Shown: piece after piece, positions 1 through 64,000 of the stretch
How the letters are laid out: the number at the start of each line of letters is the position of its first letter
How positions within the stretch are numbered: the stretch's first letter is position 1
From: Planktothrix agardhii NIES-204
Lineage (GTDB): Bacteria; Cyanobacteriota; Cyanobacteriia; Cyanobacteriales; Microcoleaceae
Length of the DNA stretch: 64,000 nt
Assembly: GCA_003609755.1 (NCBI GenBank)
Contig: AP017991.1
Coordinates: forward strand, 3,055,501 to 3,119,500
Direction: 5' to 3'
Notes under the pieces: model-generated
Seen by the model: only the letters and a program-made list of their open reading frames with translations
Told to the model about the DNA's origin: nothing
The model's database searches: none
Translations under genes and position numbers: made by a program

Positions 1-1
1 T

Positions 2-136
2 ATTGGCTGTCAAAATTTGTTTGCATGGGCATGGGAGAACCCATACACCCTGAAACCGATACCTGAAAGTTCGGTTATTACTCAATTACTACAGTTGTAC
101 TATCAAAACAATCAGGGCATGATGAAAATATGTTAA
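2..136 (+). CDS. 3' end of an unidentified protein (partial)
   Basis: An open frame enters from the left edge and stops with TAA at 134-136, giving 44 residues that begin IGCQNLFAWAWENPY and end GMMKIC. The composition is protein-like, rich in aromatics and polar residues. No domain can be recognised from this tail, and the rest of the gene lies outside the window. It could be a chance open frame, since no start is visible. Confidence 0.4.
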   Translation: MGCQNLFAWAWENPYTLKPIPESSVITQLLQLYYQNNQGMMKIC

Positions 137-440
137 TAAAATTGGCTACGATGGGAGGTTGCGCCATGAAACCCTTGACTTTTAACCCTAGTTATATGTC
201 ATAATCCTGTCAGGACGTTTATTAGCCCTAGGCTCTGGAGAGGAATCCTCTATTCAATCCTAACGAAAAATCAAGATAGGACAGAATTAGTCTTTACGGA
301 GACAGACAGAATTCGGAATCCTTCCCAGAATCAAAGTGCGGGGGAGCCTTTGTTGTCGATTCCGGTATAAGTTCCTGTAGAGAGATGAAAAAAATTTGCT
401 GCCCCTGTAAATTCTGTTTTTAGGAGTGTAATTCATAGTC
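137..440 (+). promoter_or_regulatory. Upstream region of the sigma factor gene
   Basis: About 300 bases without a convincing gene precede the sigma factor. A weak promoter-like pair is visible: TTGACT at 175-180 and CATAAT at 200-205, with a 19-base spacer. This would give a long leader of more than 200 bases. The reverse-strand open frame across 287-490 runs into the sigma gene and has no protein-like composition. Confidence 0.25.
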
Positions 441-1439
441 ATGCCAACTGTCAATACTACATACAAAGAGCAAGTGGCTTCCAGAAGCACTCGACCTGCA
501 ACTACCGACGCAGTTCGTACCTATTTGCATGAAATTGGGCGCGTTCCCTTACTGACCCGAGAACAGGAGATTACCTACGGTAAGCAGGTACAGACCATGA
601 TGCAACAGTTGGAAGCGAAAAATACTCTCGCAGAACAACTGGGTCGGGAACCGAGTCAGCAAGAGTGGTCTGATGCGGTAGAAATGAGTCAAGATGAACT
701 TCAAACCATCTTGAAGCAAGGACGTCGGGCTAAGGGAAAAATGATCGAGGCCAACCTGCGTTTAGTGGTCTCCATTGCTAAGAAATATCAAAAACGCAAC
801 ATGGAATTTTTGGATTTAATCCAAGAAGGAACCCTGGGTTTAGAACGGGGTGTGGAAAAATTTGATCCCATGCGGGGATATAAATTCTCGACCTATGCTT
901 ACTGGTGGATTCGTCAAGCTATTACCCGCGCCATTGCCCAAACTTCTCGCACCATTCGTCTGCCGATCCATATTACCGAAAAACTGAACAAAATTAAAAA
1001 AGTTCAACGGGAGTTAGTACAGAAATTAGGCCGCAACGCCACTCCGGGGGAGATTGCTCAGGCGTTAGAGTTAGACCCGGCTCAAATTCGGGATTATCTG
1101 TTGGCGTCTCGTCATCCGGTTTCTTTGGATTTGCGGGTGGGGGATAATCAAGATACGGAATTGCAAGATCTCCTCGAAGATCATAATACCTCCGCCGATG
1201 CTTTTGTCACCCAAGAGTTACTGCGTCAGGACTTGAAAAATTTACTGGCGGACTTAACAGCCCAACAACGGGAAGTTATTACCCTGCGCTACGGGTTGGA
1301 AGATGGTAAGGAGATGTCCCTGTCTAAAGTGGGGGTGCAAATGAGCATCAGTCGTGAACGGGTTCGTCAACTGGAAAGCCAAGCGTTGAGCCACCTGCGC
1401 CGTCGTAAAGCTCAAGTTCGAGAATATTTAGCTAGTTAG
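441..1439 (+). CDS. Group 2 sigma-70 factor (SigB/SigD type)
   Basis: This is a non-essential-type RNA polymerase sigma factor of 332 residues. Region 1.2 begins around residue 22 (TTDAVRTYLHEIGRVPLLT). Region 2 contains the core-binding and -10-binding segments (LRLVVSIAKKYQKRN, FSTYAYWWIRQAITRAI, about residues 105-160). Region 3 follows (about 175-240), and region 4 has the -35-binding helix-turn-helix (MSISRERVRQLESQAL, about 300-320). It lacks the long acidic region 1.1 of the primary sigma, which marks group 2. Group 2 sigmas in cyanobacteria respond to stress, light or nitrogen. The exact paralogue (SigB, SigC, SigD or SigE) cannot be fixed from sequence reading alone. The gene is monocistronic and followed by a good terminator. 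Confidence 0.93.
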   Translation: MPTVNTTYKEQVASRSTRPATTDAVRTYLHEIGRVPLLTREQEITYGKQVQTMMQQLEAKNTLAEQLGREPSQQEWSDAVEMSQDELQTILKQGRRAKGKMIEANLRLVVSIAKKYQKRNMEFLDLIQEGTLGLERGVEKFDPMRGYKFSTYAYWWIRQAITRAIAQTSRTIRLPIHITEKLNKIKKVQRELVQKLGRNATPGEIAQALELDPAQIRDYLLASRHPVSLDLRVGDNQDTELQDLLEDHNTSADAFVTQELLRQDLKNLLADLTAQQREVITLRYGLEDGKEMSLSKVGVQMSISRERVRQLESQALSHLRRRKAQVREYLAS

Positions 1440-1462
1440 TCATTAGTTAAAAAAACACCTCT

Positions 1463-1493
1463 AGGGGTTGGGTTTCCCAATCCCTATTTTTTT
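1463..1493 (+). terminator. Intrinsic terminator of the sigma gene
   Basis: The arms AGGGGTTGGG (1463-1472) and CCCAATCCCT (1476-1485) pair over 10 bases with one G-U, around a TTT loop. They are followed directly by ATTTTTTT. The position 24 bases after the stop codon fits a rho-independent terminator. Confidence 0.85.
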
Positions 1494-1495
1494 GA

Positions 1496-1530
1496 TAGGT
1501 AATAGGTAATAGGTAATAGGTAATAGGTAA
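1496..1530. repeat. Short tandem heptamer repeat (TAGGTAA)5
   Basis: Five perfect copies of TAGGTAA lie in tandem. The opposite-strand form (TTACCCA and variants) appears at about 1621-1653, so the two blocks bracket roughly 90 bases of non-coding DNA. The same heptamer family recurs near 31619-31676 and 47015-47036. This is the STRR type of repeat known from filamentous cyanobacteria. Confidence 0.85.
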
Positions 1531-1658
1531 TGAGTTTGCACAGATTTAGAAGTGTCCTAACTGTAATGCGTAGCACTATAGCACTAATTCAAACAGTTAA
1601 GATATTAACAAGACCGTTAAACCCATTACCCATTACCCATTCCCCATTACCTAATATC

Positions 1659-1892
1659 CTACCAAGTCGGATCACTATAAATATTAATAGTCATTTCAGT
1701 TTTTCCGGGGGGAACAGCAGAAATACAAGCACAGATAAAATTATCTTCGTCTATTTCCACTTCACAAGCATGACAAGACCCCATTAAACACCCGGTAGGA
1801 ATCACCACACCTGCCCGTTTTGCGACGTCTAATAAGGGTTCTCCTGGTTCGGCTTCAATAGTAACTTCGTCGGGTAAAAAATGTATTTTCAT
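1659..1892 (-). CDS. Small 2Fe-2S ferredoxin-like protein
   Basis: The 77-residue protein is a minimal plant-type [2Fe-2S] ferredoxin fold. Cysteines are arranged as CLMGSCHAC (C-x4-C-x2-C, residues 35-43), with a further FICACIS segment near residue 53 supplying the fourth ligand. It is shorter than photosynthetic ferredoxin (about 97 residues) and lacks part of that loop. It starts 36 bases after the cobQ stop on the same strand, so the two are probably co-transcribed. It is likely an electron-transfer protein; its partner is unknown. Confidence 0.8.
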   Translation of the reverse strand: MKIHFLPDEVTIEAEPGEPLLDVAKRAGVVIPTGCLMGSCHACEVEIDEDNFICACISAVPPGKTEMTINIYSDPTW

Positions 1893-1928
1893 AATTAGTT
1901 TTAACCGCTAAAAATCAGATTTTTAAAC

Positions 1929-3395
1929 TTAACCCAGAATAGATTTAAGATCCAAATGAGCTTCTACCGTATCTGCTAATACATCTAATAATATTTCTCG
2001 CTGTTCTCGATAATTAGCAATACCAGTAGGTAAAGGATTTAAACCCCTGGCTTTTCGCAGATGATTTAGCCAAGTTCGTCTCCAAGATCCGTTATCGAAA
2101 ATTCCATGTAAATAATGACCCCAAATAGATTTTTGACCATTGACATATCCTAAATTTTGGTCATCAAATAAAGGAAAAATATCATTAGAATCTAAGAGTT
2201 GAGTTCTTCCCTGATGAATTTCATAGCCTTCAATGGGTAAATTTTTCTGGGGATAATTAGAAGTTACTAACCGTTGACGGGAGGTTTTTTGATTAGAAAT
2301 TACTGTTTTTAGGGCTAATAATCCTAACCCTTCATAATCTCCTTGCTCGCCTTCTAAACCATAGGGATCAGATACGACTTTTCCTAACATTTGATAACCC
2401 CCACAAATTCCCATAACTTGCCCCCCGGCTTTAATATAATTTTTAATTTGATCAGCCATTCCCGATTCTTTTAATACTTGTAAATCTGATATAGTAGTTT
2501 TAGAACCGGGAAGAATTACAGCATCGGGATGTCCTAAATATTCAGCCGGGTTAACATACTTAATACTGACCGTTGATTCCGAATCCAAAGGATCAAAATC
2601 GGTGAAATTAGAAATGCGAGGAAAACGGATCACGGCAATGGTTAATTCCGTTTGGGGAGAACTAGAAGCACGATCTAATAAACTTAAAGAATCCTCTGCG
2701 GGAAACGGATTATCAATCCAAGGAATCACCGCAACTACCGGAATTTTTGTATATTCCTCTAACCAGATGATCCCAGATTCTAAGAGCGATCGCTGTCCCC
2801 TAAATTTATTGATCACAATACCGCAAATTAACGCCCGTTCATCGGGTTCTAATAATTGTAAAGTTCCCACAACATGGGCAAAGGCGCCACCCCGATCAAT
2901 ATCAACTACTAATAAGGTTTTCGCATTTAAGTATTTAGCCACCCGCATATTAGTTAAATCTCGATGTTTGAGATTAATTTCCGCCGGACTTCCCGCACCT
3001 TCACAAACTAAAATATCAAATTCTTGAGTTAAATAATCCAAACATTCGGTAATTGCTTTCCAACCCCGATCAAAATATTGTTCATAATAATCACTAGCTT
3101 TCACCACCCCCACAGATTTGCCTTTAAAAATCACCTGAGAGGTCATATTCCCTTGGGGTTTCAATAAAATCGGGTTCATCGTCACCGAGGGAGTAACTCC
3201 CGCCGCCCAAGCTTGCACCGCTTGAGCATAACCCATTTCCGATCCCCCCGGAGAAACATAGGAATTAAGAGCCATATTTTGCCCTTTAAACGGGGCCACT
3301 TTCACCCCGCGACGATGTAAAATCCGACAAATGGCCGTAACCATCATTGATTTTCCGGCGTGGGAAGTCGTTCCCACAATCATAATTGCTTTCAT
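1929..3395 (-). CDS. cobQ: Cobyric acid synthase
   Basis: CobQ amidates adenosylcobyrinic acid a,c-diamide at four side chains, using glutamine and ATP, in cobalamin (pseudocobalamin) synthesis. The 488-residue length is normal. The N-terminal dethiobiotin-synthase-like ATPase domain starts with MIVGTTSHAGKSM (P-loop-like) and has the CEGAGSPAEINL segment. The C-terminal class I glutamine amidotransferase domain shows the nucleophile motif GICGGYQMLG and the catalytic histidine in WGHYLHGIFDN. No cobalamin riboswitch is apparent upstream. It leads a probable two-gene unit with the small 2Fe-2S protein. Confidence 0.95.
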   Translation of the reverse strand: MKAIMIVGTTSHAGKSMMVTAICRILHRRGVKVAPFKGQNMALNSYVSPGGSEMGYAQAVQAWAAGVTPSVTMNPILLKPQGNMTSQVIFKGKSVGVVKASDYYEQYFDRGWKAITECLDYLTQEFDILVCEGAGSPAEINLKHRDLTNMRVAKYLNAKTLLVVDIDRGGAFAHVVGTLQLLEPDERALICGIVINKFRGQRSLLESGIIWLEEYTKIPVVAVIPWIDNPFPAEDSLSLLDRASSSPQTELTIAVIRFPRISNFTDFDPLDSESTVSIKYVNPAEYLGHPDAVILPGSKTTISDLQVLKESGMADQIKNYIKAGGQVMGICGGYQMLGKVVSDPYGLEGEQGDYEGLGLLALKTVISNQKTSRQRLVTSNYPQKNLPIEGYEIHQGRTQLLDSNDIFPLFDDQNLGYVNGQKSIWGHYLHGIFDNGSWRRTWLNHLRKARGLNPLPTGIANYREQREILLDVLADTVEAHLDLKSILG

Positions 3396-3510
3396 AAAGA
3401 TAATTCTAAAGGCAGAACAATATTTTAATCCGTAAGGATAACTTAAAAACCTTTAACAATAGCCTAGCAATGTTATGGGATGATAGTTGAGAATTTCCAA
3501 CAGTTTTGAT

Positions 3511-4188
3511 ATGGCCCCTCAACTGCGTATTTATGTCCCACCCCATCCCCTGATTAAACATTGGTTAGGGGTTGCTCGTGACCAGGCGACGCCTCCGGGT
3601 TTGTTTCGGACGGCGATGACGGAGTTAGGACGTTGGTTAACTTATGAAGCGGCGAGGGACTGGTTACCGACCTTGGAAACAACGGTACAAACACCCTTAG
3701 CCGAATGTAATGCAACTTTTGTAAATCCTGAAGTTCCCCTAATTGTAATTCCAATTTTACGCGCTGGTTTAGCCTTAATGGAGGGAATTCAAAGCGTTGT
3801 ACCTCTATCTTCGGTATATCATTTAGGCATGGTACGCAACGAAGAAACCTTAGAGCCTACTTGCTACTTAAATAAATTACCCGCCCAATTTGACCCCCAA
3901 ACCCGGGTGATCATCAGTGAACCCATGTTAGCAACCGGGGGAACAATTATGGCGGTGATGGCCGAACTTACCCAACGTCATCTTGACCCGGCTTTAATTA
4001 GAATTATTTCCATTGTCGCCGCCCCCCCAGCGTTACAAAAGTTAAGTCAAGCCTATCCCAGTTTGCAAGTATATACCGCTATTATTGATTCGGAAGTTAA
4101 TGCACAGGGATTCATTATACCAGGGTTAGGGGATGCGGGAGATCGCACCTTTGGCACTTTTGACCGTCTGCCTACCCAATCGGAGTAA
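3511..4188 (+). CDS. upp: Uracil phosphoribosyltransferase
   Basis: Upp converts uracil and PRPP to UMP for pyrimidine salvage. The 225-residue product from the ATG at 3511 is slightly longer than the usual 208. The PRPP-binding loop reads SEPMLATGGT (residues 136-145). It has Glu at the first acidic position, where Asp is typical, a conservative change. The uracil-binding end motif GLGDAGDR is present, and the middle IPILRAGLALMEG segment matches the family. An in-frame TTG at 3487 would add eight residues, but the ATG is preferred because MAPQLRIYVPPHPLIKHWL fits the family N-terminus. Confidence 0.93.
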   Translation: MAPQLRIYVPPHPLIKHWLGVARDQATPPGLFRTAMTELGRWLTYEAARDWLPTLETTVQTPLAECNATFVNPEVPLIVIPILRAGLALMEGIQSVVPLSSVYHLGMVRNEETLEPTCYLNKLPAQFDPQTRVIISEPMLATGGTIMAVMAELTQRHLDPALIRIISIVAAPPALQKLSQAYPSLQVYTAIIDSEVNAQGFIIPGLGDAGDRTFGTFDRLPTQSE

Positions 4189-4219
4189 AATCAAGCTATT
4201 GTGAAATATTGGTTAAATT

Positions 4220-4516
4220 ATGGGTAATCGAGACGGCTTTACCAGTGGCTTCTTCCTCGGTGCAACCTTAGGAGGTTTGGTTGGGGGGGTATTAGGGGTG
4301 GTACTTGCCAACCGCATCAACAATCAAGATCGGGTTGATTCCTTATTAGAAATACAAGGAAAATCGGGGAAGGCGACTAAATTGACCGGGGACAATATGG
4401 AAACCGCCCGTTTGGGTTTGGAGGATAAAATTTCTCAACTCAATCAAGCCATTGATGATGTCCGTCAACAGTTAGGCAGTGTAAATGGTAATAGTGGGTC
4501 AGAAACCGAAAATTAA
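4220..4516 (+). CDS. YtxH-like small membrane protein
   Basis: A 98-residue protein with one glycine-rich membrane helix (residues 9-31, GFFLGATLGGLVGGVLGVVLA). A charged, probably coiled-coil tail follows (LGLEDKISQLNQAIDDVRQQL). This layout is that of YtxH/gas-vesicle-like small stress proteins and of conserved cyanobacterial proteins. The function is not known. It lies 31 bases after upp and 102 bases before the YggT gene, all on the same strand, so the three may be one unit. Confidence 0.7.
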   Translation: MGNRDGFTSGFFLGATLGGLVGGVLGVVLANRINNQDRVDSLLEIQGKSGKATKLTGDNMETARLGLEDKISQLNQAIDDVRQQLGSVNGNSGSETEN

Positions 4517-4618
4517 TTGATTCTAGCTGCTGGTTTGAATCTATCCCCTGGTTTCCAATGTGGTACACTGGGGAACATAACTTTATGTCAAATTTCAGTC
4601 AAACATCCAAAAAATTTT

Positions 4619-4906
4619 ATGGCACTTCCTTTAGGTTTACTCGCTAGTACCCTGGCACAGTTCCTGAACATTTATATGTTGATCCTATTTGTTAGGATTC
4701 TATTAAGCTGGTTTCCGACAATTAATTGGTATGATCCGCCCTTTTCTATCTTAAGCCAATTAACTGATCCCTACCTCAACCTATTCCGGTCTTTTATTCC
4801 CCCTTTAGGTGGAATTGATTTTTCTGCGATTATTGCTATTTTTGCCTTACAATTTGGTTCCCAATTAATTATTGCTTTATTGGGAAGTATGCAGCAAGTA
4901 TTCTAA
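4619..4906 (+). CDS. YggT family membrane protein
   Basis: The 95-residue product has two hydrophobic segments (about 6-25 and 65-88). Between them lies the YggT signature FVRILLSWFPTINWYDPPF followed by DPYLNLFRSFIPPLGGIDFS. Family members are implicated in cell-division or thylakoid/nucleoid organisation (CCB3-like in chloroplasts), but the molecular role is unclear. The open frame extends to 4517, but the upstream part has no start context and the family begins at the ATG at 4619. A strong hairpin follows 27 bases after the stop. Confidence 0.88.
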   Translation: MALPLGLLASTLAQFLNIYMLILFVRILLSWFPTINWYDPPFSILSQLTDPYLNLFRSFIPPLGGIDFSAIIAIFALQFGSQLIIALLGSMQQVF

Positions 4907-4932
4907 CGTGCGATTCATTTAACCTCAACTTC

Positions 4933-4963
4933 AAAACCGGGTTTCTGACAGAAACCCGGTTTT
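4933..4963. terminator. Perfect 15-bp inverted repeat, AAACCGGGTTTC family, probable terminator
   Basis: The arms AAAACCGGGTTTCTG (4933-4947) and CAGAAACCCGGTTTT (4949-4963) are perfectly complementary. The right arm ends in four T residues, then GATTTAT. It follows yggT and can act as a terminator. Half-copies of the same motif occur at about 6570, 35003, 37880 and 53709, so it is also a dispersed repeat. Confidence 0.7.
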
Positions 4964-4989
4964 GATTTATGTCTCAAAAATCTACTTGA

Positions 4990-5014
4990 TTGATGGCTAA
5001 AAAGCAGCCATCAA
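4990..5014 (+). promoter_or_regulatory. Hairpin upstream of the glycine-rich protein gene
   Basis: The arms TTGATGGCT (4990-4998) and AGCCATCAA (5006-5014) are perfectly complementary, with a 7-base loop. The hairpin sits 165 bases before the start at 5179, in otherwise featureless DNA. It may be a leader structure or a second terminator; no T-run follows, which favours the former. Confidence 0.4.
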
Positions 5015-5178
5015 AGAGGTTTCACTCCCGATGGCAGAATTTTTGACCAATCGTTGCAATACCCCTTTTAGATTTTCACAGAACGAAGTGGCATTTTGGC
5101 AGCCGAAAGGCCTCTATCACGTCTACCTTAGAAAGTGTCAAGAATCAGTTTTTTAACATTTCCACTAGAGGTGGCATT

Positions 5179-6351
5179 ATGGCAAAAAATACTTTTTCAG
5201 CAGGTACTTTAGTTGACCCGACTGATTCAGCGTACACCCGAGACCGATTAGTATCTGCTCCTAGTCAAGGTGCTGGTGGTGGCGGTGCTGGTGGTGGCGG
5301 TGCTGGCGGTGGTGCTGGCGGTGGTGCTGGCGGTGGCGGTGGCGGTGAAGATACCGAGACGGCAGGAAATAATCTGTCATATCCCGTAATTATTGCAGAT
5401 GGTTCTAATATTTCCGGTGGGTTAACCTTTCCTGGAACCTTTGGATATCCTGCATTGACAGTTCCTTATGACTATGACAAATCTGGAACCATCAGTGAAG
5501 GCGATAAAAAAGAAGGCTATTACCATTTTGCTCAGAAAACTGATGGGAATCTATGGCAGGCAGGCAGTAGAGAAATCGATGATGCTGTTAACGTTAATAA
5601 CATCAATTGGGGCGACAGTTTAGCCAGCAAACAGTTACAAGTTGGCAAACCTGTTCGCGTTGAGCTAACCCTTGAAACAACCCTGACAGATCCGTTAACG
5701 GGCTTCAATATGGTAATGATTGCCAACCCGAGTAGTCCTAACGAGATTCAAGGAACTCGTGCCACGGATCTTACTTCTCGGAGTGGAGAGCCTGATACCT
5801 TCGAGAGCACTGGAGCAACAGTCTATGCTGGAGAAGCAGCGATGATTATTCAGCAATATACGGGTAATGCAGACGCGCTGATCTGGGGTGGTAATGATGG
5901 TTGGAAAGCCCAAGATAGTAGTGTTCAGGTACTCAACACTTACAAACCTTCCTTTGGCGATGAACTCAATGTTGGTGGCAAGGTGATTTATGGACTCTCA
6001 GAAGGCGGATGGAGACCAACAAGTGCAGGAAGCTATCGATTGTCATTCGCTGTACCAGCAGATAGCAATGCCCAGCTAGGAGAAGCAGGCGGAGATGGCG
6101 ATAATCTAACTAATCCTAGCGGTACTGATCTATATGGCGATATTTCCTATCTGGACATCAAGGTTGTTCCTAGCGGTGGTGGCGGTGGTGGCGGTGGTCG
6201 TCCTCGCGGGGCAGTCTACACCCCTAGCCCTAGTGTTTCTACCCAATCGTTAAATAATGTTATGCCTGATCAGAGTTCTAATTGGGTGTCTATGTCTGGC
6301 ATGACTACAGCTAACTGCTTTCCTGCCTCTGTCGATGGCCTGAATTTCTAG
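5179..6351 (+). CDS. Glycine-rich protein of unknown function
   Basis: A 390-residue protein not recognised as any family. A 31-residue head is followed by a Gly/Ala tract (about residues 32-56, GAGGGG units). A compact, probably beta-rich domain spans residues 60-340. A second glycine run (about 343-351) then leads into a short Pro/Ser/Thr tail with one cysteine. Residues 96-108 (DYDKSGTISEGDK) look like a calcium-binding EF-hand or dockerin-type loop. There is no signal peptide or membrane helix. The ribosome binding site AGAGGTGG (5167-5174) is strong and fixes the start. The gene stands alone, with hairpins on both sides. The domain layout suggests an extracellular or surface protein exported by a signal-peptide-independent route; this is inference. 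Confidence 0.7.
   Translation: MAKNTFSAGTLVDPTDSAYTRDRLVSAPSQGAGGGGAGGGGAGGGAGGGAGGGGGGEDTETAGNNLSYPVIIADGSNISGGLTFPGTFGYPALTVPYDYDKSGTISEGDKKEGYYHFAQKTDGNLWQAGSREIDDAVNVNNINWGDSLASKQLQVGKPVRVELTLETTLTDPLTGFNMVMIANPSSPNEIQGTRATDLTSRSGEPDTFESTGATVYAGEAAMIIQQYTGNADALIWGGNDGWKAQDSSVQVLNTYKPSFGDELNVGGKVIYGLSEGGWRPTSAGSYRLSFAVPADSNAQLGEAGGDGDNLTNPSGTDLYGDISYLDIKVVPSGGGGGGGGRPRGAVYTPSPSVSTQSLNNVMPDQSSNWVSMSGMTTANCFPASVDGLNF
5269..5346 (+). repeat. Gly/Ala-coding minisatellite
   Basis: Short units of the type GGTGCTGGTGGTGGC repeat in tandem in frame and encode GAGGG blocks. A shorter GGTGGC tract lies near 6174-6198. Such tracts change length by slippage, so the protein is probably length-variable between strains. 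Confidence 0.75.
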
Positions 6352-6395
6352 TCAGCAAGCTTTCTGTGTAGAAGTTCAAGCCATCCTTGAGTTAA

Positions 6396-6445
6396 GGGTC
6401 TATCTCTCCCAAGTTAATTCCCAACTCAACCTAAGAGGTAGACCC
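6396..6445. terminator. Stem-loop between the glycine-rich gene and ntrC
   Basis: GGGTCTATCTCT (6396-6407) pairs with AGAGGTAGACCC (6434-6445) over 12 bases with one G-U, around a 26-base loop. The two flanking genes converge here, so a terminator role is likely. No clear T-run follows. Confidence 0.45.
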
Positions 6446-6584
6446 AAAATCTAGGTTTTATCCCAACAGACTCTCATGTTTTTAACCTCAAGAATTACCC
6501 TTTTCTCATCCTATTTATCGGGTGGGTTTTACTTGTTCTGGTTTGCGGTAATGGAGATTCACCACGAAAACCGGGTTTCTAGTT

Positions 6585-7952
6585 CTATGAATTCTTCTCA
6601 ATTAATTCTCGATATAAACTCTTGGGTTTAACGCCTTTGAGGTTTTCAATTAAATCCTTATTTTTGAAAAACTGCACCGTCGGAGTCCCCACTACCCCGG
6701 CATTTTGGGCAATTTCAGGATCTTCTTCAATGTCAATTTCAATATAATGAATCCTGCCCTCAAATTCGCTCACGACTTTATCTAAAATCGGTTTCAGAGC
6801 ATGACAAGGGCCGCAGGTTGGTGAGGAATATTTTACCATAATTAGGCGATCGCTATCATGGTAAAGTTTCCGCAACGCATAACCCCCAATATGGCGAGTA
6901 TTCTGGATATCGAAATTCTCGGAAGTCGTAATTTGAGGTGGAGTTGATTTCGGGGTTTCCGTTTCCGGTTCTAAAGATTCGGTCTGTTGAAATTCCTGCA
7001 CTAACCCATTTAGCGATAACCAACGTTCTGCTAACATCGCCCCCATACAACCACTACCCGCCGCTGTAATTGCTTGACGGAATTCATGATCCTGGACATC
7101 CCCAACAGCATAAACTCCCTCCACGCTAGTTTCAGGAGTCCCGTGTTTCGTAACAATATATCCCACTTCATCCAGTTCTAACTGTCCTTGAAAAACTTGG
7201 GTATTAGGAGTATGACCGATAGCATAAAATAATCCCTGAACGGGTAAATCTTGCTGTTCTCCCGTCTGATTATTCTTAATTTTAATTCCGCCTAATTTGC
7301 CATTTCCATACACATCAACGGCCTCGGTATGCCAATGCACAGTAATTTTAGGATGGGTAATCACCCGTTGCTGCATGGTTTTACTTGCGCGTAGTTCATC
7401 CCGTCTAACTAATAGATGAACATGGGTGGCATATTTAGTTAAATAAACCGCTTCCTCGGCGGCCGTATCTCCTCCCCCAATTACCGCTAATTCGACTCCT
7501 TTGAAAATTGGACTCGCCCCATCACAAATAGCACAGGCGGAAATTCCCGCATTCCAAAAGGTTTCTTCCTGGGGTAAATTTAACCGTTTCGCCGTTGCCC
7601 CGGTAGCAATTACAATAGTATGGGTTTTGATTTCCCGGTCTTCCGATTTAACCGTAAAGGGACGTTGACTCAAATCAACGGAAATCACATCCTCAGTAAA
7701 TAATTCCGCCCCCCACCGTTGGGCTTGGGCTTTGATTCTATCCATGAGTTCTGGCCCGGTAATGCCTTCGGGAAAACCTGGGAAGTTCTCAACTTCTGTA
7801 GTGGTCATTAACTGCCCCCCCGGTATCCCCCCAATTTGATAGCCTTCAAAGACCACGGGTTTCAAATTCGCCCGTCCTGCATAGATGGCGGCGGTATAGC
7901 CCGCAGGCCCAGAACCAATAATAACAAGGTTTTCAACGGTTGGGTTTGTCAT
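6585..7952 (-). CDS. ntrC: NADPH-thioredoxin reductase with fused thioredoxin domain (NTRC)
   Basis: NTRC transfers electrons from NADPH through its reductase domain to its own thioredoxin domain and on to 2-Cys peroxiredoxin and other redox targets. Residues 1-310 form the reductase. They include the FAD motif [11 protein letters not shown], the redox pair C140-x-x-C143 (CAIC) and the NADPH motif [13 protein letters not shown] linker leads to the thioredoxin domain (about 350-455) with active site C380-G-P-C383. The 455-residue fusion is the form found in chloroplasts and many cyanobacteria. The symbol follows plant/cyanobacterial usage and is not the nitrogen regulator NtrC. The gene appears monocistronic. 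Confidence 0.96.
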
Positions 7953-8063
7953 GTTTATTTCAAACTCATAACGACTTCATGTAAGGAGATTATAGCAATT
8001 TATTTCCTAATCTGGGGAGGTCATAATCTGGAGGATGATTTGTTCATATTTCTTGCCTTACGG

Positions 8064-8145
8064 TTTGCGTTAAAACACTGTTTTCCTTATTTTGCAAGGG
8101 TTTTAAGTTTTGATGGTTACTCTTATGGATTTGCGTTAAAACACT
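8064..8145 (+). repeat. Two direct copies of a 16-base motif
   Basis: TTTGCGTTAAAACACT occurs at 8064-8079 and again at 8130-8145, 66 bases apart, in non-coding DNA between ntrC and the RTX gene. The copies may be remnants of a mobile element; nothing else explains them. Confidence 0.5.
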
Positions 8146-8232
8146 TTTATGCCCAAAAAGGGAGATAACAGGCATAGCGAGTAGAGGTTGATTCAGATTC
8201 ATCTGTCTTGATCAAGCCAGCTTCTTTGGTAG

Positions 8233-8364
8233 CTCCTAAATGGAGTCGTAGCAGTAACCAGCAATCTATACGATGGCAAAAAAAACTTACCATTAGATAT
8301 AGAATTATATCAAAAAGCCGAGTTTGCAGCCTACAAAGCAAGTTTAGGCTTGATTTGGGCTTGA
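8233..8364 (+). pseudogene. Transposase-like gene scrap
   Basis: A short open frame, bounded upstream by TAG at 8230, reads LLNGVVAVTSNLYDGKK then NLPLDIELYQKAEFAAYK and stops at 8362-8364. The VTSNLYDGKKNLPLDIELY stretch resembles the part of IS701/IS4-like cyanobacterial transposases in which a VTxxLYDGxKxxPLDxxxY pattern occurs; this is from memory. There is no start codon and no flanking inverted repeat, so it is a decayed fragment. Confidence in the family is low. Confidence 0.4.
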
Positions 8365-8385
8365 TTTTTGTTTAAGTCCCACTAA

Positions 8386-8745
8386 CTACACATAGTTAAA
8401 ATAAGTCCCCGATAAGCGTAAATTTTTCACGTCTGAGACAACGCCAATTAACTCATCCTGGCTATCGTTACCAATACCACCAAAAATCCGATCGTCTCCA
8501 CTTTGTCCAAAGATTTTGTCGTCACCCTGTTCGCCATAAAGATTATCATTGTCCTCGGCATCAGTGGAGCCTCCACCGAAAATCAGATCGTTTCCTTTGC
8601 CACCATGGACGATATCGTTTCCCTCGCCAGGACGAATATCATCATCACCATCACGTCCAAAAACCTTGTCCTGACCCGATGTGCCGTAAATGAGTTCAGA
8701 AGAATCGGTTCCTAATATGAGATTAAATTCTGATTGATTTTTCAT
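8386..8745 (-). CDS. Short RTX (hemolysin-type calcium-binding repeat) protein
   Basis: The 119-residue product from the ATG at 8745 consists largely of RTX nonapeptides of the GGxGxDxxx type (VFGRDGDDDI, VHGGKGNDLIFGG, LYGEQGDDKIFG, IFGGIGND; about residues 25-100). These bind calcium and form a parallel beta-roll. RTX proteins normally leave through type I secretion using a C-terminal signal. This copy is short and has no catalytic domain. An in-frame TTG at 8805 would add 20 residues that do not look family-like. It may be a truncated descendant of a larger RTX gene. Confidence 0.8.
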   Translation of the reverse strand: MKNQSEFNLILGTDSSELIYGTSGQDKVFGRDGDDDIRPGEGNDIVHGGKGNDLIFGGGSTDAEDNDNLYGEQGDDKIFGQSGDDRIFGGIGNDSQDELIGVVSDVKNLRLSGTYFNYV

Positions 8746-9178
8746 GATTGCACAATACCTTGATGATTCATGGAATACACGCAGTTTAAGGTTTGAATTG
8801 ATCAATAGAGAGATAACAATTCAAACAAAATTTAAAAGACCTTTAAAACCAAGATTCACACCACCCCGTCCGGTCTGAGCAACGGTAAAATTTCTGATGA
8901 ATATTCTCATATTCTAGTCGAATAATTATAAATACCTATAACTCTTATATTTTCTTAACTTAACTTTTAGGGAAACATGAGAATGCTGAAAAGCTAAAAT
9001 CTTGATCCGAACTCATTCATTATATTTTGGATTAATTGAATAGATATCTGTCTTAAGGAAGACTCTTTTTCGGTGTGCTTGCTATTAATATTTATACAGA
9101 TAACTAAGCCAACTGTAAAAAATTAGTATAGTTCAATTCGGTTTATTTAGCTGTAATCAAGCCAATACGGAGGATATC
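8746..9178. other. AT-rich divergent intergenic region
   Basis: About 430 bases separate the RTX gene (reverse) from csbD (forward). No open frame of protein-like composition was found. The region is AT-rich and must hold both promoters; the only clear element is the csbD ribosome binding site GGAGG at 9169-9173. Confidence 0.5.
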
Positions 9179-9361
9179 ATGAGTTTAGAAAATCGTGTTA
9201 AAGCAACGGCAAAAAATATTGAAGGTAAAATTCAAGAAACCGTGGGGGATATAACTGGAGATCCTCAAACTCAAGCGGAAGGAAAAGCCAAGCAAGCCGA
9301 AGCAAAAGTCCGTCATACGGTTGAAGACGTGAAGGATGCAACCAAAGACGCCATTAACTAA
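9179..9361 (+). CDS. CsbD family stress protein
   Basis: The 60-residue, highly charged and helical protein matches CsbD (ENRVKATAKNIEGKIQETVGDITGDPQ, then EGKAKQAEAKVR). Family members are induced by general, osmotic or phosphate stress; the molecular function is unknown. A strong ribosome binding site (GGAGG, 9169-9173) fixes the start. Confidence 0.9.
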   Translation: MSLENRVKATAKNIEGKIQETVGDITGDPQTQAEGKAKQAEAKVRHTVEDVKDATKDAIN

Positions 9362-9362
9362 T

Positions 9363-9410
9363 CAGTTATCAGTAGAGACGTGCTATGGCGCGTCTCTGGC
9401 AGTTATCAGT
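9363..9410 (+). repeat. Hairpin flanked by 11-bp direct repeats
   Basis: AGAGACG (9374-9380) pairs with CGTCTCT (9391-9397). The hairpin is bracketed by identical copies of CAGTTATCAGT at 9363-9373 and 9400-9410. It follows csbD and can terminate it. The arrangement looks like a small palindromic element inserted in, or carrying, the CAGTTATCAGT repeat that is also seen near 18045, 31592 and 59812. Confidence 0.6.
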
Positions 9411-9591
9411 TAACGGTCTATTAAATATTACACTGACTACAGATTACTGAATTGAATATTTTAATGTCAATATTTTAAGGGTAATTATAGTATATTATTT
9501 TTGAGGCTGGCTTGGTTTATGCCTAGTCAGGTTTTTTGATGTTAGACCTTGATCAGAATTTCAGTTGCTACGAAAATAAAATTTAAAATCA

Positions 9592-10206
9592 ATGGAAGAT
9601 CCCCAAAAGACTCGTGTTATTCCCGTTGGAATTATGGCAGGAATTGCCGCCTGCTTAATTGCTGTGGGCGCAGGGTTAAGCTGGTGGACATTAAGCTCCC
9701 GTTCTCCCAAAGAACCCGTTGTTTCCTCCCCAACCCTAACCTTACCACAGCCCACTCCCTCGCCATCGGAAACCGTTGAGAAAACCCTCGCTATTTATTG
9801 GGTAGAGGATAAAAGCGGTAAGTTGGCGATTATTTCCCAACCGATAAAAATTCAAGCCCAAAACGACCCAACGGTATTTTTAAATATCGCCCTGGATCAA
9901 TTATTTGCCGGGGCTTCCGACCCAAATCAATTGAGTGAAATTCCCAAAGGAACAAAACTCCTGAACTTAACCACCAACAACGATGAAGTTTATGTAGACC
10001 TATCCCCAGACTTCACCCAAGGCGGGGGTAGTGCATCCATGATCGGACGCCTAGGACAAATCGTTTATACCTCTACGACCCTTAACCCCAACAGCAAAGT
10101 TTGGCTATCCGTTGCCGGAAAACCTTTAACGGTATTGGGGGGAGAAGGCTTGGAAATTCCGCAACCGATTACTCGTCCGATTTTCGATCAAGAATTTTCA
10201 CGCTGA
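9592..10206 (+). CDS. GerMN domain protein, membrane-anchored
   Basis: The 204-residue protein has an N-terminal membrane helix (about residues 11-32), a Pro/Thr/Ser linker (about 40-62) and a C-terminal GerMN domain. The domain is recognisable by the pattern LAIYWVED, LNIALDQLFAGA, IPKGTKLLNL, VYVDLSPDF, SMIGRLGQIVYTS. GerMN is an extracytoplasmic module first described in Bacillus GerM, linked to envelope or spore cortex. Its cyanobacterial role is unknown. The gene is monocistronic. Confidence 0.85.
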   Translation: MEDPQKTRVIPVGIMAGIAACLIAVGAGLSWWTLSSRSPKEPVVSSPTLTLPQPTPSPSETVEKTLAIYWVEDKSGKLAIISQPIKIQAQNDPTVFLNIALDQLFAGASDPNQLSEIPKGTKLLNLTTNNDEVYVDLSPDFTQGGGSASMIGRLGQIVYTSTTLNPNSKVWLSVAGKPLTVLGGEGLEIPQPITRPIFDQEFSR

Positions 10207-10318
10207 CCCCCCCATATTGTTTTAAAGTTCGGCTAAACCTTCAAGATTGAGTAAAGAGCCAACCGCAGCTACAGCTTAAAAAACGACATGGGTTGGTTCT
10301 GTTGTTTTTGGGTTAAAC

Positions 10319-10347
10319 AGCACCAGGAATTAATCTGAACTGGTGCT
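10319..10347. terminator. Stem-loop between converging genes
   Basis: AGCACCAG (10319-10326) pairs with CTGGTGCT (10340-10347) around a 13-base loop. It lies between the converging GerMN and sacsin-like genes and is probably a bidirectional terminator without a strong T-run. Confidence 0.5.
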
Positions 10348-10433
10348 CTCAATATTTTTGAGATCTCAGCGCAACAACAAATCCTTGTCTTATTTATCAT
10401 TACCGATTTTAAACATTGGTCTCAAGTTATCCA

Positions 10434-13400
10434 TTAACTGTCTAGTAATCGCACAAATCTTAGAAACTTAAGGCTGGGTCTTTCAGTCCGAATTTTAAAA
10501 ACCCTTGCTAAGTAATAATGATCATTATTTTCAGAAAAACTCCACTCCGAACTGCCAACATAGAAGGGGATTCTATCAGCATTAGATTCTTCGGTTGAAG
10601 TAGCCTTTGCATCAATATAAATTTTTAATCCTTTATGACCGGTCACAAGAAAGTCATAAGGACTATCGCTCTCACCCTTTTCATTAAGCCAATTTACATT
10701 ACTCTCACCATATTGAGCAATCAATTTTTGGTAGACGAATGCTTCTCCTGCTCGACCAATATCTGCAATATGTTGTTCGTCTATTGTTCTTTCAGGCACG
10801 TCTACTGCTTCATTGCTACTGATATCTATCGATAATAAGTTTGTGATCGCTTCATAAACCCCCAATTCCTGCAAGGCTAGAATCAACGCTGATGTTTCAC
10901 CCGCTTCAGCAGAATCCTGTAAAAGTTTCAGGACATCCAATTTATCCTTATTTTCGACTAACTCACCAATTTCCTGTAAAGAAACTTCTTTTGTCAAAAC
11001 CTGAATAGTCTTCAATTCTTGTTCGGAAATTTGTTCTCTTAATTCTTGAAATTCTTTGAATTGTACTGAATTTTGAGCAAAATCTTGCAAATCCTGTGCA
11101 GAAATTTCAGGATTCTCTGCCAAATTCGTTAAAACCGATAGCTTTTCTCGATGATTAAGAATGGTGAAAATACCACTACTGACCTCTCTATTATCTAACG
11201 TCTTCAGAAACAGTTGTGCTTTGTTCGCATAAAAGTAATTAAAAAGTTTCTTGATAGATTTATCTTCTTGTTGATTAGACCATTCAATCATAGCCGTAAT
11301 CACTTTAGTAAACTTTGAATCTCCTGTTTTATCATCCATTTCCCAATCTTTTATAGCTTGGTCAATTTCTTTAGCAATGTCTTCAATTGTTCTTGTTTCT
11401 TCTTTCTCAAATAATGATGCAACTTGTTTTAAACTTCTATTTAATAGAAAATTATTCCAGTAATTTGAAGTGAGAAGCTCAAGAATTTCCTTTAACTCTT
11501 CTGGTATGCCTCCATCTTTCTTGAGATCTTTTTCGTGCATCAACAAACCTGACTGATTAGGAAGAATAGAATACAAATTTAAAATTTTGCTATCTTCTTT
11601 CGCTACAAAATAGCTAAAGTTATCGAGCCATTCAATAGCTGTATTCTTATCGTCCGAGTTCAAATATTTAACAAAATTCTCTAGTGTTTTAAAACACTCA
11701 ATATCCTTTGCAATAGATTTCAGTATCCATTCAGTACAGACATCCCAGGAAAAATTTTGTAAATTAGGCAACAGTTGATGAGGTGGAATTTGGCTTGGAT
11801 AAAACTGATTAGCAAACTCCCAAATTGCTAATCTCTTTGAGTCTTGGGGTTGTGAATCTGGGAAATAACTGATCAGCTTATAGATAGGACTACTAAAACT
11901 CCAATATTCGGCTAAATTATCCTTATCCTTTGCTTCTTGAAGCCTCGTTTTGATCTCTTTTGAAACATCTTTGACTGTAAACTGGTTACGATTATTCTCA
12001 AAGCCTCGAATTCCAACATCCAAAAGCTTTCCTCTGCAACCTCGACCCAAATGATCTAAAACATCTTTCAATTCATCAGGAATATTGTTGTCAATATACA
12101 GTTCTTCCTCTACCTTAAATATACCTTCTTGATTGGGAAAAATCGGTTTTTTAGTGTATAATTTGTCTAAGCTCTGTTGTTTTAAGAAATCAAGAAAATC
12201 ATTGAGCCAAGAGATAGCATATTCTGAACTCGCCTTTAGTTTTTGAGCTAGGTTTTTAACCGTTACTAGCTTTTCAATATCATCAACTAAAGTTTCCAGA
12301 AGCCACGAATCTGCTTCTTGCCAAACTTCTGTTGTCCAGGTTTCTAAATTAATTTCATCAGGTACAGCCTCATCTAAATCTCTTGCTAACTTCCAGACAG
12401 TATCTCGTTTTGAAATCAGTTCAGTATTTTGTTTAAAGGTTGTATCAGTCGGAAAGCAACTAACAAGGGTATAAACTGCTTCTCTTAGAGAAGAATGCTC
12501 CTTATGTCTAATCCTTTTATTGATTTCATCAACTGCATTATCAAGATGAAGGATGTTTGACAGTTTATAGGTCAGTTCCTTATGTGCTAGTTTTTCCCTC
12601 CAATCTAAATCTAAAATTTTAAGAACGTCTTTTAAGGGTTCTGGGATCGCTTGATCTTGATGAAGTTCTTTCTTTTTCTTGAATTGATCATATTGATTGG
12701 GAATAATACTATATTCATCTAATAAATTTTCACTATTGTTGGCTGTGAACAGAATAACCTGATCAATCCAAGCCAAAGTCTCTAAAGGTGTTTTAGAGAT
12801 GCAGGTTGCAAGTTGCTCTAGTGTTTTTTGATTATCAATATCTTTCAGTAAATGATTTAGAGTATATTTAATTGCAGAGGGAAAATTCTTGCCAAAATCC
12901 GACTTAAGAATGTCATGCCAATCAAGAATATGATCAGCTTGAGGCAAGCGATCAGCATGAAGTGAAGAAGCTAACTCAGCAAATTGTTTGACTTCAGTTT
13001 TTGATTTATAACTTGGAATCAGTGCGTTTTTTAGGCATATTTTTTTACCTAAAACTGTATCTACAACTGGAGCCTCAATGAGAGAGTTCACAATAACATT
13101 TAAAATCTTTTTTTCGTACCAATCGGCATCAATATTTTCTGGCGATTTAGCATCATTTTTGAGTTTTGCTAACACATGAACATTTTGCCAATCTGATGTC
13201 GTTACCTGAGTGAGTAAATCCCTGTAAAGCAAAGTTGCTTTTTCAAGAATTTCTTGATTCTGAGGAGTTTTATGCTTATTTTCCGGGTTAAGGAAGATGC
13301 CATCTCTGGGTTCAGTGGGATCAAATAAAGGACTGTTAATCACAACTGGATAAGGGAAGTTTTCAGAGCCAATCAGAGGAAATTCACAAAAAAGAGTAGG

Positions 13401-14312
13401 AATTTCCTTAGCCGTTTCCTGAATAGAATAAAGTTCTTCTCCTACAGCCTGAACCTCAACAGCAATAGTAATCGTTTGATCTTCATTCGATAAACAGGCA
13501 ATCGTTTGTTGAGATCCTAAAGACTCAGAACTGTTTCTCTCAATTGTCACCATCGAGAGTTTACCAATCGGATGACGAGTAATTGTTTTATAACTATATT
13601 CTGATTTTGATTCTTGAGTTAGATCTCTAACGGTCACTGATTCAATTGTAGGGATAAAAGCCAGTGTATAAGCGATCGCATTCTGCCAATCCTGAATCCC
13701 TGTCTGAGCGACTTGGAAACCAGCCTGATCTAAAACATAACGAAATGATGTATCACAGTTTAGATTCGGTTGGTAATTTTCCAGATTTGAATAAAGATCA
13801 TTATTCTCCATTTTCTCAAAAATAGAGAAAGCCTCATCAAGCTTCTGAATCATCTCATCTAAGTCTGTGGTACTTCTGTCTAGCAGTACATTAAAACGCT
13901 TGTAGCTAAATCCATCCTCTTCCTCATGTTGTAAAATCCCACTCACTTCAACCTTCCGTGAAAGCAGGTAAGTCGTCATGAAACCTGTTCCATATTTCCC
14001 TGTAGTTTCAGGCATTTCATTAGGTTGGGTTGTGCGTTTCTTACTAGAAACCTGCTCAATTAAACAAGTGATGTTTTTAATTGAGAAAGGATTGCCATTA
14101 TGCTTAAACTCAACATCATCTTTCGTCAGCACAATTTCAACTTTAACTTGTCCATTGGCAACATCCTTAGCATTTTGAAGCAACTCCCAAATCCATCGTC
14201 TTTTGGAAGAAGCTTTATCAGATAGCTTATCAATTCCATCAAGAATGTCCGTGGCAATTCTGTTTTGATATGCCTTCTTCCTGGCATCGTCAGCCTTCTG
14301 TTTGATCCCCAT
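10434..14312 (-). CDS. Sacsin-like GHKL ATPase with C-terminal DUF3883/PD-(D/E)XK-like domain
   Basis: The 1292-residue protein begins with a GHKL (Hsp90/histidine-kinase-like) ATPase domain (about residues 1-260). The N-box is WELLQNAKDVA, the second motif is FKHNGNPFS, and the G2 lid is TGKYGTGFMTTY, as in sacsin-type proteins. A helical middle follows with three related units centred near residues 537, 724 and 917. Each reads roughly (I/L)xPNQxxxx, then IPxxLKD(V/I)L and a Trp/Leu-rich stretch. The last 115 residues resemble DUF3883: IGRAGEAFVYQKL, PYDFLV, then YIDAKAT, which fits the Glu...Asp...(D/E)xK order of a restriction-endonuclease fold. Combinations of GHKL ATPase and nuclease domains occur in bacterial defence proteins, so a defence role is plausible. 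No partner gene is adjacent, and the flanks are housekeeping genes. It is placed alone between GerMN and accB. Confidence 0.8.
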   Translation of the reverse strand: MGIKQKADDARKKAYQNRIATDILDGIDKLSDKASSKRRWIWELLQNAKDVANGQVKVEIVLTKDDVEFKHNGNPFSIKNITCLIEQVSSKKRTTQPNEMPETTGKYGTGFMTTYLLSRKVEVSGILQHEEEDGFSYKRFNVLLDRSTTDLDEMIQKLDEAFSIFEKMENNDLYSNLENYQPNLNCDTSFRYVLDQAGFQVAQTGIQDWQNAIAYTLAFIPTIESVTVRDLTQESKSEYSYKTITRHPIGKLSMVTIERNSSESLGSQQTIACLSNEDQTITIAVEVQAVGEELYSIQETAKEIPTLFCEFPLIGSENFPYPVVINSPLFDPTEPRDGIFLNPENKHKTPQNQEILEKATLLYRDLLTQVTTSDWQNVHVLAKLKNDAKSPENIDADWYEKKILNVIVNSLIEAPVVDTVLGKKICLKNALIPSYKSKTEVKQFAELASSLHADRLPQADHILDWHDILKSDFGKNFPSAIKYTLNHLLKDIDNQKTLEQLATCISKTPLETLAWIDQVILFTANNSENLLDEYSIIPNQYDQFKKKKELHQDQAIPEPLKDVLKILDLDWREKLAHKELTYKLSNILHLDNAVDEINKRIRHKEHSSLREAVYTLVSCFPTDTTFKQNTELISKRDTVWKLARDLDEAVPDEINLETWTTEVWQEADSWLLETLVDDIEKLVTVKNLAQKLKASSEYAISWLNDFLDFLKQQSLDKLYTKKPIFPNQEGIFKVEEELYIDNNIPDELKDVLDHLGRGCRGKLLDVGIRGFENNRNQFTVKDVSKEIKTRLQEAKDKDNLAEYWSFSSPIYKLISYFPDSQPQDSKRLAIWEFANQFYPSQIPPHQLLPNLQNFSWDVCTEWILKSIAKDIECFKTLENFVKYLNSDDKNTAIEWLDNFSYFVAKEDSKILNLYSILPNQSGLLMHEKDLKKDGGIPEELKEILELLTSNYWNNFLLNRSLKQVASLFEKEETRTIEDIAKEIDQAIKDWEMDDKTGDSKFTKVITAMIEWSNQQEDKSIKKLFNYFYANKAQLFLKTLDNREVSSGIFTILNHREKLSVLTNLAENPEISAQDLQDFAQNSVQFKEFQELREQISEQELKTIQVLTKEVSLQEIGELVENKDKLDVLKLLQDSAEAGETSALILALQELGVYEAITNLLSIDISSNEAVDVPERTIDEQHIADIGRAGEAFVYQKLIAQYGESNVNWLNEKGESDSPYDFLVTGHKGLKIYIDAKATSTEESNADRIPFYVGSSEWSFSENNDHYYLARVFKIRTERPSLKFLRFVRLLDS

Positions 14313-14388
14313 ATTTTCCCTATAACTTCCTCAAAAAAGGTAACTCTAAGTAAGTTGAGTCAAGAATTTGGCTATTTAGTTAAACTCC

Positions 14389-14925
14389 TTAATCGGGTTT
14401 AATTTTAATTAATGGCTGGCCATATTCAACGGGAGAACCATTTTGAATTAAAATTTCCATGACTTGGCCAGAAAATTCCGCTTCAATTTCATTCATCAAC
14501 TTCATGGCTTCAATAATGCAAACGCTCTGACCCGTAGAAATGCGATCGCCAATTTCCACAAAAGGCGCTTCATCAGGTGCAGGAGAACGATAAAAGGTTC
14601 CCACCATGGGGGAAGTAATTTCGACCCACTTCGATTCCGGCGAAAGAGGTGGAGGAGCAGCCACTGGCGTTGCTGGGGTCGCTGTAGTGAGATTTTCCCC
14701 AACTGGAGGAACAATCGCAGTGGGTACCACCGGAGACGACACCAACTGTGAACCAACCCCCGCAGCCGTTAACAGAGTTTCAACCGAGGATAAAGCCTGA
14801 GATCCGGGCGAAACTTCTTTACGAACGGTCAGTTCAAAATCTGCGCTTTTGAGTGTTAGCTCTGAAATATTAGTTTTATCGAGATCAGCCAGCAGTTCAC
14901 GAAGCTGGTTCAAATCTAGTTGCAC
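14389..14925 (-). CDS. accB: Biotin carboxyl carrier protein of acetyl-CoA carboxylase
   Basis: AccB carries biotin between the biotin carboxylase and carboxyltransferase in the first step of fatty acid synthesis. The 178-residue product has a helical N-terminus ([20 protein letters not shown]), an Ala/Pro/Thr-rich flexible linker (about 60-95) and a biotinyl domain (about 100-178). The biotinylated lysine is in the EAMKLMNE motif. The gene is 118 bases downstream of efp on the same strand, the usual efp-accB arrangement of cyanobacteria. Confidence 0.95.
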
Positions 14926-15043
14926 AGTTGGTATGTCTCCCCTAAATTTGCAGTCTATCTTGATTCAGTCCGTTGGGTGTATGTTTGACCCATCGCCCAA
15001 CAGTCTAAACCGCTTAAATATGAAATCATAGTTCGGCGAGTTT

Positions 15044-15601
15044 TCACTCTCGACCTTGGTAGCTGTCGGTACGGGTATCAATCCGAATTCGTTCCCCTTT
15101 AGTAATAAATAAGGGAACCATCACTTGAGCACCTGTTTCCACAATAGCGGGTTTTGTACCCCCCGTGGCGGTATCTCCTTTGACTCCGGGATCGGTTTCT
15201 ACCACTTCTAAGATGACGGAGTTCGGGAGTTCCACTTCCAGAACCTGTTCTCCCCAACGAACCACGCTAACGGTCATGCCATCTTTAAGATATTTAACCC
15301 GATCGCCAATTTCAGATTCCTTCAAACTGGCTTCTTCATAGGTTTCCATATCCATGAAAACGAAGTCTTCCCCATCTTTATAGGTATGTTGCATTTCACT
15401 TTTTTCCAGGGTCGCTTGAGGAACAGTCTCTCCCGCCCTGAAAGTGCGTTCTACTACACTACCGGTCTGTGAGTTTTTGAGTTTTGTCCGCACAAAAGCA
15501 GAACCTTTTCCGGGCTTAACGTGCAGAAATTCTATTACACGCCAGACTGAACCATCTAATACAATCGTGACACCTGTGCGAAAGTCGTTACTGGAAATCA
15601 T
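15044..15601 (-). CDS. efp: Translation elongation factor P
   Basis: EF-P rescues ribosomes stalled at polyproline stretches. The 185-residue length and three-domain beta-barrel layout are normal. The tip loop reads [12 protein letters not shown], giving the lysine at the modification site, and the C-terminal signature [17 protein letters not shown] is present. It is the first gene of the efp-accB unit. Confidence 0.96.
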
Positions 15602-15735
15602 GCAAACACTAATACCTGGGCAGAATAATCGGCATCCTATTTTACCCCAAAATCGGGAACAGGGGATTAATTTTTTTCCTGCGACAACGGGCTAAATAGT
15701 GGCAAGATCAGTATAGAGAACAAAAGTTAAGATTT

Positions 15736-16869
15736 ATGTTGCATTTTTCCAATTCCATGAGAAACACCTATAAACATTGGTTGAAAACGGGTTTAGTGGC
15801 TGTGCTGCTATTTTCCCTATCCGTGGGTCTGAGCGCCGCTTGGTGGGACGGTGACAGTTCCCCAAAACGGGAAAGTATCCTCCCCCAAGGCAATGCCATC
15901 ACCGATGGTCAAGCCCTCTTACGCTATGCTCTGCCCATTGATAACGAAGCGGCGAGAAAAATCCAATTGAGTTTAGAAGGGATTAAGTCCCAACTTCGGG
16001 GAAAACGTTGGAGTAATATTAACGGCAATATCACCACCGCTTCTCGGGTTTTGAGCACCAAAGAGGCAGAATTATTAGCTAATATTCCCGAAGAACGCCA
16101 ACCCCAAGCTCAATTATTAGTTGAACAAATTAAACAGGATATTGATAGTTTGCGGGCGGCGGTTGAATTCAAAGATCCGCAAACGCTTTTATTAACCCAG
16201 GGTAAAATATTAGATAACATTGGCACATTAGAAGAATTAATGGTTCAGGAATTTCCCTTTGAAGTTCCGGCAGAATATTCTAATTTGCCTCAATTGAAAG
16301 GTCGGGCTACCGTTGAAATCAAAACCAATAAAGGTAACTTAACTGTTGTCGTGGATGGTTATAGTGCCCCGGTGACGGCGGGTAATTTTGTTGATTTAGT
16401 GGAACGGGGATTTTATGATGGCTTAAAATTCATTCGTTCAGAAGAATCCTATGCCCTACAAGTTGGAGATCCTGAAGGTGCAGATGATGGTTTTATTGAT
16501 CCTAAAACTGGAAAATATCGGGGCATTCCTCTGGAAATTTTAGCTCAAGGAGATCAAGAACCGATTTATAACACCACTTTTGAAGAAATTGGTCGTTATC
16601 AAGATCATCCAGTTTTGCCCTTTTCTGCTTTTGGAACTTTAGCCTTAGCCCGTCCAGAAGCCATTCCCGACGGCGGATCTTCTCAAATTTTCTTCTTCCT
16701 ATTTGAACCGGAATTAACTCCGGCTGGACTTAATTTATTAGATGGTCGTTATGCTGTCTTTGGCTATGTCACCGAGGGGAAAGAAGTATTAGAAGAACTG
16801 CGAAAAGGAGATGTGATTGAATCAGCAAAAGTGATTCGAGGGGCCGATAATCTTGTTCAACCCTCTTAA
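15736..16869 (+). CDS. Lumenal cyclophilin-type peptidyl-prolyl isomerase (TLP40/CYP38-like)
   Basis: The 377-residue protein has an N-terminal export signal (about residues 15-38, ending SLSVGLSAAWW). A helical domain (about 45-170) is similar to the PsbQ-like bundle of plant CYP38. A divergent cyclophilin domain (about 190-377) carries VEIKTNKGNLTVVVDGYSAPVTAGNFVDLVERGFYDG in pieces, FGTLALARPEAIPDGGSSQIFF, and YAVFGYVTEGKEVLEEL. The plant homologue assists photosystem II assembly in the thylakoid lumen, and the same location is inferred here. It is transcribed away from efp. Confidence 0.9.
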   Translation: MLHFSNSMRNTYKHWLKTGLVAVLLFSLSVGLSAAWWDGDSSPKRESILPQGNAITDGQALLRYALPIDNEAARKIQLSLEGIKSQLRGKRWSNINGNITTASRVLSTKEAELLANIPEERQPQAQLLVEQIKQDIDSLRAAVEFKDPQTLLLTQGKILDNIGTLEELMVQEFPFEVPAEYSNLPQLKGRATVEIKTNKGNLTVVVDGYSAPVTAGNFVDLVERGFYDGLKFIRSEESYALQVGDPEGADDGFIDPKTGKYRGIPLEILAQGDQEPIYNTTFEEIGRYQDHPVLPFSAFGTLALARPEAIPDGGSSQIFFFLFEPELTPAGLNLLDGRYAVFGYVTEGKEVLEELRKGDVIESAKVIRGADNLVQPS

Positions 16870-16955
16870 TTTAGGGTAAATTATTAACAATTAACAGAGC
16901 CAATAAACTGTTAATTGTTAATCTCATATTTCGTTTAATTTATCTATTATTAATT

Positions 16956-17270
16956 ATGGCTATCCTAGAGTTAATTTCTGTTGCTGGTTTGGGTGTATTG
17001 ATGACTTTATTAATTGTCAATTTAGGAAATAATCGAGAACAACAACGTCAATTAGATTCGGCGTTTTATAGATTAGTTGCCGCCCAAGGAGGCAAAGTAT
17101 CCCTAATTCAACTATCAGCTTTAGCCGGAGTTAGCCCCGAAGTCGCTCAAAAATATTTAGATCATCAAGTTCAACTTTTTTTAGCCTTTCCCGAAATTGA
17201 TGACGAGGGAAACACCTTTTATCAGTTTCCTAAATTGCGTTTACCCCCGCGTTTAGAGCGTGAATGGTAA
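16956..17270 (+). CDS. Small membrane-anchored protein with winged-helix-like tail
   Basis: The 104-residue protein has one N-terminal membrane helix (about residues 3-23). A cytoplasmic part (LDSAFYRLVAAQGGKVSLIQLSA, then LAGVSPEVAQKYLDHQ) has the rhythm of a winged-helix domain. It is found, to my knowledge, only as a conserved cyanobacterial protein, and no function can be assigned. It is 86 bases downstream of the cyclophilin gene. Confidence 0.7.
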   Translation: MAILELISVAGLGVLMTLLIVNLGNNREQQRQLDSAFYRLVAAQGGKVSLIQLSALAGVSPEVAQKYLDHQVQLFLAFPEIDDEGNTFYQFPKLRLPPRLEREW

Positions 17271-17285
17271 GGGGTAATTACGAAT

Positions 17286-17534
17286 TACGAATGGGTAATT
17301 CGAGAATATTTTGAGCAGAATCCCTTAGTTGATATTAACACAATTCAACACTATATTGAGTTAACTCGTTTTCCGGTTCCTAATGATGAAGAACATCGAG
17401 GTACCAGTGATTATCCTGGTTTAATTCGGGCGGCGGATTTAATTGGTCAGTTAGCTGATCCAAGGTATATTACTACTGTCCTATTTCTCATCAAAATTCT
17501 TCGATTGCTTGAAATGACTCAATCTGATTTCTGA
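17286..17534 (+). pseudogene. Remnant of an HD-domain-like metalloprotein gene
   Basis: An 83-codon open frame without a start reads YEWVIREYFEQNPLVDIN, then IQHYIELTRFPVPNDEEHRG and YPGLIRAADLIGQLADPRY before degenerating and stopping at 17532-17534. The RFPVP...YPGLIRAADLIGQLADP pattern is that of the cyanobacterial Npun_R2479-type HD phosphohydrolase family, from memory. The 5' part is missing and is replaced by the AATTACGAATTACGAAT repeat at 17277-17293. The last 20 codons look scrambled, so it is a fragment. Confidence 0.6.
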
Positions 17535-17569
17535 ACTAGGAAATAGGCTCCACAAATTTGACAAAATCT

Positions 17570-17893
17570 ATGTTAAAATCATCAATAGTGTTTCGTACAG
17601 GATTAGGATCAGGATTATTTTTTACCCTCTGTTTCATCGGATTAAATAATTCAATATTAAGCAGTTTAGAGTTAGGGATTGTATCGGGATGGTCTGTAGG
17701 TTGTTTAGTCAAATGGTGGCAAATTGATCAAAAACCAGAATCGACGGAAATTTTTAAAATTGAAGCGATCGCCGATAATCTTTCCGGTATTCTGGCTAAA
17801 TCAAAACTATTACCAACTGCTTCTAAATCTACTCCTCGTCCCACCGAAGCTACAACCCTTTTAGGTTGGATTTTTAAACGGAATAAAAGTTGA
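17570..17893 (+). CDS. Hypothetical membrane protein
   Basis: The 107-residue product from the ATG at 17570 has two hydrophobic segments (about residues 12-28 and 33-50) and a polar tail ending in LLGWIFKRNKS. It is not recognised. An in-frame TTG at 17558 would add four residues. It sits between two gene remnants, so it could be a neighbour that is also decaying, though the frame is intact. Confidence 0.5.
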   Translation: MLKSSIVFRTGLGSGLFFTLCFIGLNNSILSSLELGIVSGWSVGCLVKWWQIDQKPESTEIFKIEAIADNLSGILAKSKLLPTASKSTPRPTEATTLLGWIFKRNKS

Positions 17894-17902
17894 TTTTTTG
17901 CT

Positions 17903-17986
17903 ATGTTTCTATTCTTATCTAAACTTTTACCCCTATTTATTTATCCCTTGGGATTAGGAGTTTATCGGTTGCGAGGTTGGTTGTAG
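17903..17986 (+). pseudogene. N-terminal scrap of a DUF218 (ElyC/YdcF-like) gene
   Basis: The 27-codon frame reads MFLFLSKLLPLFIYPLG and then LGVYRLRGWL before TAG. The first 18 residues match the typical membrane N-terminus of DUF218 proteins, such as ElyC. The remainder of the gene is absent and the next bases are dispersed repeats. Confidence 0.45.
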
Positions 17987-17987
17987 G

Positions 17988-18078
17988 GAATTATGAATTA
18001 CGAATTACGAATAGGGAATGGGTAATAAATCAATTCTTACACTGATGACTGATAACTGATGACTGATAACTGATTCCT
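17988..18078. repeat. Mixed short intergenic repeats
   Basis: GAATTACGAATTACGAAT is followed by GGGAATGGGTAATAAA, and then by tandem TGATGACTGATAAC units (about 18042-18074). Variants of these modules recur at 17277, 31590-31676, 46999-47036, 50494, 52953-53010 and 59810-59880. They form a recurring family of intergenic filler in this genome. Confidence 0.75.
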
Positions 18079-18120
18079 GTGTTAAGGTAAAAGCATTCCT
18101 TAATCTAGGATTGTGTAATC

Positions 18121-18345
18121 ATGCCATTTGAATGGGAACAGACTGTTAAACAACCCGATCACGCTGTGGTGGCTGCGCTCCAAGCTCATCAACTTACGCG
18201 GGAATTCCATCAAGAAGTTGAATATCGGGATGAATTTGCTCAATATTGTTCCTGGTATTATCAAACCGCCGCACGCCACCGTCAAGAAATCGAAAAAATG
18301 CGAGGAGATATTAATATTTTAGGTTGGTTTTTGGGAAGAAAATAG
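18121..18345 (+). CDS. Conserved small cyanobacterial protein
   Basis: A 74-residue soluble protein beginning MPFEWEQTVKQPDHAVV and ending LGWFLGRK, rich in Gln, His and aromatic residues and predicted largely helical. It looks like a compact conserved cyanobacterial protein, but no function is known to me. It is monocistronic, with a downstream repeat-rich spacer. Confidence 0.65.
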   Translation: MPFEWEQTVKQPDHAVVAALQAHQLTREFHQEVEYRDEFAQYCSWYYQTAARHRQEIEKMRGDINILGWFLGRK

Positions 18346-18391
18346 GAGACTAGGAGAAATTATTTATCTAATATTCTCCTAGCTTCTCAAA

Positions 18392-18616
18392 CTATTCTAT
18401 CAATTCTAACTCGTCTTCTCGGAAATGGGCCTTGAATTTATTGCCAAAATCCACAACAATAGGCAAATTCGGGCTTAGGGGTCTTCCCTGCCAATCAGTA
18501 ATCACAGATACAACATTCCCCTTCAATCCCTTAGTCTCAAATGTCTGATTCCGATGTTTGGGATGGACATAAACGACAACAGATGTTTTAACCGAAACGC
18601 GATCGCCAGCCTTCAT
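18392..18616 (-). CDS. ftrV: Ferredoxin-thioredoxin reductase variable subunit
   Basis: FtrV is the small structural partner of the catalytic FTR subunit, which reduces thioredoxin with photosynthetic ferredoxin. The 74-residue SH3-like protein shows the family pattern MKAGDRVSVKTSVVVY, HPKHRNQTFETKG and FKAHFREDELELIE. The catalytic subunit ftrC is not in the window, which is usual. Confidence 0.92.
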   Translation of the reverse strand: MKAGDRVSVKTSVVVYVHPKHRNQTFETKGLKGNVVSVITDWQGRPLSPNLPIVVDFGNKFKAHFREDELELIE

Positions 18617-18806
18617 AAATTGTAACCTAGTATTTCCTCTCTAACTCCCCGGTAATAGCACCTGTAAGTGTCACTGGCACTCTTATCAGACAGTCTTTCC
18701 ATATTTGCACAAAATCGCCACAAAACTCGCAGTGGCACAGGAAAATTTTGTTCTGGATTTAGCCGGAGAATCTGATCTTGACCGTGAAGAAGAAAGAATA
18801 TACCCT

Positions 18807-19088
18807 TCAAATCCAATCTTCTTGATCGTTTTTTTTGCCTCTATAAATTTGACCTGTGGCGTGAATTTGGCGAGTTTTTTCAAATAAAGTTTCGTCGGTA
18901 TATCCCCAGGTTTGTAAGATTCTTTCTAAATCGCTTTGAATATCCTTTGCACCCGGAAAACCTCGATAGCGAATTTTTAAACGGGCTAATTCTACTAGAT
19001 TATAGTCCGTTGCTTCTTGCTCTAAAAGACTCAGAACAATCTTTCGATCAGTATTGTATTGAGGATGTTTTTGTTCTTGAGTTGTCAT
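18807..19088 (-). CDS. DUF3288 family protein
   Basis: The 93-residue protein (HPQYNTDRKIVLSLL, ARLKIRYRGFPGAKDIQSDL, then HATGQIYRGK) matches the DUF3288 family of cyanobacteria, from memory. Function is unknown. The 190 bases between it and ftrV on the same strand contain an open frame of doubtful composition, and I see no credible gene there. Confidence 0.8.
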   Translation of the reverse strand: MTTQEQKHPQYNTDRKIVLSLLEQEATDYNLVELARLKIRYRGFPGAKDIQSDLERILQTWGYTDETLFEKTRQIHATGQIYRGKKNDQEDWI

Positions 19089-19191
19089 AACTAGCGATCG
19101 CTTACCCGATTCTTGATCACAAGATTTATCCCTTTTATTATAACACTATTACAGGACTCAAAAGCAATCTAGGGAAAGTTTGTCTTTTTTA

Positions 19192-19239
19192 CCGGATCAA
19201 TTTCATTCAACTTGTATTAGAGAATGGACACTCTAATAC
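19192..19239 (+). promoter_or_regulatory. Promoter region of the RGSGR peptide gene with CCGGATCA box and inverted repeat
   Basis: CCGGATCA at 19192-19199 lies exactly 59 bases before the ATG at 19251. A TTGTATT segment (19212-19218) is -10-like, about 20 bases downstream. A perfect 9-bp inverted repeat, GTATTAGAG (19214-19222) and CTCTAATAC (19231-19239), overlaps the presumed -10 and transcription start, so it could be an operator. The box resembles the DIF1-type TCCGGA element described for HetR-dependent promoters in Anabaena, but differs at its first base (ACCGGA). Confidence 0.5.
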
Positions 19240-19250
19240 GGACAACTCTT

Positions 19251-19430
19251 ATGCGAATCTACAGCACCATTTTATTATCGACTTTGTTAGTCTCTGTCAT
19301 GACTCGTCATGCTTTTAATCCTATTAACGTTAATTTATCTTCAAAAAGTGAAGTTGTGGCTTTTCTTGCAACTGAAACCAGCACAGATATTGACACACAA
19401 GGACTTCCTCATAGGGGAAGTGGACGTTAA
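19251..19430 (+). CDS. patX: PatX/PatS-like peptide precursor ending in RGSGR
   Basis: The 59-residue product has a hydrophobic N-terminal signal (MRIYSTILLSTLLVSVM), a variable middle, and the exact C-terminus LPHRGSGR before TAA. RGSGR is the active pentapeptide of PatS and HetN, which inhibits HetR. PatX is the family of small secreted RG(S/T)GR precursors described in filamentous cyanobacteria, including non-heterocystous ones. An upstream in-frame ATG at 19224 would place the inverted repeat inside the coding region, so 19251 is preferred. The spacing to the promoter box, shared with the next gene, supports this start. A strong terminator follows. hetR is not in the window. Confidence 0.8.
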   Translation: MRIYSTILLSTLLVSVMTRHAFNPINVNLSSKSEVVAFLATETSTDIDTQGLPHRGSGR

Positions 19431-19452
19431 TTATCATGATTAAAACTACAGA

Positions 19453-19522
19453 GGAGTGAGTCAAGAAAAAATAGAATCATATCTATATATTTCTTGGAAC
19501 TTGAGACTCACTCCATTTTTTT
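19453..19522 (+). terminator. Strong intrinsic terminator after the RGSGR gene
   Basis: GGAGTGAGTC (19453-19462) pairs with GACTCACTCC (19505-19514). The stem is extended inward by AAGAAA/TTTCTT, and it is followed by ATTTTTTTTACC. It separates the two peptide genes into independent transcription units. Confidence 0.85.
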
Positions 19523-19561
19523 TACCTTTGATAAGGGAATGATCAATCAGGATTTTATTGA

Positions 19562-19595
19562 TGATCCGGATCAGTAATTAAAGCATTGGTATTCA
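19562..19595 (+). promoter_or_regulatory. Promoter region of the second peptide gene with TGATCCGGATCA palindrome
   Basis: TGATCCGGATCA (19562-19573) is a perfect 12-base palindrome containing TCCGGA. Its CCGGATCA half starts at 19566, exactly 59 bases before the ATG at 19625. TTGGTATTCA near 19586-19595 could serve as an extended -10. The layout copies that of the upstream peptide gene. Confidence 0.5.
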
Positions 19596-19624
19596 GGAAT
19601 AGTCGTCCCAATACTCAGCCAAAA

Positions 19625-19861
19625 ATGTCTAACTTTATTACCGTCTTAATGATCAGTACCATTGTGGGTTTGCCTCAGAGTTTTGACCCTCAACCTCAAA
19701 TTATGCAACAGCGTGATCCAGAACAAATTCAATCTTCCCAGTCCGGATCAGTCTTCATATCTCTGAACCCCGATCCCATAAAAGTTACACACCACAACTA
19801 TAATGATCAAAATACCAATGATATTTCTCCTAAACGCGGTGATGGACGGCGGGAAAACTGA
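19625..19861 (+). CDS. Second PatX-like peptide precursor carrying RGDGR
   Basis: The 78-residue product from the ATG at 19625 has an N-terminal signal-like segment (MSNFITVLMISTIVGLPQSF), a polar middle rich in Gln, Asp and Asn, and the end ISPKRGDGRREN. RGDGR differs from the HetR-inhibiting RGSGR at one position and is followed by four extra residues. Size, layout, position and promoter spacing match the gene just upstream, so it is probably a diverged tandem paralogue. A TTG at 19586 would add 13 residues of unlikely composition. Whether the product is processed and active is unknown. Confidence 0.6.
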   Translation: MSNFITVLMISTIVGLPQSFDPQPQIMQQRDPEQIQSSQSGSVFISLNPDPIKVTHHNYNDQNTNDISPKRGDGRREN

Positions 19862-19872
19862 TCACCGAGTGA

Positions 19873-19928
19873 GAGAATTTGTCCGCGACGCAAGCCCACC
19901 CCTGAAGGGGTGGGAGTATCAAATTCTC
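19873..19928. repeat. Nested palindrome, IS200/IS605-end-like
   Basis: The outer arms GAGAATTTG (19873-19881) and CAAATTCTC (19920-19928) enclose a perfect hairpin, CCCACCCC (19895-19902) and GGGGTGGG (19907-19914), with loop TGAA. The sequence next to the hairpin (GCAAG before, AGTATC after) resembles the imperfect-palindrome ends of IS200/IS605 elements. It lies between two convergent genes and overlaps the last bases of tldD, so it can also terminate both. Confidence 0.65.
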
Positions 19929-21327
19929 AATCTATTGCTTCCCCTCCGACAACGACATTGCTAAGGCGTAAACTAGGGCCTCCGCAACCAACAGGTAAAC
20001 CATTTTGTCCTCCCTTTCCACAACCCCCCGATTCATCCCAATAAAAGTCATCACCAATCGCTTCGATATCTGCTAGGGTGGTAAAAACATTTCCCGATAA
20101 AGTCACATCTCTAACAGGTTCTTCTAGTTTGCCATTTCTAATCATCCAGGCTTCTCCCGCAGTGAATGTAAACATTTCACCATTGGTCATTCCCCCCAAC
20201 CAATTGCGAGCATAAACCCCTTCTTTAATATCACTTAATAAGTCCTCAACGGCAGTATCACCCCGTTCGATCCAGGTATTTGTCATTCTAACTAAGGGCG
20301 GAAAATGATAATTCAAACAACGGGCATTTCCGGTGGGGACTTCTCCTAATTTACCTGCGGTTTCACGGGAATGAAGGCGACCAACTAAGGCCCCATCTCG
20401 GATCAGTTGGGTGGTGGTTGCTGGAGTTCCTTCATCATCATAAAAATAGCTTCCCCGATGTCCGGTCGGGGCTGCACCATCAAAGATTTGCAGATTTTTC
20501 GGGCCAAATTGACGGCCCAAGGTCATAACTTCTAATAAATCAGGATTTTCGTAGGTCATATCCGCTTCTGACAAATGACCGAAGGCTTCATGGACAAATA
20601 AACCCGACAAAATGGGGTCAATCACAACGGTATAAACATTCCCCTTAACGGGGGGAAGGGCTAGGGAATTCACCGCCCGCAACGCTGCACTACGAACCTG
20701 CTGATCGAGATTTGTCAGGTCTTGGTATGCTTTGCGGGAACCTGTGGTTTCCCGTCCAGTTTGTACGGTTTCCCCATTTCTGGCTGTGGCTGCAAAACGC
20801 ATTTCCATATCGACCCAAGATTGTTCTAATAGAGTTCCTTCGGAGGTGATCAGAATTATTCTTTGGGTACTATCGTTGTAGCGGACGGAAATAGTGGCAA
20901 TACAGGGGTCAACACTGCGAAGAATTTGGCCGTAGCGATCGCATAATTCTTTTTTTTCAGCTAAGGGAATTTGACGGGGATCGGTTCCAGTTAGGGGTAA
21001 GTTACAGCTATCTTGAATAATCGGAATTGGAGCGAGAATAGTTGTTTCTGTACCAATAAGTTTGGCGGCGGTGATAGCTTCACCAATGCGATCTTCTAGG
21101 GTTGAGAGGCGATTAAAACTAGAAAATCCCCATCCGCCTCGATAGCAAGCCCGAACTTGACCGCCGATGGAAAGTCCTTCACTCAAGGTTTCAATTCGAT
21201 CTCCGCGTAATAATATATCTGTTTCTTCGGCTTCTTCCAGACGAATGGCTAAATAATCAACTTGGGACTGGTAACGCCCCATTAAATCGGCCAACAGATT
21301 CTTCACATCAGCAAGCAAGCTAGGCAT
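19927..21327 (-). CDS. tldD: TldD-type metalloprotease
   Basis: TldD, with TldE/PmbA, degrades or matures small peptides such as microcins and antitoxins. The 466-residue product from the ATG at 21327 has the zinc motif HEAFGH (about residue 243) followed by LSEADM. It also has the glycine-rich C-terminal region GGCGKGGQNGLPVGCGGP that is typical of TldD. A GTG at 21381 would add 18 residues that fall inside a MITE-like repeat, so it was rejected. Its position beside peptide-precursor genes is notable but may be chance. Confidence 0.9.
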   Translation of the reverse strand: MPSLLADVKNLLADLMGRYQSQVDYLAIRLEEAEETDILLRGDRIETLSEGLSIGGQVRACYRGGWGFSSFNRLSTLEDRIGEAITAAKLIGTETTILAPIPIIQDSCNLPLTGTDPRQIPLAEKKELCDRYGQILRSVDPCIATISVRYNDSTQRIILITSEGTLLEQSWVDMEMRFAATARNGETVQTGRETTGSRKAYQDLTNLDQQVRSAALRAVNSLALPPVKGNVYTVVIDPILSGLFVHEAFGHLSEADMTYENPDLLEVMTLGRQFGPKNLQIFDGAAPTGHRGSYFYDDEGTPATTTQLIRDGALVGRLHSRETAGKLGEVPTGNARCLNYHFPPLVRMTNTWIERGDTAVEDLLSDIKEGVYARNWLGGMTNGEMFTFTAGEAWMIRNGKLEEPVRDVTLSGNVFTTLADIEAIGDDFYWDESGGCGKGGQNGLPVGCGGPSLRLSNVVVGGEAID

Positions 21328-21368
21328 AGGGGTCGGCAAGGTTGACTGTATTTCCCTATTTTGCCTTA

Positions 21369-21505
21369 TAAGTAGTTGCACAAAATAAATTACCTAGTTG
21401 AGAGAGGGAACACCGGAACAGCCCCCCCCAAACCCCCGTGCACGGGGGGTTTGGGGGGGAGGGAACAGGGTAGAGGATGTGTAATTAATTTTGTTTAGGT
21501 ACTTA
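21369..21505. mobile_element. MITE-like element, copy 1
   Basis: The 137-base element begins TAAGTAGTTGCACAAAATAA and ends TTTTGTTTAGGTACTTA, so it has imperfect terminal inverted repeats of about 25 bases. The centre is a G/C hairpin around CCCCCGTGCACGGGGGG. The reverse complement of copy 2 (23915-24050) matches it almost base for base. It contains no coding capacity. It sits 42 bases upstream of the tldD start. Confidence 0.85.
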
Positions 21506-21631
21506 TTCGGATATTGAAGATTGACACCCAAGGATGGAGATAATTTTTCCCCTTCTTTCCCTGCTCCCCTACTTCCCCCTGCTCCCGTTAGCCGTTAAAG
21601 TTATATGTGATACCTTCATTGCACTGTCCTA

Positions 21632-23827
21632 ATGTCCGTGAATCCGAATCAATTCTCTGATCCCTCTACCGCAATACAGCCTGATAGTCCCCAAGGGTGG
21701 ACACAATTGGCGGAAACTTACTATGTTCAGAAATTGTATTCTGAGGCGATCGCAGCCTGCCAAAACGCGATCGCCCTTGAGCCGAATGAGCCATTAGCCT
21801 ATGTGACCATGGGGAATATTTATCAAGCCCAGGGTCAAATACAAGAGGCGATTCGATCCTATCAACAAGCATTAGCAATTAACCCGAATTTACCCCAAGC
21901 CCATGTTAATTTGGGGAGTATGTTTTACCGACAAGGACAACTGGAATCCGCGATTAATAGTTATCGCCAAGCGGTGAATTTACAGCCGGATTTAGCTGCC
22001 GTCCATTGGAATTTGGCGCAGGTTTTAAAACACTTAGGACAGGACGGGGAAGCCCAGATTTCAGAGCAACGGGCTTTAGCTTTGAATCCCCAATTGGGAG
22101 GGGCGGATGTTCTATTTAATCAAGGGAATCAATTAGCGCTCCAAGGCAAGGTTGAAGAAGCGATCGCCCTCTGGCAAAAAGTTGTGGAGTTGAAGCCAGA
22201 TTTTGCTGAAGCCTATGGTCAAATGGGGATGGTTTTACGACATCAGGGAAAATATAAAGAGGCAATTCCTTTATTACAAAAAGCAATTGAAATTAAACCT
22301 AATTTACCCCTAGCCCATCAACATTTATGTGGCATTTATCGCGATAGTAGTAATTTAGCTGCTGCCCGTAAAGCGGTGGATCGCTATATCGAATGTTGTC
22401 ATGAAATTGACCCGATTATGGCAGCAATTTATGGGATTAGCACCTATCAGGTATCGGGATTAAACCATATCGCTAAGGATCGGTTTTTAAAGTTAGAATC
22501 TCAACTTTATTCTAAATTAGATCGGACGACTTTAGTAGAAATTAAATCCCTGTATTCTAATTTACTCTTTAGTATGCCCTATTTAAGAGATGATTTGGAT
22601 AAAAACATTAAGCTCCATCATCGAATTACTAAAAAATATATTGAGAAAATTCTCAAGCCTAAATATCAATCAATTTCCGATACTATTCCCGCTACATTTC
22701 CCAATTCTCCGTTAATAATTGGCATTTTATCTAGCCATTTTAATCGTCATTCGGTGGGTTGGTGTAGTTTGGATGTTTTACGCGAATTATCAAATTTACC
22801 CGTTAAGCTCTATCTTTATTGTACTGATCGCCTCCAGGCGGATGATCGTACCCCATTATTTGAAGCGATCGCAAATAAGTTTTTTATTCCTAAACACTAT
22901 CCCAATGGATTACCCACACCGGAAGAAATTATTCAAGAAATTACTAATGATCAAATTGATATTATTTTAGATTTAGATGCGTTAAGTTTACCTATTCACA
23001 GCGATATTTTTTATTACAAACCTGCCCCTATTTGTATTTCTTGGCTGGGGTTTGATGCCTTGCAAGTCTCCAATCAAACTTATTTTTTAGGGGATGAATA
23101 TACCCATCCCAAAGGGACGGAAAAATACTACACGGAACAATTATTAAAAATGCCGCAGTCTTTTATGGCGGTTTCTGGGTTTGAGCGAGTTGAAACTAAT
23201 CCGATTCAATTGCGACAAACCTATCGAATTAGTTCGGATCAAATTGTTTATTTATGTGTGGCGTCGGGTCGGAAATTCAATGTGGAATTAGTCAAGGCTC
23301 AAGTCGAAATTCTTAAACAAGTTCCCGATAGTATTTTAATTTATAAGGGTTTAGCGGATCAAGATGTGGTAATTTCAACCTATCGTCAAGTTTGTGATGG
23401 GTTGGGTGTGGGGAAACATCGGATTAAATTTCTCCCCCGTTTTTCCAGGGAAGAAGAACACCGTCAAGTGTATGGGATTGCGGATGTTTTCTTGGATTCC
23501 TACCCCTATAATGGTGGAACTCATACTTTGGAAGCGCTCTGGTTTAATGTTCCTGTGGTGACTTATAAAGGGGAACAATTTTTATCGCGGATGGGTTATT
23601 CTTTTTTACAAGGATTATCAATTGAAGAAGGAATTTCTGAGTCTTGGAAGGACTATATTAACTGGGGGGTGCGTTTAGGTCAGGATCAGGTTTTGAGAAC
23701 TTTAGTTCAAGAAAAATTGATTAAATCTAAGCAATCTGAATCTTTGGTTCCTCTATGGAATCCTCAACAATTTGCTCAAAATTTATATGGGATTTTCCAA
23801 CAATTAATTAAGCAGAAAACTGCCTAG
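21632..23827 (+). CDS. TPR protein with SPINDLY/O-GlcNAc-transferase-like (GT41) domain
   Basis: The 731-residue protein opens with about six tetratricopeptide repeats (residues 24-260; LAETYYVQKLYSEAIAACQ, MGNIYQAQGQIQEAIRSYQ and so on). A linker and a GT41-like glycosyltransferase half follow (about 345-725), with SSHFNRHSVGW, FLPRFSREEEHRQVYGIADVFLDSYPYNGG (in pieces) and ALWFNVPVVTYKG. Such proteins transfer sugars to protein Ser/Thr or Asn residues, or act in surface glycosylation. Substrate is unknown. It stands alone between two inverted MITE copies. Confidence 0.87.
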   Translation: MSVNPNQFSDPSTAIQPDSPQGWTQLAETYYVQKLYSEAIAACQNAIALEPNEPLAYVTMGNIYQAQGQIQEAIRSYQQALAINPNLPQAHVNLGSMFYRQGQLESAINSYRQAVNLQPDLAAVHWNLAQVLKHLGQDGEAQISEQRALALNPQLGGADVLFNQGNQLALQGKVEEAIALWQKVVELKPDFAEAYGQMGMVLRHQGKYKEAIPLLQKAIEIKPNLPLAHQHLCGIYRDSSNLAAARKAVDRYIECCHEIDPIMAAIYGISTYQVSGLNHIAKDRFLKLESQLYSKLDRTTLVEIKSLYSNLLFSMPYLRDDLDKNIKLHHRITKKYIEKILKPKYQSISDTIPATFPNSPLIIGILSSHFNRHSVGWCSLDVLRELSNLPVKLYLYCTDRLQADDRTPLFEAIANKFFIPKHYPNGLPTPEEIIQEITNDQIDIILDLDALSLPIHSDIFYYKPAPICISWLGFDALQVSNQTYFLGDEYTHPKGTEKYYTEQLLKMPQSFMAVSGFERVETNPIQLRQTYRISSDQIVYLCVASGRKFNVELVKAQVEILKQVPDSILIYKGLADQDVVISTYRQVCDGLGVGKHRIKFLPRFSREEEHRQVYGIADVFLDSYPYNGGTHTLEALWFNVPVVTYKGEQFLSRMGYSFLQGLSIEEGISESWKDYINWGVRLGQDQVLRTLVQEKLIKSKQSESLVPLWNPQQFAQNLYGIFQQLIKQKTA

Positions 23828-23914
23828 ATATGGGGGGAATTGATGAATTCCTCCGAAGGATTGTAAATAATTGAAACGTTCTCTTGTTTATCCGTATTCA
23901 ACAGAATAAATATT

Positions 23915-24050
23915 TAAGTACCTAAACAAAATTAATTACACATCCTCTACCCTGTTCCCTCCCCCCCTAGCCCCCCGTGCACGGGGGGCTAGGGGGGCTG
24001 TTCTGGTGTTCCCTCTCTCAACTAGGTAATTTATTTTGTGCAATTACTTA
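23915..24050. mobile_element. MITE-like element, copy 2 (inverted)
   Basis: The 136-base element begins TAAGTACCTAAACAAAATTA and ends TTTTGTGCAATTACTTA. It is the reverse complement of copy 1, with only a few differences concentrated in the central hairpin loop sides (CTAG versus AAAC). The central palindrome CCCCCCGTGCACGGGGGG is at 23971-23988. It ends two bases before the stop codon of the trypsin/WD40 gene and may terminate both convergent genes. Confidence 0.85.
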
Positions 24051-24052
24051 GA

Positions 24053-25795
24053 TTAGGGATGCTTCCAAACCTTTACTTGTCCATCCCATCCCCCACTAAC
24101 TAGGGTATTACCATCGGGACTAATCCCAACGGCATTTATATAACCGGAGTGACCTCTTAAATTCCCTTTTAATTGACCCGTGGCTAAGTCCCAAAGTTTG
24201 ACGGTTTTATCCCAACTTCCACTAATTAATGTTTTCCCATCCTTGGTAATTACGATTGACCAAACGCCATCGGTATGACCACTTAACTTACGAATGGGTT
24301 GACCTGTTTTTAATTTCCATAATCCAATTGTTCCATCGGCGCTGCTACTGGCTAAAGTCTCTCCATCAGGACTAATTGCTAAGGATAAAACCGATAATTC
24401 ATGACCTTTTAATGTACGAATTAATTCTCCAGTTTGAATATTCCATAATTTGATACTACTATCTTTACTTCCACTGGCTAAAATTTGACTGTCGGGACTA
24501 AATGCGATCGCGCTAACTAACTGTTCATGTCCGATAAAGGTTTTTAAAAGTTGACCCGTTTGCAGATTCCAAAGTTTAATAGTTTTATCCCAACCTCCAC
24601 TGGCAATCATTTTACCATCAGGGCTAATTTTTACTGCTAAAATGGGATTATTATGGGCTTGAATCGTTTGAAGTAAGGGCAAAGTTGAAGATTGTAAACC
24701 CGTGGCTAAATCCCAAATTTTAATTAATCCATCTTCCCCTCCTGTAACTAAATATTTGTTATCTTGACTGAGGCTAATGCTATAAATTGATCCTTGATGA
24801 GCGGGTAAAGTTCGAGTTAGTCCACTGGTGGTAATATTCCAAATCGAAATATTTCCATTACTATTGCCAATAATAGCATAGGGAAAGACTAAAGCGATGG
24901 ATAATATTTCTCCTGATTCTTCGGTTAAAGTCGTAGCTAAAGAAAAGGAATTAGTGACCGAAGCGATATTAATAGGGGGTTTTGCGGGTGAATTTGAAGT
25001 ATTAAGATCGGGATTATTGGTAATCGGTGCAGAGGGATTAGTGGAGGAAATAATTGAAGATAATGTTGCTGTTTTTCGCCAATTAAAAAAATAATTGATC
25101 GGGATTCCCGCAGAAACAATTTTATCAGGATTAGTGCCTAGCTGGACAATTCCATTGACTCCAATAACCTTTCCTTCCCCATCTAAAATTGGGCCGCCAC
25201 TCATCCCACTTCTGACTAAATTTGTGTAAACTAAACTATATCCCAACCGAGGTTGTTGACGTTGGCTAAAGGTTCCACTGGTACTTAAAAAAAGTCTTTG
25301 TCCTAGGGAACTTCCAGAACGGGGCCATCCGGCTACATATAAAGGACTTCCTGACTGAATATTATTAGCATCGGCGGGAATTGCTACTCGATATCGTTGG
25401 GAACTACTAAAGGGAACTAGGGCTAAATCTAGGTTGGGAAGTTGTTGAATTAAACTATAATAAACAAAGTGGCGTTCACCATCGGGGGTGACGATTTCAT
25501 AGTCTCCCACGCGATCGACAACGTGCCAATTTGTCAAAACATAATAGGTATTTCCTTGTTTTTCTACAATAAATCCCGATCCGCCTTTTGGCCCGTCAAT
25601 TCTAACGGTAATTTCTCCAGCAATGGTATTAATGTCGGTGGGAGATAGGGCTATTTTTTCGGCAATTTGTAAGGGGAAAGAGGACAAATGGGGTAGAAAT
25701 AGAACCGGAATTGTTAGGAAAGGAATATTTAAAGCGATCGCCAATAAGTTTTTAGGAGAAATTTTAAAGTATTGGGACAGTAAATTTAGATTCAT
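24053..25795 (-). CDS. Trypsin-like serine protease fused to seven WD40 repeats
   Basis: The 580-residue protein has an N-terminal hydrophobic segment (about 15-40) and a trypsin-like domain (about 60-245). The catalytic residues lie in NWHVVD (His), LDLALV (Asp) and SGMSGGPIL (Ser). A linker and seven WD40 blades follow (about 280-580), ending ISIWNI, IKIWDL, IKLWNL, IKLWNI, IGLWKL, VKLWDL and VKVWKH. Seven blades make one complete beta-propeller. It is probably exported or membrane-anchored. Proteases joined to WD40 propellers occur in filamentous cyanobacteria; the substrate is unknown. Confidence 0.9.
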   Translation of the reverse strand: MNLNLLSQYFKISPKNLLAIALNIPFLTIPVLFLPHLSSFPLQIAEKIALSPTDINTIAGEITVRIDGPKGGSGFIVEKQGNTYYVLTNWHVVDRVGDYEIVTPDGERHFVYYSLIQQLPNLDLALVPFSSSQRYRVAIPADANNIQSGSPLYVAGWPRSGSSLGQRLFLSTSGTFSQRQQPRLGYSLVYTNLVRSGMSGGPILDGEGKVIGVNGIVQLGTNPDKIVSAGIPINYFFNWRKTATLSSIISSTNPSAPITNNPDLNTSNSPAKPPINIASVTNSFSLATTLTEESGEILSIALVFPYAIIGNSNGNISIWNITTSGLTRTLPAHQGSIYSISLSQDNKYLVTGGEDGLIKIWDLATGLQSSTLPLLQTIQAHNNPILAVKISPDGKMIASGGWDKTIKLWNLQTGQLLKTFIGHEQLVSAIAFSPDSQILASGSKDSSIKLWNIQTGELIRTLKGHELSVLSLAISPDGETLASSSADGTIGLWKLKTGQPIRKLSGHTDGVWSIVITKDGKTLISGSWDKTVKLWDLATGQLKGNLRGHSGYINAVGISPDGNTLVSGGWDGQVKVWKHP

Positions 25796-25831
25796 TCTAG
25801 TTTTTGAGATTAAATTATTGATTTGAGAGGA

Positions 25832-26101
25832 TCAAAAAATATCAGAATCTTCAGGTTGAGGAAGCAAATTAGACGGGGGGCGATCGCTACTCCAAGCCCA
25901 CCAAACACAGCCACATTGACAAGTATAAAATTCCTGCCATTTGCGATGGTTATTTTCGCTGTACACTGGAGAACGACGATTAATCCAAACCTTTTGGGCT
26001 TCTAAACTACTCGCGGAACATTCAGGACAGCAAAACTCAGAAGCGTGAATTGCATCAGTCGTCCAATCTGGAGGGGTGGGTTGAAACGCATCCATTGGCA
26101 A
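25832..26101 (-). CDS. Small zinc-ribbon-like cyanobacterial protein
   Basis: The 89-residue protein has cysteine clusters FCCPECSASS (about residues 23-32) and YTCQCGCVWWAW (about 59-70), which probably bind zinc. It is otherwise unrecognised. It lies 36 bases upstream of the protease gene and 37 bases downstream of the DUF167 gene, all on the reverse strand. Confidence 0.7.
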   Translation of the reverse strand: MPMDAFQPTPPDWTTDAIHASEFCCPECSASSLEAQKVWINRRSPVYSENNHRKWQEFYTCQCGCVWWAWSSDRPPSNLLPQPEDSDIF

Positions 26102-26138
26102 AAATACTGAAATTAATGATGTCTACTCACCGATTATA

Positions 26139-26372
26139 CTAGGAATTAAGATCAGGAACTTCTACAAATTTATGACGGGAGAATAGGCCCGATTTAATGG
26201 TAATTTGGGATTTGGGAACTCCTAAGTGTTTGGCTAAAAATTTAATTAATTCTTGATTGGCTTTTCCTTCGACTGGGGGAGATTTAAGATTAACAGTAAA
26301 ACTTCCATCAATTTCTTCATGGAAAACTTGCTGTTTAGAATTGGGTTTAACTTTAATTTTTAAGAGTGCCAA
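26139..26372 (-). CDS. DUF167 (YggU family) protein
   Basis: The 77-residue protein shows the DUF167 pattern [32 protein letters not shown], then [14 protein letters not shown]. The fold is known from structures of YggU-like proteins, but the function is not. Confidence 0.9.
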
Positions 26373-26454
26373 AGGTTTAAAGAATTGCGATCGCTTATAT
26401 TAATATAGGATACAGCAATTTGGTATCCTATATTGATATAAGATGATTTTAAAA

Positions 26455-26895
26455 TTAAGCTGTCAGGGGATAATCTAAACTTTCTAACGCCCGTTTTACC
26501 GCGACTAAATTGTAGGGAAAAGGGGGGTTTAAGGGGCGATAATCTAGTTCATGGGGTTCCCCATGTCGCAGTAGCGCATTCACCATTAAACAGTCTTCTG
26601 TACCCAGATTAACTGCACCGTGAGGAACCCCTGGGGGAATTTTAACCACAGTTGGAACCCGATCACTCAAGGGAATATAACGATATTGACGATTCTGTAA
26701 AATCACTAAGACAAATTGACCTCGGACGACCAATAATTGATCAGTTTGAAAACGATGCACAAATAACTTCTCTACCGCGCCCGCTTCAACCTGTACTGTC
26801 ATCGTTTCATCGCTGGTTTGAGGAGTGAAAAATTCAACCATCCCAGACCTCATTGAGTTGAGTCTGCGAACTTCAACTTGGTGGATCAGACCCAT
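26455..26895 (-). CDS. Cupin-fold protein, dTDP-sugar epimerase-like
   Basis: The 146-residue product from the ATG at 26895 (MGLIHQVEVRRLNSMRSG) has the beta-barrel layout of small cupins (VEKLFVHRFQTDQLLVVRGQ, IPPGVPHGAVNLG). It resembles RmlC-like dTDP-4-dehydrorhamnose 3,5-epimerases but lacks their full catalytic set as far as I can see. The frame continues upstream to 27075, but this extension crosses the tandem repeat at 26971-27070, so the shorter start is used. Confidence 0.7.
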   Translation of the reverse strand: MGLIHQVEVRRLNSMRSGMVEFFTPQTSDETMTVQVEAGAVEKLFVHRFQTDQLLVVRGQFVLVILQNRQYRYIPLSDRVPTVVKIPPGVPHGAVNLGTEDCLMVNALLRHGEPHELDYRPLNPPFPYNLVAVKRALESLDYPLTA

Positions 26896-26970
26896 ATTGA
26901 TAGTCCTCACAATGCAAAATGTTATGCTTTTGTCAAGTATAAGCGGTGTTTTTGTAAAATTTTGTAATAA

Positions 26971-27070
26971 AATTAACGAAATTCGAGAATAGAGGCATAA
27001 ATGCCTCACTACGGTAATAGAATTAACGAAATTCGAGAATAGAGGCATAAATGCCTCACTATGGTAATGA
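26971..27070. repeat. Tandem direct repeat, two 50-base units
   Basis: Units 26971-27020 and 27021-27070 are identical except for two bases. Each begins AATTAACGAAATTCGAGAAT and contains the palindrome GAGGCATAAATGCCTC. The repeat fills the divergent promoter region between the cupin gene and the oligopeptide-binding protein gene. Confidence 0.9.
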
Positions 27071-27114
27071 AACATACTCAGTACAGAATGCGATCGCCCT
27101 TTTCTACAATTTCT

Positions 27115-28848
27115 ATGAATTTTTATAAATTTTCTCTGTTGATTTCTCTGATTAGTTTAACCCTAAGTTCCTGTGGGTCTTCTCCAAATTCTAGCTCAAC
27201 TAATCCTACTAATTCTAATCAGCAACCCGCAGAAAAAAACCTAAAATTATTATATTGGCAAGCGCCAACTATTCTGAATCCCCATTTATCAACCGGGTTC
27301 AAAGATTCCGAAGCTAGTCGGATTACTTTAGAACCCTTAGCCAGTTTCAACAATGAATTAGAATTAGTGCCTTTCTTAGCCGCAGAAATTCCGACCTTAG
27401 AAAATGGAGGAATTGCTAAAGATGGTAAATCAGTGACCTGGAAACTGAAAAAAAATGTTAACTGGTCTGATGGTAAACCCTTTACAGCAGATGATGTAAT
27501 TTTTACTTATGAATTTATTAGTAATCCCAAAGTTGGAACTACCACATCTGGGACGTATGAGATTATTAAAAATATTGAAAAAATTGATGATCACACCATA
27601 AAAATTAACTTTAAATCCGTAACCCCTGGATGGTATTCTGTGTTTGTAGGAACTGAAGGAATGATCTTACCTCGTCATATTTTTCAAGGCTATAATGGAG
27701 AAAATGCTCGACAAGCACCTGGTAATTTAAAACCCATAGGAACTGGGCCATATCGAGTAGTAGAATTTAAACCTGGGGATGTGGTTGTTTATGAAGCTAA
27801 CCCCAATTTTCGAGAAGCCAAACAGTTAGAATTTGAACGCTTAGAGTTAAAAGGGGGAGGGGATGCAGCATCAGCAGCCAGGGCAGTCTTGCAGACAGGA
27901 GATGCGGATTATGCCTATAATCTTCAGGTAGAATCTAATGTTTTAAAACCCTTAGAAGCGACGGGAAAAGGTAAGATTGTTTCTAATTTTGGAGCATTAA
28001 TGGAACGAATTTTGATTAATCAAACCGATCCGAATAAAACTACACCCGATGGAGAAAGATCGAGTTTAAAATTCCCCCATCCTTTCTTTAGTGATCCTAA
28101 AGTACGTCAGGCTTTAAGTTTAGCAATCAATCGAGAGATTATTGCTAATCAACTCTATGGAATTTTAGGAAAATCTACTTCTAATTTTGTAGTTAATCCG
28201 GCTCAAGTTGTTTCTCCTAATACCACCTATAAATTTAATTTAGAAAAAGCCGCAAAACTATTAGATGACGCGGGATGGAAAGATACCAATAATAATGGGA
28301 TTCGAGATAAAAATGGGGTAGAAATGAACTTAGTTTTTCAAACTTCCGTTAATCCTTTACGGCAAAAAACCCAAGAAGTGATCAAACAATCCTTAGAGAA
28401 ATTAGGAATGAAAGTAGAACTCAAAAATATTGATCCCAGTGTATATTTTTCCGGTGATCCTGCTAATCCCGATACTACAGAAAGATTTGCGGCGGATTTA
28501 CAATTATTTAGTACCGGAAATACGAATCCCGATCCTACATCTTATTTAAAAACCTATACCTGTGATCAAATTCCTCAAAAAGCGAATAATTGGACAGGGA
28601 ATAATTATTCTCGCTATTGTAACCCAGAATATGATGTACTTTGGAAACAAGCGACCACTGAAATTAACCCCGAAAAACAAAAAAAAATCTGGATTAAAAT
28701 GAATGATATGTTAGTTAATAATTATATTGTGATTCCCTTAATTCATCGGGCGGAAGTTGAAGGAGTCAATAAAAATTTAACGGGCGTAGAATTAACCCCT
28801 TGGGATTTAACCGTCTGGAATATCAAAGATTGGAAAAAGACCCCGTAG
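27115..28848 (+). CDS. Oligopeptide/dipeptide ABC transporter substrate-binding lipoprotein
   Basis: The 577-residue product from the ATG at 27115 starts with a lipoprotein signal (FSLLISLISLTLSSC, lipid-modified Cys20). A family 5 solute-binding domain follows (LLYWQAPTILNPHLSTGFKD, VNWSDGKPFTADDVIFTYEF, KVRQALSLAINREIIANQLYG). An ATG at 27061 and another at 27088 would add residues before the signal and lie in or near the tandem repeat. It is the first gene of a three-gene unit with two permeases. Ligand is unknown; peptides, nickel and opines are all possible for this family. Confidence 0.9.
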   Translation: MNFYKFSLLISLISLTLSSCGSSPNSSSTNPTNSNQQPAEKNLKLLYWQAPTILNPHLSTGFKDSEASRITLEPLASFNNELELVPFLAAEIPTLENGGIAKDGKSVTWKLKKNVNWSDGKPFTADDVIFTYEFISNPKVGTTTSGTYEIIKNIEKIDDHTIKINFKSVTPGWYSVFVGTEGMILPRHIFQGYNGENARQAPGNLKPIGTGPYRVVEFKPGDVVVYEANPNFREAKQLEFERLELKGGGDAASAARAVLQTGDADYAYNLQVESNVLKPLEATGKGKIVSNFGALMERILINQTDPNKTTPDGERSSLKFPHPFFSDPKVRQALSLAINREIIANQLYGILGKSTSNFVVNPAQVVSPNTTYKFNLEKAAKLLDDAGWKDTNNNGIRDKNGVEMNLVFQTSVNPLRQKTQEVIKQSLEKLGMKVELKNIDPSVYFSGDPANPDTTERFAADLQLFSTGNTNPDPTSYLKTYTCDQIPQKANNWTGNNYSRYCNPEYDVLWKQATTEINPEKQKKIWIKMNDMLVNNYIVIPLIHRAEVEGVNKNLTGVELTPWDLTVWNIKDWKKTP

Positions 28849-28856
28849 TAAGCCCC

Positions 28857-28876
28857 GTAGTAAGCCCTTCAGGGCT
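28857..28876. repeat. Partial copy of the GTAGTAAGCCC palindromic repeat
   Basis: GTAGTAAGCCCTTCAGGGCT follows the binding-protein stop codon. It is preceded by two direct copies of CCCCGTAGTAAG (28841-28852 and 28853-28864). It matches the right end of the element at 32853-32970. Confidence 0.65.
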
Positions 28877-28913
28877 ATCTTTTATTTTATTATTATTTCT
28901 TAATTAACCCACT

Positions 28914-29870
28914 ATGACCCGATACCTAATTAACCGGATTCAAACCTCCATTCCCACCCTAATAGCTATTAGTATGGTAGTGTTTTTAATCCTAGCATTA
29001 GCCCCCGGTAATCCGATGGGAGAATTTGCTAATAATCCTTCAATTACACCCGAAGTTAGAGAAAATATTAAGCGATCGCTAGGTTTAGATCAACCGATTC
29101 CGATCAGGTATTTAAAATGGATTTGGGCATTTTTACAAGGAGATCTAGGCTATTCCTTTACCAGTCGCAGCCCGGTTTTGGATTTAATTTTCCAACGTTT
29201 ACCGACAACTCTTTGGATTATGGGGGCGGCTTATAGTTTAGCGGTTTTAATCGCCTTTCCCTTGGGGATTATTTCGGCATTAAAACGCTATTCTTTTTGG
29301 GATCAAATTATCACAACGGTTTCCTTTATTGGGTTTTCCTTACCCACATTTTTTACGGGGTTACTATTTATTATTATTTTCAGTGTTCAACTTAAATGGC
29401 TTCCTTTTATTTATAATAGTACCTTAGAAGTGACAAATTTACAAACATTTTGGCAACAAATCCAACAGTCTATTATGCCCGTTTGTGTGTTAGGATTCTA
29501 TCAAGCTGCAATTTTAATGCGGTTTATTCGTTCTTCTTTTTTAGAACAGTTCAATCAAAATTATGTTCGTACCGCTTATGCTAAAGGTTTACCAAAATTG
29601 AATGTAATTAATGGTCATATTTTGAGAAATGCCTTAATTCCGGTCGTAACCTTAATTGCTTTACAAATTCCAGGTTTATTTGCTGGATCATTAGTCACCG
29701 AACAGGTGTTTAGGATTCCCGGTATTGGAGCGTTATTAATTGATTCAATTTTTCGCAGTGATACCCCGGTAATTATGGGAATTACGATGGTTTATGCAAT
29801 TTTAGTGGTAATTTTCAACTTATTTGCTGATATTTTATATGGATTTTTAGATCCTAGAGTTAAATATTAA
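28914..29870 (+). CDS. Oligopeptide ABC transporter permease (DppB/OppB-like)
   Basis: The 318-residue inner-membrane protein has about six helices. It has the family N-terminus MTRYLINRIQTSIPTLIAIS and SLGLDQPIPIRYLKWI, and the EAA coupling motif YVRTAYAKGLPKLNVINGH. It lies 65 bases after the binding-protein gene and 9 bases before the second permease. Confidence 0.93.
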   Translation: MTRYLINRIQTSIPTLIAISMVVFLILALAPGNPMGEFANNPSITPEVRENIKRSLGLDQPIPIRYLKWIWAFLQGDLGYSFTSRSPVLDLIFQRLPTTLWIMGAAYSLAVLIAFPLGIISALKRYSFWDQIITTVSFIGFSLPTFFTGLLFIIIFSVQLKWLPFIYNSTLEVTNLQTFWQQIQQSIMPVCVLGFYQAAILMRFIRSSFLEQFNQNYVRTAYAKGLPKLNVINGHILRNALIPVVTLIALQIPGLFAGSLVTEQVFRIPGIGALLIDSIFRSDTPVIMGITMVYAILVVIFNLFADILYGFLDPRVKY

Positions 29871-29879
29871 TTATTAACT

Positions 29880-30797
29880 ATGACTGTAATTAAACCTTCA
29901 GAAACAACTTCCAAAAACCGCCAACCTAGAAGCCTAATTCAGACTGCTTGGCGACAGTTTAAACGGGATAAAATCGCCTTTTTAGGATTAATTATTTTAG
30001 GATTAATGATTTTATCTGTAATTATTGGCCCTGGGATTTATGGAATTTCTCCGACAGAAATTGATTTTGTTAATTCCCTTTCTCCGCCAACGGGAAAACA
30101 TCCTTTTGGAACTAATGATTTAGGACAGGATCAATTAGCCCGTTTATTAATAGGAGGACGAGTTTCTTTAACCGTTGGTGTCGCAGCCATGGCGGTAGCA
30201 ATTTTATTCGGAACATTAGTAGGGGCGATCGCCGGATTTTATGGAGGAATTATTGATAGTTTGCTAATGCGATTAACAGATTTATTTATTTCTTTACCCC
30301 AATTACCTGTATTATTATTAGTAATCTATTTATTTCGAGAATCTATCAAACAAATTGTCGGGCCAGAAGTCGGGATTTTCCTATTAATTATTATAGTAGT
30401 TGGTGGGTTAAATTGGATGTCGGTGGCGCGATTAGTTAGGGCGAGTTTTCTAACCACAAGAGAACAGGATTTTGTCACCGCAGCTAAAGCTATTGGTGCG
30501 TCTTCTCGGCGATTAATTTGGGTACATATTCTCCCGAATGTTTTAAGTCCGGTAATTGTAGCAGCGACTTTAGCGGTGGGAACTGCGATTATTACAGAAT
30601 CGACTTTGAGTTTTTTAGGATTAGGATTTCCTCCCGATGTTCCGACCTGGGGAAGAATGCTTTATGATGCTCAAAACTATTTAGAAACCGCCCCCTATTT
30701 AGCTTTATTTCCAGGGTTAGCGATTTTTTTAACGGTTTTGAGTATTAACGCAGTAGGTGATGGTTTAAGGGATGCTTTAGATCCCCAATCTCATTAA
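29880..30797 (+). CDS. Oligopeptide ABC transporter permease (DppC/OppC-like)
   Basis: The 305-residue membrane protein has the DppC pattern WRQFKRDKIAFLGLIIL, HPFGTNDLGQDQLARLLIGG, and the coupling motif DFVTAAKAIGASSRRLIW. It completes a binding protein-permease-permease unit. The two ATPases (DppD/DppF) are not adjacent, so they must be encoded elsewhere or shared. Confidence 0.93.
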   Translation: MTVIKPSETTSKNRQPRSLIQTAWRQFKRDKIAFLGLIILGLMILSVIIGPGIYGISPTEIDFVNSLSPPTGKHPFGTNDLGQDQLARLLIGGRVSLTVGVAAMAVAILFGTLVGAIAGFYGGIIDSLLMRLTDLFISLPQLPVLLLVIYLFRESIKQIVGPEVGIFLLIIIVVGGLNWMSVARLVRASFLTTREQDFVTAAKAIGASSRRLIWVHILPNVLSPVIVAATLAVGTAIITESTLSFLGLGFPPDVPTWGRMLYDAQNYLETAPYLALFPGLAIFLTVLSINAVGDGLRDALDPQSH

Positions 30798-30840
30798 TTT
30801 ATTGTTATGTAAAATACACAATTTTTTCTAAGATGATTTC

Positions 30841-31005
30841 AAGACCAGAATTCGCACTCTTGCGAAACGCTATCGTAGTTTAATTATAGCTTGTAATTCA
30901 ATATTTGCACCCGATAAGAAAACTTCTAATATTCTTAAAGTTGCCACCGATCCCGCTTGTCCCCCCTTTCAATTTCAAGAAAATCAAGTTTTACCTAAGA
31001 ATTGA
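30841..31005 (+). pseudogene. Remnant of a glutamine/polar amino acid-binding protein gene
   Basis: A start-less frame reads RYRSLIIACNSIFAPDKK, then ILKVATDPACPPFQFQEN before stopping at 31003-31005. LKVATDPA-PPFxF is the conserved beginning of the mature GlnH-type solute-binding protein. Everything after it is missing, and the segment before it resembles a decayed signal peptide. Confidence 0.6.
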
Positions 31006-31059
31006 CATGATGGATTTTATGTGTTATTAATTAAGTTATAAAATTAAACATAGTCAACC

Positions 31060-31587
31060 ATGAAATATAAATTATTGGCAATTTTAGCCATGTTTACACC
31101 CGTTATTTTTGCAGCCTCAACGGTGGCTCAATCTAATACAACTGATCCGGCTGTTTTTTTAAAAGGTAATGCTCGCTCCTGTCAAGGATGTAATTTACAA
31201 GGGGCAGATTTAAGCAAGCAAAGCCGAGTTAATGCTCAACTGAGACAAGCTAATTTGAGCAATGCTAATTTTAATGATGCCAACTTCCGAGGAGCATTTT
31301 TTACCTGTGCAAACCTCTCCAATAGCACCATGAGAAACACTAATTTTTCCTTTGCTAATTTTGTCGATGCTAACTTAAGTGGAGTCGATTTAAGTGGCGC
31401 AGATTTAAGTAGAACGGACTTAAGTGGAGCAATTATTGATGAAAGAACTAATTTTTCTGGAGCTAACTTAACTGGAGCAAAACTCTGGGATGCAGCCACA
31501 ATTTTCCGACCCGGAATGGATTTAACCCGCATTCCGCGAGATTACACAATAGAAAGTCAGCGCGTCAAATGTAATAACAGAAGATAA
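31060..31587 (+). CDS. Exported pentapeptide-repeat protein
   Basis: The 175-residue protein has a signal peptide (MKYKLLAILAMFTPVIFAASTVAQ). A region with the pair SCQGCNLQGADL follows, then about 18 A(N/D)LSx-type pentapeptides (residues 55-140; LRQANLSNANFNDANFRGAFF) that form a right-handed beta-helix. It is probably periplasmic or lumenal. Function is unknown. A mixed heptamer repeat follows. Confidence 0.87.
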   Translation: MKYKLLAILAMFTPVIFAASTVAQSNTTDPAVFLKGNARSCQGCNLQGADLSKQSRVNAQLRQANLSNANFNDANFRGAFFTCANLSNSTMRNTNFSFANFVDANLSGVDLSGADLSRTDLSGAIIDERTNFSGANLTGAKLWDAATIFRPGMDLTRIPRDYTIESQRVKCNNRR

Positions 31588-31589
31588 CA

Positions 31590-31676
31590 TCAGTTATCAG
31601 TTATCAGTCATCAGTTTATTACCCATTACCCATTACCCATTACCCATTACCCATTACCCATTACCTATTACCTATT
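31590..31676. repeat. STRR block: ATCAGTTATCAG units and ACCCATT heptamers
   Basis: CAGTTATCAGT-type units (31591-31615) are followed by six perfect ACCCATT heptamers (31621-31662) and two ACCTATT variants (31663-31676). The block ends directly before the ATG of the SDR gene at 31680, so it occupies its promoter and ribosome-binding region. Confidence 0.9.
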
Positions 31677-31679
31677 TAT

Positions 31680-32471
31680 ATGACATCAACAGTTTTGATT
31701 ACAGGTGCGTCTCAAGGAACGGGTAAAGCAACAGCTTTATTATTTGCAAAAAAAGGCTATAATGTAATTTTAGCTGCCCGGGAATCGGAACGTTTAGAAA
31801 CCCTAGCCAATGAAGTTTTATCTTTAGGGGTTTCTACCCTAGCGATTCCGACAGATGTAACTAATATTGAGCAGGTTAAATATTTAGTCAATCAATCCTT
31901 AGATTATTATGAAAGTATTGATGTTTTAGTAAATAATGCTGGAATTTGTTTGACCGCATCGGTGGAACATACAACCCTAGAAGATTGGCATGAATTAATG
32001 AATACAAACTTCTTTGGTTATGTAAATATGATTCATACATTATTACCCCATTTCTTGAAACAGAAACAAGGAACAATTGTGAATGTTGGTTCTTTTGGCG
32101 GGAAAATGCCCCTTCCCCAAATGGCAGCTTATTGTGCTAGTAAATATGCGGTGACAGGACTCACAGAATCCTTGAGGTTGGAAGTGCAAAAAAAAGGAAT
32201 TAATGTCTGTGCTGTTCATCCGGGGATTATTAATAGTAATTTCCTCGAAAGAGCGCAATTTCGGGGAGAAGATGGGTTAGAAATTGAACAACTACGTCAA
32301 CGCTTGGACTCCGCTTTAGCTTCGACTTGGGTAAGTCAACCGGAAGATATTGCTCAAGCGATTTGGAATGCGGTGCAGAAAAAACAAGCTGAAGTGGTGG
32401 TAGGGCCAGCCCTATTAGCAACAGAAACCTATCGATTATTCCCTGGATTAATGCAGTTAATTTTGAATTAA
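31680..32471 (+). CDS. Short-chain dehydrogenase/reductase (SDR)
   Basis: The 263-residue protein is a classical SDR. The nucleotide motif is TGASQGTGKATA (residues 7-18), NNAG is near residue 83, the catalytic Ser is in NVGSFGG, and the Tyr/Lys pair is in YCASK. It oxidises or reduces an unknown alcohol/ketone with NAD(P). No strong ribosome binding site is visible, because heptamer repeats run up to the start codon. Confidence 0.9.
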   Translation: MTSTVLITGASQGTGKATALLFAKKGYNVILAARESERLETLANEVLSLGVSTLAIPTDVTNIEQVKYLVNQSLDYYESIDVLVNNAGICLTASVEHTTLEDWHELMNTNFFGYVNMIHTLLPHFLKQKQGTIVNVGSFGGKMPLPQMAAYCASKYAVTGLTESLRLEVQKKGINVCAVHPGIINSNFLERAQFRGEDGLEIEQLRQRLDSALASTWVSQPEDIAQAIWNAVQKKQAEVVVGPALLATETYRLFPGLMQLILN

Positions 32472-32496
32472 AAATACCCAAATTGTATTATATCAA

Positions 32497-32658
32497 ATGG
32501 CTAAAAAATATTTAATTTTTGCTAGTCCTTATATTTTTAGGATTACAAGTATGGAAGTTCAGCCATCAAGTCATCATCCTTATACTTTAATGGGCGCAAT
32601 TTGTTTTGATCGTTATGAAGGAGAAAAATGGTTTGAAAAAGCGATATCTTGCCAATAA
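32497..32658 (+). other. Doubtful 53-codon open frame
   Basis: The frame reads MAKKYLIFASPYIFRITS and ends EKWFEKAISCQ. It is not recognised. It sits in a stretch of remnants between the SDR gene and ndhB and may itself be a fragment. Confidence 0.25.
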
Positions 32659-32794
32659 ATGTATTTTTTCTTATCCATTGCTTTAATGTTAATTTTGATA
32701 GCTATGCCAAATATTATATCAACAAAATAATCAAATTAAGAATTTTTGCGATCGCTTTTTGATCTGTAGGGGAGTTTAGGGTGTGATCGCTGCC

Positions 32795-32851
32795 ATAAAA
32801 CTCTGGAATTTAAAAACCGGAGAATTAATTAAAACTATTACAATTCATTAA
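32795..32851 (+). pseudogene. Single WD40-blade fragment
   Basis: The frame IKLWNLKTGELIKTITIH, then stop, matches the end of a WD40 repeat and is closely like blades in the protease gene at 24053-25795. Nothing else of the gene is present. A palindromic element starts two bases later. Confidence 0.6.
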
Positions 32852-32852
32852 A

Positions 32853-32970
32853 GTAGTAATCCCTTTAGGGCTTCATTCCCCAGAATTAGTAACAAAACCC
32901 AAAACCAATAACAATAAATTAAATTTATTAGTATTAGGTTTAGGGGATTAAGCCCTGAAGGGCTTACTAC
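32853..32970. mobile_element. MITE-like palindromic element of the GTAGTAAGCCC family
   Basis: The 118-base element begins GTAGTAATCCCTTTAGGGCT and ends AGCCCTGAAGGGCTTACTAC, so it has about 30-base terminal inverted repeats with a few mismatches. The interior is AT-rich and non-coding. A partial copy is at 28857-28876. Confidence 0.7.
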
Positions 32971-33088
32971 GGAGGCCCCTGTCTGCTATCCTTAAACAGA
33001 TGTTAAAACGTGGTCAAATTATTGGGAATTGAGAGGAATTCTCAAAGTCCCATTAGTTGTAAACGGTATTATCCATTTAGGTTAGACT

Positions 33089-34657
33089 ATGGATTTTTCG
33101 ACTCTTGTAGCCCAGTTGAATACTGGGGTTATTTGGCCAGAAGGGATTGTGATTATTACCCTCTTGGTGGTGTTGGTGGGTGATTTAATTGTCGGGCGCA
33201 GTCGGTCTTCTCTGTGGACACCTTATGCGGCGATCGCGGGTTTACTGATTTCCGTCGGGGTATTATACACTCAATGGGACAATAGGAATACCATCGCCTT
33301 CCTCGGGAGTTTCAATGGCGATGATCTAAGTATCGTGTTTCGGGGGATTATTGCCATAACTTCAGCCGTCACTATTTTAATGTCCATTCGCTACATTGAA
33401 CAGACGGGAACCGCCTTAGCTGAATTTATCGCCATTCTATTAACCGCAACATTAGGGGCAATGTTCCTCTCCGGGGCGAATGAATTAGTCACCATTTTTG
33501 TGGCTTTGGAAACCTTAAGTATCTCCTCTTATTTATTAACAGGATATACCAAACGTGACCCCCGTTCCAATGAAGCTGCGTTGAAATATTTATTAATTGG
33601 AGCCGCCAGTTCCGCCGTATTTCTTTATGGTTTATCCCTACTATATGGACTATCGGGCGGTCAAACCAATTTAACCGAAATTGCCAAGGTTTTAGCCCAA
33701 TCAAATGGCGAATCTTTAGCGGTGGTTATCGCTTTAGTTTTCGTAATTGCTGGAATTTCTTTTAAAATTTCTGCGGTTCCCTTTCACCAATGGACACCGG
33801 ACGTTTATGAAGGTTCACCAACTCCAGTGGTGGCATTTTTATCCGTCGGTTCCAAAGCCGCAGGATTTGCCCTAGCCATTCGTTTACTAATTAACGCCTT
33901 TCCCACCGTTGCCGACGAATGGCGTTTTGTATTCACCGCCTTAGCCATCCTGAGTATGATCTTAGGAAACGTGGTAGCCTTGGCGCAAACTGGCATGAAA
34001 CGGATGTTAGCCTATTCTTCCATTGGCCAAGCCGGGTTTGTGATGATTGGGTTAATTGCCGGAACCGAAGCGGGATATTCCAGCATGGTATTCTACCTGT
34101 TGATTTATCTGTTTATGAACTTGGGTGGCTTTATTTGTGTGATTCTATTCTCCTTGAGAACCGGAACCGATCAAATTAGTGAATATAGTGGATTGTATCA
34201 AAAAGATCCCCTATTAACCCTGTGTTTAAGTATTTGTCTATTATCCCTGGGTGGTATTCCCCCCTTAGCTGGATTTTTTGGCAAAATTTACCTGTTTTGG
34301 GCAGGTTGGCAAGCGGGTCTATATAGTTTAGTATTGCTGGGTTTAGTCACCAGTGTGATCTCGATTTATTACTATATTCGAGTCGTAAAAATGATGGTGG
34401 TCAAAGAACCCCAAGAAATGTCGGATGTGGTGAAAAACTATCCCGCAGTTCAGTGGAATTTACCTGGAATGCGTCCCCTACAAGTGGGTTTAGTTTTAAC
34501 TTTGGTAGCAACTTCTTTGGCGGGGATTTTATCAAATCCGTTATTTACCTTATCCACCGAAGCTATTACTCATAGCACCATGTTTGACGGTGTATTGGTG
34601 AAAACAAAAACCGTTGCTCATCTAACAAAATCTCCGTTAATTTCCCAACGAGATTAG
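33089..34657 (+). CDS. ndhB: NAD(P)H-quinone oxidoreductase subunit 2 (NDH-1)
   Basis: NdhB is a proton-pumping membrane subunit of the cyanobacterial NDH-1 complex, used in respiration, cyclic electron flow and CO2 uptake. The 522-residue protein has about 14 membrane helices. Conserved stretches include [41 protein letters not shown] (with the buried Lys) and [18 protein letters not shown]. It is monocistronic, as is common for ndhB. Confidence 0.97.
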
Positions 34658-34710
34658 ATACCCTTAAATTCCTATTAACAATGGGGACTTTGATCTTTTG
34701 TTTCCCCCCT

Positions 34711-34735
34711 CCCCCCTATTTTTATTTTAGGGGGG
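34711..34735 (+). terminator. Hairpin after ndhB
   Basis: CCCCCCTA (34711-34718) pairs perfectly with TAGGGGGG (34728-34735) around a TTTTTATTT-type loop, and TTTATAA follows. It is a probable terminator 54 bases after the stop. Confidence 0.7.
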
Positions 34736-35037
34736 TTTATAATAGGAATTAAAGTTTAAGGATAAAACTATCAGGTTTGTATTTGTTGGTAGAAAGAAAT
34801 CTTGCGATCGCCTCGCCTGCAAAAGCTCTATAATCCAGAAATGGCAAAAGTTTTGGGAGAGTGACAGAAGAGGGATATCATGTAGATAACCTTTAAAAGA
34901 CATATTCTTTAATTTGAGTTAGGAGTTAATCATGGGACTAATGGATGGATTGTAAGGATAGGATTAAATATTTTGATAAAAATCCGACAAGGATTGTTTG
35001 ACAAAACCGGGTTTCTGGGATTAAATTTTAGCGGATT
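34736..35037. other. Non-coding stretch with possible scraps
   Basis: About 300 bases lie between the ndhB terminator and the ferredoxin gene. A short frame reading LYNPEMAKVLGE, then stop (about 34826-34864), and a seven-codon ATG frame (MGLMDGL, 34932-34955) may be gene scraps, but neither can be assigned. A copy of AAAACCGGGTTTCTGG lies at about 35002. Confidence 0.35.
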
Positions 35038-35265
35038 TTATTTGGGAGTTTTCTGTAATTCGGGGCGTTCTTCTGCTACAATTGCCCCTTCTACTGGACA
35101 AACTTGTAGACAAATTCCGCAGTCAATACAGGTGGAAAAATCAATCCAATACCAATCTGTTCCTTTGATATTTTTTTCCGGCCCTTCATGAATACAGGCA
35201 ACCGGACAAGCCTCAACACAATCGGCAACACCTTCACAAATATTAGTGACAATACTATGGGGCAT
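35038..35265 (-). CDS. Ferredoxin with two [4Fe-4S] clusters
   Basis: The 75-residue bacterial-type ferredoxin has cysteines at 10, 16, 20 and 24 (CEGVADCVEACPVACI) and at 45, 48, 51 and 55 (CIDCGICLQVCP). An insertion, GPEKNIKGTDWYWID, lies between the two halves. Each Cys set ends in Cys-Pro, as expected. It is a low-potential electron carrier; its partner is unknown. The gene is monocistronic, 125 bases from hisZ on the same strand. Confidence 0.9.
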   Translation of the reverse strand: MPHSIVTNICEGVADCVEACPVACIHEGPEKNIKGTDWYWIDFSTCIDCGICLQVCPVEGAIVAEERPELQKTPK

Positions 35266-35390
35266 GGTTAATTTCTCCGAGTTGAAAATAAGATTTAATT
35301 TTGGTTAATTATTAGAGAATTTGTTAGGGAGAGAAAGGATGGAATTGTTCTAAACTGAATTAGAAATTTCTCCCTTTTCCCACTCTAAAC

Positions 35391-36623
35391 TTAAAGAATT
35401 TCTTCAATTTTGGGGTCGCCGTTAATATTAATCCAGGCAATTTGACCAATACCTCGACGTCGAGCATAGTCGCGGATATCTTCGGGGGTTTCCCGATGTC
35501 CTAACTCCACTTCCACCCGTAATAAATCACCAGAACACCTTAACTGACTGGCATAGGCAAAGGCGGCTGCATATGCTTCGGGAGTTTGCGCCACCACTAA
35601 CCATTCGCTGGCGGGGGTTTGATGGGGGAGTTCACCCCGTCCTAATAATACTTGATGCAGGTTTTCAGTATTCAAAGAAAACCCAATTCCCGGTTCGCTT
35701 TGTCCTTGGGGATGATACAGTCCTAGTAGTTGATCATAACGGCCTCCCTGTCCCAATACCCTTGCTCCAGATGCGGTATCACTCACGGCAATAAACACAA
35801 TTCCGGTATAATAATCAAAGGTTTGAACTAAACTTAAATCCAGGGTAATTGAGGGTTGAACTTCAGAATTTTCCCAACATTTGTGCAATAATTCCATTAA
35901 GGATTTTAGGTTATTAACTGCTTGCCGTTGGAAAGAATCTAAATCTAGTTGAGAAACTTGGGATAATACTGTTTCGGGACGACCGCGTAAATCAAATAAA
36001 AATAACGCTCGCTCTCTAAGTTCCGAAGAAAGTGATAGGGATTCTAAACCAATTCTATCTAAATTAGCGATCGCAGTTCTAACTTTTTCCCGTTCTTTAG
36101 CAGGAAAAGGTGATAATAACGATTGAGTTAAACCCGCTTCTCCGATAATTAAATCGGCATTATTTAGCCCCAAGGTTTGCAGACAGTCCCGCAACAATAA
36201 CAGAATTTCTGAATCAGCGCGTAACCCACCAGCGCCCAAAAGTTCCACACCCGCTTGATAAAATTCTAACTGTTGTCCGTGGTCAAGGGCTTTGCCTTTA
36301 CGGAAGACATTGGCACTGTAATAGAGGCGTTGGGGCCATGATGGTAGTTTGCCCATACGACTCGCAATGGCTCTGGCGATGGATGCGGTTAATTCGGGGC
36401 GCAGTCCTAGACCCTGATTTTCAGCATCTTGCAGTTGAATGACGGTTGAGGGTTGTACCGCACCTCCAGCCATGAGGGTGTCCAACCGTTCTAAAGTGGA
36501 GGTAATAATTCGATGATAGCCCCAAAGGTGAAACACCTGTTGTAAGCGCCTTTCAATCCAAATTTTTTGAGCAACATCGAGGGGAAGTAAATCTCGCGCA
36601 CCCGACGGGGGTTGATAAACCAT
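35391..36623 (-). CDS. hisZ: ATP phosphoribosyltransferase regulatory subunit
   Basis: HisZ is a catalytically inactive histidyl-tRNA synthetase-like protein that joins short-form HisG to start histidine synthesis. The 410-residue length fits. It has the class II pattern GARDLLPLDVAQKIWIERRL, LRPELTASIARAIASR, and the remnant histidine-binding motif TFDYYTGIVF. The C-terminal anticodon-binding domain of true HisRS is reduced. hisG is not adjacent. Confidence 0.93.
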   Translation of the reverse strand: MVYQPPSGARDLLPLDVAQKIWIERRLQQVFHLWGYHRIITSTLERLDTLMAGGAVQPSTVIQLQDAENQGLGLRPELTASIARAIASRMGKLPSWPQRLYYSANVFRKGKALDHGQQLEFYQAGVELLGAGGLRADSEILLLLRDCLQTLGLNNADLIIGEAGLTQSLLSPFPAKEREKVRTAIANLDRIGLESLSLSSELRERALFLFDLRGRPETVLSQVSQLDLDSFQRQAVNNLKSLMELLHKCWENSEVQPSITLDLSLVQTFDYYTGIVFIAVSDTASGARVLGQGGRYDQLLGLYHPQGQSEPGIGFSLNTENLHQVLLGRGELPHQTPASEWLVVAQTPEAYAAAFAYASQLRCSGDLLRVEVELGHRETPEDIRDYARRRGIGQIAWININGDPKIEEIL

Positions 36624-36733
36624 ACTTGAGAATTAAGAATTAACATAGAGTTACAAACCGATAAATTTGTAACTTTCCCTACGATACCCTATTCTGTTAC
36701 CCACAAACTAAAAATTAATTAAAACTGTGATTT

Positions 36734-36922
36734 TTAATCATTGGAGCCATAGGCAATATTCAAACTCACCCAAAAAATTAAACTAGAAACTATAATAATC
36801 AATGTTGCCCAGAACCAGTGGGGGAAAAATAAATATTCGGCTATTTTCCCTGTATCAGAAACTAACTGGCGATAATTTTTATTTTTTCTTCCCGCCAAAT
36901 AGCCCACCAAATAACCCACCAC
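36734..36922 (-). CDS. Possible small membrane protein overlapping the J-domain gene
   Basis: The frame encodes up to 62 residues, with one C-terminal membrane helix (FWATLIIIVSSLIFWVSLNIAYG). Its first 15 codons overlap the end of the upstream gene in another frame. A shorter start inside (for example at the Val/Leu near residue 20) is possible. The helix looks real, but no family is recognised. Confidence 0.4.
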   Translation of the reverse strand: MVGYLVGYLAGRKNKNYRQLVSDTGKIAEYLFFPHWFWATLIIIVSSLIFWVSLNIAYGSND

Positions 36923-37787
36923 CGGAGGATTTATCGGACTTTTTAGCAGTTTGTTGACCAGTTTTGGATTTTGTCCCGGCTGAAGTTGTGGACTTTTCTA
37001 GTTCTTTTTTAGCTTCTAGGGCTTGGGGTTGTTTGGGATCAAGTTGTAAAGCCCGATTAATATGGGGAGTAGCTAGTTTGGGTTGATTTTGTTTTAAATA
37101 AACTAACCCTAATAAACCATGACAATGACTATTATCAGGTTCCCGTTTAATGGCGTCTTTTAATTCTGAAGCCGCTTGGGTATAGTTTTGACTAGCCATT
37201 AACTGTTCGGCACGGTGACAGGCTTGTTCAACAAAGGAATCTTTTTTAGGTATTGCTGAGTGCTGGGTGGGAGTTGTTTCAGGAACTTTAGGAGATGGAG
37301 ACGCGGCACTTTTTTGATTTTTACGAAGCAAGTAAACCAGGTTTAAATCACTAATTTGACCCGTAATATCTAAGACTTTTTCAGGGGATTCATATTGATG
37401 TTTTGCTAAGGCTTTAATTGCGCTTTCATAGGCATTTTGATAATCGGAGGCTTGGAGAAGTTTTTGACCGGCTTCTGTTTGAGGTTTGAGGTGATGCTGT
37501 TCTTTGACAATGCGATCGCCAATGGTTTTTAATAGCAGTGTATATTCCTTACGTTCAGCTTCCTTAGAAAACTGATTATAGGCCGGACTGACTAATTTAG
37601 CTAACAATTGCTTGGCTAAATCACGATCTTGGGGGTTCTCAAAGGGACAGGTATCAGGATGCAAACGACGGGCGATCTGCATATAGCGTTTGCGGATATC
37701 GTCAAATTCGGCTTCTAGGGAAACCCCTAAAATCCCGTGATTATCCATAAACTCAAACTGAAATAACCCTTGTTTAATTTCAAACAT
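36879..37787 (-). CDS. J-domain protein with TPR repeats
   Basis: The 302-residue protein has a DnaJ domain near the N-terminus (about residues 15-90, with the HPD motif in ARRLHPDTCPF), which recruits DnaK. A linker and about three TPR units follow (about 185-270; AEQLMASQNYTQAASELKDAI, HCHGLLGLVYLKQNQPKLATPHI). The tail is Lys/Gly-rich (GGLFGGLFGGKKK). It is likely a specialised co-chaperone of a client-binding type. The start at 37787 is used, but an ATG at residue 14 (MDNHGILG) is equally close to the J-domain. Confidence 0.88.
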   Translation of the reverse strand: MFEIKQGLFQFEFMDNHGILGVSLEAEFDDIRKRYMQIARRLHPDTCPFENPQDRDLAKQLLAKLVSPAYNQFSKEAERKEYTLLLKTIGDRIVKEQHHLKPQTEAGQKLLQASDYQNAYESAIKALAKHQYESPEKVLDITGQISDLNLVYLLRKNQKSAASPSPKVPETTPTQHSAIPKKDSFVEQACHRAEQLMASQNYTQAASELKDAIKREPDNSHCHGLLGLVYLKQNQPKLATPHINRALQLDPKQPQALEAKKELEKSTTSAGTKSKTGQQTAKKSDKSSGGGLFGGLFGGKKK

Positions 37788-37877
37788 ACTGTTTTGCTTT
37801 CCTTGCCTAGATTTACGACGAAGATTAATCGCACCTATTGATCTTAATATAACCCGTTTCCAACAGTTATTATTAAA

Positions 37878-37912
37878 AAAAAACCGGATTTCTGTTAGAA
37901 ACCCAGTTGCTA
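37878..37912. repeat. Imperfect AAACCGGGTTTC-family hairpin
   Basis: AAAACCGGATTTCTG is followed after two bases by AGAAACCCAGTTGC. This is a diverged copy of the palindrome at 4933-4963, with compensating and non-compensating changes. It lies in the spacer between the J-domain gene and a small membrane-protein gene. Confidence 0.55.
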
Positions 37913-37964
37913 AAATAGTAATGGAGATTGATTTATTAATATCAATATCCGTTATAGTTCCTGA

Positions 37965-38108
37965 TCAAGACAGAGAATAGGCTGTTTGCATTGCCCACCA
38001 AACTAGAACGCCGATACCTCCCAAAACCAGCACAGAAGAAATAATAATTGCCGTGGGACTGTCCGCCCCTTTAAATTTCATGATTCCACGATCTAAGTCG
38101 GATGCCAT
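37965..38108 (-). CDS. Small single-helix membrane protein (47 residues)
   Basis: The ATG at 38108 opens a frame reading MASDLDRGIMKFKGADS, then one hydrophobic helix (TAIIISSVLVLGGIGVLVWW) and the end AMQTAYSLS. The charged N-terminus and clean helix resemble the small subunits of photosystems or NDH-1 in cyanobacteria, but I do not recognise the family. It lies between mscS and the J-domain gene on the same strand. Confidence 0.6.
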   Translation of the reverse strand: MASDLDRGIMKFKGADSPTAIIISSVLVLGGIGVLVWWAMQTAYSLS

Positions 38109-38186
38109 ATTTTATGCCTAACTCTTATGAGTAGTTATAACACAAATAATTCTAATTTTGGCGATCGTACCTTAACAACAAAGGGA

Positions 38187-38978
38187 TCAAACCAATTGAA
38201 TCTCACTCCCATCTAACATCTGTTTCAGGCTTTGATTCAGATCAGAACGTACCCGAAAATAGTCAGAATTAATCACCCAAACCGTTAATAATGTTTTAAT
38301 CCCACCCGCAGCTATTTCCTGAATCTCCATATCGGGTATCGGTTCTAATAAAACCCGTGGATCAGTTTGAACTAAATTAGTAAAAAGTTCTCTAACTTGA
38401 TCCAGATCCGTATTATAACTTAAATTCAACTTAATATCAACCCTACGGATAGGTTGAATTGAGTGATTTACTATTTTATCCCCGTAGAGTTTACTATTGG
38501 GAATAATAATTGTTTTATTATCGGGTGTTTTTAACAGGGTAGTAAAAATTTGGATTTCCTCAACTATTCCCTCTACTCCCCCACCTTCAATATAATCATG
38601 GACTTTAAACGGGCGAAAAACTATCATAAATACACCCGAAGCAAAATTAGATAAAGACCCCTGCAAAGCTAAACCAATAGCTAACCCAGCAGCGCCTAAA
38701 ACCGCAATAAATGATGTGGTTTTAATTCCCAGTTGTCCCAGTGCTGCTAAACTTACAAAGGTAACAATGGCAATATAAATTAAGTTGACAAAAAATCTAA
38801 TTAGAGTTGGCTCTAGTTGAGCCTTGATCATCAGATGTTTACTGAGATTTTGGATAAATTTTGCCGCCCATAAACCAATTAACAGGATCAGAATTGCCAT
38901 TAAAAATTGAATTCCTAACCCGATAATTGATTCAGCTAATTTAATCAATAATTCCCTTTGTTGTTCGGCTGTTAGCAT
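38187..38978 (-). CDS. MscS family mechanosensitive channel
   Basis: The 263-residue protein has three membrane segments (about 20-42, 62-82 and 88-108). The pore-lining TM3 shows the Gly/Ala-rich pattern VLGAAGLAIGLALQGSLSNFASG, followed by the beta domain FRPFKVHDYIEGGGVEGIVEEI. It opens under membrane tension to release solutes in hypo-osmotic shock. The gene is divergent from the GAF protein gene. Confidence 0.93.
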   Translation of the reverse strand: MLTAEQQRELLIKLAESIIGLGIQFLMAILILLIGLWAAKFIQNLSKHLMIKAQLEPTLIRFFVNLIYIAIVTFVSLAALGQLGIKTTSFIAVLGAAGLAIGLALQGSLSNFASGVFMIVFRPFKVHDYIEGGGVEGIVEEIQIFTTLLKTPDNKTIIIPNSKLYGDKIVNHSIQPIRRVDIKLNLSYNTDLDQVRELFTNLVQTDPRVLLEPIPDMEIQEIAAGGIKTLLTVWVINSDYFRVRSDLNQSLKQMLDGSEIQLV

Positions 38979-39092
38979 AAGTTATAAATCTAAAGAAAAG
39001 CTAAAATTTAATTCAAGTTCGCTGATTCATTAGCTTAATATTATCAGTTTATGATATAATTTTCAACTGAAATATGATTTTACTGGTTCTAC

Positions 39093-39656
39093 ATGAATTC
39101 TTTTCCAACCCCTAACGGATTCAATAGTATCGAAGATCGAGAAAATCAACCCGATTCAGGTGATCCCGGTTTACAACGGTTTGCACTGCGGTTAAAAAAC
39201 AGTATGGGACGAGATATTTTAGTCCAAACAGAATTGGATAAACTCAGAACTCAACTGCAATGTGATCGAGTAATTTTATATTATCTTTATTATCAATGGA
39301 AAGGACAAGTTACCTTTGAATCTTCGAGTCAACCAATCTTCTCAATCTATGGTTCTACGGGTGCAGATGATTGTTTTAATCAGGAATATGCTCAATTGTA
39401 TCAACAGGGAAGAATTCGAGCGATCTCCGATATTGAAACCGCAGCTATTCATCCCTGTCATCAAAACTTTTTACGCAGTATTTATGTGCGGGCTAATTTA
39501 GTTGTTCCTGTGATTGTTGATAACGAACTCTGGGGTTTATTAATTGCTCATCATTGTCGATTTCCTCATCTTTGGAGTGCTTCGGAATTTGAACTGTTGA
39601 AAACCGCCGCAGAAACCCTATCTACTGCACCAGAAATTCTGAATTTAAAGAGGTAG
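39093..39656 (+). CDS. Stand-alone GAF protein with cyanobacteriochrome (DXCF-type) signatures
   Basis: The 187-residue protein is essentially one GAF domain (about residues 35-180). It shows the bilin-GAF pattern TQLQCDRVILYYL, the DXCF motif as D92-D-C94-F95, the canonical Cys-His as C122-H123 (HPCHQNFL), and then YVRANLVVPVIVDNELWGLLIAHHC. The two cysteines are 28 residues apart, the spacing of the two bilin-linked cysteines in TePixJ-type DXCF cyanobacteriochromes. There is no output domain. It converges with two sensor-kinase genes and may act with them; that is inference. It could also be a non-chromophore GAF of the same superfamily. Confidence 0.75.
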   Translation: MNSFPTPNGFNSIEDRENQPDSGDPGLQRFALRLKNSMGRDILVQTELDKLRTQLQCDRVILYYLYYQWKGQVTFESSSQPIFSIYGSTGADDCFNQEYAQLYQQGRIRAISDIETAAIHPCHQNFLRSIYVRANLVVPVIVDNELWGLLIAHHCRFPHLWSASEFELLKTAAETLSTAPEILNLKR

Positions 39657-39678
39657 GAACAAAGCCAATATTAATATT

Positions 39679-40956
39679 TTATATCCTGTCTATTGCCTGT
39701 TGCTCATTCAAAGGAAGTATAATTTCTAATTTTGTTCCCTCTCTTGGTGTTGAATATAGATTGAGTTTACCATGATGTCTTTCAATAATTTGATTAACAA
39801 TTAGTAATCCTAATCCAGTTCCTTGACCGACAGGTTTTGTAGTAAATAAAGGTTCAAAAATTCGCTGACTAATTTCCTTGGTCATGCCAATTCCATTATC
39901 AGAAATTTTAATTAAAACTGATTTTGAATCGGGTTGTGTAGTTTCAACTTTAATTATAGGAATATGATGATCAAATTCTCCATTTTTACCCGCTTCTTCA
40001 ATCGCATCAATAGAATTTGCTAAAATATTCATAAAGACTTGATTCAGTTGACCAGGATAACATTCAATAAGCGGTAAATCACCATATTCTTTAACTAATT
40101 GAATAGCGGCTCTTTCTCCTAATGGCTTGAGGCGATGACTCAAAATTAACAGAGTGCTATCAATACTTTTATGAATATCAAATAAAACCTTAATTGAGGC
40201 ATCAGAACGGGCAAAATTCCTTAAAGAAATTGAAATATCTTGAATTCGATCAGTGCTTAATCTTATGGAATTCAGCAGTTTGTTTAAATCATCCAAAACA
40301 AAATCTAAATCCGTTGCAATTATCGCTTTTTGTATGGGTTTTGGTAGCTGATCATAATGGCTTTGACATAAAGTTAAAATATGATTTATATCGAGAATAT
40401 ATTCCTGAGCCGGAGGAATATTATTGACAATACAGCTAATCGGATTATTCATTTCATGGGCAATTCCTGTCACTAATTGTCCGAGAGTTGAAAGTTTTTC
40501 TTGTTGAACTAATTGAACTTGAGCTTGTTCTAAAACTGCCGTCCTTTCCGCAACCAGTTGTTCTAGGTTTTCCGTCAAATTTTTGAGTTGTAAATGCACC
40601 CGCACCCTAGCTAAAACTTCCTCCTGTTCAAAGGGTTTAGAAATATAATCAACCGCCCCCAAAGAAAGTCCCTTGACTTTATTTTGAACATCCGTTAAAG
40701 CCGTTAAAAAAATAATCGGAATTGCTTGGGTTTTTGGATCAGCTTTTAATTTTTTGCAAGTTTCAAACCCATCAATACCAGGCATTTGTACATCTAATAA
40801 AATTAGGGCGGGTGGTTTCCGTGCAACTAATTGTAAAGCGCTTTCTCCATCTTCAGCTACTCGCACAGCAAATCCTGCACTTTTTAGAGTTTGGGATAAA
40901 ACGGCTAAATTAGTGGGATTGTCATCAACAATTAAGATAAAACCAAGGTCTTGCAT
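39679..40956 (-). CDS. Response regulator-histidine kinase (REC-HisKA-like-HATPase)
   Basis: The 425-residue protein has an N-terminal receiver domain (Asp55 in LLDVQMPG, Lys107 in ISKPFE). A coiled coil (about 122-155) and a histidine kinase core follow, with phospho-acceptor His167 in GIAHEMNNP and ATP-binding boxes ILANSIDAIEEA, SDNGIGM and GQGTGLGL. The receiver-first layout is common in cyanobacterial relays in which another kinase feeds it. It lies 49 bases downstream of the larger hybrid kinase and is probably co-transcribed with it. Confidence 0.94.
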   Translation of the reverse strand: MQDLGFILIVDDNPTNLAVLSQTLKSAGFAVRVAEDGESALQLVARKPPALILLDVQMPGIDGFETCKKLKADPKTQAIPIIFLTALTDVQNKVKGLSLGAVDYISKPFEQEEVLARVRVHLQLKNLTENLEQLVAERTAVLEQAQVQLVQQEKLSTLGQLVTGIAHEMNNPISCIVNNIPPAQEYILDINHILTLCQSHYDQLPKPIQKAIIATDLDFVLDDLNKLLNSIRLSTDRIQDISISLRNFARSDASIKVLFDIHKSIDSTLLILSHRLKPLGERAAIQLVKEYGDLPLIECYPGQLNQVFMNILANSIDAIEEAGKNGEFDHHIPIIKVETTQPDSKSVLIKISDNGIGMTKEISQRIFEPLFTTKPVGQGTGLGLLIVNQIIERHHGKLNLYSTPREGTKLEIILPLNEQQAIDRI

Positions 40957-41005
40957 AGATAAAAGTTGGGAATTTTATTTGAATTGTATGAGAAATATCC
41001 AGGGT

Positions 41006-43774
41006 TTAAGATTGGCTGAGGGTTTGACTCAACAACTCTCGCAGCTTTTTGAGTTGAAAGTTTTCTGTAAGTTGGATTACTTGTTGAGTAAAGGCAGAAT
41101 AAACTGGATGACTCGTTTCAATCAGAGCTACCTCCGCTAGTATACCATCTACATCCCCTTCTTGAGCTAATTCATATAATCTGGATAGGATTTCAACCGG
41201 AATTTTCGGATTTTCTGGTTGAGTATCTACGGATTGATTCAGATTTTTAACGAGAGGGTCAGAGGAAATATAAATCCACTCTAATTTTAGATGAACTTGC
41301 AATAAATCCAGTAATAAATCGGCTGAAATTGGTTTAGGTAAAAACCCATCCGCTCCGGCATTTAAACTGCGGTGTTGATCGCTATCAAATACACTAGCAG
41401 AGGAAGCAATCACCATAATATCTTTTAGTTTTGGCGATTGGCGCAACAGATTAATAAACTTAAATCCATCCATCACAGGCATGACTAAATCAGTAATAAT
41501 TAAATCGGGGAGAATTGCGATCGCTTGCTGCAATCCTTCCTGACCATTATTGGCTTCTATAACTTTAAATCCAATCGGTTCTAATAAATTTATAATCACA
41601 GAACGATTTGCCAAATTATCATCAGTAATTAGAATAGTTTTTTGTTCTCCTTGATATCCGGTAACGTTTCCTTTTTGAATATTACGAGAGGTATTTGCCC
41701 ATTCTTTGGCTTCTGATAATTCCACATCAAACCAGAAAATACTCCCTTCTCCTTCTTGACTTTGTACCTGAAGTTGGCTTCCCATTAAGGAAACAATTTG
41801 TTGACTAATCGCTAATCCTAAACCTGTTCCTTCCGTGTTTCTTTTTATTTCTCCTACTTGTTCAAATGGCATAAAAATTCGGGATAATTGTTCTGAACTC
41901 ATCCCGATTCCAGTATCTTTAATTTGAAAATTTAGGCGACATATAGAAGATTTTGGGATAAATATAGCTTGGATTGAAAAGGTTACACTGCCTTGATCCG
42001 TAAATTTAATTGCATTTCCCAATAAATTAATTAATACTTGTCTCAGACGTTTTTCATCGGCTTTAATTCCAATTGGAAGACCCTCTTGAGGTCGATAATT
42101 AAACTTAATTTTTTTCTGTTCAGCTTTGATATTACACATTTCGACTACCCCTTCTAAAAATGCCGGAAAATGAAAATCCGAGGGGTAAAGTTCCATTTTG
42201 CGAGCTTCAATTTTGGATAGATCTAAAACATCATTAATCAGGGTTAATAAATGATACCCACATTGTTGAATAACTTCTACCCCTTTCTGTCCTTTAGCCG
42301 TCAGAGGCTCTAATTGTTGTAAAATTTGAGCATAACCCAAAATTCCATTTAAGGGAGTGCGTAACTCATGGCTCATATTAGCTAAAAATTCACTTTTTGC
42401 TTGATTAGCAGCGTCAGCTTTTTCCTTGGCGGTTTTCAGTTCAATTGTCCGTTCTTCTACCCGTTTTTCTAGGGCTTTATTTGCCTGTTCTAAGCTAACA
42501 AAAGCATCTTGTAACTGTTGAATCATTTGATTAAAAGCATGGGCTAAAATTCCTAATTCTTTAATTGTGGGTTCTTCTACTCGAGGTTTAACTAAGTCAC
42601 CTCTAAACCCTTGTTCAGCTTCTTTGGCAATATTTTTTGATGCAGCACTCAAGTGTAAAATCGGTTGAGTAATTCGACGAGTGGTATAAATTCCCGATAT
42701 AGTTGCTAATATTAATGCTCCCAAACAAAGTAAAATTGTGGTTTGAGTATTCCTATCAATTTCTGCCATAAAATCCGATTGTGGAACCACCACAACCACT
42801 AACCAATCTAACCCTAATGGATCTCGCCAAGGGGTAATTTCCACAAATTGTTGATAATTATTCCAAGAAAATTTGAGATTTTGAGTTGTTTCAATAGTTT
42901 GAAAATCTTTAATCTGTGATTCTAAATAATTTGCTGTGGCTTTAATTAAAGGTTGTTGACTATCTATGGCTTTTAATCTTTGCGGTTTTTGTCCAGGTTT
43001 AATTATAAAAGGTTTTTGATCACCAGAACTAGCAATTAGTAATCCATTCCGTTCTATAATAAAAGTTTGACCGGAAGGACTAACTTTCAATTGTTCTAAA
43101 AAATTACTCACTTCGGATAAGCGCATTTCTACACCCAAGACACCAGTTAATTTTTTATTATCATCAAATAAGGGATGACTAGCCGCAATACAAAGGGGAA
43201 AGGGTTCAACTTCCCAGTTATAAACTTTACTCCAGGTGGGTTTTTCTAATTGGGCTCCGGCGGCATACCATCCTTCTTTTTTAAAAAAATGATCTTTCTG
43301 GCTTTTTAAGATGAGTTTTGATGGTTTTCCCTGAGTATTGATTTCAAAAGTGTGCATCAAAGAATTGCCATAATTTTGGAGGTCAGTAGTATCGAAGGTA
43401 ATTCTTTGATCTCCAAAATAATTACCAACACTAGAAAAAATTCCCGTCGGTGTTCCTAATAATACATAACCAATATCAAAAGTAACTCGCTGTTTCCAAA
43501 AAAACTGTACGAGTTGAGTTAAATTATCGGGATCAAGGATTCCTGTTTCGATCGCATTAGCATTGATTTGATTTAGTTGTGGTGCAATAGAAAGATAACT
43601 ATTTAAGTGTTGATAAATGCGACTACTGACTTCATTCTGTAACTTGCTTGCTAAATTATTTACCGCTTTTTGACCATTTCTTAGAGACAAATATCCCGTC
43701 AAACTAACCGCAGCAAAAATTTGTAAGACAAATGGAACAATTAAAATAAAGCGAAGGGGAAGTTTTTGAAACAT
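41006..43774 (-). CDS. Membrane hybrid histidine kinase with Cache sensor
   Basis: The 922-residue protein has a membrane helix (about 8-29) and a large periplasmic sensor of the dCache type (about 30-340; with [18 protein letters not shown] and [15 protein letters not shown]). A second helix (about 343-361), HAMP and coiled coil (to about 455) come next. The kinase core has His469 in [11 protein letters not shown] and the boxes [15 protein letters not shown] and GTGLGL. The C-terminal receiver has its Asp in [13 protein letters not shown], and an extra helical tail follows (about 840-922). The ligand of the Cache domain is unknown. Confidence 0.93.
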
Positions 43775-44090
43775 TGGGTATTCAAAATTAATAATGTTGC
43801 CTCTAAAATACTAAAACAGAAAAACCTCAGTCAGAGTAGATGAATTATATAAAAAATATCAACATTTGGCAACTTAGATCATGAAAAGATCGGGGTTTCC
43901 CTTTCTCTGTGCTATGATATTAACATCCCAAATCCCAACTTCCATCTCCTTTATGTCAACATTCCCTAAAATATTTTTCAAAACTTGAGGATGATTTTAT
44001 CCTATTTTCCTGTAGAATACAATAGGTTGATTCAGCCTAATCTTAAATTAGTTTAATTGTCAAATCCCAATTGCTAACTCTGAAGTTAAT
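43775..44090. other. Divergent intergenic region
   Basis: About 315 AT-rich bases lie between the hybrid kinase and lysC, which diverge. No gene or structured repeat was found. TAGAAT (about 44013-44018) is a possible -10 for lysC. Confidence 0.35.
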
Positions 44091-45929
44091 ATGCTAATTA
44101 TTCAAAAATACGGTGGTAGTTCTGTGGGTTCCGTTGAACGCATTCAATCTGTTGCTCAAAGGGTGTTAAAAACAGCCCAAGATCATCAAGTGGTTGTCGT
44201 TCTTTCTGCTATGGGAAAAACCACTGATCAATTAGTTAGTTTAGCTCAACAAATTTCTCCGATTCCTAACCGTCGAGAGATGGATATGTTACTCTCAACC
44301 GGAGAACAAGTCAGTATTGCTTTATTCAGTATGGCATTGCAGGAATTAGGACAACCTGCAATTTCTTTAACAGGCGCTCAAGTGGGAATTGTCACCGAAG
44401 CCGAACACACTCGCGCCCGAATTTTAAATATTGAAACTGAACGGATAGAACGTCACTTAAATCAAGGACAAGTGGTAGTTGTCGCCGGATTTCAAGGGGT
44501 TAGTAGTCAAGATGATTTAGAAATTACTACCCTAGGAAGGGGCGGTTCTGATACCTCGGCGGTGGCTTTAGCGGCGGCTTTAAAAGCGGATTTATGTGAA
44601 ATTTATACAGATGTTCCAGGGATTTTAACCACCGATCCCCGCTTAATTCCTAATGCTCAATTGATGACAGAAATTACCTGTGATGAGATGTTAGAACTTG
44701 CCAGTTTGGGGGCAAAAGTTTTGCATCCTCGCGCCGTAGAAATAGCCCGAAATTATGGGGTTTCTTTAGTAGTTCGTTCCAGTTGGACAGATGACCCAGG
44801 AACAAAAGTTATTCCTCCAAAATCCCAGCCTCGACCCCTAGAAGGATTAGAATTAGCTCGTCCGGTAGATGGAGTCGAATTTGATACGGATCAGGCATCG
44901 GTTTCTTTATTAAGAATACCCGATCGCCCCGGAATTGCGGCTAAATTATTCGGCGGAATTGCCTTACAGAATTTAGATGTTGATCTGATTATTCAATCAA
45001 TTCACGAAGGCAATATTAATGATATTACCTTTACTGTAGAACGGAAATATTTTACTAAAGCGATCGCCGTTGCTGATGCCTTATTACCCGCTTTAGGAAA
45101 ACCCAATAGTTCCGATATTGGTAATGCAGAAGTCACGGTCGATGATAGTCCCATTGCTAAGGTTAGTATTGTGGGGGCGGGAATGATTGGTCGCCCGAAA
45201 GTTGCCTCTCAAATGTTTAATACCCTCGCCGAAGCCGGAATTAATATTCAGATGATTTCGACTTCCGAAGTTAAAGTTAGTTGCGTCATTGCCGCCCAAG
45301 ATTGTCAACGGGCTGTGGCGGCTTTATGTCAATCCTGTGAGGTGAATATTTCCGAAAAAAAATCCGGTAATTCTACATTAGAAAAAACCCAACTTGATCA
45401 ATCTTTACCCCCCGTGCGTGGGGTGGCATTAGATGTTAAACAAGCCCGTTTAGCCGTTCGTTATATTCCTGACCGTCCGGGGATGGCGGCAAGAATATTC
45501 TCCCTTTTAGCCAACCATAATATTAGTGTGGATATGATTATTCAATCCCAACGCTGTCATCAAATTAATGGGATTTTAACTAGAGATATTGCCTTTACCG
45601 TTGCCCAGGGAGACGCCGATGAATCTCAACAAATTTTAGAACAAGCCGTATCTGAATTAGGCTGTGGTGAAATTGTTGTGAATAAATCCATTGCTAAACT
45701 GAGTGTGGTGGGTTCAGGAATGTTAAATCATCCGGGGGTGGCTGCTAAAATGTTTGAGGCTTTAGCTAATAAAAATATTAATATTTCTATGATTGCTACT
45801 TCTGAAATTAAAGTCAGTTGTTTAGTGGATGAAGACCAAGGCATAGAAGCCTTAAAAGCGGTTCATGAAGTCTTTGAATTATCGGGGGAGCGAACCTTTA
45901 TTGTTCCTGAACGCGCTCCTGTTGCTTAA
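44091..45929 (+). CDS. lysC: Aspartate kinase with duplicated ACT region
   Basis: LysC phosphorylates aspartate, the first step towards lysine, threonine, methionine and isoleucine. The 612-residue protein has a kinase domain (about 1-245; [36 protein letters not shown]). Two similar pairs of ACT domains follow (about 265-420 and 450-605; each pair has PDRPG.AA..F and a later [14 protein letters not shown] / [14 protein letters not shown]). The double set is typical of cyanobacterial enzymes and binds the feedback inhibitors. Confidence 0.96.
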
Positions 45930-45952
45930 TATGATTCCCCCTTGATTATAGC

Positions 45953-46104
45953 AGGGCTGTTTCATTTTTCCTTCGTTTAAGACCTAACCCCCCGACCCCC
46001 TTCCCTCGCAGGGAAGGGGGAGAAGAATTATTCTCCCCTCTCCTTGTAGGAGAGGGGTTGGGGGAGAGGTCACACAAGTTTGTGATCAAAAATGAAACAG
46101 CCCT
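45953..46104. mobile_element. MITE-like element with perfect 17-bp terminal inverted repeats
   Basis: The ends AGGGCTGTTTCATTTTT (45953-45969) and AAAAATGAAACAGCCCT (46088-46104) are perfectly complementary. The 152-base element has internal palindromes of CCCTTCCC/GGGAAGGGGG and CTCTCC/GGAGAG type and no coding capacity. It lies 24 bases after lysC. An artificial N-terminal extension of the next gene runs through it. Confidence 0.85.
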
Positions 46105-46156
46105 AGATCATGGAGGATATAAAAATAATCTAATTTCTTTTGTGAGTTTAAATCAG

Positions 46157-46999
46157 ATGATTAATCTTTTTATTGAACCTTTGCAGTATAGTTTTATGCA
46201 GCGATCGCTAACCGTAGCGATTTTAGTTGGTATTATTTGTGCCGTTGTCGGTAGCTATTTAATGGTGCAACGACTGGCATTATTAGGAGATGCCATTAGT
46301 CATTCGGTCTTACCCGGTTTAGCGATCGCATTTATCCTCAATGCTAATATCTTTATCGGGGCTTTTATTGCTGGGATTATAAGTACAATTTGCATGAATA
46401 TTATTAGAACCTATTCCCGAATTAAAGAAGATGCCGCGATGGGAATAGTATTTTCTGCCTTCTTTGCTTTAGGAATAACCTTAATTACTTTAGTTCAAAA
46501 AGACAATAAAATTGACTTAAATCATTTTCTATTTGGTAATATTCTCGGAGTAACAGGAGAGGATGTTAGGGATACATTTATTATTGCTATGATTATCCTA
46601 ACAGTAGTCACCTTAATCTATAAAGAACTACTGTTTTATACCTTCGATCCCCTGGGTGCAGAAGCCACAGGTTTACCCGTTAATCTGCTCAATTTAGGAT
46701 TAATGGGATTAATTGCCTTAACCATTGTTGCCAGTTTAAAAGCCGTCGGTGTTATCCTAGTATTATCCCTATTAATTACTCCCGCAGCCACAGCTTATTT
46801 ATTAGTAGAACGTCTGCATTTAGTCATGATATTAGGAGTAATAATTGGGGTAATTTCCAGTATTAGCGGAATGTACCTCAGTTACTTTTATAACCTCCCT
46901 TCCGGCCCAGCCATTGTGTTAGTAACATCGAGTCTATTTATCCTAGTATTTTTATTCAGTCCCACCCAAGGATTATTAAGAATAAAACCTTACAAGTAG
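46157..46999 (+). CDS. Metal ABC transporter permease (ZnuB/MntB family)
   Basis: The 280-residue product from the ATG at 46157 has about eight membrane helices. It shows the family stretches YSFMQRSLTVAILVGIICAVVGSYLMVQR (in pieces), LALLGDAISHSVLPGLAIAF and VGVILVLSLLITPAATAYLL. Zinc and manganese importers cannot be told apart here. Earlier in-frame starts, such as 46058, lie in the MITE and are rejected. No ATPase or binding-protein gene is adjacent, so its partners are elsewhere. Confidence 0.9.
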   Translation: MINLFIEPLQYSFMQRSLTVAILVGIICAVVGSYLMVQRLALLGDAISHSVLPGLAIAFILNANIFIGAFIAGIISTICMNIIRTYSRIKEDAAMGIVFSAFFALGITLITLVQKDNKIDLNHFLFGNILGVTGEDVRDTFIIAMIILTVVTLIYKELLFYTFDPLGAEATGLPVNLLNLGLMGLIALTIVASLKAVGVILVLSLLITPAATAYLLVERLHLVMILGVIIGVISSISGMYLSYFYNLPSGPAIVLVTSSLFILVFLFSPTQGLLRIKPYK

Positions 47000-47036
47000 G
47001 GAATGGGGAATGGGTAATAGGTAATAGGTAATAGTA
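46999..47036. repeat. STRR block with TAGGTAA heptamers
   Basis: GGGAATGGGGAATGGGTAA is followed by ATAGGTA-type units, in the space between the converging permease and thiS genes. It belongs to the same family as 1496-1530. Confidence 0.75.
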
Positions 47037-47038
47037 AA

Positions 47039-47251
47039 TTATCCCCCGCCAACAATAGTTACTATTTCCAAGATATCCCCAGGTTGGATTTCGGTAGTTT
47101 CCCAAAATTGGTGATGGAGAATTTCACCATTATATTCTATGGCAATTAAACGAGAATTTAAACCTTGTTCTTGTAAAAACTGGGGAAGTTTTAACCCCGA
47201 AGAACAGGTTTTTAATTCCCCATTAACTTTAACCGTCATTGTTTCTTTCAT
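47039..47251 (-). CDS. thiS: Sulfur carrier protein ThiS
   Basis: The 70-residue ubiquitin-like protein ends in the required Gly-Gly (EIVTIVGGG), which is adenylated and thiocarboxylated to donate sulfur for the thiazole ring of thiamine. It starts 13 bases after thiE ends on the same strand, so they form an operon. Confidence 0.93.
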   Translation of the reverse strand: MKETMTVKVNGELKTCSSGLKLPQFLQEQGLNSRLIAIEYNGEILHHQFWETTEIQPGDILEIVTIVGGG

Positions 47252-47264
47252 GCTTAATTTTCGG

Positions 47265-48335
47265 TTAATTAGGTAAAACTTTGTGGGTGCGGAGGTTTCT
47301 AACCCGATGCAATTGGGATAAAAAATATTGAGTGACTAAAGTAGGTTGTTCAGCGTTCATAATCGAACGTACAACGGCAACCCGTTCGCACCCGGTCGCC
47401 ATCACATCATCAAAATTATTCATATCAATTCCACCAATAGCGAACCAAGGAAGGGTAGAATTTTTAACCGCATGACGAACATATTCTAAGCCCGCAGCCG
47501 CCTTCCCTGCCTTGGTAGGAGTCTCATAAACCGGGCCGACCCCGATATAATCTGCACCCTCTTGAATGGCTCGTTTCATGTCTTCAGGACTATGGGTAGA
47601 ACGACCAATTAATCGTTGAGGGCCAAGGACTTGTCGGGCTAATTGAATCGGGATATCGTCTTGGCCTAAATGAACTCCATCGGCGTCAACGGCGACGGCA
47701 AGATCGACCCGATCATTAACTAAGAATAAAGCATCATAGCGATGACAGAGTTGACATAATTTCTGTGCAGTTTTTAATCGAATTTCGTCATTAGAAGTCT
47801 TATCCCGATATTGAACTAAAGTTAATCCTCCTTGTAGGGCTGCTTCGACAATGGCGAATAATTTTTCCCCGGGGGAAGTAACTAAATAGAGATAGGAATT
47901 TTGTAAAACCTTATGACGTTCATGGGCGAGTAAACGGCTTTCTAAGGTATAAACTTGATAGCGCATTTGTTTAAAGGTGCGCCCCATTTCGGGATGATAT
48001 AATTTCCCGTATTCTTCAAGCACTCTTAAGGCTTCTTGTACCCGACAGAAATTGGCTTGTAACAGTTGTTCAATACCTGACCGTTGTTCTTCTTGGGGAT
48101 GGGTTAATTCTGTGCCAGGATCATCAGTGGTATTACGATAGGAACGTAAGGACATCGTATGCCAACGGGCGATTTCTTGGCGCAGATGTTTACATTCTTC
48201 CGCGAGTTCCCCACTATTTAACCCAAACCGACACCACTCCTCGATAATTCTCAAGCCCTCCCGGGTGCGGTCTAGGTTAGCATCTAAAATCCGATAAAGA
48301 ATCGGCTGTGCTAGGGGAGTGTATTGTTGATCCAT
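47265..48335 (-). CDS. thiE: Thiamine phosphate synthase with N-terminal extension
   Basis: ThiE joins the HMP pyrophosphate and thiazole phosphate moieties into thiamine phosphate. The TIM-barrel enzyme occupies about residues 145-350, with LVQYRDKTSNDEI, LVNDRVDLAVAVDADGVHLGQ (in pieces), GRSTHSPEDM and GPVYETPTKAGKAAAG. The first 130 residues (RILDANLDRTREGLRIIEEW) form the helical extension usual in cyanobacterial ThiE; its role is unclear. I found no TPP riboswitch upstream. Confidence 0.94.
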   Translation of the reverse strand: MDQQYTPLAQPILYRILDANLDRTREGLRIIEEWCRFGLNSGELAEECKHLRQEIARWHTMSLRSYRNTTDDPGTELTHPQEEQRSGIEQLLQANFCRVQEALRVLEEYGKLYHPEMGRTFKQMRYQVYTLESRLLAHERHKVLQNSYLYLVTSPGEKLFAIVEAALQGGLTLVQYRDKTSNDEIRLKTAQKLCQLCHRYDALFLVNDRVDLAVAVDADGVHLGQDDIPIQLARQVLGPQRLIGRSTHSPEDMKRAIQEGADYIGVGPVYETPTKAGKAAAGLEYVRHAVKNSTLPWFAIGGIDMNNFDDVMATGCERVAVVRSIMNAEQPTLVTQYFLSQLHRVRNLRTHKVLPN

Positions 48336-48536
48336 TCAATGTTCCTCTGTTGTGTAATTTGGTGAGATTCGGGGTATAATTCCCCCAGTTCGATTTTAAT
48401 GCTGGGTGCGTGTGAACAAGGTTCAAAATTCTTAACAGCCAAAATGTTAAGTTTAAGGTAAAATTGAGGCTGATTTGACGCAAATGACATTTTAAACTAA
48501 ATTCAGTCCGTCAGACTCCTTGAATTTCTCCTCCCG

Positions 48537-48593
48537 GTTGTAGTGCTTCAGCACATCCATAATTAATGAGAAGATGCGCTGAAGCGCAACAAC
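48537..48593. repeat. Palindromic repeat of two mirrored hairpins
   Basis: GTTGTAGTGCTTCAGCACATC (in pieces; 48537-48557) and GATGCGCTGAAGCGCAACAAC (48573-48593) are inverted near-copies of each other. Each contains its own small palindrome: GTGCT-TC-AGCAC and GCGCT-GA-AGCGC. The repeat lies upstream of the beta-helix gene. An ATG at 48566 falls inside it and is not used. Confidence 0.65.
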
Positions 48594-48631
48594 GGTTAAT
48601 CAATATCAGTTTTATCTCCCCCCCCCCAACA

Positions 48632-50425
48632 ATGACAAGGTTATCTGATATTTCTCAACTTGGTTCATCTTTTCCCCGAACTGCGATCGCATTGACTTCT
48701 CCATTTTCATTAATGGTACTGCGATCTTTTTCGCCATTTTTATTAATCAGTTTGGGATTAGGACTATTTAACCCCCTCTGCGGGTTAGCCATTCCCCCTA
48801 GAAATCAACAAATGGCCCCAGCGACTAATAATCGTTCTATTCCGGTGATTTATGTAAGTTCTACCCTGGGAAATGATGGGGGACAAGGGACACAACAATC
48901 CCCGTTCAAAACAATTACAAAAGCCGTAAGTATGGCGCCCTCAAATACGGCAATTATTTTAGCGCCGGGAACCTATAGCAGTCAAACGGGAGAACAATTC
49001 CCGATTATTTTACATAATAATGTCACCCTTCAGGGAAATCCCAATACCAAGGGAAAAGATGTGATCATCACGGGGGGCGGCTTTTACACCAGCAAGACTT
49101 CGGCTCAACAAAATATTACGATGTTGGGGGCAAATAGCTCCAGAATTAGTGGCGTCACAATTACTAATCCTAACGAGCGAGGTTATGGACTTTGGATCGA
49201 ATCGAGTTCTTTAATTGTCTCTCAAAATACGTTTACTGGAAATAGCCATGATGGGATTTCTATTGTCGGAATTAGTGCGCCAATTATTCAAGATAATTCT
49301 TTTATTCAAAATGGGGCGAATGGAATTACGATTTATGGAAATTCTCGCCCAGAAATCAGAAATAATGAGTTTCAGAATACCGGATTTGGGATTAATATTT
49401 CTCAAAATGCCGCCCCTTTTGTGATTGGAAATCGGGTTTTTTATAATAAAGACGGGATTGTAATTCAAGCGAATGCTCGACCGATTTTAAGAAATAATCA
49501 AATTGAAAGAAATCAACGGGATGGAATTGTAGCGATCGCTGAATCCTTACCAGACTTAGGAAATACCCAGGAACCCGGAGGAAACGTGATTCGTAATAAT
49601 GGTCGTTATGATCTCAATAACGGCACAAAGGGTCAACAAATCCTGGCCTATGGGAATCAACTGGCGGCCAACAAAATTATTGGGCCAATTCAACTGTCCC
49701 CCTACCAAACGACCATGGCGGGGACATCTCCCCTAGCCCGTCAACTCTCGAACCCTACCAGCAGCCCAGGGTCTCGGACGGTGGTGGCCAATGATCCTAG
49801 CACCATGACCCCAATTAATACGGCTTCTTCCCTTCCGGTCTATCTTCCAGAATCCAATCCGGCTAACCCTAACAGCATTCCGATTCCGGTTCCCCCCCCG
49901 GAGTCTTCCCGTTTACCCCCCCAACCTGCCCCCAGACCCCAGAGTTCCGGTGACCGGGTGCTGGGATTATTAGTTCCAGTGGTTTCCGATTTGATTTTGG
50001 GTCGTCGGGCCTCGGTTCCGGTTCCCCCCCGTACCCAACCCCGCCAAACCCCCCAAGCAATTACTCAACCGCCCCAAGCTCAACCGACTTCCGTAGCCTC
50101 TATCGGGATTTTAGCGGTTCCAGGGCCGGATATTCCGATTGGGTCGGGGGGGGGTTTACTCCCAAATGAGGTGGCGAGTGGGAATTTGGGGAATATCCCT
50201 CTGAGTCCGATGGCTTTGGGGTTACGCTATCGGGTGGTGGTGGAAAGTGGTAGTGATGCAGACCTGCGCCGTGTGCGGTCGGTTGTCCCCGAAGCGTTTA
50301 CAACGGTGGTACAGGGGCGCTCTGTGGTGCAGGCGGGGGCGTTTCGAGATCAATATCGGGCAAATTACCTATTACAACAGTTAACCCGCAGTGGGTTACG
50401 AGCCAGAATTGAGATGATGAATTGA
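48632..50425 (+). CDS. Exported right-handed beta-helix protein (DUF1565) with SPOR-like C-terminus
   Basis: The 597-residue product from the ATG at 48632 has a hydrophobic export segment (about residues 32-55). A DUF1565/parallel beta-helix region follows (about 75-330; YVSSTLGNDGGQGTQQSPF, repeated IQDNSFIQNGANGITIYGNS-type turns). A long Pro/Ser/Gln-rich linker (about 345-500) leads to a C-terminal domain like SPOR, which binds denuded peptidoglycan (VVQAGAFRDQYRANYLLQQL). It is probably an envelope protein. Upstream ATG 48566 lies in a palindromic repeat. Confidence 0.85.
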   Translation: MTRLSDISQLGSSFPRTAIALTSPFSLMVLRSFSPFLLISLGLGLFNPLCGLAIPPRNQQMAPATNNRSIPVIYVSSTLGNDGGQGTQQSPFKTITKAVSMAPSNTAIILAPGTYSSQTGEQFPIILHNNVTLQGNPNTKGKDVIITGGGFYTSKTSAQQNITMLGANSSRISGVTITNPNERGYGLWIESSSLIVSQNTFTGNSHDGISIVGISAPIIQDNSFIQNGANGITIYGNSRPEIRNNEFQNTGFGINISQNAAPFVIGNRVFYNKDGIVIQANARPILRNNQIERNQRDGIVAIAESLPDLGNTQEPGGNVIRNNGRYDLNNGTKGQQILAYGNQLAANKIIGPIQLSPYQTTMAGTSPLARQLSNPTSSPGSRTVVANDPSTMTPINTASSLPVYLPESNPANPNSIPIPVPPPESSRLPPQPAPRPQSSGDRVLGLLVPVVSDLILGRRASVPVPPRTQPRQTPQAITQPPQAQPTSVASIGILAVPGPDIPIGSGGGLLPNEVASGNLGNIPLSPMALGLRYRVVVESGSDADLRRVRSVVPEAFTTVVQGRSVVQAGAFRDQYRANYLLQQLTRSGLRARIEMMN

Positions 50426-50447
50426 TCTGGTTTTTGCCGATAACCTG

Positions 50448-50484
50448 GTTGAAATCACCTATAATCCCTATCAGGGATTGAAAC
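50448..50484 (+). CRISPR. Solitary CRISPR-repeat-like unit (37 bases)
   Basis: A single 37-base unit begins GTTGAAATCACC and ends CAGGGATTGAAAC. The internal stem is AATCCCT (50463-50469) / AGGGATT (50473-50479). This is the form of cyanobacterial type I/III CRISPR repeats. No second copy occurs nearby and no cas gene is in the window, so it is not an array. It lies 22 bases after the beta-helix gene stop. Confidence 0.65.
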
Positions 50485-50510
50485 GAATCTAGTAATTCGT
50501 AATTCGTAAT

Positions 50511-51359
50511 TCACCCTTTTACCCCTGACCCGGCATCTGTGGGTACAATATAGCGTTGTAATATTAAGAATAATAGCAAAACGGGGGCAATAGAAATTAC
50601 AGAGCCCGCCGCAATTAATCGCCAGTCGAGGGAGAATGTTCCGGCTAGGGTTGCTACTCCTAAAGGCATTGTATAGAAGTCCGGTTGGTCTAAAACTAAT
50701 AGGGGCCAGAGAAAGTCACTCCACGACCCAATAAACACAAATATTGCTAGGGTAATTAAGGCGGGTTTAACCGCAGGTATCATCACATTCCACCAAATTC
50801 CTAATTCTGAACAGCCATCAATTCTAGCGGCTTCTTCTAACTCTTTAGGGACACTTTGAAAGGCTTGTCTTAACAGAAATATACCAAATGCCGAGGCAAT
50901 ACTGGGAAAAATAATTCCCAAATAACTATTTCTTAATTCTAATTGTACGGTTAGTATATACAAGGGAATCATCACAATTTGAAAAGGAATCATGATGGTG
51001 GCAATAATGGCTGTAAAAATGCCATCTCTGCCTTTAAAGTTTAATCTCGCTAGGGGATAGGCGGCTAAGGAACAAAATAATAAATTTAAACTAACTGTTA
51101 ATAGGGCGACAAAAGAACTATTAAATAAATACCGCCCAAAAGGATTAGTTTGCCAGACCTTAATAAAATTCTGAAATGTCGGTTGACGGGGAATAAATTG
51201 GGGTGGAAATTGAAAGATATTTTCACTGGGAGATTTAAAGGCGGTACTGACTAACCAAACCAGAGGAAATAGCATTAATACGGCAATTATTCCAAGAATA
51301 ATATAAATAATTACTGTTTTTATGGTTTTACTGTTCAAGTTAATTAAGCGGGTAAACAA
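50511..51359 (-). CDS. Sugar ABC transporter permease (MalG/UgpE-like)
   Basis: The 282-residue protein has six membrane helices. The carbohydrate-uptake pattern includes LFPLVWLVSTAFKSPSE, the coupling motif EELEEAARIDGCSELGIWW, and SWSDFLWPLLVL. It is the only component of its transporter here: no partner permease, binding protein or ATPase is adjacent. Its start overlaps the end of the folate cyclo-ligase gene by 16 bases, so the two are probably translationally coupled. Confidence 0.92.
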   Translation of the reverse strand: MFTRLINLNSKTIKTVIIYIILGIIAVLMLFPLVWLVSTAFKSPSENIFQFPPQFIPRQPTFQNFIKVWQTNPFGRYLFNSSFVALLTVSLNLLFCSLAAYPLARLNFKGRDGIFTAIIATIMIPFQIVMIPLYILTVQLELRNSYLGIIFPSIASAFGIFLLRQAFQSVPKELEEAARIDGCSELGIWWNVMIPAVKPALITLAIFVFIGSWSDFLWPLLVLDQPDFYTMPLGVATLAGTFSLDWRLIAAGSVISIAPVLLLFLILQRYIVPTDAGSGVKG

Positions 51360-51922
51360 TAGGAAACATTAATAAATTGAGAGTCTGTACAAACCGCGTT
51401 TAAAGGTTTATCCCAAGCATCAATTGGTAATTGAGGAACATAAGCAAAATCAAAAATAATTCCCACCGTCGGAATTAAATTCCATTCGGATAGACTTAAC
51501 ATTCGGTCATAAAATCCACCTCCATATCCTAACCGATATCCTTGAGGATCACAAGCAACGGATGGTACTAAGATTAAGTCAACTTCACTCGGATGTAGTT
51601 GCATTAAATTAGCATCGGGTTCAATAATACCATAACTATTAATATCATAGGTTTCCCCATGTTGCCAATAATGCCAGCTTAAAGATTGTTCAACACAACG
51701 GGGAAACCCCCATTTTTTATCGGTGTTATTCAATAATAAACTTAAATCGGGTTCTTGGCGAAAACTGAAATAGGATAAAATTGTTTTTGCTTGTTCAAAT
51801 AGGAGATTTTTTTGTAAGTTTTGACAAATGCGATCGCTTTTTTCCTGATATTCTCTGGTTGCAATTGAACGACGTTGTTTAATTAATAAACGTCTTAATT
51901 CGGTTTTATTTTGATTAAACAT
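51344..51922 (-). CDS. 5-formyltetrahydrofolate cyclo-ligase
   Basis: The enzyme converts 5-formyl-THF to 5,10-methenyl-THF with ATP, recycling folate. The 192-residue product from the ATG at 51922 has the family motifs KTELRRLLIKQRRS, the ILSYFSFRQEPDLS region, and the nucleotide loop YRLGYGGGFYDRML. An in-frame GTG at 51955 would add eleven residues. Confidence 0.93.
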   Translation of the reverse strand: MFNQNKTELRRLLIKQRRSIATREYQEKSDRICQNLQKNLLFEQAKTILSYFSFRQEPDLSLLLNNTDKKWGFPRCVEQSLSWHYWQHGETYDINSYGIIEPDANLMQLHPSEVDLILVPSVACDPQGYRLGYGGGFYDRMLSLSEWNLIPTVGIIFDFAYVPQLPIDAWDKPLNAVCTDSQFINVSYCLPA

Positions 51923-52057
51923 TAATTTTTTATCGCCTATATCAGTAGATTTCACCCTGTTTTAATGTATAGCAGTAGCCATTAGGAAAAAAAGGGCAGG
52001 TTTATTGAGTTCTTTTGAGAGTATTCAATATTATTGAATAACCCGCCCCTACAAGGT

Positions 52058-52957
52058 TTAATTTTTCACAAAATCTAAAATATATTGTGCCGTGGTTTGG
52101 GGTTGTTCTAAATGGGGAACATGACCGGAGTTTTTAACCCAAATCAATTGAGAGTGGGGAATAGCTTTTTCAAATTTATACGCATCTTTAGTTCCTAATA
52201 TCTTATCATGATCTCCCCATAAAATCAAGGTTTGTTGTTGAATATTATTCAATTGCTTACCAAAATTTCCATATCCCCCGGTTTTACTAAACCTAATCAA
52301 GCCTTGATTCCAACCCATAATTTCTAAATGCAAGGCGGCACAAATTTGAGCATCGACAGACGCAAAAGTTTTATCAAAATAAGCACTTTCACTAATCGCT
52401 TGACGAACTTTAGGATTCCTTAAAAATTCCGTAGCTAAATAATCAAAAGGCGGTAATAAAAACTTACCCATGACTGGCCCTGGTTTCATACCAGCACTGT
52501 CTAATAATACCAGAGACTTCACCGCTTCAGGATACAATAGGGTAAAATCCAAGGCAACTGCACCCCCCATGGAAGCCCCAACCAAAATCACAGGTTGATT
52601 AATTAAATCTTGCCAGAATGAATATAAATGAGTGGCTATTTCCGAGCGATTTAACTTAAATTCTGTTCCCCGTTCTGTGAATCCAAACCCTAAAATATCC
52701 ACGGCAAAAGTTTCATTTTCTGTGGCTAATAATGGTAATAATCGCCGATATTCAAAGACAGAACTATCAAATCCATGAATTAATAAAATCGGGGTTCCCC
52801 CCTGACCTTGACGAATATAAGTGGTTTGAATCGGTTGCTCTCGTAAAGGAGTAGAAATGGGTTCACATCTGAGATTTTGAGCGAAGGCGATGGAAGTGGC
52901 TTCGGTTAATTTCTGTACAGATTCAGGGAGAAAACTCGGAAACATATTATCAGTCAT
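52058..52957 (-). CDS. Alpha/beta-fold hydrolase
   Basis: The 299-residue protein has the oxyanion region LLIHGFDSSVFEYRRL, the nucleophile elbow VGASMGGAV and the catalytic histidine in SGHVPHLEQP. These support an active hydrolase or esterase. The substrate is unknown. Repeats of TCATCAG type lie right at its start. Confidence 0.9.
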   Translation of the reverse strand: MTDNMFPSFLPESVQKLTEATSIAFAQNLRCEPISTPLREQPIQTTYIRQGQGGTPILLIHGFDSSVFEYRRLLPLLATENETFAVDILGFGFTERGTEFKLNRSEIATHLYSFWQDLINQPVILVGASMGGAVALDFTLLYPEAVKSLVLLDSAGMKPGPVMGKFLLPPFDYLATEFLRNPKVRQAISESAYFDKTFASVDAQICAALHLEIMGWNQGLIRFSKTGGYGNFGKQLNNIQQQTLILWGDHDKILGTKDAYKFEKAIPHSQLIWVKNSGHVPHLEQPQTTAQYILDFVKN

Positions 52958-53021
52958 CAGTCATCAGTCATCAGTCATCAGTTTATCGCAAAATTCCCCA
53001 TTCGTAATTCCTAATTCCCCA
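52948..53021. repeat. TCATCAG tandem units and CCATTCGTAATTCC repeat
   Basis: Tandem ATCAGTC units (about 52950-52982) are followed by CCCCATTCGTAATTCCTAAT. These are the same modules as at 17988-18078 and 59810-59880. They occupy the upstream region of the hydrolase gene and overlap its first codons. Confidence 0.75.
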
Positions 53022-53085
53022 TTGTGAGTTTGTCGAGTTCACAAAATATGGGTTATGGTTTTAAATTGAGGCGATCGCAACAGAC

Positions 53086-53286
53086 TTAATTCACAATGGC
53101 AATTTTTCCGCGCAGTAGTGACCGTAACACCCGGTCAACACACATCCGTTCTTCTTCGGGTAAGGAATCGTCCAAAATCGCGGCCATTAATCCGTAGCGG
53201 TCAGCTTGGGTTAAACAGTGGTTATCGGCGATAGAAGCAACCATTTCAGTAATCGCACCGGGGAGAAGATTAACGTAGGGCATCAT
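53086..53286 (-). CDS. Conserved small cyanobacterial protein
   Basis: The 66-residue helical protein (MMPYVNLLPGAITEMVAS, CLTQADRYGLMAAILDD, RVLRSLLRGKIAIVN) resembles a conserved cyanobacterial family of unknown function. A second ATG one codon later is equally possible as the start. Confidence 0.7.
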   Translation of the reverse strand: MMPYVNLLPGAITEMVASIADNHCLTQADRYGLMAAILDDSLPEEERMCVDRVLRSLLRGKIAIVN

Positions 53287-53454
53287 GGCAAGACCTTGAA
53301 CTCGACACTTTTATCATCTCGTGTTTACCCGATTTGGGGGGTGATTGATTTAGGTCTGCTGAAGTGATGTTTCCATAGAAATTATGTGACCAATATCACA
53401 ATAAGCGATTAAGCACCTAAAATTAAATACGAAAATAGTAATGTGAACTAAAAA

Positions 53455-53604
53455 TTATACTACTTTGCGTTTGTTCATATCTGCCAGAAATAGCTGTTGA
53501 TATTTCAAGAATTTGTCATGCCATTCTTTAAAACGGCGATCGCCATCACGGACTAACATCTGACGATATTCTTAGGAAGGGATATAACGCTTTTTAGTTG
53601 CCAT
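53455..53604 (-). pseudogene. Small gene with an in-frame stop
   Basis: From the ATG at 53604 the frame reads MATKKRYIPS, then TAA, and continues in the same frame as EYRQMLVRDGDRRFKEWHDK and on to RKVV with a second stop. The part after the TAA looks like genuine charged protein sequence. A restart at the internal ATG (QMLV) would give 34 residues. The family is not recognised. Confidence 0.55.
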
Positions 53605-53726
53605 AGTGCTGATCCATTAAATTATTTTTAGACTCTATTTATATGTTAAAATAGTAACATAATCTCACCCAATTTATCTCAGTCTTCAGGATGATTTTTA
53701 GGCTTAGAAACCGGGTTTCTGGTTGA

Positions 53727-53843
53727 TTAATATTCCGCAACCCAACTTTCAACCACTTCTAACCTCCAAGCGAAACCGAAATTGTTCACGGTAATCCGGT
53801 TTTGGTTAGATTCATTTAACTGTTTTAATAATTCCTGATTGAA
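53727..53843 (-). pseudogene. C-terminal gene scrap
   Basis: A 39-codon frame without a start reads QELLKQLNESNQNRITVN, then FGFAWRLEVVESWVAEY and stop. The composition is protein-like. The upstream part is lost after a stop at 53844-53846. A half copy of AAACCGGGTTTCT lies just beyond its 3' end. Confidence 0.4.
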
Positions 53844-53958
53844 TTATTCGGAGCAACAAAGTTAATTTTTCGTTACATATTTGTTGATTTTCCCACCCAC
53901 TTACTTAATTGAAAGGGTGCTTTCTACAATCTTAAGATCAATTTGTTTCTTTTCTTCT

Positions 53959-54231
53959 TCACTGATTTTTTTTCAGTAAATCAAGAACTTTTGTGGCTTG
54001 CTCTGATCGCTGATCAGTTTCAAAGTATTCTCCTATAACAATTAGAGCTAATCGAGAAAAATCTCTTTTTTTCTGACTTTTATTGACATACCTAAAATGT
54101 GTTTCTTCTCCCCAGACAAACTTGTCTTTCTCCTTTTCTATTGCTGATATTATTTGCTCTAATTCTGGTTTTTGTAAGTCAAGACCTTGTAAAATATCTT
54201 CTTCAGTAATAAAGAAATCTGCTAGTGCCAT
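53959..54231 (-). CDS. Hypothetical protein
   Basis: The 90-residue soluble protein starts MALADFFITEEDILQGLDLQ and has a charged, helical end (KVLDLLKKNQ). It is not recognised. It is 38 bases downstream of the J-domain-like gene on the same strand, so they probably form a pair. Confidence 0.6.
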   Translation of the reverse strand: MALADFFITEEDILQGLDLQKPELEQIISAIEKEKDKFVWGEETHFRYVNKSQKKRDFSRLALIVIGEYFETDQRSEQATKVLDLLKKNQ

Positions 54232-54269
54232 TTTAAAATCCCTCTGGTATTAGATTATGATAGGTTTGC

Positions 54270-54845
54270 TTAAGACTTTTTAGGTATTGCCGCAATTAGA
54301 CTATTATACATTTGCGTTAGACGTTCAAATATTTTGCGATCGCCTGTTTCTTGATTATCTGGATGATAAATTTTAGATAATTGACGAAAAGCTGTTTTAA
54401 TATCATCTTGGGTTGCCGTCTTAGAGTCTAAATTAAAAACCTGCCAAGGTCGAAAGTATTTAAAAATGTTACTACCATTAATACAACCATAGCCTTCTTC
54501 GTTAGTTTCATCGGGTAAAATATCAATCCATTTACGATATAATTTTTCCCAAGTTTGTTTTTCGCCGAAATTTAATTTATCCATCCCATCAGTTGCCATT
54601 TTGAATCGTTCTGATTTTTTTAATTCATCAGTATTTTTAACGCCAAAGTGTTCATATATCGCTTCTTTAAGGTCTTGAATTTTAAGTGGTTGAATTTTTG
54701 AAGGTTTTTCTGAGGGTGTCTTTAATATCCTGTCATACTTTTCAGTAAGTTCCTGATCTTTTGAAAAGGTTTCTGATTTCTGAGACTTTTGGGAAAGTTT
54801 GGTAATTTCTTCTTGTACTTTTGGAGTTAGAGGTGTAGTTGCCAT
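54270..54845 (-). CDS. Protein with C-terminal J-domain-like motif
   Basis: The 191-residue protein has a charged helical N-terminal half (about 1-110). It has a C-terminal DnaJ-type segment, FRPWQVFNLDSKTATQDDIKTAF, then SKIYHPDN with the HPD triad, and MYNSLIAA. A J-domain at the C-terminus suggests that the N-terminal part binds a specific client for DnaK. It is upstream of, and probably co-transcribed with, the 90-residue protein gene. Confidence 0.75.
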   Translation of the reverse strand: MATTPLTPKVQEEITKLSQKSQKSETFSKDQELTEKYDRILKTPSEKPSKIQPLKIQDLKEAIYEHFGVKNTDELKKSERFKMATDGMDKLNFGEKQTWEKLYRKWIDILPDETNEEGYGCINGSNIFKYFRPWQVFNLDSKTATQDDIKTAFRQLSKIYHPDNQETGDRKIFERLTQMYNSLIAAIPKKS

Positions 54846-55153
54846 AATTTTCAGGTGATTTTGTGTTTAAATTTTAGGTTGTCATATTTTAGAATAAACC
54901 TGACTAGGATTCCGTGTTATTGATTATACGTTCCTCTGTTTAAAAGTGTCAAGTCTCACAAAAACCCTCTATAACCCTGATGATAAATGAGAAAAACCCC
55001 CTTAGCAGATGAGCCACTAAGGGGAAATTAAGTTGATAAGCTGTTCAGCATCTAAATTGGTCATGCAGAAATCTTGAAGCTTATGGAGTGCGAGCGTCCT
55101 CGCTCGCTGGAATATACAGTTTAAATGCACAACAGCTTACTGACCTTTGGATT
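54846..55153. other. Non-coding region with two hairpins
   Basis: About 300 bases hold no credible gene. CCCCTTAG (54998-55005) / CTAAGGGG (55017-55024) and GCGAGCG (55090-55096) / CGCTCGC (55101-55107) are perfect stems. The first probably terminates devA-side or downstream transcription; the second looks like a dispersed repeat. Confidence 0.6.
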
Positions 55154-55906
55154 TTAATTTTTAATCCTGCCATCTTCTAAGGTCAAAATACTATCAGCCA
55201 CATCCATAATTCGGGGATCGTGTGTCACTATTAATACCGTAGTATTTCCTTGTTTAGCTAAGGTTTTTAACAGATCAATTACTCCCCTACCACTGGTAGA
55301 ATCTAAAGCCGCCGTAGGTTCATCAGCCATAATTAAGGGGGGCTCTCCTGTTAACGCTCGCGCCACTGCTACCCGTTGTTTTTGACCACCCGATAAATCC
55401 TGGGGTAGCAGATGAATTTTATCCTGTAAACCAACTTGTTCTAAGCGAGTTTTTGCCTCTTCTTTCGCATTTCTTCGCCTAATTCCTTTGAGGTGAAGGG
55501 CTAATTCCACATTTTCTAAAGCCGTTAAAGCGGGAAATAAATTAAATCCTTGGAAAATAAAACCAATATTATGTAAACGAAATTCTGCCAATTGAGTCCG
55601 AGACAATTTGGTAATTTCTTCACCTAATAAAAATACCTTTCCAGCCGTCGGGGTTAAAAGTCCCGCAATAATTGATAGCAATGTGGTTTTACCCGATCCA
55701 CTTGGCCCCATTAACAGTTGAATATCACCTTGTTCGACTTCAAAATTAATATTTTCCAGGACTTTAACAGTTTGTCGTCCAGATTTATAAGCCATTTCCA
55801 CACCACAAGATTGAATTCCAATCGGCTTAACTTTGGTATTAGGTGAATAGTATGCAGCCTTGGGGGATATAGTGGATTGTGCCTCGTTAACTTCAGTTGG
55901 TATCAT
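55154..55906 (-). CDS. DevA-type ABC transporter ATPase
   Basis: The 250-residue ATPase has Walker A GPSGSGKTT, signature LSGGQKQRVAVARAL and Walker B LIMADEPTAALD. The MacB/LolD-like N-terminal part is preceded by a 35-residue extension. DevA works with DevC and the fusion protein DevB to export lipids or other envelope components through TolC. It lies 220 bases downstream of devC, same strand. Confidence 0.9.
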   Translation of the reverse strand: MIPTEVNEAQSTISPKAAYYSPNTKVKPIGIQSCGVEMAYKSGRQTVKVLENINFEVEQGDIQLLMGPSGSGKTTLLSIIAGLLTPTAGKVFLLGEEITKLSRTQLAEFRLHNIGFIFQGFNLFPALTALENVELALHLKGIRRRNAKEEAKTRLEQVGLQDKIHLLPQDLSGGQKQRVAVARALTGEPPLIMADEPTAALDSTSGRGVIDLLKTLAKQGNTTVLIVTHDPRIMDVADSILTLEDGRIKN

Positions 55907-56126
55907 TGTTCCAAATTAATTATGATGTGGGCTTATGACGTAAATTGACGGATCTAATAGACTAAATTACAAGGGCTTATTATCAGTTTACTGAATAAAT
56001 CCGGGATTGTCCGAGAAGGAAGACTGAACATTAACTATCCTGTACAGTTTAGTATTACCATTCTAAACTTAAATGTTCTCAATTGCCTATGATCTGACTC
56101 AACAGAGCAACAAAAGCTCAATCCTA

Positions 56127-57380
56127 TCAAGCTTTAAACACAATCGCCGGATCAACTTTGGTGACTTTTTGAATAGCAAAAAACGCCGACCCGGTACACA
56201 TAACCACCGTTAACCCGAATACCCCTAAAGCCGATAACGGGGTAATTAAAATCAAAATTCCCTGGGTCGCACCCGCCCAGTACGCAACACCAAAACATAG
56301 GGCCATACCTGGGATATAACCTAAAACTGCCATCCAGAGAGCCTGTTCTAAAATAATTCCATAAATCACCCAGTCGGAGGCTCCCATCGCCTTTAGAGTC
56401 CCAAATTCTTTTAAGTGATCACTGACAGAAGAATAAAGAATTTGTCCGACTACCACCATCCCGACTAATACTCCGATCGCCGCCCCCAAACTGAGAACAA
56501 ATCCGACTCCTGTGCGTTTTTGCCAAAAGGTTCGCATCACCATTGACATTTCTTCCCGGCTCAAAACTTGAACATCATTGGGTAAAGTTTGCTTTAGTTT
56601 TTGCTGGAGTTGGGTTAAGTCTTGATCGGGTTTAGCTTTAATTAAAACATAAGTAATTGGATCAGCTAGATTTAAAGGTCTTGGGGGCGGAGAATTAACG
56701 GGTTTTTGAGTAGAAGATTGATCCTCATAACTTTGAGTACATTGTAAATCATCATTTTGAAGTTGACACAGGGTTTGAGTTTTTACGGGGCTATTAACAT
56801 AAGCATTAGCATTTTTTAAAGAAGTAAAGATAAAACTATTACTTACAATTGATTGGGTTCCCTGGGTAATTCCTCCTAATTTGGCTTCTAATCCTCCCAG
56901 TTTAGCAATATCACCAATATTTTTAATTTTCAGAGCATTTAATTTGCTCTCATCGACCATAATTGTATAGGGATTTTTTAAAGTATTAGCATCTCCTTGA
57001 ATAATATTCCAAGGAGAAAATAATTTTCCATCGGGGTCGGAACCTACTACGGTAACGGCATGAATTTTATTCTCTAAGGGATCACGCCAACGGGCATTTC
57101 TAAAAATAAAGGCTTCGGCTCGTTCAACGCCCTCAACAGTCTGGGATTGGGTCATCCGTTCTAAAGAAATTGGCATGGTTAACTCTAAGTGAATCATATC
57201 CTTAGAAGCAATCCAAAAATCTGCTTTCGAGTGATCAATTAAGATAGAAGAAGACCGAATAAACCCGGTTAAAATTCCATTTTGAATAGTTACTAAACTA
57301 ACAGCAAACATAATCCCAGCTTGCGCGACCAAAAAACGGGGAATGTCTTCAAATAGGTTTTTTCGAGCAAGGGAAGCCAT
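56127..57380 (-). CDS. DevC-type ABC transporter permease
   Basis: The 417-residue protein has four membrane helices: one near residues 18-40, then a large extracytoplasmic loop (about 45-285), then three helices (about 290-415). The FtsX-like end TVVMCTGSAFFAIQKVTKVDPA is typical of DevC. The expected third gene, devB, is not adjacent: the upstream neighbour is divergent. Confidence 0.9.
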   Translation of the reverse strand: MASLARKNLFEDIPRFLVAQAGIMFAVSLVTIQNGILTGFIRSSSILIDHSKADFWIASKDMIHLELTMPISLERMTQSQTVEGVERAEAFIFRNARWRDPLENKIHAVTVVGSDPDGKLFSPWNIIQGDANTLKNPYTIMVDESKLNALKIKNIGDIAKLGGLEAKLGGITQGTQSIVSNSFIFTSLKNANAYVNSPVKTQTLCQLQNDDLQCTQSYEDQSSTQKPVNSPPPRPLNLADPITYVLIKAKPDQDLTQLQQKLKQTLPNDVQVLSREEMSMVMRTFWQKRTGVGFVLSLGAAIGVLVGMVVVGQILYSSVSDHLKEFGTLKAMGASDWVIYGIILEQALWMAVLGYIPGMALCFGVAYWAGATQGILILITPLSALGVFGLTVVMCTGSAFFAIQKVTKVDPAIVFKA

Positions 57381-57574
57381 AGGTTAGAGGGCAGGGACAG
57401 GGCTATTATATAAGGATAACAGTCGTTAAGTAACCCCGGCCCTCCTTCCCTTCCTTGATCCCCTTGCTGTTTGAGTCACCGTAATGCTATAACACCCAAG
57501 AACCACCTTGTGTACCCCTGGCGTTGAATGGGGGTAAAATATTAGTTTGCTTCAAGCTGTTTGAGTTAATTGTG

Positions 57575-59806
57575 ATGAGCGAAAACCAACAAGAACAAAG
57601 TCAAAGCCAATCTTCTAACACGACTGCTTCAGGGAGTTCACCCCAAATTCCCATTCGTTCCCTGGTGAGAAAAAGTCGTGCCCAATGGCTCAAAGAACTT
57701 TGCACGAGTTTGGAAACTGGCAATACCCAACCAGCAACGGTTGATGAAACTCCTAGTTCCCCTGAATTAACCGAAACAGCCAGCCAGATTGTTGTTTATC
57801 AGCCATCTCAAGGGTCATCTTCTCCTCAACCCGAAAAACGCAAACGCTTTGTTCTACCCAAAACCATTCCGGCTAATTTAGTTCCCCTGGTTTTGGCTCT
57901 GTTGATTTTAGTTCCGGGGGGGATTGGGGTTTTAGCGATGAGTCTGTTGTTCCGTTTGCCCGCTTTACCCAATTGTCCTAAAATTTTCTGGCCCATAGCC
58001 TCGGCTTCCCTGCGGTTATATTGTGCAGAATCCGCCGCCAATAAACAAACTGTTCAAGATCTATTGGTTGCCATTGATTTAGTTGATAGTTTATCAAAAG
58101 ATCATCCCCTACGTCCTGAAATTAATCGCCAAATTGAAAAATGGTCAATGGATATTTTGAATTTGGCAGAGGAGATGTTTCAAGCCGGACAACTTTCAGA
58201 AGCCATTGCCTCCGCCGAAAAAACCCCCGAACATACCCCGGCTGCCGCTCAAGTTTCCAAACGCATTGACCAATGGCGTGAAATTTGGGATGAAGCGGAA
58301 CAAACCTATCAAAAATCCGAGGAATTAATGCGCCAAGAAAAGTTAAATTTGGCGTTTAAAGAAGCAACATTATTATTGAATTTAGGAAATAATTATTGGG
58401 CAACCACTAAATATCAAACACTAACAGATTTGATTGCCATTACCCGTGAAGATAGCCAAAAATTAGCTAAAGCCAGAATTTTGATCGCCCAAAGCAGTTT
58501 AGATAGTTGGATAGAGGCGGCCGGGTTAATTGAAAAACTTTCTCCTGAGAGTTATTTAAAAGATGCCGGACAAAAAGAAATTACCACTATTGGTAGTAAA
58601 ATCATGACTTTAGCCGAAGAAACCCTAAAAAATGGCAATTGGCAAGAAGCGATTAATATTGCCAATAAAATTCCGGGTAGTGCGAATTTACAAGAAAATG
58701 TTAAGGATTTTACTGTCTTAGCAAAAGCCAATGTTCCGGCTTTATTAGATACGGTTGTGGGCTTAAAAAATGCGATCGCCCAAGCTCAAAAAATCGGACA
58801 AGATCGACCCCTCTATCAAAAAGCCCAATCCTATATTCGCAATTGGCAAGAATCAATTGCTGATGTTGCTACCCTAGAACGGGCGCGACAATTAGCCCAA
58901 CCCGGAGGCATCAGTGACCTGCGGGCGGCCATTGCCCAAGTCCAAACCATCCCCGCCTCTAACCCTAGGGGCACCGAAGCCAAAACCGAAATGGTCAGTT
59001 GGACAAGGCGGATCGAAGAAATTGAAGATCGACCCCTATTAGACACGGCGGAACAATTAGCCAGTTTTGGCGATGCCGATTCCCTAAAACAAGCGATCGC
59101 CCAGGCTCAAAAAATTGGTCGCGGCCGGACATTATATGAAAATGCTCAAAATCAGATTGGCGAATGGACAGATCGCAGTCAACGATTACAATATCAACCC
59201 ATCTTAGATCGGGCGGAACAGTTAGCATCCGAAGGTAGTTATGCCGAGGCGATCGCCCAAGCTCAACAAATTAGTTCGGGTGTAGTCTTATATAACACAG
59301 CTAAAACCAAAATTAGCCAATGGAATAGTCAACTCCGAGATGCCGAAAATCTCCGCAATTCAGAAGTTCTGGCTTCCCCCGGAACCCCTGACTCCTACGC
59401 TGCGGCGATCAAAATGGCGAATCAAGTCTCCAATTCCAGTAAATTAAGAGGTCGGGTTGAGCAACTGATTGATCAATGGGGTCAAAATCTATTGCAACTG
59501 GGTTTAGATCAATCTACCTATGATGTTCCCGGTGCGATTGGGATCTTAAAGAAAATTCCCCCCCAGAGCACCGCCTATTCCCAAGCTCAAACCCAAATCC
59601 AAGATTGGCAAGAATGGTTAAATCCCCCCGCACCGCCACCGAAATATCAACCCCCCGTGGACACCTACGAACCTCCGGTAGAAAAGGCACAACCCCCCGT
59701 TGAACCCGATCAACCTGCCCCACAGCCGACCCCCACCCCAGAGGGAGAAAATCAACCTCCGATTGAGTTAAATCAACCCCTAACCACTCCATCAACAGGC
59801 ATATAA
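57575..59806 (+). CDS. Membrane-anchored protein with repeated helical units
   Basis: The 743-residue product from the ATG at 57575 has a polar, Gln/Ser-rich N-terminal part (1-100) and one membrane helix (about 108-130; LVPLVLALLILVPGGIGVLA). A helical region follows with repeats of about 45-60 residues (about 165-680) of the type LASFGDADSLKQAIAQAQKI...GRGRTLYENAQNQIGEW. The last 60 residues are Pro-rich (PPVEKAQPPVEPDQPAP). It looks like a conserved filamentous-cyanobacterial protein of unknown role. An earlier GTG/ATG at 57524 was not used. Confidence 0.75.
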   Translation: MSENQQEQSQSQSSNTTASGSSPQIPIRSLVRKSRAQWLKELCTSLETGNTQPATVDETPSSPELTETASQIVVYQPSQGSSSPQPEKRKRFVLPKTIPANLVPLVLALLILVPGGIGVLAMSLLFRLPALPNCPKIFWPIASASLRLYCAESAANKQTVQDLLVAIDLVDSLSKDHPLRPEINRQIEKWSMDILNLAEEMFQAGQLSEAIASAEKTPEHTPAAAQVSKRIDQWREIWDEAEQTYQKSEELMRQEKLNLAFKEATLLLNLGNNYWATTKYQTLTDLIAITREDSQKLAKARILIAQSSLDSWIEAAGLIEKLSPESYLKDAGQKEITTIGSKIMTLAEETLKNGNWQEAINIANKIPGSANLQENVKDFTVLAKANVPALLDTVVGLKNAIAQAQKIGQDRPLYQKAQSYIRNWQESIADVATLERARQLAQPGGISDLRAAIAQVQTIPASNPRGTEAKTEMVSWTRRIEEIEDRPLLDTAEQLASFGDADSLKQAIAQAQKIGRGRTLYENAQNQIGEWTDRSQRLQYQPILDRAEQLASEGSYAEAIAQAQQISSGVVLYNTAKTKISQWNSQLRDAENLRNSEVLASPGTPDSYAAAIKMANQVSNSSKLRGRVEQLIDQWGQNLLQLGLDQSTYDVPGAIGILKKIPPQSTAYSQAQTQIQDWQEWLNPPAPPPKYQPPVDTYEPPVEKAQPPVEPDQPAPQPTPTPEGENQPPIELNQPLTTPSTGI

Positions 59807-59880
59807 ATCAGTTATCAATCATCAGTTATCAGTCATCAGTTTATTACCCATTCGTAATTCGTAATTCGTAATTACCTATT
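59807..59880. repeat. ATCAGTTATCAGT and CGTAATTCGTAATT repeats
   Basis: Units of the type CAGTTATCAGTCATCAG (about 59811-59840) are followed by TTACCCATTCGTAATTCG (to about 59872). The block fills the space between two converging genes and repeats modules found at seven other places in the window. Confidence 0.8.
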
Positions 59881-59881
59881 C

Positions 59882-61714
59882 CTATATTGTTAACATTTGC
59901 AGGCTGTATAAACTGGCATATAACCCATTTTGTGCCACGAGTTCATCATGACTTCCCGACTCAACTAATTGCCCCCGTTTTAATACTAAAATTCGATCCA
60001 CATTTCTAATCGTTGAAAGACGGTGAGCAATAATAATAGCGGTACGTTCTTTTAACAGACGTTCTAAGGCTTCTTGAATTAAAACTTCCGTTCCCACATC
60101 TAAATTAGCCGTTGCTTCATCTAAAACTAAAATTTGAGGATTCCGAATCGCTGCCCGGGCAAAGGCTAACAGTTGTTTTTGACCACTGGATAAATTCGTT
60201 CCCCGTTCTCGTAATTCGGTATTATATCCTTGGGGTAACTGTTCAATAAAACGATTTATATTGGTTTTTTCCGCCGCCTGTTGAATTTCTGCCAAACTAT
60301 AGGATTCTCCTAGGGTAATATTACTTTTAACATCTCCAGCGAATAAAAAACCATCCTGTAAAATCACCCCGATATGACGTCTAAGTTCGGTTTGACGTAA
60401 CTCTCGAATATCAATGCCATCAACTAAAATTCGTCCTTGAGTGGGTTCATATAATCGACACAATAGCCGAATAATCGTACTTTTTCCGGCTCCTGTTGGC
60501 CCGACTAAAGCTACTTTTTCCCCTGGACGAATAGTTAAATTCAGGTTTTTGATCACATAGTCATCATCTTTATAGGCAAACCAAACATTTTCAAACCGAA
60601 TTTCTCCCATTTGTACCCAGTTATGATCATTAGAATCTAAGGTGGAAAGATGGGCAGTAATTTGATCAAGATCCTGAATTTCTATGGGTTCATTCAGAAT
60701 ATTATTAATCCGTTCAATGGCTGTTAATCCTGCTTGAATAGCAGTGAATTTTTCGGCAAATTGTCGTAGGGGATCAAATAATCTTTGGGCATATAAAATA
60801 AAAGCCGATAACGTCCCAAAACTCAAGTCATTTTCTATAACTTGTCGGCCCCCAAACCAAAGAACAACGCCAATCGCAATTAAGGCAATCCATTCCAAGG
60901 TTGCAGATACCGCCGAATCATAAAAAATAGTTTTATCAACTGCTTTAATATATCGAAGATTAGTAGCTCGAAATAATTCAGAATTAAATCTTTCTCGACG
61001 GAATAATTGTACAACCCCGATTCCCACCATATTTTCTTGAAATTGGGAATTAAGATTAGAAAGTTCGTCTCTTGATTTATAGTTCTCTTTCCGGTATTGT
61101 TGTTGAAAATAAACAATTACAGCCGTTACCGGAACCATCATTAAAACCAAGATTAATGCTAATTTCCATTCCATCATAAACATCAAAATAGCAATGACTA
61201 AAATGGAAAATAAATCATTAACAATCCCAATTGCACCCGTAGAAAATACATCCCCCAAGGCATCAACATCACTGGTTAAACGGGTAATTAATCGTCCGAC
61301 GGGAGTGCGATCGAAAAATTTTACAGCTAAAGAAGTGACATGATAAAATAAATCATTCCGAATATCGGTCGTCATTTGTTGACCTATTTTTTGCACCCAA
61401 TATCCTTGAATGGCTTGCAATAAAAATCGGAATAAAATAGTAATTAGAAGAATAATAACTAAAACGTTCAATCCATCCGATAGAGACATTTCTCTAAGGA
61501 AGGGAAGGGCTGTCGGTTCTTGACGAATTAAAGAAATCGCTTGTCCAATTAAAATCGGTTGAACTGCACCGGAAACCGAGAGGGGAATTAATAAAATTAA
61601 GCACAAAATTAATAACCGTCGATTCCGTTGTGCATACCCCGCAACCGCGCCGAGTAAGCGCCAATCTGTTTCACGGGATTGAGGGGAATTGTTAGGAGAA
61701 ATTAGGGTAGTCAT
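59882..61714 (-). CDS. ABC exporter, fused permease-ATPase
   Basis: The 610-residue half-transporter has six membrane helices (about 30-325). The ATPase domain (about 365-600) has Walker A GPTGAGKST, signature LSSGQKQLLAFARA and Walker B ILVLDEATANLD. It works as a dimer to export lipids, peptides or drugs. It resembles the MdlB/Sav1866 group; the substrate is unknown. Confidence 0.92.
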   Translation of the reverse strand: MTTLISPNNSPQSRETDWRLLGAVAGYAQRNRRLLILCLILLIPLSVSGAVQPILIGQAISLIRQEPTALPFLREMSLSDGLNVLVIILLITILFRFLLQAIQGYWVQKIGQQMTTDIRNDLFYHVTSLAVKFFDRTPVGRLITRLTSDVDALGDVFSTGAIGIVNDLFSILVIAILMFMMEWKLALILVLMMVPVTAVIVYFQQQYRKENYKSRDELSNLNSQFQENMVGIGVVQLFRRERFNSELFRATNLRYIKAVDKTIFYDSAVSATLEWIALIAIGVVLWFGGRQVIENDLSFGTLSAFILYAQRLFDPLRQFAEKFTAIQAGLTAIERINNILNEPIEIQDLDQITAHLSTLDSNDHNWVQMGEIRFENVWFAYKDDDYVIKNLNLTIRPGEKVALVGPTGAGKSTIIRLLCRLYEPTQGRILVDGIDIRELRQTELRRHIGVILQDGFLFAGDVKSNITLGESYSLAEIQQAAEKTNINRFIEQLPQGYNTELRERGTNLSSGQKQLLAFARAAIRNPQILVLDEATANLDVGTEVLIQEALERLLKERTAIIIAHRLSTIRNVDRILVLKRGQLVESGSHDELVAQNGLYASLYSLQMLTI

Positions 61715-61787
61715 TCTAACTTAAAATTTAAGTGATTTTCACTTCACAAAAGTTTAACACGCCTGATGGTAAGACTGCCGTTATAGC

Positions 61788-61855
61788 AGGGAACACCGGA
61801 ACATCCCCCCCAAACCCCCCGTGCACGGGGGGCTAGGGAGGGAGGGAACGCCGGA
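61788..61855. mobile_element. Core of the GTGCAC-hairpin MITE, copy 3 (partial)
   Basis: AGGGAACACCGGAACATCCC is followed by the palindrome CCCCCCGTGCACGGGGGG (61815-61832) and AGGGAACGCCGGA. It matches the centre of the elements at 21369-21505 and 23915-24050 but lacks their TAAGTA ends. It lies upstream of the ABC exporter gene. Confidence 0.75.
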
Positions 61856-61941
61856 TCTGGGGGAAAACACTTCACCGTATGGGTTCCAATATCTGTCTGG
61901 TGTCCTAACTGCCTTGGCGGTTGCTATATAGGTTTTTGAGG

Positions 61942-62679
61942 CTAACTTTCAATGATTCCTACAATTTGAGATACGGCTACAATGGGTGCGGTAACGGCTC
62001 TTAATATCCGCTTTCCCAGGGAAATGGGTTGAAATCCGACCGCGATGCCTCGGTGAATTTCCTCCTCCGTCCAGCCCCCTTCTGGCCCCGTTGCTAGGAT
62101 AATTTTATTCAGTCTTTTTTCTGCTGCTAGTGGGATTAATTCTTGGGTTAAAGAGGGATAATTTCCCCGACCTTCACAAATATATTGATCACAAGAATGA
62201 TCGTTTTTTTCTAATCCTATTTGAAATGAAACCGGATCAAAAATATTAGGAATAATCAGACGTTCCGATTGTTCGGCGGCTTCTCTAGCAATTTTTCGCC
62301 ACCTTTCTACCTTTTGTGGACTGGGTTTTAATACCGTTCTTTTACTAATTACCGGGATAAATTGTGTCACCCCTAACTCCGTACAACAACGCACAATTTC
62401 CTCAAATCCATCGGCTTTTGGTAAGGCAACTATTAATATAACTTCAATCGGTAATTCAGTTTGAATCGAGACTTTTTCAATTAATTTAGCCTGGGGAGAA
62501 GATGCAGGTAAATTAACGATTAATTCTGCTATCCACCATTGACCCTGAATAATAATAAAGCGATCGCCCTGTTTCAACCGTAACACCCGACCCAAATAAT
62601 GCTGTTGTTCAGCCGTTAAAGATAGGTATTCATTTTGAAGTTGTTCCGGGGCGATCGCAATCCGTTGAAGTTGAACCAT
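61942..62679 (-). CDS. rsmE: 16S rRNA (uracil-1498-N3)-methyltransferase
   Basis: RsmE methylates U1498 in the decoding region of 16S rRNA with SAM. The 245-residue protein has an N-terminal PUA-like domain (YLGRVLRLKQGDRFIII) and the SPOUT knot signature LATGPEGGWTEEE, ending GKRILRAVTAPIVAVSQI. All expected segments are present. Confidence 0.94.
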   Translation of the reverse strand: MVQLQRIAIAPEQLQNEYLSLTAEQQHYLGRVLRLKQGDRFIIIQGQWWIAELIVNLPASSPQAKLIEKVSIQTELPIEVILIVALPKADGFEEIVRCCTELGVTQFIPVISKRTVLKPSPQKVERWRKIAREAAEQSERLIIPNIFDPVSFQIGLEKNDHSCDQYICEGRGNYPSLTQELIPLAAEKRLNKIILATGPEGGWTEEEIHRGIAVGFQPISLGKRILRAVTAPIVAVSQIVGIIES

Positions 62680-62742
62680 GAATAAAACCGATTAAATTCT
62701 TGGTTAGATACTCTAACCTAAAACCCCCTCAGTTCAACTGGA

Positions 62743-63999
62743 CTATTCTACTTTCAGTTTTTCCAAATATTCTTCAATCGCTTGGGTGGCTAACTCAACC
62801 ACTGGTTTTCCCAAACGTTTAGATTCAGCTTTCAACTGATTATAAACAGAATCGCGCACACTGACCCGATGCCGAATTTTGCTCGGATCAACCGGGTTAT
62901 CAGAATCAGCATCAATCATCTCTGGTAGGGTCTGGCTACCTGTAAAAACGGGTGCTTCTTGAGTTTCAATATTCATTGAGGCAGTCGTTGAGTAAGAGGT
63001 CATAAATTTGCGAAGCTCGTCAAAGCCGACACGATCACAAAAATCACCAAAACTCTCCCCAACTTTCCGATCCTGTTTAAAATAAACTAAAATCGGAGTC
63101 AGAAAAGTTTCAAGATCGTGAATGGATAAGCGATTAACAAAAGCTTGAGCTAATCGTGTCTGATTCGGAGAGCCCCCCAGCCAAATCTGGTAGGCATCGG
63201 GGGCGCTGCCAACAAAGCCTAACTCCGCCATGTAGGGTCTGGCGCAACCATTGGGGCATCCAGTCATCCGAATGACAAAATGCTCTGGTTGCAAACCCAC
63301 ATTGTCCAACAATACCCGAATCCGTCCCAATAGACTAGGGATGACCCGTTCTGATTCTGTGATCGCTAATCCACAGGTCGGAAATGCCGGACAAGCCATG
63401 GCATAACGTTCTAGGGGATCAATTTCGGTTTCGGTTTTGATTCCGTGTTCTTTGAGCAGGGTTTGAATTTTGGGTTGAACTTCTGGGGAAATTTCATACA
63501 GAATCACATTTTGGTTTCCGGTGACTAACATCGGAGTTTCAAACTGTTCTACAATTTGGCGTAAAACTGTTTTAAGGCGGAAATTTCCTTCATCTTTGAT
63601 CCGACCATTTTCAATCGAAATGCCCAGAAATAATTGACCATCCCCCTGTTCATGCCATCCCAAATAATCTTGATATTTCCAAGCAGGTAAAGATTTAAAG
63701 GGTTTAAAGGCTTTGCCAAAATATTCTTCAGCTTTTGCCTTGAATTTATCCACCCCCCAATCATGAATTAAATATTTCATTCGGGCGTGACGTCGGTTGC
63801 TGCGATCGCCATAATCCCGTTGAGTTGCAACAATGGCTTTTACCGCATCATAAATATCTGCTTTATCGACATAGCCAATTTCATCGGCGACCCGGGCAAA
63901 GGTTTCTTCCTTATTATGCGTGCGTCCTAAACCTCCCCCAGCTAAAATATTAAATCCTTCTAACTCTCCAGCAGCATTTGTAATTACCACTAAACCCAA
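62743..63999 (-). CDS. sir: Ferredoxin-sulfite reductase, C-terminal part (runs off the window)
   Basis: Sulfite reductase makes sulfide from sulfite with six electrons from ferredoxin. The visible 418 residues contain two cysteine motifs for the coupled [4Fe-4S]-siroheme centre, [11 protein letters not shown] and [19 protein letters not shown]. They also contain the substrate-channel stretch [22 protein letters not shown]. The N-terminal third lies beyond 64000. The last 60 residues (after [13 protein letters not shown]) form a charged extension, [20 protein letters not shown], that resembles a ribbon-helix-helix domain. Confidence 0.93.
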
Positions 64000-64000
64000 A

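Follow-up and report, generated by a model that had tools for sequence, protein, structure and literature searches.

Planktothrix is a non-heterocystous genus, and the window analysed here (the whole 64-kb stretch of DNA) carries a short gene ending in RGSGR directly followed, on the same strand, by a second short gene whose motif is RGDGR. This raises the question of whether the second gene encodes a working signal precursor and, if so, whether its peptide acts on HetR or on another receptor. PatS and HetN RGSGR peptides inhibit HetR in Anabaena PCC 7120, according to the available text of PMC7761841; they have the same G-x-G-R core as gene 2, whereas their RGSGR is that of heterocyst formers and the Planktothrix gene 2 reads RGDGR-REN. 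A closer relative is PatX (NF047413; Elhai & Khudyakov 2018, as cited in the accessible sources), a small precursor whose hydrophobic N-terminus and C-terminal G-x-G-R are common to gene 2, and as a kind a PatX-like precursor is already known. Among the matches listed for RGDGR in open-licence PMC there was no cyanobacterial title, and no paper in it joined patX with Planktothrix. The tandem class described below (Asp/Cys, G-x-x-R-R) did not appear in searches of the open-licence literature; the PatX survey of Elhai & Khudyakov 2018, which lies outside that literature and is represented here by citations of it, could list the second gene.

The tandem pair and its putative control regions

Gene 1 (patX1, 19251..19430, + strand) encodes a patX-like precursor of 59 amino acids with the C-terminal end PHRGSGR, which scores 36.6 bits against NCBIfam NF047413 (heterocyst_PatX, cut-off 30). 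Gene 2 (19625..19861, + strand), which we call patX2, encodes a PatX-like precursor of 78 amino acids and runs from an ATG at 19625 to a stop codon at 19859-19861, with a hydrophobic N-terminus and the C-terminus ...SPKRGDGRREN. The original prediction had its coordinates, its motif and its position next to the RGSGR gene on the same strand right, and erred on the tail after RGDGR, which is the three residues R-E-N and not four. RGDGRREN occupies 19835..19858 (+ strand), of which 19838-19852 encode the run GDGRR that is invariant in the genus. An in-frame TTG at 19586 would give an alternative product of 91 amino acids; we prefer the ATG because it stands 31 nt behind the GTATT of the putative promoter, just as the gene 1 ATG at 19251 stands 32 nt behind its own, and because four relatives (L011-L014) have a stop codon a few codons before it. 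The closest named record is from Planktothrix rubescens PCC7821 (99% identity for gene 2). The N-terminal hydrophobic stretch reaches a 10-residue mean of 2.5, with no basic residue before it, and the protein matches NF047413 at 21.1 bits (E 4e-4), under the cut-off.

The two genes are thus neighbours of one layout on one strand, and their promoter geometry is also the same; they differ in that gene 1 ends exactly at RGSGR, with no tail, and keeps this motif unvaried in all nine genus loci. Upstream, a DUF3288 gene (18807..19088, - strand; PF11691, 130 bits) is the syntenic neighbour of gene 1 in 9/9 genus loci and in both g8 loci. Downstream, a convergent gene for a TldD-type metallopeptidase (19927..21381, - strand; Pfam PmbA_TldD domains) is likewise syntenic and adjoins the pair in 9/9 genus loci as well as in several loci of other genera. 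In g8 (L122 1822-3142, L117) a distant TldD relative, ∼31% identical to the window TldD over the matched part and perhaps its TldE/PmbA partner, stands directly behind hetR; in other genera TldD adjoins patX1-patX2.

In Anabaena, DIF1 (TCCGGA near -35) is a HetZ-dependent promoter element of patS, patX and hetR, as stated in the accessible part of PMC7377430. A DIF1-type site of the form ACCGGAT-N16-GTATT precedes gene 1 (19191..19218, + strand) and is kept in 9/9 genus loci. The promoter type proposed for the patX of heterocyst formers is, as a sequence pattern, also present before gene 2, as TCCGGAT-N17-GTATT (19565..19593, + strand), with an exact TCCGGA and GTATT in all nine. The pattern CCGGATN{16,17}GTATT has exactly two matches in the window, both at these sites, where 0.03 would be expected, and none of 100 shuffles of the window contained two. 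In the whole genome there are 15 matches (0 with the reversed control): eight lie inside long frames, four belong to one common sequence that we take to be 16S rRNA and that has a 77-aa frame 28 nt behind the match, two are the sites of genes 1 and 2, and one has no frame of at least 45 aa close behind. One of the eight in-frame matches (L246) is followed 137 nt later by another frame, of 184 aa. A sigma-70 scan gave 2 sites against 2.2 expected.

Between the genes lies an inverted repeat, GGAGTGAGT...ACTCACTCC, with a T run behind it (19453..19524, + strand; -22.4 kcal/mol), which is the likely terminator of gene 1. Its stability has a z of -3.55, 0/200 shuffles were as good, and all nine genus loci have its arms, slightly altered in G002 and G004; a simple terminator scan, which considers loops of 3-8 only, does not list it. 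To judge from these elements, each gene of the pair looks like a unit of its own in this genus, with control of the same type. Of the original proposal of a tandem pair, the analysis supports that the pair is conserved and that each member has its own promoter-like site.

A like site stands 59-71 nt before the second-gene ATG in all nine loci of the genus (g1), in 3/3 of g7 (as CCCGGA), in 2/2 of g8 and in 5/9 of the g9 second genes with a known start (G024 of g9, whose frame as read lacks the ATG, is outside this count); the g7, g8 and five g9 sites are exact or one letter off. The second-gene promoter is decayed in g3 and g5 and decayed or lost in the other 4/9 of g9, and in g6 TCCGGA is present and GTATT missing. 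Gene 1 is preceded by a like site in g3, g7 and g8, and in g9 NCCGGA occurs within 100 nt of the gene 1 start in only 1/22 rows. Shared DIF1-type control of both genes is accordingly a predicted feature of this genus, g7 and g8 and not of the whole family.

Conservation of the second gene

Both genes are intact in 9 of the 10 genus genomes searched, and the tenth (G005, 73% complete) gave a match to neither. In all nine, gene 2 is 237 nt long including the stop and stays in the same frame with no internal stop, although six of the nine proteins have only 53-60% of their residues in common with the window protein. By its open frame and its constant length, gene 2 is judged to be a real gene; its pooled pN/pS of 0.60 (gene 1, 0.61) is read as moderate constraint. 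Of its 78 columns 18 are invariant (n = 9), among them P69 and the run G72-D73-G74-R75-R76. Since 528 of 20000 column shuffles reach a five-column run, this run taken by itself is modest evidence. At position 71 six genomes have Arg and three (G003, G006, G008) have Pro, and gene 2 accordingly has, in place of the RG(S/T)GR of PatX, RGDGR in 6/9 and PGDGR in 3/9; the last two residues are EN (6), DS (2) or NT (1).

The expectation that RGDGR is conserved across the genus holds for its Asp, which is encoded by GAT in 9/9 genomes and equally in each of the 13 family second genes that have Asp, and fails for its first Arg. Because that Arg is Pro in three genomes, the conserved unit as read from the alignment is GDGRR plus two residues, with RGDGR as one version of it. 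Relatives with the second frame lacking or broken, or an Asp codon varying randomly between strains, would have spoken against the original proposal, and in the genus neither of these speaks against it. That the RGxGR likeness arose by chance in a frame that is not a gene is extremely improbable: short frames with a chance G-x-G-R do occur in six-frame lists, but this one has conservation, synteny, a promoter-like site and its match to the PatX model against such an origin.

Beyond the genus, the genus profiles were run on 61 family genomes and the PatX model on 60, a broad second-gene profile was run on 388 genomes of the order, and the stretches found were read as frames. The broad-profile set names 53 of the 61 family genomes, with the other eight (G010, G012, G042, G044, G045, G046, G058, G059) possibly outside it; in G042, G044, G045 and G046 the reading covered the 700 nt behind gene 1. 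Second genes of the form x-G-[D/C/S]-[G/S]-R-R, a class defined in the present analysis and not a published family, are present in 27/61 family genomes from seven genera, which were searched unequally. Left out of the 27 are G040, with its copy divided between two contigs, and G055, where the frame is doubtful and ends in PGKGRDDR. All but one lie directly behind patX1 on the same strand; the exception (G014, g6) adjoins TldD, and no gene 1 was seen there. Gly2, Arg5 and Arg6 are each found in 27/27, and the window's gene 2, which has them and lies behind patX1 on the same strand, belongs to the class.

At position 3, Asp or Cys stands in place of Ser in 26/27 (Asp 13, Cys 13, Ser 1); g1, g3, g5 and g8 have Asp, g7 and g9 have Cys and g6 has Ser. 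This letter requires two state changes on a 55-row HetR tree, in which G040 is labelled Cys by assumption and from which G027 and G028 are absent. Position 4 is Gly in 16 and Ser in 11, and the residue after the motif is Asp or Glu in 23/27. Position 1 is Pro in 16, Arg in 8, Gln in 2 and Lys in 1; with its first Arg in just 8/27, RGDGR as such is not supported as the conserved signal.

Gene 2 resembles PatX in the DIF1-type promoter and in its tail, as tailed RGSGR-R-E/D forms exist within the PatX family, and the second genes depart from it in having Asp/Cys for Ser/Thr and often lacking the first Arg. Six of them were scored against NF047413 (21.1, 18.0, 15.9 and 16.2 bits, and two with no match at E 1), and because all six fall under the cut-off of 30 we class them as PatX-like and not as curated PatX. 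A profile of the family second genes aligns with gene 1 from leader through motif (E 2.7e-4, probability 42), whereas the genus-only comparison aligns just ten columns (probability 4). The wider comparison is the better of the two, yet not strong, and because of the ten-column result the proposed common descent of the two genes rests on layout, promoter and the wider alignment together.

Of the family genomes that have gene 1, 17 lack the second gene or have one that escaped detection (none found in 16, split in G040), and it would therefore be dispensable there. Could gene 2 then be a decaying duplicate on its way to loss? Its patchy presence, the split G040 copy, a pN/pS that is not low and the decayed promoters of some genera would fit, but a length identical in 9/9, the invariant GDGRR, an exact TCCGGA in 9/9 and persistence in seven genera make this very unlikely. 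Where a second gene is present, the gene 1 beside it reads RGSGR or RGTGR in 26/26. Five of the 17, all of g9, have a gene 1 motif without Ser, namely RGEGR (G032, locus L148; G042, L064; G048, L043), RGGGR (G047, L101) and PGDGRKDKA (G033, L114). These motifs show that the middle residue can change in gene 1 too; on the HetR tree the five genomes group closely and are therefore not independent evidence.

HetR and the possible receptor of the second peptide

HetR is present in the window genome, with one HetR_C (PF18460) match at C1:1807800-1808036; a second HetR receptor in this genome was considered and dropped, the PF18460 search giving this match only. Across 60 family genomes 58 have one HetR_C match, G060 has two and G058 none, and this search found no second receptor for the gene 2 peptide. 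With residues numbered by motif from the published ones, R223, E253, D256 and D270 are identical in 53/53 aligned family proteins (G020 and G037, whose HetR is partial, are not among them, and the proteins of G011 and G019 were read separately, outside the alignment). D278 is kept in 52/53, with Asn in G060. At E254 the 25 g9 rows have Thr, and in these genomes the second gene either has Cys or was not found. A compensating change in the pocket was also looked for and rejected, as none of the six contact positions tracks the Asp.

In the complex of HetR-hood with PatS6, as far as the accessible text of PMC4649674 describes it, Glu253 is bonded by the Ser of the peptide, both peptide Args make contact with Glu253, Asp270' and Asp278', and the carboxyl at the C-terminus sits close to Arg223. 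By analogy, replacing Ser with Asp, losing the first Arg and extending the C-terminus would each be expected to weaken this mode of binding. Since Glu253 contacts the peptide Ser and Arg223 the free C-terminus, the comparison suggests that the gene 2 product would be a poor PatS-type HetR ligand. The original prediction that recognition by HetR would change is plausible in this light, given the contacts that PMC4649674 reports in its available part.

Gene 2 might still act as a weaker or conditional HetR ligand that enters the same pocket with lower affinity and grades the same pathway. A single HetR with a conserved pocket, the gene 1 promoter type before gene 2 in the genus, the retained G-x-G-R core and a first Arg in 6/9 genus copies are consistent with this. 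By the contacts in the accessible portion of PMC4649674, however, the Asp would face Glu253, the first Arg is frequently lost (Arg in 8/27), and HetR shows no change in step with the Asp at its six contact residues; we consider this reading unlikely. Less likely again is a decoy that has no receptor of its own, its precursor competing for export, for cleavage by PatP or another peptidase, or for passage from cell to cell. The promoter type and leader resemble those of gene 1, the conserved R-R[D/E] region could be a cleavage determinant, and export of PatX and its cleavage by PatP are published for Nostoc, as the available text of PMC12756182 has it. A pure decoy would have no need of a fixed Asp/Cys at position 3, yet this letter is constant within clades. 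The two-signal control and the decoy that had been proposed side by side are not separated by sequence.

The reading we tentatively favour, at a little short of an even chance, is that gene 2 encodes a conserved, PatX-like precursor from which a second peptide is made whose receptor specificity has changed, and that in the genus it has a promoter of the gene 1 type. It would be a functional gene with its own DIF1-type promoter, set apart from gene 1 by the terminator-like hairpin. To judge from its hydrophobic N-terminus, the precursor is probably exported, and cleavage of its block x-G-[D/C]-[G/S]-R-R probably takes place at the dibasic R-R or close to it, because a tailed PatX needs such a cut for a free ...GR end to form. 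Lacking the Ser and often the first Arg, the peptide would most likely not be a normal PatS-type HetR inhibitor. What the sequences show directly is conservation, synteny, a promoter-like architecture, the motif pattern and a single HetR whose pocket is intact; transcription, export, cleavage and a change of receptor are what we infer from these features, and the product would then be a second signal produced alongside the RGSGR signal of gene 1.

The role of hetR and patX in filamentous cyanobacteria that form no heterocysts is described as a mystery in the accessible part of PMC11298460, and the same text reports that in the non-heterocystous Leptolyngbya BL0902 the effects of PatX on transcription are basically HetR-independent, which makes a HetR-independent role of gene 2 less odd. 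A wider possibility, which we think rather doubtful, is that non-heterocystous filamentous cyanobacteria have a second channel in which the x-G-[D/C]-[G/S]-R-R peptide bypasses HetR for another receptor, RGSGR and GDGRR being read along the filament as the two parts of one message. With a partner gene that is conserved and has the promoter type in common but not the HetR-contacting residues, HetR-dependent and HetR-independent signalling could be separated directly, and the pair illustrates that the middle residue of the signal can change while the G-x-x-R-R frame stays fixed.

Tailed motifs and other PatX-like precursors

The tail of gene 2 had been regarded as out of the ordinary. PatX-like proteins elsewhere read RGSGR-R-E/D/G plus a tail, NF047413 itself extends past RGSGR, and the highest PatX-model score among the proteins tested (98.5 bits) belongs to a tailed HRGSGR-REL protein of family f33. 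A middle residue other than Ser is likewise not unique to gene 2, with RGGGRRD, RGEGR and PGC[GS]RRD occurring elsewhere. Tailed motifs are frequent in a third class, which many genomes have near hetR (RGSGR-R-x-F plus a tail), and g2, g3, g5, g6, g8, g10 and g11 have a hetR-side precursor, or its likely counterpart, with RGSGR at or near the C-terminus. The hetR-side precursor of G011 (L125 / L163) contains RGSGR twice, once internally as SRGSGRRF and once as a terminal HRGSGR.

Planktothrix too has this third PatX-like gene, also tailed, which in the window genome (G000) lies at C1:2573767-2573949 (L155 1717-1995), far from hetR (1807800), and which exceeds the PatX cut-off in 10/10 genus genomes. 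Its motif is RGGGRRDF in 8/10, RGSGRRDF in G008 and RGEGRRDF in G003. Because the third gene is mostly RGGGRRDF and gene 2 has GDGRR, gene 1 is, on the motifs read, the one PatX-like gene of the genus with RGSGR in every genome that bears it.

At E 0.5 the PatX model also matches 9/14 unrelated control genomes, none above the cut-off, and weak rows were therefore used only after frame reading; a nine-codon motif scan, dominated by repeat-driven g10 rows, served for leads only. Among the frames read, G005 has on a 5.5-kb contig (C142; L029 1327-1623 / L261) a short one with a hydrophobic N-terminus and both HRGSGR and PKPGDGRR. A phage decoy was considered for it and rejected: among phages the search gave a single row, from an Erwinia phage (E 0.2), which is not convincing, and viral contigs gave no relative. 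G017 (L072 1123-1530, - strand) has a frame with ERGSGRIEF and, at its very end, PERGNGRRD. The single precursors of family f8 (L236, L237, L242) have an internal PGCSRRD and finish with GRGSGRCEP, as though one chain bore both signals of the tandem pair. In G025 (L079 1354-1560, - strand) a short frame with a hydrophobic stretch has PPPGSGRRDS near its end, and contig C23 of G020 has a similar motif.
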